Source: Bacillota bacterium
Lineage (GTDB): Bacteria; Bacillota; Desulfotomaculia; Desulfotomaculales; JAJYZD01
Reading direction: 5' to 3'
Length of the DNA: 32,099 nucleotides
Assembly: GCA_021800315.1 (NCBI GenBank)
Contig: JAJYZD010000004.1
Span: forward strand, 1 to 32,099
The position numbers and the translations under genes are program-made. Below are positions 1 to 32,099 of the stretch, piece by piece; the first letter of the stretch is position 1; each line of letters begins with the position of its first letter. The notes below the pieces were generated by a model, which saw only the letters and a program-made list of their open reading frames with translations, did no database searches and had not been told where the DNA came from.

Positions 1-288
1 TACGGCTTCCCGATCAGACATCGGGAGCGGAAGAAGGTTCACCACGGTTTTCAGACCGGGGACCTGGTGGTTGCCGACATTCCGAAGGGCAAGTACCAGG
101 GTCGGTGGCGCGGTAGGGTCGCCGTCAGGAAGACGGGCTACTTCGACATCAGGGACGGTACCGGGAAACGACTGTGCCAGGGCATTTCCGCGCGATACTG
201 TCGTCTCCTGCAGAGAGCTAATGGCTGGCAGTACGAGCGGGAACAATTGCCGGCTGGCGCCGGTGCCACGCTTCCTCCCCATGTCTAA
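1..288 (+). CDS. iscB: C-terminal part of an IscB-like (RRXRR/HNH, OMEGA) RNA-guided nuclease; 5' end outside window
   Basis: Frame 1 is open from base 1: YGFPIRHRERKKVHHGFQTGDLVVADIPKGKYQGRWRGRVAVRKTGYFDIRDGTGKRLCQGISARYCRLLQRANGWQYE... This matches the IscB C-terminal pattern GFQTGD-x-V-x-A-x(2)-PKGK-x-G-x(3)-GRVAVR-x(2)-G-x-F-x-I ... QGIS-x(2)-YC-x-L-x-x-R-A-x-G-x-x-Y. Confidence 0.8.
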   Translation, partial: YGFPIRHRERKKVHHGFQTGDLVVADIPKGKYQGRWRGRVAVRKTGYFDIRDGTGKRLCQGISARYCRLLQRANGWQYEREQLPAGAGATLPPHV

Positions 289-297
289 AGCCAGGGG
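278..297 (+). other. Imperfect stem-loop at the IscB stop codon (CCCATGTC-TAAA-GCCAGGGG); possible IS200/IS605-type right-end hairpin
   Basis: Six of eight stem positions pair; the TAA stop lies in the loop. Similar subterminal hairpins are common downstream of TnpB/IscB genes. Confidence 0.35.
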
Positions 298-360
298 CAT
301 CCGCGCGGCAGTTTCGTGAAATACCGGGCCAAAGGCCCGCAAGGGAGGAACTTTTAGTCT

Positions 361-1491
361 ATGGATCTCAACAAGTGGCCGCGGGAGGGCGGCATCAAGG
401 ACCACGACCTCTACGGTGAGGAACACTTCAGCGCGACCGCCCCGGGGGTCATCTACGAGCTGAAACCGGTGATCGATCCCAAGGGAGGGGTGGCCGAGGG
501 GCTCAATGCCGCCTGGATCACCCTGAACAACCCGGCCCAGTACAACTCCTACACCACGGAAATGGTGAAGGGGGTCATCGCCGGCATGCACCGGGCTTCA
601 ATGGACCGCTCGGTGGTGGCCGTGGTGTTCACCGGCACCGGGGACAAAGCCTTCTGCACCGGCGGCAACACCAAGGAGTACGCCGAGTATTACAGCGGTA
701 ATCCCACCGAATACGCCCTGTACATGGATCTCTTCAACGCCATGGTGGACGCCGTCTACATGTGTAAGAAACCGGTCATCTGCCGGGTCAACGGCATGCG
801 GGTGGCCGGCGGACAGGAGATCGGCATGGCCTGCGACATCTCCCTGTCCTCCGACCTGGCCGTTTTCGGACAGGCCGGTCCCCGGCACGGCTCCGCCCCG
901 GTGGGCGGCAGCACCGACTACATCTTCTGGTACCTGTCCATGGAGCAGGCCATGTGGAACTGCATCTCCTGCGAGGTTTGGAGCGCCTACAAGATGGAAC
1001 GCCTCGGCCTGATCTCCAAGGCGGTACCTGTTTTGAAAAAGGACGGCGGCTTCATCCGCAACCCGCAGGTCATCACGGACCGCTACCTGGACGACGGGGC
1101 CATTGTCTACGGCGAGATGGCCTCCGGCGAGGAAAAGGCCGGGGCCGACGCCCTGGTGAAGGAGTGCACGGTCGATTTCAGCCGGCTGGACGCCGAGGTG
1201 GACAAGATCGTGTGGTCGCTGACCAATTTGTTCCCGCACTGCCTGATGATGTCCATCGACGGTATCCGGGCCAAGAAGAAATTCTTCTGGGACCAAAGCA
1301 AGCTGCCCAACCGCCACTGGCTGGCGGCCAACATGATGAGCGAGGCCTACCTGGGCTTCAACGCGTTCTCCACCAAGAAACTCACCGGGAAGGACCGGAT
1401 CGACTTCCTCGAGTACCGCCGGCTGCTGACCCAGGCTCATCCGTTCGACCAGGATCTGATCGACCGGGTGATGCCGCCGCGGAAGGAATAG
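361..1491 (+). CDS. bamA: 6-oxocyclohex-1-ene-1-carbonyl-CoA hydrolase (BamA/Oah)
   Basis: 376-aa crotonase-fold protein starting MDLNKWPREGGIKDHDLYGEEHFS..., with GGNTKEYAEYYSGNP and GPRHGSAPVGGSTDYIFWYLS motifs typical of BamA; SD gggagg upstream; followed by dch and had. Confidence 0.93.
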   Translation: MDLNKWPREGGIKDHDLYGEEHFSATAPGVIYELKPVIDPKGGVAEGLNAAWITLNNPAQYNSYTTEMVKGVIAGMHRASMDRSVVAVVFTGTGDKAFCTGGNTKEYAEYYSGNPTEYALYMDLFNAMVDAVYMCKKPVICRVNGMRVAGGQEIGMACDISLSSDLAVFGQAGPRHGSAPVGGSTDYIFWYLSMEQAMWNCISCEVWSAYKMERLGLISKAVPVLKKDGGFIRNPQVITDRYLDDGAIVYGEMASGEEKAGADALVKECTVDFSRLDAEVDKIVWSLTNLFPHCLMMSIDGIRAKKKFFWDQSKLPNRHWLAANMMSEAYLGFNAFSTKKLTGKDRIDFLEYRRLLTQAHPFDQDLIDRVMPPRKE

Positions 1492-2265
1492 GTGATAAGC
1501 GTGGACTACCGGTACCTGAAATACCAGAGTGAAAACGGCGTCAACACCGTTACCCTGGACCGGCCGCCGCTGAACGTCCTGACCATCGACATGATGGAAG
1601 AACTGGCGATGGCCCTGCAGCAGGCCGACACGGAGGCCGGCGCGGTGGTCCTTTTGCAGGCGGCCGGCAAGGCCTTTTCGGCCGGGGTGGATGTGGGCGA
1701 CCACACTCCGGACAAAGTCGAACGCATGATCGACGTCTTCGAGCGTCTTCTCGTGGCCATGGCCGGGCTGAACAAGCCCCTGGTGGCGGCGGTGCAGGGC
1801 GCCGCCCTGGGCGGCGGCCTGGAATTGGTCCTCCTGGCCGACATGGTGGTGGCCTCGGAAAAAGCGCGCTTCGGCCAGCCCGAAGTGACGGTGGGGGTGT
1901 TCCCGCCCCTGGCCTGCTACGTCCTGCCGCGGCTGATGCCCTGGCCGCAGGCCATGGAACTCCTGCTGGGCGGCGGCACCGTCGACGCCGCAAGGGCTTA
2001 CGCCCTCGGCATGGTCAACCGGGTCTTCGCGCCCGGGGATTTCGCCGCCGGGGTGGCCGAATTTGCGGCCAGGTTCGCCCAACTGAGCCCGGTGGTCCTG
2101 GCCCTGACCAAAAAGGCCGCCCGGGCCGGCCTGGGGGAGAACTTCCCGGCCTCGCTGTCGCTCATCGACACCATTTACCTGAACGAGTTGATGACGACGC
2201 AGGATGCCAGGGAGGGCCTGCAGGCCTTTATGGAGAAGCGCCACCCCGTCTGGCAGGGTCGGTAG
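1492..2265 (+). CDS. dch: Cyclohexa-1,5-diene-1-carbonyl-CoA hydratase (enoyl-CoA hydratase family)
   Basis: Crotonase fold (NKPLVAAVQGAALGGGLELVLLADMVVASEKARFGQPEVTVGVFPP), placed directly between bamA and had; GTG start adjacent to the bamA stop. Confidence 0.85.
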   Translation: MISVDYRYLKYQSENGVNTVTLDRPPLNVLTIDMMEELAMALQQADTEAGAVVLLQAAGKAFSAGVDVGDHTPDKVERMIDVFERLLVAMAGLNKPLVAAVQGAALGGGLELVLLADMVVASEKARFGQPEVTVGVFPPLACYVLPRLMPWPQAMELLLGGGTVDAARAYALGMVNRVFAPGDFAAGVAEFAARFAQLSPVVLALTKKAARAGLGENFPASLSLIDTIYLNELMTTQDAREGLQAFMEKRHPVWQGR

Positions 2266-2292
2266 GTTGTTTTGAAAGAAGGAGGGATAGGT

Positions 2293-3360
2293 GTGCCCGT
2301 TCCGGAGAAAATCGCCGCCTGGCAGATGACCGTTCCCGGGGAACTTACCCGGGTGGAGTTGCCGGTTCCGCAGCCGGCGCCGGGTGAGGTGCTGGTGGAG
2401 ATAGCCGGCTGCGGCGTTTGCCACACCGACATCGGCTACTTCTACCAGGGGGTGCCCACGGTGACCAAACCGCCGCTCACCCTGGGCCACGAGATCAGCG
2501 GGCGCGTGGTGGCCGGGGAGGAAAGCCTCCTGGGCCAGGAAGTAATCATCCCCGCCGTCATGCCGTGCAACCGTTGTCCCATTTGCGCCGCGGGGCGCGG
2601 CAACCGCTGCCTGGCACAGAAGATGCCGGGTAACAGCCTGGGTATCTACGGGGGCTTTGCCAGCCATATCCCGGTGCCGGCCGCCGACCTGTGCGTGGTG
2701 GGAGACCGCGCCCTGCCGCTCGAGTACCTGGCCGTGGTGGCCGACGCCATCAGCACCCCCTACCAGGCGGCCGTCCGGGCCGACCTGAAACCCGGCGACC
2801 TGGCGATGGTGATCGGGGCCGCCGGCGGCGTGGGAACGTACGTGACCCAGGTGGCCGCGGCCTTCGGAGCCAAAGCCGTGGTGGCGATCGACCGCAACGA
2901 GGAGAAACTGGCCCGTACCACGGGTATTGGCGCCACCCACACCATCAACACCGCCGGTAAGTCGCTCAAAGAGATCAAGGAGGACTTCAAGGCTTACTGC
3001 AAGGCCGCCGGTCTGCCTTCCAACTATGGCTGGAAGATTTTCGAGGTAACCGGCACCAAAGAGGGCCAGGAGATCGCCCTGGACCTTCTGCCCTTCATCG
3101 GCAAGCTGGTCCTTATCGGCTACGCCATCCAGAAGGTGGAGTTCATGTTTTCCCGCCTGATGGCACTGGACGCGGAGATCATCGGAACCTGGGGCTGCCT
3201 GCCGCAATACTACCCGGATGTCCTGAAGATGGTCCTGGACGGCCGGATCCAGGTGAAGCCCTTCGTAGAGATCCGCCCCATGAGCACCATCAGGGAAACC
3301 TTCGCCGAGGCCCACTCCGGGCGCCTGGCCCGGCGGGTGGTCTTGACCCCGGATTTCTGA
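2293..3360 (+). CDS. had: 6-hydroxycyclohex-1-ene-1-carbonyl-CoA dehydrogenase (zinc-type ADH family)
   Basis: GCGVCHTDIGYFYQGVPTVTKPPLTLGHEISGRVV, CNRCPICAAGRGNRC, Rossmann GAAGGVGTYVTQVA; GTG at 2293 preceded by gaaggaggg. Confidence 0.88.
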   Translation: MPVPEKIAAWQMTVPGELTRVELPVPQPAPGEVLVEIAGCGVCHTDIGYFYQGVPTVTKPPLTLGHEISGRVVAGEESLLGQEVIIPAVMPCNRCPICAAGRGNRCLAQKMPGNSLGIYGGFASHIPVPAADLCVVGDRALPLEYLAVVADAISTPYQAAVRADLKPGDLAMVIGAAGGVGTYVTQVAAAFGAKAVVAIDRNEEKLARTTGIGATHTINTAGKSLKEIKEDFKAYCKAAGLPSNYGWKIFEVTGTKEGQEIALDLLPFIGKLVLIGYAIQKVEFMFSRLMALDAEIIGTWGCLPQYYPDVLKMVLDGRIQVKPFVEIRPMSTIRETFAEAHSGRLARRVVLTPDF

Positions 3361-3402
3361 CCCCAGACGTTTCCATCGCAGACCGGGACGGTGCATAATT
3401 CT

Positions 3403-3442
3403 GGAAAAGGATTTGGCGTGGGTTGCGCCGAATCCTTTTTCC
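3403..3442 (+). terminator. Rho-independent terminator-like hairpin after the bam genes
   Basis: ggaaaaggatttggcg / tgggttg / cgccgaatcctttttcc, long near-perfect stem ending in a T-rich arm. Confidence 0.7.
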
Positions 3443-3514
3443 GTGTAATGCGGCCGTCCGCCGGGGTAGCCTGAGAACCGGCGGACGTGGCGAAAAAAGG
3501 GGGCCTGGACGGTT

Positions 3515-4507
3515 TTGGATCCGGTGAACGTTCTCCTGGTGGTGCCGCACGAGGTGGGCAGCACCGACAGGTACGAAGAGGTCTTGCAACGGCGTTTCCC
3601 CACCGAGATAGCCGGCGGAGCCATCCGGATCAGGAAATCGGTCAGCGGCGACCTGCCGGACGAATTCCTGGACACCCACATCATCGGCACCGGCACCTTG
3701 ATCCCGCGCATTCCGGAAATGAAGGACCTCAAGTGGATCATGAGCTTTAGTTCCGGGGTGGACCACTGGCACAAATTCGGCAAAGTGCCGGCCCACGTTC
3801 CCCTGGTCAACCTGCCGGGCGGATCGGCGGTGCCGGTGGCGGAGTTCATCCTGGGCCTCATGTTGACCCTGGCCAAGAAATACAACCGGTTGTGGGACGA
3901 ACAACGGGAGAGAAGATATACCCGCATTTACGGCGACGAGCTGTACGGCAAGACGCTCGGCCTCGTCGGCCTTGGCGGCATCGGGCGCGAGGTGGCCAAA
4001 AGGGCCAAAGGGTTCGACATGCGGATCATCGGCACGGCCACCCGGAAGGTCGAGGTTCCCGGCGTCGACGAAGTCTACCTGGCCGGCCGGGTGGAAGACG
4101 TCATCCGGCAGAGCGACTTCCTGGTCCTGGCCTGCCCGGAGACCGCGGATACTCTGGGCCTGATGAACGAGGCCCGGTTCCGGCTGATGAAGAAGACCGC
4201 CTACCTCATCAACTGCGCCCGCGGGTCCCTGGTGGTCAGGGAAGCCCTGCTAAGGGCCCTGAACGAGGGCTGGATCGCCGGGGCGGCCCAGGATACCTGG
4301 TGGACCAAGGACCCGGTGCCAAGCTACCTGCCGCCGGGGGACGAGATCAGGAACGCCGCAAACCTGATTATCACCCCCCATATCTCCGGCTTTACCAGGA
4401 TGTACGAACAGAGGTTCGGGAATGCTTTTGCCGACAACATCGCCCGCTATTTGCATGGGGAACCGTTGATCAACCTGGTTTCCGGCTTTGGTACCGGCCG
4501 CGCCTGA
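3515..4507 (+). CDS. D-isomer-specific 2-hydroxyacid dehydrogenase family protein
   Basis: LVGLGGIGREVAKRAKGF, NCARGSLVVREALLRALNEGWIAGAAQDTWW, ITPHISGFT; NAD-binding 2-hydroxyacid dehydrogenase pattern. Confidence 0.88.
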   Translation: MDPVNVLLVVPHEVGSTDRYEEVLQRRFPTEIAGGAIRIRKSVSGDLPDEFLDTHIIGTGTLIPRIPEMKDLKWIMSFSSGVDHWHKFGKVPAHVPLVNLPGGSAVPVAEFILGLMLTLAKKYNRLWDEQRERRYTRIYGDELYGKTLGLVGLGGIGREVAKRAKGFDMRIIGTATRKVEVPGVDEVYLAGRVEDVIRQSDFLVLACPETADTLGLMNEARFRLMKKTAYLINCARGSLVVREALLRALNEGWIAGAAQDTWWTKDPVPSYLPPGDEIRNAANLIITPHISGFTRMYEQRFGNAFADNIARYLHGEPLINLVSGFGTGRA

Positions 4508-4548
4508 CCGGCGCAGACCGTATCCCGGCGGCCGGAGGGGGGAAGCGC

Positions 4549-4884
4549 ATGGACGACCGGCAAACCACCGTAGGCGAATTGCGCGCCATGGTCGCCTCTT
4601 TCGTGGAGGAGCGGGACTGGCGGCAGTTCCATTCCGCCAAAAATCTCAGCATGTCCATCGCCATCGAGGCCGCCGAACTGATGGAGTTGTTTCAGTGGAC
4701 GGACGGAGAAGCGGCGGATGACCGGCAGTTGGCGAGGGTCGGGGAAGAGTTGGCCGACGTCGTGATCTATTGTCTTTCCCTGGCCAATGCTTTGGAGCTG
4801 GACCTGGCGCGGGCGGTGCGGGACAAGGTGGAAGCCAACGGCCGGAAATATCCGGCGGCGAGGTTCAGGGGCGGATTCCGGTAG
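4549..4884 (+). CDS. MazG-like nucleotide pyrophosphohydrolase (dCTPase/RS21-C6 type)
   Basis: ATG 4549: FHSAKNLSMSIAIEAAELMELFQWTDG ... EELADVVIYCLSLANALELDL ... KVEANGRKYPAARFRG. Confidence 0.88.
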   Translation: MDDRQTTVGELRAMVASFVEERDWRQFHSAKNLSMSIAIEAAELMELFQWTDGEAADDRQLARVGEELADVVIYCLSLANALELDLARAVRDKVEANGRKYPAARFRGGFR

Positions 4885-4930
4885 CTCCCGGTCAACGTGG
4901 TCTCCGGAGGTGAATGGCGGTTAATTTTTC

Positions 4931-6109
4931 CTATTTAGGCTTTTTCCCTTTGCCTCCGGGAGGACGGCCGGTGTTGACCATGTTGTCCCCAGGGGGCCAC
5001 ATAACCGGGTCGTCCTGCATTATCAGGTTCATGATTCTCAGCAGTTCGTCGCTCGGTTCTTTTTTACGTTTTGTGATTTGCTTTTCCCATTCTTCCATCA
5101 CGGGCAGGCGGATGCCCATAATCATGCACGCGCAATAGAGGGATTCTTCTAAATTGGCAAAATCACTATCGTAGCCGGAGTGAATCAATTCCATAATAGG
5201 GGAAACGCATTGATCTGATAATAGATTGCACCACTCATAAGCCAACATTGTCTGTACACTGAGGTCAGTTTCCCGGGGAAGTAGTTCCAGAAATGCTTGT
5301 TCACTGCCCTGGGATTTTATGTTGCCCAACAACGAGGCGGCGGCAAATCGGAAATCCCAATGCTCATTAAAAAAACACCGTTGTATTCCTCTAACGACAA
5401 CATCATTACCAATCCTGGTTAAAGCATTGATCGACTCCTCTGCCAACATTTCTTCGTTGCAACGGAGGTTGTCGATAAGTACAGGGACGACTACAGTCAT
5501 CTTTAATCCGCCAGCCAACATGATCATATATAATTCTTCATAATCCCGGTATTTCTCGTCCGTAAGGATTGTGAGAATTGTATCGAGAGGCAAATCGTCT
5601 CTAGTTTGTAACGTCTTGACGATGTCTTTCCCATAGGTATAATCCATTTCACCGAGGTTTCTATCTTTATTCCTATGGCAAAAGGCCAATAACTCGTTCA
5701 TAAGTTTGTTTGTCGGCCAGGAAAATAGATCTATACGCCTTTTTATCTTAGGGATACAGCCTGGAGCCATATTGGTAACTTTACGGATCCCTGGAGCCAT
5801 GTGGATCAGGACATTTATATCGGCGTTCACAATCATGTTGTTGTAATACCGAATGACGACGGCATCGGAAACATGCGGCAACCGGTCCAAAACGCTCCGC
5901 AAGGTCAGTTCGGTCTGGGTGAAATTGACGGCGGCGGCGAGCAGTTCCAGGTTGCTTATTTCTCCATATGTTCTACAGCATTCCAGCACAGCCGGGGCCA
6001 GGTCCGGGTCCCGACTGAAGCTGCCGGCGAAATAGCCCACCGCGTGATTCCGGAGAAAGTTCTGCTGATGATATAGAAACGGCTTGACTTGTTGACCTGT
6101 AACCAACAT
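4931..6109 (-). CDS. HEAT-repeat-like protein of unknown function
   Basis: Repeated helical segments (DVVVRGIQRCFFNEHWDFRFAAASLLGNIKSQGSEQAFLELL). Start assigned to ATG at 6109 (MLVTGQQVKPFLYHQQ) behind ggaggtcgg; the ORF also extends to 6223. Lower GC than neighbours. Confidence 0.6.
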   Translation of the reverse strand: MLVTGQQVKPFLYHQQNFLRNHAVGYFAGSFSRDPDLAPAVLECCRTYGEISNLELLAAAVNFTQTELTLRSVLDRLPHVSDAVVIRYYNNMIVNADINVLIHMAPGIRKVTNMAPGCIPKIKRRIDLFSWPTNKLMNELLAFCHRNKDRNLGEMDYTYGKDIVKTLQTRDDLPLDTILTILTDEKYRDYEELYMIMLAGGLKMTVVVPVLIDNLRCNEEMLAEESINALTRIGNDVVVRGIQRCFFNEHWDFRFAAASLLGNIKSQGSEQAFLELLPRETDLSVQTMLAYEWCNLLSDQCVSPIMELIHSGYDSDFANLEESLYCACMIMGIRLPVMEEWEKQITKRKKEPSDELLRIMNLIMQDDPVMWPPGDNMVNTGRPPGGKGKKPK

Positions 6110-6264
6110 TTTACCGACCTCCGAGCCCGGCAACTGCGTCCGGCTTGTTTGCTGATGATTCTGTTTCGCTGCAGGTGCCGCCATTTCCTGCCCGGCCAGA
6201 AACCGGACCCGATGCCGGAACACGTCCGGGCGGCGTTCCGGCGCAACGTCCGGGCGCTGCTGAC

Positions 6265-6342
6265 CCCGAACCCGGGAGCCCTTGTCTTTACTGGTGAACC
6301 ACGGCGGACACGAAGCAATGGCCGCCTGATCAACAATCAGGC
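6265..6342 (+). repeat. attL-like copy of a 78-bp perfect direct repeat
   Basis: cccgaacccgggagcccttgtctttactggtgaaccacggcggacacgaagcaatggccgcctgatcaacaatcaggc, identical at 10638-10715. Confidence 0.9.
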
Positions 6343-6451
6343 AACCCGAGTTTTTGTTAAGTCAGTTAAGGTCAAAAGCCTTATTTTACGCGGGTTTGCG
6401 GGCTGGGAAGTTTTAACTAAGACCCGTTATTTCGGCACATTTTCACCTGCA

Positions 6452-6469
6452 TTGCAGTACTTTTGCAGT
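6452..6469 (+). repeat. Left copy of 18-bp internal direct repeat ttgcagtacttttgcagt (candidate integrase arm-type site)
   Basis: Same 18-mer at 10598-10615; each is inside the element near an att repeat. Confidence 0.6.
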
Positions 6470-6662
6470 GCAAACCGGACCTGCTATGCCCCGCCCTGTG
6501 CGGCTTGGCGGGTTTCGTTGCTGTACGGGAAGGCCGCTCCAAGTGCCGGTCGCTATTTCCCGGCGGGACTTCTTCCGCGTCTTCCCCTATTGGCCGTCCT
6601 TCCCTCCGACAAGCAACCCCTCCCTTGGCCCCGTTGGATCAAAGAGTATTTTTCTCCTCCCC

Positions 6663-6692
6663 TTGTAATCTGTATATACATTCGTATATAAT
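6663..6692 (+). promoter_or_regulatory. Candidate brnTA promoter with overlapping palindromic operator
   Basis: ttgtaa (6663-6668), 18-bp spacer, tataat (6687-6692); perfect inverted repeat tatatac-attc-gtatata at 6673-6690. Confidence 0.5.
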
Positions 6693-6698
6693 AAGTAC

Positions 6699-7007
6699 AT
6701 GGACGCTATAGAATTTTCGGGCTTCCAGTGGGACCCGGGCAACCGGGAAAAATGCCAGAAGCATGGCGTTTCGATTGAAACGATAGAGGCGCTTTTTCAG
6801 TGTCCCCTGGCTGTTTTACCGGATGAAGCCCATTCCCAAGATGAACAACGTTTCAGTGCCATAGGTAAAACGGATGATGGACGACACGTGTTCGTGGTCT
6901 TCACCCTACGCCGTGATGAGGAAGCTATCTTAATTCGTCCCATAAGTGCTCGTTATATGCACGAGAAGGAGGTTATCGCTTATGAAAAAGCAAATCCCGA
7001 CCTTTAA
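6699..7007 (+). CDS. brnT: BrnT family toxin
   Basis: FQWDPGNREKCQKHGVSIETIEALFQCPLAVLPDEAHSQDEQRFSAIGKTDDGRHVFVVFTLR...IRPISARYMHEKE, the BrnT pattern; followed by brnA. Confidence 0.88.
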   Translation: MDAIEFSGFQWDPGNREKCQKHGVSIETIEALFQCPLAVLPDEAHSQDEQRFSAIGKTDDGRHVFVVFTLRRDEEAILIRPISARYMHEKEVIAYEKANPDL

Positions 7008-7227
7008 GACTGACAAGGAAGCCGAACACTTTGTTGCAAGTGCTGATCTTAGCAATTATGACCTATCTGGCGCGCGCATGGTTAAATTCGAGTTAAAGCC
7101 TAAAGATAAAGCCATAAGCCTGCGTCTATCGGAAGAACTCTTTAAGGCCATACAAAAGAAAGCAGAGAGCGAAGGAGTTCCTTATCAAAGGCTTATTCGT
7201 CAGGCTATTGAAAGAGAGGTTTTATAG
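6982..7227 (+). CDS. brnA: BrnA family antitoxin / CopG-type
   Basis: MKKQIPTFKTDKEAEHFVASADLSNYDLSGARMVKFELKPKDKAISLRLSEELFKAIQKKAESEGVPYQRLIRQAIEREVL; ATG at 6982 overlaps the brnT end. Confidence 0.85.
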   Translation: MKKQIPTFKTDKEAEHFVASADLSNYDLSGARMVKFELKPKDKAISLRLSEELFKAIQKKAESEGVPYQRLIRQAIEREVL

Positions 7228-7281
7228 ATTATTTCGTCCAAAACCATGTAATCTTTGAACGCTTCCGATTTGTATTAGACT

Positions 7282-7310
7282 GCCCCCGGACTTCACCGGG
7301 GGCATTTTGT
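7282..7310 (+). terminator. Terminator after brnTA
   Basis: gcccccgg-acttca-ccgggggc followed by attttgt. Confidence 0.7.
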
Positions 7311-7439
7311 GTTTTGCTCGTTGGATGGGACGGCCGCTCCCGAGAGGATGGACTGCCCATGTGGGCGGCCACCCATTACCCGCCGGCAGCATACTTCGGC
7401 GGCCGCCCCGGCAACGGCGGGCGGGAGAGGTGAAACGGA

Positions 7440-8560
7440 TTGGCTGATTCCATGATAACCCAGGCGGCGCAGGCCGTCAATCCCGGCCCGGCCGACTTCC
7501 TGGCCGCCCTATACGGAGATAGGCCGCCCGGGTGGTTGGTAGCCTGGACCCGCCAGGACCGGGTGACCAGGTGGCTGCCCGCCGGCGACCACGACGAGGC
7601 GGCCCGGCAGGCCATGACCCTGGCGGGTAATTACGATATCTATTTTGGCGTCGGAGTCCAGGGAGACAAAGGCAGGACCAACCAGCGCGGCAAGGCCGAC
7701 ACTGTGATAGCAATTCCCGGCCTGTGGCTGGACGTGGACTGCCGGGGCGGTGCACATTCGGCAACCAACCTGCCCACCCTGGACGAGGCCCGCTCATTGG
7801 TGGGACTGTTCGGCCTGCAGCCGTCTGTCGTCGTCCATACGGGCGGCGGTGTGCATGTCTACTGGATATTCCGGCGTCCCTGGGTATTCCGGGATAGCAG
7901 CGACCGGCAAAGGGCCGCCGACCAGGTGGCCGGGTTCCAGAGGGGGATGATAGCACTGGCGGCCGCCCGTGACTGGCGGCTCGATAATACCTCTGACTTG
8001 GCGCGGGTGTTGAGATTGCCCGGAACCACGAACCGCAAAATGACCCCACGCGCTCCCGTGACGGTGGTGGGCTGGCATCCGGAGCGGCGGTACAGCTACC
8101 AGGACGTGGAGGCGGCCATTGAGCGGCTGGAGATCCAGGCCGCTGCCGCGCGGCAGGCTGCCGGCGGCGGTGATCGGCGCGGTACTACCCAGGCCGGACA
8201 GGGCGACCAGGAGCGGCAGGACACCGGCCCGCTCCCACGCGCGGACCTCATAGCACAGAGTTGCGCCTGGATCATGCGCTGCCGGGTGAATGCGGCCACC
8301 CTGGCCGAACCCGAGTGGTACGGCATGGTCGGCGTGATCGCCCGGTGCCAGGATGGGGCGGCCATTGTCCACAAGTGGAGCAGGGCATATCCGAGGTATT
8401 CGGAGCGCGAAACGGACGCCAAAATCAAGCACGCGATGGAGGACGCAGGACCGATCACCTGCGAGCGGGTACGGCAGAACTTCGGCGGCTGGTGCATGGA
8501 TTGTCCCCATCGAGTGACCTCACCCGTCGTCCTGGGCCGGGAGAGGCAGACCCCGGCATG
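7440..8560 (+). pseudogene. RepB/P4-type primase domain protein, apparently 3'-truncated
   Basis: ADTVIAIPGLWLDVDCRGGAHS, VVVHTGGGVHVYWIFRRPWVF, LARVLRLPGTTNRK, ITCERVRQNFGGWCMDCPHRVTSPVVLGRE. No helicase half follows; the reading frame runs into recombinase-coding DNA (ORF 7440-8594). Confidence 0.65.
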
Positions 8561-8879
8561 GCGGCCGGTTTCGCCGAGCTTGAACGGAACATGATTGCCG
8601 AGCGGACAACCCAGGCCCTGGCCCATAAGAAGGCCCACAGAGAAGCCTACGGCCCCCCCCCCGGGATTCGACCGGGACGGCAATTTCCTGGTGGAAAACG
8701 AGGTTGAGCAGGCTACCGTCCGGATGATCCTGGACATGAAGCGGGCTGGCGCGTCCATCAACGAGATTGCCCGCCGGCTAAACAGGGACGGCATACCCAC
8801 CAAGAAGGGCGGCAAGTGGTACGCAAGCACCGTCAGCAACATCCTGCGGAACTCTCTGCATGGGAAGGAGGCGGCATAG
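8555..8879 (+). pseudogene. Serine recombinase remnant (end of catalytic domain plus recombinase/HTH part)
   Basis: FAELERNMIAERTTQALAHKKAHREAYGPPPG (frame 2), then after a 10-C run FDRDGNFLVENEVEQATVRMILDMKRAGASINEIARRLNRDGIPTKKGGKWYASTVSNILRNSLHG (frame 3). The N-terminal catalytic Ser region is absent. Confidence 0.75.
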
Positions 8880-9086
8880 GTGGACGCATTGCCAACCAAG
8901 TTATACACGGTGGAGCAGGCCGGGCAATATCTGCTGATCCCGGAAAAGCGAATCCGCACATGGTTACGGGAAGGCCGGTTACATGGCTACAAGCTGGGGG
9001 GCGAGTGGAGAATCAGCGAGGAAGACCTTGAAGAGTTTCTTGCCTCCGGCTACACGGGCAATAAGCCGCAAACCAAAGGGGAATAA
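8880..9086 (+). CDS. Excisionase-family helix-turn-helix DNA-binding protein
   Basis: LYTVEQAGQYLLIPEKRIRTWLREGRLHGYKLGGEWRISEEDLEEFLAS, typical xis/MerR-like HTH (HTH_17). Confidence 0.85.
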   Translation: MDALPTKLYTVEQAGQYLLIPEKRIRTWLREGRLHGYKLGGEWRISEEDLEEFLASGYTGNKPQTKGE

Positions 9087-9481
9087 CCCGGCCCGTTTCA
9101 ACGGAGAGACCCCCAGGAGACGCTACAAGCGACGAGAACCGAAAAAGGTACATTCATACCATCCCGCCCAAGATCGAAGCGGAAACAGGCCGTAGCAACG
9201 GCAACCCCTCACCCTGGCAAAACGGAACAAACGGAACGGAACAGAACGCCCCAAGGAAAAAAAGCCAGAAACGACCCGGCCTCCTGCGGTCCTGCGAACC
9301 TTCATAAACCTTCAGGGGGGTAGGCCGTCCGGACACCGTCAGCCCGGTGGCCGAACCGAACCGAACCGAATCAGCGAAGGTAAAAAGCCCGTTCCCACGG
9401 GGCGGACATCAGGCCGGACGGGCAAACGAAGCGAAGCGGCGAAGCGGAGCGATCAACAGAGCGAACCAGGAATTTCACGCG

Positions 9482-10594
9482 ATGATAAACAAAAAAACGG
9501 AGCGGGAGGCGGAAGCGGTGGCGGGCAAAGCGGCAAAGCCCAAAGCGGACAAGCCCACAAAGACCAAGCGGCGTGGACACGGGGAAGGAACGGTCTATTT
9601 CCATGAGGGGAAGCAGCTTTGGGTAACCCAGGTTACCATAGGCGGCAAGCGACGGACCCTCTACTGTTCAAGACCAGCAAGGAGGTACAGGACAAGAAGG
9701 CGGCCCTTGAGGCCGAAGTCATTAAGGGCACATACGCCGAACCATCGGCCGTTACTTTTGGGCAATGGCTTGCGAGATGGCTTGACGTTTACGTGAAACC
9801 GGCCGTTAGAGATACTGTCCACGCAGACTACGAAAGCATTATTAAGCTGCATATCCTGCCGGCGCTGGGTGATATGCCGATTCAAAAACTGCGGCCTTCG
9901 GACTTACAAGCCTTCTACAAGGCCAAACTTGAAGGCGGTCGGTTGGACGGCAAGGAAGGCGGACTCTCCACCCGTACGGTTAGGCTATTACACTTTCTTA
10001 TTGGCAAGGCGCTCAAACAGGCCTTCAAAGAAGTACTGGCGGCCAGAAACGTGAACGAAGCAACCATTTTGCCGAAGATGGTTAAAAAGGAACCGCGCTA
10101 TTTAGCACCCCAAGAACTTGAAACTTTTATCGGTGTTATGGCGCAAAGCAGGCACTTCGCGCCGTTATGATGGATATCGGAACCGGCCTGCGCCGTGGCG
10201 AATTATTGGGATTGCAGCGTGATTGTGTGGATCTGGAGAGGAAAACCATCACTGTTCGGCGTTCATTGGTACGGCGGCTGAAAGGCGCTCCCGTAATTCA
10301 CGAACCAAAGACGGCGGCCGGCGGATAGAACCACGAAACTCTTCCCGCCGCGTAAAAGCATATCTGCGCAAGGCTGGCATGCCGGATGCTTCCCTGCACG
10401 GCCTTCGGCATACCCACGCAACGGAACTACTGCGGATGGGGACCGCACTGAAAACCATTCAGAAGCGGCTGGGACATGCGAACTTTTCCAGTACAAACAT
10501 CTACACGCACGTCGTCGAGGAGCTGGACAGGGACGCGGCCGACAAGATCAACGGCGTTCTGAAGGCAGCCGCCCGGCGGACGGCCCGAAAATAA
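9482..10594 (+). pseudogene. int: Tyrosine recombinase/integrase with at least three frame disruptions and an internal deletion
   Basis: Frame 2 to ~9660 (RRGHGEGTVYFHEGKQLWVTQVTIGGKRRTLY), frame 1 to ~10160 (TSKEVQDKKAALEAEVIKGTY...TFGQWLARWLDVYVKP...), frame 3 (AVMMDIGTGLRRGELLGLQRDCVDL...IHEPKTAAGG*), frame 2 from ~10325 (YLRKAGMPDASLHGLRHTHATELLRMGTALKTIQKRLGHANFSSTNIYTHV). Confidence 0.88.
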
Positions 10595-10597
10595 CTT

Positions 10598-10615
10598 TTG
10601 CAGTACTTTTGCAGT
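10598..10615 (+). repeat. Right copy of 18-bp internal direct repeat ttgcagtacttttgcagt
   Basis: Identical to 6452-6469; extended locally to tandem acttttgcagtacttttgcagtac. Confidence 0.6.
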
Positions 10616-10637
10616 ACGAGCCCAATGAAGAAGGACT

Positions 10638-10715
10638 CCCGAACCCGGGAGCCCTTGTCTTTACTGGTGAACCACGGCGGACACGAAGCAATGGCCGCCT
10701 GATCAACAATCAGGC
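10638..10715 (+). repeat. attR-like copy of the 78-bp perfect direct repeat
   Basis: Identical to 6265-6342; lies just 3' of the integrase C-terminus. Confidence 0.9.
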
Positions 10716-10721
10716 GGCCAT
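10691..10721. terminator. Perfect 13-bp-stem hairpin 3' of the acyl-CoA synthetase, overlapping attR
   Basis: atggccgcctgat-caaca-atcaggcggccat; lies just beyond the minus-strand stop at 10740; no strong U-tract. Confidence 0.55.
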
Positions 10722-10739
10722 TATAACCGGAGAAACCGC

Positions 10740-12719
10740 TTACTCGTGCTTGTGCATCTTCATGACGGCTTCCCGGATCTCGTTGACCGAGGCTTCCTCC
10801 TCGATGGTGGAAAGGTCGCCCAGGTCCTTGCCCGTCATCAGGGTACGCATGACCCGGCGCATGATCTTGCCGCTACGGGTCTTGGGCAGCATGTTGACGA
10901 ACTCGACGTCCCGCATAACCACGATGGCGCCCATGGTGTTGCGTACGTGGGTGATCAGTTCCCTGGCCAGTTCGGGCGAAGGGGAGTAGCCCTTTTGGAG
11001 CACTACGAAGGCGGATGCCACCTCGCCTCTGAGTTCGTCGGGCACACCGGAGACGCCGGCTTCGACCACGGCCGGGTGGCCGATGAGGGCGCTTTCGATT
11101 TCCACCGTGCCGATACGGTGGGCGGCGATCTTGATCACTTCGTCGGACCGGCCGGCGAACCACAGGTAGCCGTCCTCGTCCACGGCCGCGGCGTCGCCGC
11201 AATAGTAGTAGCCCTTGGTGGTCGGGTACTTTTCCCAGTACTCGTTCCGGTAGATATCCTCGGTTTGCCAGAGGGTGGACGTCAGACCCGGGAAGGGCTG
11301 CTTGATCACGACCACGCCTTTTTCGTTCGGAGCGACCGGCTTGCCGGTGGCCTGGTCGAGAATCGCGGCGATGACACCGGGAACCGGGATGGCCGCGGAA
11401 CCGGGCTTGATCGGCACCATGCCCAGGCCGTACGGGTTGGCGAATATGGGGCCGGCGGTCTCGGTCTGCCACATGTGGTCAATGACCGGGATGCGGTTGC
11501 CGAAGACATCCTCCTGCAGCCATTTCCAGGCCGGGGGATTGAGCACCTCGCCGGCGCAGAAGATGCGTTTGACCGAACTGAGGTCGTGCTTTAAGGCCTG
11601 GTCGATGCCGATGCGCATCTGGGCCCGGACGCCGGTGGGGGAAAACCACAGGGCGGTGGGACGGTGGCGTTCGACGATGTCCCACCACATGTCCTGGTTC
11701 GGGTAGTCGGGCGTTCCGTCGTACATGACGGAGGTGCAACCGGCCAAGAGCGGCCCGTAGACGTTGTAACTATGACCGACGATCCAGCCTATGTCCGAGG
11801 TGCAGAACCAGACGTCGTTGGCCTTAAGGCCGTAGATCCATTTACCCATGGAGTGAACCCAGATCTGGTAGCCGCCGTGTTTCTGCACGGTCACCTTGGG
11901 GCGGGCCGTGGTACCCGAAGTGGGCAGGAGGAACAGGGGTTCGTTGGACTCCATGATCTCCACTTCGGAACTCTGTCCGGCACCAAGGGCGACAAAGTCT
12001 TCCCAGGCGATGTCCCGGCCTTCCTTGAGGGGGGTGTCGGGGTTTTTCCGCAGTACGGCCGCCTTTTCGATCTGGCCGGGCGGGCACTTGTCGATGCCGT
12101 CGTCCACGATCTTCTTGAGGTCGATGGGCTTGCCCCGCCGTGAACTCTCGTCCTGGATCAGCATGTAGCGGGCACCGGAGATCTGGAGCCGGTCGGCCAC
12201 CGCTCCGGCCGAAAATCCGGCGAAGATGACCACGTGCACCGCGCCGACGCGCGCGCAGGCCAGCATGGCGGCCACCGATTGAATGCTGGTGGGCATGTAG
12301 ATGGAAACTCGGTCGCCTTTGTTCACGCCCATGCCGCGCAGAGCAGCCGCGTATTTCTTTACCAGGTCCAGAAGTTGGGCGTAGGTGACCACCTCCGTGG
12401 TGCCGTCCTCGCCGTTTTCGGCTACCAGGGCGGCCCGGCCCCCGTTGCCCTGCAGGACCTTGTAGTCGACGCAGTTGTAGCATATGTTGGTTTGACCGCC
12501 GATAAACCATTGGAAGGTTGGGTATTCCCAGTTGAAGACCTTGTCCCATTTCTTGAACCAGTGGATGTCGGAGGCGGCGTCGAGGGCGGCTTTTTCCCAG
12601 AAGCCCTCGGGATCCCCGGCGGCTTTGTCGATGAAGGTCTTGACGTAAGGCGGAATCAACCCGGTGCCGGATTTGTCGTCTGCCATAAGTGCGTTTTCCA
12701 TCTCCCCTGAATTATTCAC
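10740..12719 (-). CDS. AMP-forming acetyl/acyl-CoA synthetase family protein
   Basis: LFLLPTSGTTARPKVTVQKHGGY, TSDIGWIVGHSYNVYGPLLAG, HMWQTETAGPIFANP, YYCGDAAAVDEDGYLWFAGRSDEVIKIAAHRIGTVEIES, LPKTRSGKIMRRVMR. Confidence 0.88.
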   Translation of the reverse strand: MNNSGEMENALMADDKSGTGLIPPYVKTFIDKAAGDPEGFWEKAALDAASDIHWFKKWDKVFNWEYPTFQWFIGGQTNICYNCVDYKVLQGNGGRAALVAENGEDGTTEVVTYAQLLDLVKKYAAALRGMGVNKGDRVSIYMPTSIQSVAAMLACARVGAVHVVIFAGFSAGAVADRLQISGARYMLIQDESSRRGKPIDLKKIVDDGIDKCPPGQIEKAAVLRKNPDTPLKEGRDIAWEDFVALGAGQSSEVEIMESNEPLFLLPTSGTTARPKVTVQKHGGYQIWVHSMGKWIYGLKANDVWFCTSDIGWIVGHSYNVYGPLLAGCTSVMYDGTPDYPNQDMWWDIVERHRPTALWFSPTGVRAQMRIGIDQALKHDLSSVKRIFCAGEVLNPPAWKWLQEDVFGNRIPVIDHMWQTETAGPIFANPYGLGMVPIKPGSAAIPVPGVIAAILDQATGKPVAPNEKGVVVIKQPFPGLTSTLWQTEDIYRNEYWEKYPTTKGYYYCGDAAAVDEDGYLWFAGRSDEVIKIAAHRIGTVEIESALIGHPAVVEAGVSGVPDELRGEVASAFVVLQKGYSPSPELARELITHVRNTMGAIVVMRDVEFVNMLPKTRSGKIMRRVMRTLMTGKDLGDLSTIEEEASVNEIREAVMKMHKHE

Positions 12720-13108
12720 GCATTCGTTGGCTTGAAGTTGCTGTTTGCAGAAAAAAGGGCGGGCTGCGAACTGGTGAACGAAACATGGGGAAGACCGGAT
12801 CTTCCCCAGAGCCCTGAATAATTCGGGTCTACCGGGAGGGTCGCGCGAAACCTGGCCCGGCCACCACCTCCCAAACTAGTATTCCCTCCTGTGACATTCG
12901 GCTAATTATAGGTTCGGGACTTACGGTTGCTCAATGTTAGGCCGCCCAAAGGGCGGAAACCAGCCCCCGGCGGTCGCTGATGGCGCCTAACGGCTGTCCC
13001 CGGGGGGGCAGTCCGCGATGATCGCTTTCATATGTAATATATTACGTATCACCTGGCGCTGGCTTGGCCCGCAACCCAAATTACGCCACAACAGATTTTC
13101 CCGGATTG

Positions 13109-13137
13109 TTGACAAGCGCCGAAAGCCCGTGTTAGAC
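13109..13137 (+). promoter_or_regulatory. Candidate sigma-70-type promoter for the cobalamin-regulated operon
   Basis: TTGACA (13109-13114), 17-bp spacer, TTAGAC (13132-13137), ~16 bp before the riboswitch. Confidence 0.55.
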
Positions 13138-13152
13138 TCAGGGCAACCGAAT

Positions 13153-13331
13153 AAGGAAACAGGTGCCTCCGTAAGAGGAGAATAGGAAAGTCCGTACGGC
13201 GAGCCCGGGTTCGCCGGAAGGCGCGGTCCCGCCACTGTAAACGGTCAGTTTTGCCGCCGTAACGCCACTGGAGCTTCTCCGGGAAGGCGCGGCCCGACGA
13301 TGACCCGTGAGCCAGGAGACCTGCCTGTTTC
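13153..13331 (+). ncRNA. Cobalamin (AdoCbl) riboswitch
   Basis: aaacaggtgcctccgtaagaggagaataggaaagtccgt ... gcggtcccgccactgtaa ... cgccactgg ... gggaaggcgcggcccgacgatgacccgtgagccaggagacctgcctgttt; B12 box and flanking paired elements, upstream of cobS. Confidence 0.93.
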
Positions 13332-13383
13332 GTGTAGTCGTGTCTTCGCGGAAAAGGACACGGTTTTTTCCGAGGGTGATGGC

Positions 13384-13424
13384 AAAGTCCTCGGCCGGTA
13401 TGGCACCGGCCGGGGACTTTTTGT
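13384..13424 (+). terminator. Riboswitch expression-platform terminator
   Basis: aaagtcctcggccgg-tatggca-ccggccggggacttt followed by ttgtt. Confidence 0.8.
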
Positions 13425-13515
13425 TACGAAGGGGGGCGGTTGGGCTGATTGACGCCGGTCGGGGCGGATGAGGATGGAAAGGTTAAGCCCCTATCAGCCC
13501 TGAAGGAGAAGCGAG

Positions 13516-14256
13516 ATGCGCGGATTTTGGTTGGCTTGTCAGTTCCTTACGATTGTACCGGTGACCGTGCGGGGCCCGGTGGAGGACCGGGACCTGGCGG
13601 CGGCCATGGCTTGGTTTCCGCTGGTCGGTCTCTTGCTGGGCGCGGCGGCGGCCGGGGTCTATGTGCTGACGGCGTATGTGTCCCCGTCGGCTTTGAGTGC
13701 CTTCGTTCCGCTCGCCTTCCTGGTGCTGGTAACCGGCAACATGCACGGTGATGCCTTGATGGACGCGGCTGACGGTCTTGGCAGCGGGCGTCCTCCGGAG
13801 AGGGCCCTGGAAATAATGAAGGACAGCCATGTCGGAGCCCACGGCGTCATGGCCGGCGTCCTCGGTTTCCTGGCCAAGCTTCTCCTGCTGGGGGCCCTGC
13901 ATCCAGCGGGCCGGATCACCGCCCTGGTGCTGGTACCGGCCCTGGGGCGCTGGACTCACGTTTACGCGGCCAGGACCAATCCCTATGTCCGGCCGGACAA
14001 CGGAAAGGGCGGGTTCACCAGGTACGTGGGTAACCGGGAACTCATCCTGGCTTCGGGCACCCTGGTCGCCGCGGCCCTGGTGCTCATGGGACCGGCAGGG
14101 GCCGTGCCGGTGGCGGCCGCCCTGGTGGTTGCCCATCTGGCCGGGCGTCATGCCCGTAAGATGCTCGGCGGCCTTACCGGAGACATCTACGGCGCCCTGG
14201 GCGAACTGGTGGAAATGGCCGGATTGGCGGTTATCCTGTTGTTGGAAAGGTTTTGA
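13516..14256 (+). CDS. cobS: Adenosylcobinamide-GDP ribazoletransferase (cobalamin synthase)
   Basis: FLTIVPV, NMHGDALMDAADGLGSGRPPERALEIMKDSHVGAHGVMAG, TGDIYGALGELVEM. Confidence 0.93.
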   Translation: MRGFWLACQFLTIVPVTVRGPVEDRDLAAAMAWFPLVGLLLGAAAAGVYVLTAYVSPSALSAFVPLAFLVLVTGNMHGDALMDAADGLGSGRPPERALEIMKDSHVGAHGVMAGVLGFLAKLLLLGALHPAGRITALVLVPALGRWTHVYAARTNPYVRPDNGKGGFTRYVGNRELILASGTLVAAALVLMGPAGAVPVAAALVVAHLAGRHARKMLGGLTGDIYGALGELVEMAGLAVILLLERF

Positions 14257-14280
14257 GGGAAGAGTAAAGGAGAGATTGCT

Positions 14281-15342
14281 GTGAGTTTGCTTGCGACCAC
14301 TGTCAAGGGTATTGAACCGGCCAGCGGGGAGTGGCGGCAAAAGGCCGGGGAACATATCGACAAACTGACCATGCCGCCCCGCGCCCTGGGAAGGCTGCTC
14401 GACCTGGCCGAGCAGCTGGCCGGCATCAGGCGGACCATTAAACCGCGGGTGGAGAACAAAGTGGTCGTCACCATGGCCGGCGACCACGGTGTGGTCAGCG
14501 AAGGAGTGAGCGCCTTCCCCCAGGAGGTGACGCCCCAGATGGTCCGCAACTTCGTGGCCGGCGGCGCCGGCATCAACGTCATCGCCCGGGTCGCCGGGGC
14601 GCGCGTGGTGGTGGTGGACATGGGTGTGGCGGGGGACCTCGGCGACCTGGCGCGGGCGGGGCGGATCCTGTCCTACCGGATCGCCCCTGGCACGCGCAAT
14701 ATGGCGACCGGTCCGGCCATGTCACGGGAGCAGGCGTGCGCGGCCCTGGAAGCCGGTATCGACATCGTGGGCGTTCTTGCGGCCGAGGGTCTGGACCTTT
14801 TAGGCACCGGCGACATGGGCATCGGCAACACGGCTCCGTCGGCGGCCGTCCTGTCCGCGTTCGCGGGGCTGCCGGCCCGGGAAACCGCCGGGCGGGGCAC
14901 GGGAGTGGGCGACGAGGCCCTGGAAAACAAGATCCGGGTCATCGACCGGGCGCTGGCGGTCAACAAACCCGACCCGCAAGACGCGGTCGACGTCCTGGCC
15001 AAGGTGGGCGGTTTCGAAATCGGGGGCATAGCCGGACTGATCCTGGGGGCGGCCTACCACCGGATACCGGTGGTGGTCGACGGCTTCATTTCCTCGGCCG
15101 GGGCCCTGGTGGCCAAAGCGCTGGCTCCTGACGCGGTGGATTACATGATCGCCGCCCACCGTTCCCATGAGCAGGGCCACCGGATCATGCTGGAGGTCCT
15201 GGGCCTTTCGCCCCTGCTGGATCTCAACCTGCGCCTGGGCGAGGGAACCGGGGCGGCCCTGTCCATGAAGGTGGTGGAGGCGGCGGCCGCGGTGATCAGC
15301 GACATGGCGACGTTCGAAGACGCCGGGGTGACCTCGGGGTAG
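14281..15342 (+). CDS. cobT: Nicotinate-nucleotide-dimethylbenzimidazole phosphoribosyltransferase
   Basis: GDHGVVSEGVSAFPQEVTPQMVRNFVAGGAGINVIAR, DLLGTGDMGIGNTAPSAAV, HRSHEQGHRIMLEVLGLSPLLDLNLRLGEGTGAAL. Confidence 0.95.
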   Translation: MSLLATTVKGIEPASGEWRQKAGEHIDKLTMPPRALGRLLDLAEQLAGIRRTIKPRVENKVVVTMAGDHGVVSEGVSAFPQEVTPQMVRNFVAGGAGINVIARVAGARVVVVDMGVAGDLGDLARAGRILSYRIAPGTRNMATGPAMSREQACAALEAGIDIVGVLAAEGLDLLGTGDMGIGNTAPSAAVLSAFAGLPARETAGRGTGVGDEALENKIRVIDRALAVNKPDPQDAVDVLAKVGGFEIGGIAGLILGAAYHRIPVVVDGFISSAGALVAKALAPDAVDYMIAAHRSHEQGHRIMLEVLGLSPLLDLNLRLGEGTGAALSMKVVEAAAAVISDMATFEDAGVTSG

Positions 15343-15344
15343 GG

Positions 15345-16130
15345 CTACAGCGGTTTTTCCGTGACCGTCAACTCCTGGTCGTCGAGCAGCGCCCGTACCA
15401 CCGGTTGTACCCCGGAGGCTTGTCCGCTGGTGAAGAAGGCCCATCGGCCTTCTTCCGGGGTCACGGTGTCGCCGGTAACCCTGCGGGTCTGGCAGGCCAC
15501 GGCCCGGGCGGTGTCGATGACCAGAACGTCAGGCCCGGCTACCTTTTGGACCGCTTCGCGCAGGAAATGGTAGTGGGTGGAGCCCAGGACTATCGTATCC
15601 ACCTTTCGCCCGATCATGGGCGAAAGGCATTCGGATAACAGTTCCTCCACCGCGGGACCGGTCGTCAGGCCGGCCTCGACCATTTCCACCAGACCAGGGC
15701 AGGGTACGGAGACCACCTCGGCTTGCCGCGCGAACTTCTCCTTGAGGTTGTTGTACCGGTCGCCGGCCAGGGTGACCTGGGTGGCCAGTACACCGATGCG
15801 ACCGTTCCTGGTGCCTTCGGCGGCCGGTTTGACGGCCGGCTCCATGCCCACCACCGGCACCGCCAGCAGCCCGCGCAGGTAATCCAGGGCGGCTATCGAG
15901 GCCGTGTTACAGGCTACCACTACCGGCCCGGCGCCCCGGTCGGCCAGAAAGCGGGCGATGGTCAGGGACCGGGAGCGGATTTGGGCGGGATCGCGTAAGC
16001 CGTAAGGGCAGTAAGCCGAGTCGCCGTAGTAGATGAGGTCATGGCGGGGCAAAAGGCGCCTTATCTCCCTCAGGACCGAGAGACCTCCCACGCCGGAGTC
16101 GAATATACCGATGGGCAAGGTGAAAACCAC
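15345..16130 (-). CDS. murI: Glutamate racemase
   Basis: PIGIFDSGVGGLSVLREIRRLLPRHDLIYYGDSAYCPYG, VVACNTASIAAL, VLGSTHYHFL. Confidence 0.93.
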   Translation of the reverse strand: MVFTLPIGIFDSGVGGLSVLREIRRLLPRHDLIYYGDSAYCPYGLRDPAQIRSRSLTIARFLADRGAGPVVVACNTASIAALDYLRGLLAVPVVGMEPAVKPAAEGTRNGRIGVLATQVTLAGDRYNNLKEKFARQAEVVSVPCPGLVEMVEAGLTTGPAVEELLSECLSPMIGRKVDTIVLGSTHYHFLREAVQKVAGPDVLVIDTARAVACQTRRVTGDTVTPEEGRWAFFTSGQASGVQPVVRALLDDQELTVTEKPL

Positions 16131-16388
16131 CTCCTACCGGTCTATTGTCTCACCTTCGGGCCGGCAGCGCAAATAGGGCGGCCCGGAAAAACAAGCCGCC
16201 TGTCTTCACTTGTCTCGCCCCCTTGTTTTTGCCCTGGCCCCGCCGGGCCAGAGATATGTGCGGGGCCCGGTTGGAAGGGCCCCCACCCTTGCTTTATTAA
16301 GTGGTCATGGTACAATATGTTAGGCAGTAGGTGTTTATGGAAATCATCTAAGGCAATGTACAAACAGTTTTTAAGGAGGCCATCTTAA

Positions 16389-16598
16389 ATGAAGCTCGAG
16401 GATGCAATAAACAAGGGAAAGGAAATATTGGTGAGTGCTAGCTATCCTATTACGTTTACGGAATTAAAGGAGGCAAAGCCGCAGCCGGATGGAGGTTGGT
16501 CTCTGGTGTACAAATCGCTCTTTAGGTCTGAGATTGTAACCATAACCATTAATCCCCAGGGAGAGGTTATATCGTTTAACGCAACTAAGGAGAAATAG
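16389..16598 (+). CDS. Small hypothetical protein (70-aa class), first gene of a low-GC pair
   Basis: MKLEDAINKGKEILVSASYPITFTELKEAKPQPDGGWSLVYKSLFRSEIVTITINPQGEVISFNATKEK; SD aaggagg upstream. Confidence 0.6.
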   Translation: MKLEDAINKGKEILVSASYPITFTELKEAKPQPDGGWSLVYKSLFRSEIVTITINPQGEVISFNATKEK

Positions 16599-16602
16599 TG
16601 TG

Positions 16603-16974
16603 ATGGACCAACTCGAAAGCATGGAAAACCATAAAACAACTGCTCAACATTACTGTAACAATGCCAATAAATTAATGGAGGCCGGAGAAATACAAAAGGC
16701 TTCCGAGCTTTATTGGGGGTTTATTGCCCAGGAGATCCTGGCCTTTGCTGCAACAAAAGAAAGAAACCTTGGAACACATAGGCAGTTCGTAGAGTTTTGT
16801 ACGGATCTTAGTAAGGCAACAGAAGATCCATATTTTAAGGACGAATTCAAGGCGTTATATAATGCCTTACATGTAGATTTTTATCATTTAATGTATGAAA
16901 TGTCGGAAATTAGCGATTTCGCAATCCGGGCACGACATTTTGTCGAGCGTCTTTGGTCTCTTGAGGAAAAATAG
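16603..16974 (+). CDS. PaREP1/HEPN-like domain protein
   Basis: NKLMEAGEIQKASELYWGFIAQEILAFAATKERNLGTHRQFVEFCTDLSKATEDPYFKDEFKALYNALHVDFYHLM resembles PaREP1/HEPN families; start 5 nt after the upstream stop with its SD inside the upstream gene. Confidence 0.6.
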   Translation: MDQLESMENHKTTAQHYCNNANKLMEAGEIQKASELYWGFIAQEILAFAATKERNLGTHRQFVEFCTDLSKATEDPYFKDEFKALYNALHVDFYHLMYEMSEISDFAIRARHFVERLWSLEEK

Positions 16975-17129
16975 ACCATATGTACGGCCCGCCGAAGCGG
17001 ACCGGAAGGGGACCTGCGGGGTGGTAACCGTAACGGTTCCACCACGTGCCAAGAGCGACACCTGCTCAGTACCGAGCCCAAGTACCACCGCCGCCTCGGC
17101 ATCCCGGCCGCGAAGGCGCCAATCGTTCT

Positions 17130-17160
17130 AAGGAGTGTTAACGGCACTCCTTATTTGTTT
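17130..17160 (+). terminator. Terminator-like hairpin between the HEPN islet and mtnP
   Basis: aaggagtg-ttaacgg-cactcctt followed by atttgttt. Confidence 0.65.
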
Positions 17161-17299
17161 CCGTTGTTGACCGTCCTGGAACCGGGACCGGTTACCAGGT
17201 ACCTTATCTTTCCCGGCGTACCGGATCCCTAGAGGATTTTTCCGTTTTCGCCGAGAATACTAAATGCAAGGTATGACTTTTGGCGAAAGGAGAACAGGT

Positions 17300-18088
17300 T
17301 TGTCGTTTGCGACTGCCTTCATCGGAGGTACCGGGGTGTACGACCCCGACATTTTGGACGATGCGCGGCTGGAGACGGTGGATACCCCGTACGGGGAGGC
17401 GGTCGTCAATCTCGGCCGGTTCAACGGGCGGAACGTGGTCTTTCTGGCCCGCCACGGGGCCGGCCACTCCGTGCCGCCGCACCGCGTCAACTACCGGGCC
17501 AACATGGCCGCTTTGAAGAAACTCGGCGTTCAATCGGTGCTGGCTACCGCGGCCGTGGGTTCCCTGAATCCGTCCATGCAACCGGGCGACTTCGTGGCTG
17601 TGGATCAGTTCATCGACCTGACCAAGTCCCGGCCCCAGACCTACTTCGAGGGGGGGGACGAAGGCGTCGTGCACACCGACATGACCGATCCGTACTGTCC
17701 CCGGATCAGGGAACTGTTAGGGCGGGCGGGGGGATCCTTAAAGCTGGTCGTCCACGCGGGCGGGACCTACGTCTGCACCGAGGGCCCGCGATTTGAAACA
17801 CCGGCCGAGGTCCGGATGATCCAGCATGTGGGCGGCGACCTGGTGGGCATGACCGGGGTCCCGGAAGTGGTCCTGGCCCGCGAACTGGATTTGTGTTACA
17901 GTACGGTGGCCATGGTCACCAATTTTGCCGCCGGCATATCCCCCACCCGTCTGTCCCATCAGGAAGTGCTCGACGTGATGGCCCAAAACGCCGGAAACAT
18001 CCAACGTCTGGCCATGCAGGTCATAGACTGGCTGGGCGCGGACCGCGCCTGTCCCTGCCGGGGGGACGGTACCGCTCCGCGGTTGTAG
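17300..18088 (+). CDS. mtnP: MTA/MTI-type purine nucleoside phosphorylase (MtnP family)
   Basis: FIGGTGVYDPDILDDA, RHGAGHSVPPHRVNYRANMAALKKLGV, TYVCTEGPRFETPAEVRMI, MVTNFAAGISPTRLSHQEV; TTG 17300 after aaaggagaa. Confidence 0.88.
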   Translation: MSFATAFIGGTGVYDPDILDDARLETVDTPYGEAVVNLGRFNGRNVVFLARHGAGHSVPPHRVNYRANMAALKKLGVQSVLATAAVGSLNPSMQPGDFVAVDQFIDLTKSRPQTYFEGGDEGVVHTDMTDPYCPRIRELLGRAGGSLKLVVHAGGTYVCTEGPRFETPAEVRMIQHVGGDLVGMTGVPEVVLARELDLCYSTVAMVTNFAAGISPTRLSHQEVLDVMAQNAGNIQRLAMQVIDWLGADRACPCRGDGTAPRL

Positions 18089-18175
18089 CGAAGCCCGGCG
18101 GGCGGCGAGCCCGAATTTTGTCCATGGAAAGGGGGATACCCGGCCGGCGTACAAACAGGTCGCGCCGGGGCTTGC

Positions 18176-19213
18176 GTGTCTTCGGGTGTTTGTTCCCTGC
18201 GCTGGGAGGGCGACGCGCTCGTCATTCTCGATCAGACCCGTCTTCCGGATGAGGTATCCTACATAACCACGGCCGACTACCGGGTGGTGGCCGGCGCCAT
18301 CAAGGACCTGAAGGTGCGGGGAGCGCCCGCCATCGGGGCGGCGGCGGCTTTCGCGCTTGTCCTGGGGGCCCGGGAGGCCCTTGGGTCCCCGCGTTTTCGC
18401 GAGCGGGTGAGGGAAGTGGCCGCGGAACTTACGGCTACCCGCCCGACGGCGGTCAACCTGCGGTGGGCCGTTAGCCGTCTGTTGGAGTGTCTTTCGGAAA
18501 ACCAGGCCTGCGACCGGGACCTGGTGGACAGGCTCGCGCTGGAGGCGCGGGCCGTTTTTCAAGAGGATGTGGAGGGGAACCGCCGCCTGGGGCGGTACGG
18601 CCAGACCCTTGTTCCCCAAGGCTCCCGCATTCTGACCCACTGCAACGCCGGCGCCCTGGCCACATCCGGCTACGGCACCGCCCTGGGCGTGGTCAGGGCG
18701 GCCGTGGAAGCGGGCAAGAAGGTTACGGTTTACGCCGGCGAAACCAGGCCCTTGTTGCAGGGGGCGCGGCTTACCGTCTGGGAACTGGTGTCCGAGGGTG
18801 TGGAGACGTTTTTGGTCACCGACAGCATGGCCGGCTGGCTGATGGCCAAGGGGATGGTCGACCTGGTCCTTTTGGGGGCGGACCGGATAGCCGGCAACGG
18901 GGACGTGGCCAACAAGATCGGTACCTATTCCCTGGCCGTGCTGGCCGCGGCGCACGGAATGCCCTTTTACGTGGCGGCCCCCGTGTCCACCCTGGATTTG
19001 TCCCTGGCTTCCGGCGCTGAGATACCCATCGAGGAGCGGGCCGAGTCGGAAGTGACCGGGTTTGGCGGCCGCCGAACGGCTCCGGCCGGGGTCCGGGTTT
19101 TCAACCCGGCCTTCGACGTTACACCCGCCCGGCTGGTGACCGCCATCATAACCGACCGGGGAGTGGTTTACCCGCCTTACGGTACCAGCTTGCCCGGAAT
19201 TTTTGGAGCGTAG
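18176..19213 (+). CDS. mtnA: S-methyl-5-thioribose-1-phosphate isomerase
   Basis: KVRGAPAIGAAAAFAL, HCNAGALATSGYGTALGVVRAA, ETRPLLQGARLTVWEL, LLGADRIAGNGDVANKIGTY. Confidence 0.93.
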   Translation: MSSGVCSLRWEGDALVILDQTRLPDEVSYITTADYRVVAGAIKDLKVRGAPAIGAAAAFALVLGAREALGSPRFRERVREVAAELTATRPTAVNLRWAVSRLLECLSENQACDRDLVDRLALEARAVFQEDVEGNRRLGRYGQTLVPQGSRILTHCNAGALATSGYGTALGVVRAAVEAGKKVTVYAGETRPLLQGARLTVWELVSEGVETFLVTDSMAGWLMAKGMVDLVLLGADRIAGNGDVANKIGTYSLAVLAAAHGMPFYVAAPVSTLDLSLASGAEIPIEERAESEVTGFGGRRTAPAGVRVFNPAFDVTPARLVTAIITDRGVVYPPYGTSLPGIFGA

Positions 19214-19226
19214 GGAGAGAGTAAAG

Positions 19227-20480
19227 GTGTCGGATGTTTTTTGCAGCGACCCTTCCCAGGCCGCGGCGGGAAGGATGAAGATCGAATGGGCGCGCTCGCA
19301 CATGCCGGTGTGCGGGGCGCTGTCGCAGCGGTTTTTACGGGACCGGCCGCTGGCCGGCCTGCGGGTGGCCCTGTCCATTCACCTGGAAGCCAAGACGGCC
19401 CGCCTGGCCGAACTGTTGCGTGATGCCGGGGCCGAGATGGCGGTGACCGGATCCAACCCGCTCTCCACCCAGGACGACGTGGCTTGTGCCCTGGCCGCCG
19501 GCGGTATGGAGGTTTTCGCCCGCTACAACGCCGACGAGGGCCGGTACCGCCGCCACCTGCTCCAGGTGCTGGAGCCGGGTCCCCACCTGGTTATCGACGA
19601 CGGCGGCGACCTGGTGCACCTGTTGCACACCGAACGGGCGGACCTGGCCGCCGGTGTCCTGGGCGGCGCCGAGGAAACCACCACCGGCGTCCTGCGCCTG
19701 CGCCTGTTGGCGCGGGAAGGGAAGCTGTCCTTTCCTATGCTGGCGGTCAACGACGCCCGGTGCAAGTTCCTTTTCGACAACCGGTACGGCACCGGGGAAT
19801 CGGTCTGGGCGGCCGTCATGCGCACCACCAACCTTCTGGTGGCCGGCAAAACGGTGGTGGTCATGGGCTACGGCTGGTGCGGCAAGGGGGTGGCACTGCG
19901 GGCACGCGGCCTGGGAGCGCACGTGGTGGTGACGGAGGTCGACCCGGTGCGGGCGATCGAGGCCCACATGGACGGTTACCGGGTACTGCCCTCGGAGGAG
20001 GCCGCCGCCGTGGGCGATGTGTTCATCACCGTGAGCGGCTGCCAGGACCTCCTGACCCGCCGCCATTTCGAGGTGATGAAGGACGGGGCGCTTTTGGCCA
20101 ACGCCGGCCACTTCGACGTGGAGATCAATTTGCCCGACTTGGCCGCGATCGCCCAGGAACGGCAGACCGTACGGCCCAACATTGAACGGTTTACCCTGGC
20201 CGGGGGGAGACGCCTCTACCTTTTGGCCGGCGGCCGGCTGGTCAACCTGGCGGCCGGCGACGGCCACCCGGTGGAGATAATGGACCTTTCCTTCGCCCTG
20301 CAGGCCCTGTCGGCGGTCTACCTGGCCCAACGGGGCCGGGAGTTGGAAAAGAAGGTTTATCCCGTTCCGGCCGGACTGGACCTGGAGGTGGCCGAACTCA
20401 AACTGGCTTCCCTCGGGGTCAGGATCGACCGTTTGACGGGGGAACAAGGCCGCTACCTCGGCCTGGAGGAAGAACCGTAG
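19227..20480 (+). CDS. ahcY: S-adenosylhomocysteinase family (possible S-inosylhomocysteine hydrolase)
   Basis: HLEAKTARLAELLRDAGAEMAVTGSNPLSTQDDVACAL, DDGGDLVHLLHTER, GYGWCGKGVALRARGLGAHVVVTEVDPVRAIEAHMDGY, NAGHFDVEINL. Confidence 0.9.
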   Translation: MSDVFCSDPSQAAAGRMKIEWARSHMPVCGALSQRFLRDRPLAGLRVALSIHLEAKTARLAELLRDAGAEMAVTGSNPLSTQDDVACALAAGGMEVFARYNADEGRYRRHLLQVLEPGPHLVIDDGGDLVHLLHTERADLAAGVLGGAEETTTGVLRLRLLAREGKLSFPMLAVNDARCKFLFDNRYGTGESVWAAVMRTTNLLVAGKTVVVMGYGWCGKGVALRARGLGAHVVVTEVDPVRAIEAHMDGYRVLPSEEAAAVGDVFITVSGCQDLLTRRHFEVMKDGALLANAGHFDVEINLPDLAAIAQERQTVRPNIERFTLAGGRRLYLLAGGRLVNLAAGDGHPVEIMDLSFALQALSAVYLAQRGRELEKKVYPVPAGLDLEVAELKLASLGVRIDRLTGEQGRYLGLEEEP

Positions 20481-21143
20481 GTGGACGGACGGCAATGGGA
20501 ATACGCCGCCCGGCTGGCCGGGTTCGGCCGGCGCCTCGCGGCGGAAGGGCTCTTTTTTGCATGCTGGGGCAACCTGTCGGTCCGGGTGGGGGACTCGGTT
20601 CTCATTACCCCCAGCGGCATGGACTACGACAGCCTGAGACCGTCCGATATGGTCAGCATTTCGCTTTCCGGCCGGATTCTGGCCGGCCGGCGGCGCCCTT
20701 CGACCGAGATGGCCCTGCACCTGGCGGTGTACCGGGCCCGCGCGGACGCGGGGGCGGTGATCCATACCCACTCCGAGGCGGCCACCGCCCTGGCCGCGGC
20801 CCGGGTGCCTTGTCCGCCGTTGAGCGAGGAGATGGCCCAGGTGCTGGGAGGTGGAGTCCCGGTGGCGGCCTATGCCCCGCCGGGCAGCATTGAGTTGGCC
20901 GCAAACGCCGTTGCCGCCCTGGGCCCGGGGCCGGCTGTTCTACTGGCCAACCACGGGGTGATGGGTACGGGGGCCGACCTGTCCGGGGCCGCCCTGGTGG
21001 TCCGGCTGGTGGAACGCTCCGCCCGCATCCATCTCCTGGCCCTGCGGGCTGGGGGCCCGCGGGAGCTTTCACCGGCCGAGGTGGACGAATTGCGGGCCCG
21101 CTATAAAGGGTACGGTCAAAAACCTTTGGACGGGGTGGAATAA
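20481..21143 (+). CDS. Class II aldolase/adducin family protein (fuculose-phosphate aldolase-like)
   Basis: GNLSVRVGDSVLITPSGMDYDSLRPSDMVSI, EMALHLAVYRARADAGAVIHTHSEAATALAA, VLLANHGVMGTG. Confidence 0.9.
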   Translation: MDGRQWEYAARLAGFGRRLAAEGLFFACWGNLSVRVGDSVLITPSGMDYDSLRPSDMVSISLSGRILAGRRRPSTEMALHLAVYRARADAGAVIHTHSEAATALAAARVPCPPLSEEMAQVLGGGVPVAAYAPPGSIELAANAVAALGPGPAVLLANHGVMGTGADLSGAALVVRLVERSARIHLLALRAGGPRELSPAEVDELRARYKGYGQKPLDGVE

Positions 21144-21147
21144 TCAA

Positions 21148-22452
21148 GTGGGACCGGTGCTGATACATAACGTTTTTCTTCTGCCCATGGACGGGCGGGG
21201 AGTGGTGGAAGACGCCCAGGTGCTGGTCAGGGGAGCGGAAATCCTCTATGCCGGTCCGGCCGCCTCCCTCCCGGAGGGTTTTTCCCCCGCATTGACCATA
21301 GACGGCCGGGGCGGGGTGGTGATGCCGGGGCTGGTCAACTGTCATACGCACGCCGCCATGACGCTCCTGCGCAGTTACGCCGACGACCTGCCGCTGATGC
21401 GCTGGCTTACGGAGGCCATCTGGCCCCTGGAGGACCGGATGGACGGTGAAGACATCTACTGGGGCACCCTGCTGGCCTGCCTGGAGATGATCCGGGGCGG
21501 GGTCACCACCTTCGCCGACATGTATTTCTTCATGGATGCGGCGGCCCGGGCGGTGGAGCGCGCCGGACTGCGGGCTTCCCTGTCCCGCGGGCTCATCGGG
21601 AACGGTCCTGCGGCGGAAAAGGGTCTCGCGGAAAGCCGGGAACTGGTGGAGAAGTGGCACGGGGCGGCCGGCGGCCGCATCACGGTCATGCTCGGCCCGC
21701 ATGCCCCCTACACCTGTCCGCCGTCCTACCTGGCCCGGGTCATTGAGTTGTCCGGGGAACTGGGGGTGGGTATTCACATCCACGTGGCCGAGACCCTGGG
21801 GGAGATGGCGGAAATAAAGGAGAAGTACGGTACAACGCCGGTTGACCTGCTGCTCAAGACGGGTCTTCTGGAAAGACCGGTGCTGGCGGCGCACTGCGTC
21901 CACGCGGGTCCGGAGGACATCGCCGTTCTGGCCGACAAAAAGGTGGGCGTGGCCCACAACCCGGAGAGCAACATGAAGCTGGGCTCGGGCATCGCGCCCG
22001 TCCAGGATATGCTGCGGGCCGGTGTGCGGGTGGGGCTCGGCACGGACGGCGCGGCCAGCAACAACGACCAGGATCTTTTCGGCGAGATGCGTTCGGCGGC
22101 CATGCTGGCCAAGGTCGCGGCCATGGATCCCACGGTCCTGCCGGCATCCCGGGTGCTGCACATGGCTACGGCGGGCGGGGCGGCCGCCCTGGGCCTTTCC
22201 GGTACCGGGGTCCTGGCCCCCGGCCGCAAGGCCGACCTGGTCCTGATCGACATCCACCAACCCCACCTGATCCCGCGGCACGACCTGTCCGGGCACCTGG
22301 TCTACGCCGCCCGCGCCTCCGACGTGGCCCTCACGATGGTGGACGGGCGCGTCCTCTGGATGGACGGGCGTTTTACCACCCTGGACGATGAGGAGATAAT
22401 GGCCCGGGCCGGTGAAAAGGCCGCGCGGCTGGCCGAAACAAGCCTGAAGTAG
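21148..22452 (+). CDS. mtaD: 5-methylthioadenosine/S-adenosylhomocysteine deaminase (amidohydrolase)
   Basis: MPGLVNCHTHAAMTLLRSYADDLPLMRWLTEAIWPLE, HIHVAETLGEM, LAAHCVHAGPEDIAVLADKKVGVAHNPESNMKLGSGIAP, GLGTDGAASNNDQDLFGEMR. Confidence 0.93.
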   Translation: MGPVLIHNVFLLPMDGRGVVEDAQVLVRGAEILYAGPAASLPEGFSPALTIDGRGGVVMPGLVNCHTHAAMTLLRSYADDLPLMRWLTEAIWPLEDRMDGEDIYWGTLLACLEMIRGGVTTFADMYFFMDAAARAVERAGLRASLSRGLIGNGPAAEKGLAESRELVEKWHGAAGGRITVMLGPHAPYTCPPSYLARVIELSGELGVGIHIHVAETLGEMAEIKEKYGTTPVDLLLKTGLLERPVLAAHCVHAGPEDIAVLADKKVGVAHNPESNMKLGSGIAPVQDMLRAGVRVGLGTDGAASNNDQDLFGEMRSAAMLAKVAAMDPTVLPASRVLHMATAGGAAALGLSGTGVLAPGRKADLVLIDIHQPHLIPRHDLSGHLVYAARASDVALTMVDGRVLWMDGRFTTLDDEEIMARAGEKAARLAETSLK

Positions 22453-22482
22453 ACGGCGGAGGCAGCGGAACAAATATTTAGG

Positions 22483-22518
22483 AAATGGTACCCTGGTCCT
22501 ATAGGCAGGTGGTACTTT
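22483..22518 (+). repeat. Copy 1 of an imperfect ~36-nt dyad motif
   Basis: aaatggtaccctggtcctataggcaggtggtacttt; see 22598-22634. Confidence 0.65.
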
Positions 22519-22597
22519 GGGGCGTATGATTGGATGGGAGACCCGGAGGGGGTCTCCCGGCACGGGATACGGTGACCAGGTGGCGATGGCCGCCCGC

Positions 22598-22634
22598 AAA
22601 TGGTACCACAGTCCTATGGGCATAACGGTACTTT
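22598..22634 (+). repeat. Copy 2 of the ~36-nt dyad motif
   Basis: aaatggtaccacagtcctatgggcataacggtacttt; shares aaatggtacc, gtcctat, ggtacttt with copy 1. Confidence 0.65.
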
Positions 22635-22787
22635 TCGTCGAAAAGGATAGAAAGTTATAATATGAGGACGACAAATGGCTCTTGGGACGCCGTTGTTGGC
22701 ACCTGATACAGGCGAAATCCCCGACCTAAATAAGGACAAGAGGCAGGATTTTGAGCCGGGTTGGTGGAACCATGGTCCCAATAGGGG

Positions 22788-24254
22788 GTGATCGGGTTGA
22801 GCGGACTTCCGGGGCGGCCTTTCCCGGAGTTACTTATCCTGCAGGCGATCGGCCGGAATCTTTTGCAATCTGACAACTCCGCTGTTAAACGGTTTTCGAC
22901 AGATATCGTGAACCGGATGGAAAGACCGGTCCTGTTTTACGATCGCCAGGGCCGTTGCCTGTTTTCCAACCAAAGTTTCAAAGCCGTGATGGGGGAAGAA
23001 ACCGTTGTTTTGGCCGAACTGGACATGGCCGGGCAGGAACTGAAGTACGTCCTGGACATGGGCCTTCCCGTCCTGCGGTTCCGGGACGAGTTCGTCGCGG
23101 GCGGCGGGAAAAGGTTTCCCGTGCTTCTGGATATCCACCCCGTGCCGGGTTTCCTGGGGTCCCGGCTTGGTTCGGTCGTCCTGGTCACCTGCATGGAAGA
23201 GGAATTGACCGTCGCGGCCTTTCGGGAGCAGACGGCCTTCCTTCTGGAGAGCGTTCAGGCCGGGGTCATCGGGTTGAGCCCTCAAGGCGCGGTGATGGTC
23301 TGCAACCGCTCAGCCCGGGTGTTCTTGGGACTGGGTGACGCCGATGTGGAAGGCAGACCGCTGGACAGCGTCCTGTCCGCCCTCGAAGGCAGTCCGAGGA
23401 GCCTGCTCGGGGCCTTGGTCGCGGAAACCGGGTCCGGCGTCCGGGAGGTGGATCTGGCGTGGCCGGACGGCCGGCGCTTTTTCGTGGTCCAATCTTCCCC
23501 TTATTCCGAACAAGCCGGCCGCATAATCGTCTTTCACGATCTAACCAGGTACAAAGAAGCGGAGCACCAGATGCGGGAATGTGAAAAATTAGCAGCCATA
23601 GGTGAACTGGCCGCCGGTACGGCCCACGAGATCAGGAATCCCCTCACTACCATCCGGGGTTTCGTGCAAATATTGCAGCAGAAGGCCAAGAACGCCGGTT
23701 TTGAAGACATAAACCGCTATGCGGAAATCATAATCAACGAGATCGACCGGGTAAACGGCATCATCGCCGAATTCCTCCTGCTGGCCAAGCCCACGGCGGC
23801 CCGCCGGCAGGACATGGACGTCAACCAGGTGGTCGAGCAGGTTTTTGCCTTTGTGCAAAACGAGGCTCTTCGTCTGGAATTTATCGCCGAGAAGGAACTG
23901 CAGGCGATGCTACCGCCGGTTCTGGCCGACATGGAGCAAATCAAGCAGGTGCTTTTAAACCTGGTCAACAACGCCTTTCAGGCCCTGTCCCCCGGGGGGC
24001 TGGTCAAGATCAGGACCTATGTCGCCGAGGACGGGCGGGTATGCCTGGCGGTGGAGGACACCGGCCACGGGATACCGGCCGATATTATGGACAAGCTTTT
24101 CAAGCCGTTTTTCTCAACCAAGGAGGAAGGTACGGGATTGGGTCTGGCCATCTCGCGCCGCATCGTGGAAGATCACGGTGGTGAGCTGAAGGTGCGAAGC
24201 CGGGAGGGAACGGGTTCGACCTTCCTGATTTATCTGCCGCCGGTAACCTCCTAA
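22788..24254 (+). CDS. PAS-domain sensor histidine kinase (sporulation-kinase-like)
   Basis: AIGELAAGTAHEIRNPLTTIRGFVQIL (H box), LLNLVNNAFQAL (N), VEDTGHGIPADIMDKLFKPFFSTKEEGTGLGLAIS (G boxes). Confidence 0.92.
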   Translation: MIGLSGLPGRPFPELLILQAIGRNLLQSDNSAVKRFSTDIVNRMERPVLFYDRQGRCLFSNQSFKAVMGEETVVLAELDMAGQELKYVLDMGLPVLRFRDEFVAGGGKRFPVLLDIHPVPGFLGSRLGSVVLVTCMEEELTVAAFREQTAFLLESVQAGVIGLSPQGAVMVCNRSARVFLGLGDADVEGRPLDSVLSALEGSPRSLLGALVAETGSGVREVDLAWPDGRRFFVVQSSPYSEQAGRIIVFHDLTRYKEAEHQMRECEKLAAIGELAAGTAHEIRNPLTTIRGFVQILQQKAKNAGFEDINRYAEIIINEIDRVNGIIAEFLLLAKPTAARRQDMDVNQVVEQVFAFVQNEALRLEFIAEKELQAMLPPVLADMEQIKQVLLNLVNNAFQALSPGGLVKIRTYVAEDGRVCLAVEDTGHGIPADIMDKLFKPFFSTKEEGTGLGLAISRRIVEDHGGELKVRSREGTGSTFLIYLPPVTS

Positions 24255-24273
24255 GGGTTACCGGTTTTTTTTT
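24241..24273 (+). terminator. Rho-independent terminator overlapping the kinase stop codon
   Basis: cggtaacc-tcctaag-ggttaccg then a run of T; the stop TAA is in the loop. Confidence 0.85.
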
Positions 24274-24488
24274 ACCCCGGCGGCGCAAGAGCCTTATGGA
24301 TAGGGGTTCCATCTTGATACCCGGCTGATATCGGCTATCACTATACGGAATTTTGCCCGGGGGGGTAAAGGTTGGACGGAAAGTGTCGAACAATATATGA
24401 GGTGGGATTTTTATCCCCGAGGGTGCGCGGGTCTCAGATCCCCGGGATAGTGGCTGGCTAGATTGGTACGATAAGCGGGGAGATAGCT

Positions 24489-26459
24489 ATGGACGTAACC
24501 CTGGAAAAAACGATGATGGAGAAATTCGGCCTACCGGCCGGTGCTGCCGCCGGTGTTCTGGAACTGGTCCGGGAGGATTGCCGGAAGGAAATCCGGGAAG
24601 AACTGGAACAGGAACTGAGGCAGGAAATGGAACAGAGGCTGGAGCAGAAGCTGGGAGAGGTAATCCGGGAACTGACCGAGGTCGAGGAGCGGTACCGGCA
24701 GGTGCTGGAGCTTTCCTCGAGTGCAATCGTGATTCACCGCGATGGCAAGCTGGTTTTTGCCAACAGCAGCGCGGCCCGCATGTGGGGAGCCAAAAGTCCC
24801 GCTGATATGATCAGCGGGGATGTTTTTGACTTTATCCACCCCGATTCCCTGGAAAAAGTTTGGGACCGGATCGGAAAAATGATCACGTTGGGCGTGAGCG
24901 TGGAGCCGATCGACGAAGATTTTCAGGCCAGGGACGGAACTATCTTTAATATGGAGGTGGCGGCTGCTCCCATAACCTATATGGGCGAACCAGCTATCGT
25001 GGTGGTGGCCGAGAACGTAACCCTGCGTAAAGAGATGGTTGCGCTTTTCCAGACCATGTCCGATCACGCTCCCAATGCCATCGCTATTATTCAGGACCAA
25101 AGAATTTGTTACATCAACCGCATGTTTGTCGAGATTAGCGGATATAGTGAAGACGAGTTGATAGGGAAAACCAGCCTCAGTATCATACTGGGGGCCGACC
25201 GTCCGAAGGTCCGGCGTTATTCGGCCAAGATGCTGGCGGGCGAGCGGACCATTCCGTACGAATACCGGGGGGTGAAAAAGAACGGCGAGATCATTTGGCT
25301 CATGGAATCGATGGCGCGGATACAGTACAGGGGCAAACCGGCGATCCTGGCCAATCTCATCGATATCACCGAACGTAAGCAAATGGAGGAGCAGGTCAAG
25401 AACGCGGTGTTGTATGACCGGATGACCGGACATTACAACCGGGTCTACTTCGAAGAGGAAATGCGTCGTCTGGCGAAAGCCCGTCCTCTGCCGGTGAGCG
25501 TCGTGGTTTGCGATGTCGACGGGCTGAAGCTGGTAAACGATACTATGGGCTATGACGCCGGCGACCGGTTGATCAAGGTGGCCGGGGACTTGGTCAGTGC
25601 CTGTACCGGCGGGCGCCATATGGTAGCGAGGATGGGGGCGGGCGAGTTCCATATCCTGCTGTCAGAAACCTCCGCGGCCGCCGTGGCGGGATTTTGCGAG
25701 CAACTGGCCGGACGCATTGAAAAACACAATGTCGATAACCCGGGGCTGCCACTGTCCATGTCCATCGGTATGGCCACCTGGGGCGAAGCGGGTTCGGAAC
25801 AGCCGGATTTGAGCCAGGTGCTCAAGGTAGCATACAGCCACATGTTCCGCGAGAAGATGCTCCACCGGTGGAGCGCGCGCAGCACCATCGTGGAGGCCCT
25901 CATGAAGACCCTGGCCGCCCGCGACATAATTACCCAGGAACACGCCGACCGCATGCTCGATTTGGTGTTGGAACTGGCCAGGGCCACCGGGCTTCCGAAT
26001 CATCGCCTGGCCGATTTGAGCCTTCTGGTCCGCTTCCACGATATCGGCAAGGTTGGTGTGCCCGATTCCATCCTCCTGAAACCCGGCCCGCTCAACCCTG
26101 AGGAAATCGCGGTCATGCGCCGTCATACCGAGATCGGCTGCCAAATCGCCCTTGCCGCCCCCGAACTGGTTCCGGTGGCCGACCTGATCGGCAAGCATCA
26201 CGAGTGGTGGGACGGCAGCGGCTACCACCTGGGCCTGTCTGGCGAGGAAATCCCCGTGGAGTGCCGTATCCTGGCGGTGGTCGACGCTTTTGACGCTATG
26301 ACCAGCGACCGGCCCTACCGCCAGGCCATGACCCAAACCCAGGCCGTGGAGGAGTTGCGGCGGTGCGCGGGCACCCAGTTCGACCCGCGGCTGGTGGAGG
26401 AAATGGTGCGGATCATCGATGCCCGGGGCGGGGAAAAAGAGGGTAACGGCAAGAGGTAG
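24489..26459 (+). CDS. PAS-PAS-GGDEF(degenerate)-HD-GYP(variant) signalling protein
   Basis: Two PAS segments; GGDEF-like YDRMTGHYNRVYFEEEM...ARMGAGEFHILL; HD-GYP-like RFHDIGKVGVPDSILLKPGPL...HHEWWDGSGYHLGLSGEEIPVECRILAVVDAFDAMTSDRPYR. Confidence 0.9.
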   Translation: MDVTLEKTMMEKFGLPAGAAAGVLELVREDCRKEIREELEQELRQEMEQRLEQKLGEVIRELTEVEERYRQVLELSSSAIVIHRDGKLVFANSSAARMWGAKSPADMISGDVFDFIHPDSLEKVWDRIGKMITLGVSVEPIDEDFQARDGTIFNMEVAAAPITYMGEPAIVVVAENVTLRKEMVALFQTMSDHAPNAIAIIQDQRICYINRMFVEISGYSEDELIGKTSLSIILGADRPKVRRYSAKMLAGERTIPYEYRGVKKNGEIIWLMESMARIQYRGKPAILANLIDITERKQMEEQVKNAVLYDRMTGHYNRVYFEEEMRRLAKARPLPVSVVVCDVDGLKLVNDTMGYDAGDRLIKVAGDLVSACTGGRHMVARMGAGEFHILLSETSAAAVAGFCEQLAGRIEKHNVDNPGLPLSMSIGMATWGEAGSEQPDLSQVLKVAYSHMFREKMLHRWSARSTIVEALMKTLAARDIITQEHADRMLDLVLELARATGLPNHRLADLSLLVRFHDIGKVGVPDSILLKPGPLNPEEIAVMRRHTEIGCQIALAAPELVPVADLIGKHHEWWDGSGYHLGLSGEEIPVECRILAVVDAFDAMTSDRPYRQAMTQTQAVEELRRCAGTQFDPRLVEEMVRIIDARGGEKEGNGKR

Positions 26460-26478
26460 GAGAATACCGGGAGGATTC

Positions 26479-27231
26479 TCAGACCTCCTGGAAGACGGCT
26501 TGCAAGGCTTCGACATCGAAACGAAGGTCTGTTTGTTCGGGGTAGGCTACGGTACATAAGTAAGCGCCGAGCTTGAACGTTATGGTTTTGAACTGGGGAA
26601 GATTCTTGAAACGGCATAGAACGCCGTTCGGTTGTTCCTCTATCTGTCCAACCTCGAAGATGCTGTAGGATGCCATCAGACCAACTCTTAGGGCTTTGGA
26701 GAGGGATTCCTTGACTGTCCACAAGAGAGTCAGCATATCCAGGTAGGCGAGCGGGATGCTCCTTAAGAGATATTTTTCCCGGTCTGTTGTTCGTGACTCC
26801 AGTACACCGGTGGTTTCCGGATCGGGCAGTTCAACGTCGATTCCCATGGGAACCGCTTCCGGAAAGGCTATCGCTGCTGCGATATCGTTGGAGTGGGTGA
26901 TGCTGACCTGGATGTTGTGATTAAACAGGCAGGCAATGACCGGCTGACCGAAGATCCCCTGAGATATGGATATATTTTGAAAATTATTTTCGTTCGTCAG
27001 CCGGCAGGTGGCCGTCTTCGCGGAGTATCTCCCCATGAGGTAGCTCTTTTTCCTTTTCTGCGAGCCCAGGGTGTCGAAATATTGCCGCTCTTCCCTGTGC
27101 AGGCAGCCGGCTAACCCCATGTAATAAGAGGAGACCGGGAAATAACAAAAGTAAACCGCCGCTTTGTGGTCTGTTGTCTCAGTCTTCAGGAGTAAATCGT
27201 CAACGTACGTTATGGGCGAATCGTGGTTCAT
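26479..27231 (-). CDS. 4'-phosphopantetheinyl transferase superfamily protein
   Basis: SITHSNDIAAAIAFPEAVPMGIDVELPDPE and LLWTVKESLSKALRVGL (WxxKEA-like); start MNHDSPITYV at 27231, directly downstream of the PKS. Confidence 0.85.
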   Translation of the reverse strand: MNHDSPITYVDDLLLKTETTDHKAAVYFCYFPVSSYYMGLAGCLHREERQYFDTLGSQKRKKSYLMGRYSAKTATCRLTNENNFQNISISQGIFGQPVIACLFNHNIQVSITHSNDIAAAIAFPEAVPMGIDVELPDPETTGVLESRTTDREKYLLRSIPLAYLDMLTLLWTVKESLSKALRVGLMASYSIFEVGQIEEQPNGVLCRFKNLPQFKTITFKLGAYLCTVAYPEQTDLRFDVEALQAVFQEV

Positions 27232-27241
27232 GTCATGGCTG

Positions 27242-30200
27242 CTAATGTTGACGCGCCTCCTGTCGGTCGAAAAGGGTGTATCTTTTGTGGGCGAAGGGGT
27301 AGGCCGGCAACAAGGCCCTTTCATGCCCAAAGTCTTTTTCAAACGCTCTCCAATCGATGTTTACTCCGGTTGTGAACAGTTTGCCGAGGGTGTCGAGGAA
27401 CACTTCCAGGCCGTCGCTGTGCCGGGAGCAGGTGGAGAAGACGCGAATCCTCTCCCGGTCGGGGAGCGAATTCAGCATGTCGCCCAGTATTTTATCCGGT
27501 CCCACCTCGAGAAAAACATCGACACCCTTGTTCCGCATGTAATTGATACCTTCCTCAAACCTGACCGGCGCCGTGCTATGCAGCGACCAGTGGTCCGCAT
27601 CCGGTGGCTGGTTAAGAATACCGCCGCCGACGGTGGAAACGAACGGAATTTGAGGGAGACGGAAGTCGATGCCGTCCATTTCCCTCCGGAAATTCTCCAG
27701 CATAGGCTCTACGAGCGGAGTGTGGGAACCGTGGGCCGGACTGAGTTTCTTGCCCATGATGCCCTTGCCGCGTAAAATGCCCAGAAACCCGGTGATATCT
27801 TCCATGGTCCCGGAAACAACCAGGTGGCTTAAGTTGTAGGCCGCTATGCGGAGGGAACCGCCAAATTGGGCCAGGAGTTGTTCGATGGTGTTTACGTCGG
27901 CGAAGACGGCCGCCATGCCTCCGTTCGAGGAGGAAAGATCGCCCATCAACTTGCCCGTGGCCGCCACCAGCCGGACGGCCACGGGCAACTCCATGGCGCC
28001 GGCCAGGGACGCCGCCACCCATTCGCCGGTGCCGTGACCGATCAGGAAGGATGGTTTGATGCCTATCTGGATCAGGTACTTACCCAGGGCGTAATCCAGG
28101 GCGAATGTCACGGCCTGGGCGAGGCTGGCCGGCCCGATGGTCCTTTCATCGGCATCTTCGCTGTAAATGAGGTCTGTTATTTTAGTTTGCAGAAATGGCG
28201 AAAAGAGCCCCGAGCATGCGTCCAGAATGTCTTTGAAAGATGGCAGACTATCGTACAAAGCCCTGCCCATACCGACGTACTGCGAACCCTGGCCCGTAAA
28301 CATGAAACCTACCTTGGGGGAGGGTTTCGCCTTGGTCGGAACGGCTTCCCTGAGTCTGAACATCAACTCGCGGGGCGAAGATGCTACGGCGTGCGTGCGG
28401 TAGACCAGGGGGGTACGGAGGTTCTCGGAAAAGCAGGCGTCGCCGAGCTGGAAGTCATCCCGGCGCTCCAGGTAATCGGCCAGATCGTGAGCCTTCCGGA
28501 CGAACGCCGCCGGACTGTGGGCCGAAAGACAAAGGACGTGCCGGGGCAAAAGGGGTTTGTCGGTCGCGTCCAACGTTTCCCCCGCTGGTGCCTCTTCCAG
28601 AAGCATATGGCAGTTCGTGCCGCCGAAACCGAAGGAGTCTATGGCGGCCCGCCGCGGTGCACCGGGCTGAACGGGCCAGGCTTTCGCCTTGGTCAGGGGG
28701 TAAAAGGGAGTCTGCTCAAATTTGATCGCTGGATTGGGCGTGTTCAGGTTGATCAGGGGCGGCAGCTTTCCATTGGTAAAGGACAGAATCATCTTGATGA
28801 AGCTGGCTACTCCGGCGCTCCCGATCAGATGCCCGATATTGGTCTTCACCGAGCCGACGGCAATGGATTGCCTGGCGGGAGTCCAGCGGCTGAAGGCGTT
28901 ACTCAGGGCCCGGATTTCGATGGGGTCCCCGATGGCGGTTCCGGTGGCGTGGGCCTCGACGTACTGGATGGTCCCCGGGTCTATCCCCGTTTTGGTATAT
29001 ACTTGTTCGATGACTTCCTTTTGTCCGTCGGGGTTGGGAGACATCACGCCCAGAGCGTGGCCGTCGTTGTTTACGGCGCTACCCTTGACCACCGCCAGGA
29101 CCCGGTCTCCGTCGGCCATGGCCCGCTCCAGGGGTTTGAGCAGGACCAAACCCGCTCCCTCGCCGGGCACGAAACCGTCGGCGCTGGCATCAAAGACCTT
29201 GGCCCGTCCGCTGGCCGATAGAACTCCGGCGCCGCTCAGGAGCAGGTAGGGGCTGGGGGTCAGGATCAGGTTTACTCCCCCGGCCACGGCCATCTCGCAC
29301 TCGCCCTTCCTCAGGGATTCACAGGCGAGGTGGATGGCGACCAGCGATGAGGAGCAGGCGGTGTCGATAACCATGTTTGGTCCGTGGAGATTGAATTCGT
29401 GAGCGACCCTGGCGGCGATCATGTTCATGATGTTGCCCACCGCCATGTTGGGGTGGTTGCCGGGTGAACCGAACCTGCCTTCCCATTCGGCCAGGATGGC
29501 CTGCCGGTCCTTTGCGGCCAGGGCGGCGAAGCTGGCGAGTTCCTGCAAAGCCTGCCCCGCCAGGGAATGGAGGCGTAATTCGTAATAAGTGTTGCCGCTT
29601 GCCCCGATAAAAATCGCTACGCGCTTACCGTCGACATCTTTCTTTGTGTAGCCGGCTCTTTCCAGGAGTTCGAAAAACAACTGGAGAATCAGGCGTTGCT
29701 GGGGATCCATCACGGCAGCTTCGCCCTCCGGTATCTTGAAGAAACCCGGGTCAAACGCATAAGGATCGGCGATGAACGCCCCGGCCTGGCAGCAGGCGTT
29801 GTCCGTTGGCACGTTCCAACGGTCGCTTGGGATATTGCCGATGCTGCAGCGTCCGTCGACCAGGTTGGTCCAGAATTCTTCCGGCGTGGCGGCATCGGGG
29901 AACCGGCAGGCAGTTTCAATTACCGCTATGTCGGCGGCTGAGGACGCCCGGGGCGTTTCAGTACGGTCGTGGCGCGTTGCGCCGGCCCTGCCGGTAAGGG
30001 CGGTTAGATATTCGTCAAGTTGGTTAACAGTGTGGCACTTTATTATGATATCATTGGTCAGACTAAGACCCAGTTCAGTCTCTAAAGCGCCCAAAACCTG
30101 TACAGCCTTAATGGAGGTCCCGCCGAGGGACAAGAACGGCTGATCCATCGGTATGGTGTGGGCCGGCATGTTTAGGACAGTGGACCAGATATCCCTGATT

Positions 30201-32038
30201 GTTTCCCAGTGAACACCGCTCCGGCGCACGGTCGGTTGTTGGTCGTTGTCTTGCTTTCCGGCCGGTTGCAGACGCAACTCGGAAGCGTCAATCACGTGTC
30301 CTGCGTAATCCCCTCGCTTAAAGGCATCGACTAACGCGAACCTTTGTATTTTGCCGCTGGTCGTCTTGGGAATAGATGGCACTTTAATAATATAATCCAG
30401 GGGGATGCCTACGAATTCATTTACCCGGGCCAGTGCCGATGAATAAAGTGACCTTAAGTTCTTAGGGGAGGGAGGATTCTTAATAAAAAGACCTACTTTT
30501 TCCGTGCCAGATACCTCATCGGTCCACCCGCAGACGGCAAACCTAGCGTTTTCCATCCCGTTGACCCCTTCAATCACTTGTTCAACATCATGGGCAAAAC
30601 AGTTCTGACCATTTACGAAGATAATATCCTTAATGCGTCCTGTCACCGCTACACGACCTTCGAGCATGAAGCCGGTATCTCCCGTCTTGAACCAGCCGTC
30701 CTGAAAGGATGCCGCAGTAGCTTCCGGGTTGTTGACATATCCAGCTGTAACATTCTTCCCTCTGATTTGGATTTCCCCAACTGTTCCTTCAGTGACAACT
30801 CGTCCGTCCTGATCTATAATCCTAAGTTCTGTTTCGGGTAAAGGGTAACCTTCATCGACAACAAGTAACGAATCCATGGCTGTTTCGGGCGTCTTTTCCA
30901 CAATGCCTTCGGTTGCAAGTATGGTCCTATTTACCGAATGCACTAGCGGCTGGGTTCCAGGAGGCGGAAATGCTACCGCGAGAGTAGCCTCTGCTAAACC
31001 GTAGACTGGATACATTGCAGTTTTGGATAGACCGGACGAAGCTAGTCGTGTTATGAACTGATAAATAAGGGATGCCGAAATTGGTTCGGCACCGTTAAAA
31101 ATAAGTCTTAGGGAGCTTAAGTCCCATTCAGTAAGACGATCAGTTCTGATGTGTGTAAGGAGATGTCTGTAGCCGAAGTTTGGTGAACATGCTATAGTCA
31201 CATGGTTTTTGGATATCATATCGAACCATAACTCCGGTTTTTTGACAAAAGTTTGGGGCATCATGTTAAATTGTTTTGCACCTAGCACAGTAGGCGCTAA
31301 GTTAAACCCAATTAAACCCATATCATGGGAGTAGGGCATCCAGCTTAAGAATATATCATCGGCAGACCAAAGTGCGTGATTTATTATTCCTTGCATGTTT
31401 ACAAGAAGGTTCTCATGAGAAAGCAGTACACCTTTCGGTGCACTGGTGCTACCAGAACTAAACTGGATGTAAGCTGTGGAAGTAGATGGTGAGAGGTTAA
31501 CCTGGCCATTTTTAACGGTCCTTTGGAAAAAAGATGTATTTAAGATATCGACCCGGCGTACATTTAAAGTAGTCTTGATAATATCCCGCATGCTCCATAT
31601 TGTTGAGTCGGAAAGAATGGCAGGATGGTTAAGCACATTCCACACTGAGAGGAATCTAGTTACTGAAGCGTGTCTTGTGTTGGTGAGAACAGGATATGGT
31701 AGCGGAATAGGGACAATACCGCCAAGTATGCAGGCCCAGAAGTTGACGATGAATTCCGCATTGTCGTTCAATATGAGGAGAGCGTAGTCGCCGGGCTTCA
31801 AGCCGTAGTCCTGCAGGGCGCCTAGGCTTCTCTCCGCCCTGGCGAGGATGGTCTTATAGGAGTAAAACAGCTCCGAGTCATCGTTCTGGATGAAGGTAAT
31901 GCCCCGGTCACCGGAGGCTTGGTCAGCGGCGTCTATGAGGATACGGGCCAGGTTCCCCTTGTTGACGAGGTTCCCCGGAATGCTGCCGCCCTTGGCGATG
32001 GAAAGACGTTGGATCGTGTGGTTATCCATGGTGCCCAT
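27242..32038 (-). CDS. FAAL-ACP-KS-AT type I polyketide synthase
   Basis: FAAL: YIQFSSGSTSAPKGVLLSHENLL, MPYSHDMGLIG, YGLAEATLAVAF; ACP: FLSLGGTSIKAVQVL; KS: DTACSSSLVAIH, EAHATGTAIGDPIE, KTNIGHLIGSAG; AT: FMFTGQGSQYVGMGRALY, LIGHGTGEWVAA. Confidence 0.93.
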   Translation of the reverse strand: MGTMDNHTIQRLSIAKGGSIPGNLVNKGNLARILIDAADQASGDRGITFIQNDDSELFYSYKTILARAERSLGALQDYGLKPGDYALLILNDNAEFIVNFWACILGGIVPIPLPYPVLTNTRHASVTRFLSVWNVLNHPAILSDSTIWSMRDIIKTTLNVRRVDILNTSFFQRTVKNGQVNLSPSTSTAYIQFSSGSTSAPKGVLLSHENLLVNMQGIINHALWSADDIFLSWMPYSHDMGLIGFNLAPTVLGAKQFNMMPQTFVKKPELWFDMISKNHVTIACSPNFGYRHLLTHIRTDRLTEWDLSSLRLIFNGAEPISASLIYQFITRLASSGLSKTAMYPVYGLAEATLAVAFPPPGTQPLVHSVNRTILATEGIVEKTPETAMDSLLVVDEGYPLPETELRIIDQDGRVVTEGTVGEIQIRGKNVTAGYVNNPEATAASFQDGWFKTGDTGFMLEGRVAVTGRIKDIIFVNGQNCFAHDVEQVIEGVNGMENARFAVCGWTDEVSGTEKVGLFIKNPPSPKNLRSLYSSALARVNEFVGIPLDYIIKVPSIPKTTSGKIQRFALVDAFKRGDYAGHVIDASELRLQPAGKQDNDQQPTVRRSGVHWETIRDIWSTVLNMPAHTIPMDQPFLSLGGTSIKAVQVLGALETELGLSLTNDIIIKCHTVNQLDEYLTALTGRAGATRHDRTETPRASSAADIAVIETACRFPDAATPEEFWTNLVDGRCSIGNIPSDRWNVPTDNACCQAGAFIADPYAFDPGFFKIPEGEAAVMDPQQRLILQLFFELLERAGYTKKDVDGKRVAIFIGASGNTYYELRLHSLAGQALQELASFAALAAKDRQAILAEWEGRFGSPGNHPNMAVGNIMNMIAARVAHEFNLHGPNMVIDTACSSSLVAIHLACESLRKGECEMAVAGGVNLILTPSPYLLLSGAGVLSASGRAKVFDASADGFVPGEGAGLVLLKPLERAMADGDRVLAVVKGSAVNNDGHALGVMSPNPDGQKEVIEQVYTKTGIDPGTIQYVEAHATGTAIGDPIEIRALSNAFSRWTPARQSIAVGSVKTNIGHLIGSAGVASFIKMILSFTNGKLPPLINLNTPNPAIKFEQTPFYPLTKAKAWPVQPGAPRRAAIDSFGFGGTNCHMLLEEAPAGETLDATDKPLLPRHVLCLSAHSPAAFVRKAHDLADYLERRDDFQLGDACFSENLRTPLVYRTHAVASSPRELMFRLREAVPTKAKPSPKVGFMFTGQGSQYVGMGRALYDSLPSFKDILDACSGLFSPFLQTKITDLIYSEDADERTIGPASLAQAVTFALDYALGKYLIQIGIKPSFLIGHGTGEWVAASLAGAMELPVAVRLVAATGKLMGDLSSSNGGMAAVFADVNTIEQLLAQFGGSLRIAAYNLSHLVVSGTMEDITGFLGILRGKGIMGKKLSPAHGSHTPLVEPMLENFRREMDGIDFRLPQIPFVSTVGGGILNQPPDADHWSLHSTAPVRFEEGINYMRNKGVDVFLEVGPDKILGDMLNSLPDRERIRVFSTCSRHSDGLEVFLDTLGKLFTTGVNIDWRAFEKDFGHERALLPAYPFAHKRYTLFDRQEARQH

Positions 32039-32099
32039 CTGGTGTTCCCACCTGTTCTTTCATTACCTAAATGATGAAACGCTTCATGCCTGATCTTCC

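Follow-up and report, generated by a model that had tools for sequence, protein, structure and literature searches.

A decayed integrative element in a Desulfotomaculales genome with a probable tRNA-Lys-derived attachment core beside a protein gene

Two identical 78-bp direct repeats in a Desulfotomaculales genome probably bound a small, decayed integrative element whose attachment (att) repeats are made up of a core derived from tRNA-Lys and a piece of the element's own integrase-side (P') arm, and which lost a tandem partner or re-used a scar and sits at a hairpin behind acs that mimics an anticodon arm. Most of this is ordinary biology, the exception being the position beside the hairpin of a protein gene rather than at a tRNA gene.

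The repeat pair

The window, by which we mean the whole stretch of 32,099 nucleotides that was analysed, carries the same 78 bp at 6265-6342 and 10638-10715, and the flanking bases diverge at once on both sides. The pair encloses a 4.3-kb interior, the whole stretch from repeat to repeat being 4.4 kb, and no other family of direct repeats in the window reaches even 40 bp. An earlier reading made from the letters alone (the sequence-only reading) had reported this perfect repeat with its abrupt flanks, and both were seen again when we rechecked it. The idea that the 78-mer is a dispersed repeat was rejected because, besides the two copies, the only match in the 3.48-Mb assembly is a single one of 78%, which is the tRNA-Lys locus of the same genome. 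The match in G014, from the search among relatives, sits among pilin-like genes. The two copies and the adjoining end of the element are as follows.

6265-6342, minus strand: left (HEAT-side) att repeat, identical to 10638-10715, with the tRNA-Lys match and a P' match to contig C335; it is made up of 27 nt of the P' arm (6265-6291) and a diverged tRNA-Lys 3' half (6292-6342)
10638-10715, minus strand: right (acs-side) att repeat, identical to the left copy, with the tRNA-Lys match; P' arm, 27 nt (10638-10664), and diverged tRNA-Lys 3' half (10665-10715)
6343-6541, plus strand: P-arm end of the element with one arm-site doublet, 82% identical to contig C243
6452-6470, plus strand: the P-arm doublet, TTGCAGTACTTTTGCAGTG, inside the P-arm end

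The interior genes and the state of the element

The toxin-antitoxin, xis-like and primase genes that had been noticed in the interior were all recovered with profiles, and the integrase gene, whose stop codon is at 10592-10594, does end 43 bp before the right copy begins at 10638.

6699-7007, plus strand: BrnT-type toxin gene (PF04365, E 6.6e-22)
6982-7227, plus strand: BrnA/CopG-type antitoxin gene (PF12441, E 7e-27)
7440-8594, plus strand: truncated primase/helicase of 384 aa (phrog_2478, E 3.7e-19)
8556-8879, plus strand: serine recombinase C-terminal fragment (PF07508, E 1.1e-13; phrog_95 positions 241-310 only)
8880-9086, plus strand: excisionase-like wHTH protein (TIGR01764 above cut-off; HTH_17)
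9482-10594, plus strand: tyrosine integrase pseudogene (PF14659, PF00589; tblastn)

The sequence-only reading had missed that the integrase and the primase are broken, that a serine-recombinase fragment is present and that the 78-mer resembles tRNA-Lys. When the integrase was compared by tblastn with four intact relatives of about 390-400 aa that are 56-61% identical to it, frameshifts were found near 9664 and 10165 and a deletion of about 40-50 aa near 10320; there is thus no intact integrase frame of the kind that an active element has. Most relatives of the primase have open frames of about 850-1110 aa, the bulk of them 850-1000 aa, as against 384 aa here. The serine-recombinase frame is broken at a C-run into two overlapping frames, and the fragment interrupts the module. 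Since the frames of acs and of the HEAT gene are intact, these lesions are unlikely to come from general sequencing error. With both integrase and primase broken the element is unable to excise itself, and we infer that it is immobile on its own and now fixed. A plasmid search returned a match to brnT only, and viral contigs searched with the primase and with an exact att piece gave no match.

The att core and tRNA-Lys

On the minus strand the 78-mer reads as the 3' half of tRNA-Lys(UUU) in diverged form, running from the anticodon arm to CCA and followed by 27 nt; the order is CCTGA-TTGTTGA-TCAGG (anticodon arm), TTCGTGT (T loop), CACCA and then GTAAAGACAAGGGCTCCCGGGTTCGGG. It matches the 3' half of the genome's own intact tRNA-Lys, together with the trailing stem, at 78% (54 of 70 positions, ungapped, E 1.4e-10), and the alignment score of 91 compares with a maximum of 36.5 across 2981 random stretches of the window. 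When 51 distinct tRNAs were compared, tRNA-Lys(UUU) scored best with 24, the best other isoacceptor reaching 16. The Rfam tRNA model (RF00005), which does find the same stretch of the intact tRNA-Lys, gives no hit on the 78-mer, and the T stem of the 78-mer is broken; therefore the claim of homology is limited to primary sequence, and at that level the core is a diverged tRNA-Lys relic. The repeats had been described as not being at a tRNA gene. This is right insofar as ARAGORN found no tRNA in the window and there is no intact tRNA at the site, and wrong insofar as the repeat is itself the 3' half of a tRNA-Lys, though diverged, and the integrase is one of a group whose targets are tRNA ends. 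The intact tRNA-Lys(UUU) that gives the 78% match stands beside another intact tyrosine integrase, and a second intact tRNA-Lys is present in the genome. At 1475-2939 of L003 (G000:C227) an intact tRNA-Lys(UUU) has an intact tyrosine integrase of 435 aa directly behind it, which is another element of the same genome, at the true tRNA-Lys site.

The integrase group and its target sites

In 23 of 29 cases, related integrases in the order stop no more than about 170 bp from the 3' end of a convergent tRNA (the uncertain case L063 was left out of this count), so that the integrase of the window falls in a group that inserts at tRNA 3' ends. Its intact relatives, 56-61% identical, are in Desulfofundulus, Desulfotomaculum copahuensis and a Desulfovirgula MAG. 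Where both copies of a relative's att repeat are visible the repeats start at tRNA position 31-37, and the distal repeats of solitary relatives (41, 46 and 64 bp) end 1-6 nt past CCA. At L081, at tRNA-Gly(CCC) in a single-contig genome, the repeat extends through the integrase-side arm and two att-plus-P' copies of 165 bp, 97% identical, lie at 9479-9643 and about 17319-17483, which is probably a tandem array.

Most relatives have, between integrase and core, a (C)AAGG stretch that often opens a stem, and a short direct doublet. The doublet of the window is in the same place as theirs.

10596-10616, plus strand: integrase arm-site doublet TTTTGCAGTACTTTTGCAGTA

Doublets in the equivalent place were seen in C335, C117, L041, L047, L050 and L053, and from their position and repetition they would be arm sites of the integrase. 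When the arm doublet was looked for across the order, the hits outside its own genome had neither an integrase relative nor a tRNA nearby and looked like coding sequence, so they were discarded.

Two of the relatives, in Desulfofundulus australicus DSM 11792 and Desulfotomaculum copahuensis LMa1, are at tRNA-Ala CGC sites. They share with the window element the 56-61% integrase identity and the order of arm doublet and CAAGG stretch from integrase to core, whereas their integrase and tRNA target are intact. The window element also resembles the islands at tRNA genes collected in Islander, which lists 2083 anticodon-centred islands and 125 tandems (PMC4383910), in that a tyrosine integrase ends at the att site, the repeat is the 3' half of a tRNA from the anticodon on, and tandem arrays are known there. 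Unlike those islands, the element is dead, its diverged core sits behind a protein gene and no tRNA gene is regenerated. It descends from and works like the anticodon-centred tRNA islands, and fails one defining feature, the restored tRNA.

Element arm DNA in both repeats

Sibling elements in the same genome, on contigs C335, C243, C246 and C117, have arms like those of the window (C335 on the integrase side, C243 and C246 on the P side), while their cores are of tRNA-Val and tRNA-Gly and their cargo is different. C335 has a tRNA-Val(CAC) core half without its 5' half, a core that is also found at an intact tRNA-Val on C117, and its integrase-side arm is almost base for base like that of the window, with GTAAAGACAAGG, a stem, CCTTCTTCATT and the doublet. 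In C243 the left (P) arm of the window, at 82%, meets the 3' half of tRNA-Gly(GCC) at the anticodon and the native flank is unrelated; the P-side arm and brnT region of C243 and C246 are likewise 82% identical to the window's. Since the arms match across different tRNA cores, GTAAAGACAAGG and the stem are element DNA and not host DNA.

Among these siblings, L118 (G000:C335) has at about 2600-8900 an apparent tandem junction at a tRNA-Val core, and the neighbouring element there encodes, by inspection, a relaxase-like protein, a CopG-like protein and a replication-type ATPase. In L119 (G000:C243), an IscB-type-nuclease-like protein, recognised by eye, is encoded at 368-1432 in the sibling element beside the tRNA-Gly junction, and a small toxin-like ORF stands in place of the window's brnT.

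Over its last 26-27 nt the 78-mer matches the P' arm of C335, and the 27 nt of this arm lie at both cores of the window, as in a tandem array. The P' arm is absent from the distal repeats of solitary relatives, and one insertion into a virgin site would not have placed it in the HEAT-side copy. Its presence in that copy therefore indicates the loss of a tandem partner or the re-use of a scar, and it suggests that the element was once one of a tandem pair. Nothing recognisable of a second element or its remains was found in the left flank (6100-6264) beyond the 27 nt. Under either course the extra P' DNA in both copies explains the length of the block, and a tandem copy accounts for its perfect identity as well. 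The length had been called unusual, and its likely cause is the roughly 27 bp of the element's own integrase-side arm that both copies contain.

The sequence-only reading took the repeats for a defined attL/attR pair, which as a rival explanation would be the clean ends of an element that is recent and functional, its attP and attB having 78 bp in common at the site of a protein gene. The perfect identity, the gene content and the layout agree with this, and relatives of the same layout support the view that an integrase made the att pair that surrounds this small element. The pair is not clean, because the HEAT-side junction has extra element DNA that solitary relatives lack in their distal repeats, the integrase is broken in three places and the core is derived from a tRNA; we therefore regard the clean pair as highly improbable.

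The HEAT side and the assembly

A search with the acs-side DNA in 40 relatives gave no sister locus that could show an empty site, and the HEAT protein had no homologue either among 113 genomes of the order or in a scan of the genome_contigs collection. The HEAT-repeat protein itself, encoded at 4931-6223 of the window, was possibly also acquired. Elsewhere in the window a cobalamin riboswitch (13144-13342, Rfam RF00174) lies upstream of cobS/cobT-type genes. With 342 contigs and a completeness of 86%, the 3.48-Mb assembly is fragmented, and the genome holds several related elements with common ends, which, with a HEAT-like protein that has no relative in the order, would fit a contig misassembled at one repeat so as to join unrelated DNA to the element. 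Such an artefact is very unlikely, since the core is unlike every sibling core found in the genome and there is no third close copy of the 78-mer to bridge through.

The hairpin behind acs

No tRNA 5' half is present at the acs side, so that neither copy completes an intact tRNA gene; the place expected for it is occupied by a hairpin.

10690-10722, minus strand: perfect hairpin AATGGCCGCCTGAT-TGTTG-ATCAGGCGGCCATT, about 20 nt behind the acs stop codon

The stem is 14 bp long, the right copy of the 78-mer starts inside it, and the 105-nt stretch with the hairpin has a folding z-score of -3.3. Its CCTGA/TCAGG part is the anticodon stem of tRNA-Lys, and seven of the stem pairs join bases beyond the repeat (AATGGCC) perfectly to seven inside it. 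The acs loci of many relatives have an intrinsic terminator at this place, with other sequences and no tRNA. We infer that the hairpin mimics the anticodon arm of tRNA-Lys and that the element settled at this mimic.

A copy of tRNA-Lys could instead have stood behind acs and received the element by normal integration, its 5' half being deleted later so that acs was fused to the anticodon arm, while the att copies decayed and gene conversion kept them identical. The core does derive from tRNA-Lys, one copy could be lost since a second intact one exists, and att repeats normally begin at the anticodon. On the other hand, the pairing of AATGGCC, seven bases outside with seven inside, is not expected from a random deletion (about 6e-5 by chance), relatives in the order lack a tRNA after acs, and the P' DNA in the HEAT-side copy is left unexplained. 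We consider this course of events rather unlikely.

Proposed history

The probable history of the element, then, would begin in a group of tyrosine integrases that insert in the anticodon-to-CCA half of Desulfotomaculales tRNA genes. The 78-mer would combine 27 nt of the P' arm with the att core, which is the 3' half of a tRNA-Lys(UUU) in diverged form. Either a second element with the same att may once have followed in tandem and been deleted 27 nt into its P' arm, or the element may have entered the scar of an earlier one. It would have come to sit at the acs hairpin mimic instead of a tRNA gene, and with its integrase dead it would now be fixed. Against this history, the site would look much the same if a deletion had removed the tRNA 5' half, and there is neither a tRNA 5' half, nor a trace of a second element past the left copy, nor a signal from the Rfam tRNA model; in so fragmented an assembly the left junction may also be misassembled. 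Its weakest point is that the right arm of the hairpin is in both copies, which a single crossover by the integrase in the loop does not explain; no convincing copy of a native distal end with this right arm was found in the rest of the genome.

A tentative extension, which taken as a whole we hold to be possible and somewhat doubtful, is that the lineage moved from tRNA-Lys to the terminator hairpin of a protein gene that mimics an anticodon arm (CCTGA-7-TCAGG), that the decaying tRNA half survived as a fossil in an attP which gained the right arm of the hairpin, and that insertion restores the terminator as such elements normally restore the tRNA.

What looked like a 78-bp "non-tRNA" att pair is thus dissected, by comparison with siblings, into part tRNA fossil and part element arm. 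If the change of target is true, it would be a snapshot of tRNA-targeting integrases moving to new sites by way of hairpins that resemble anticodon arms, and it would bear on the prediction of secondary integration sites.
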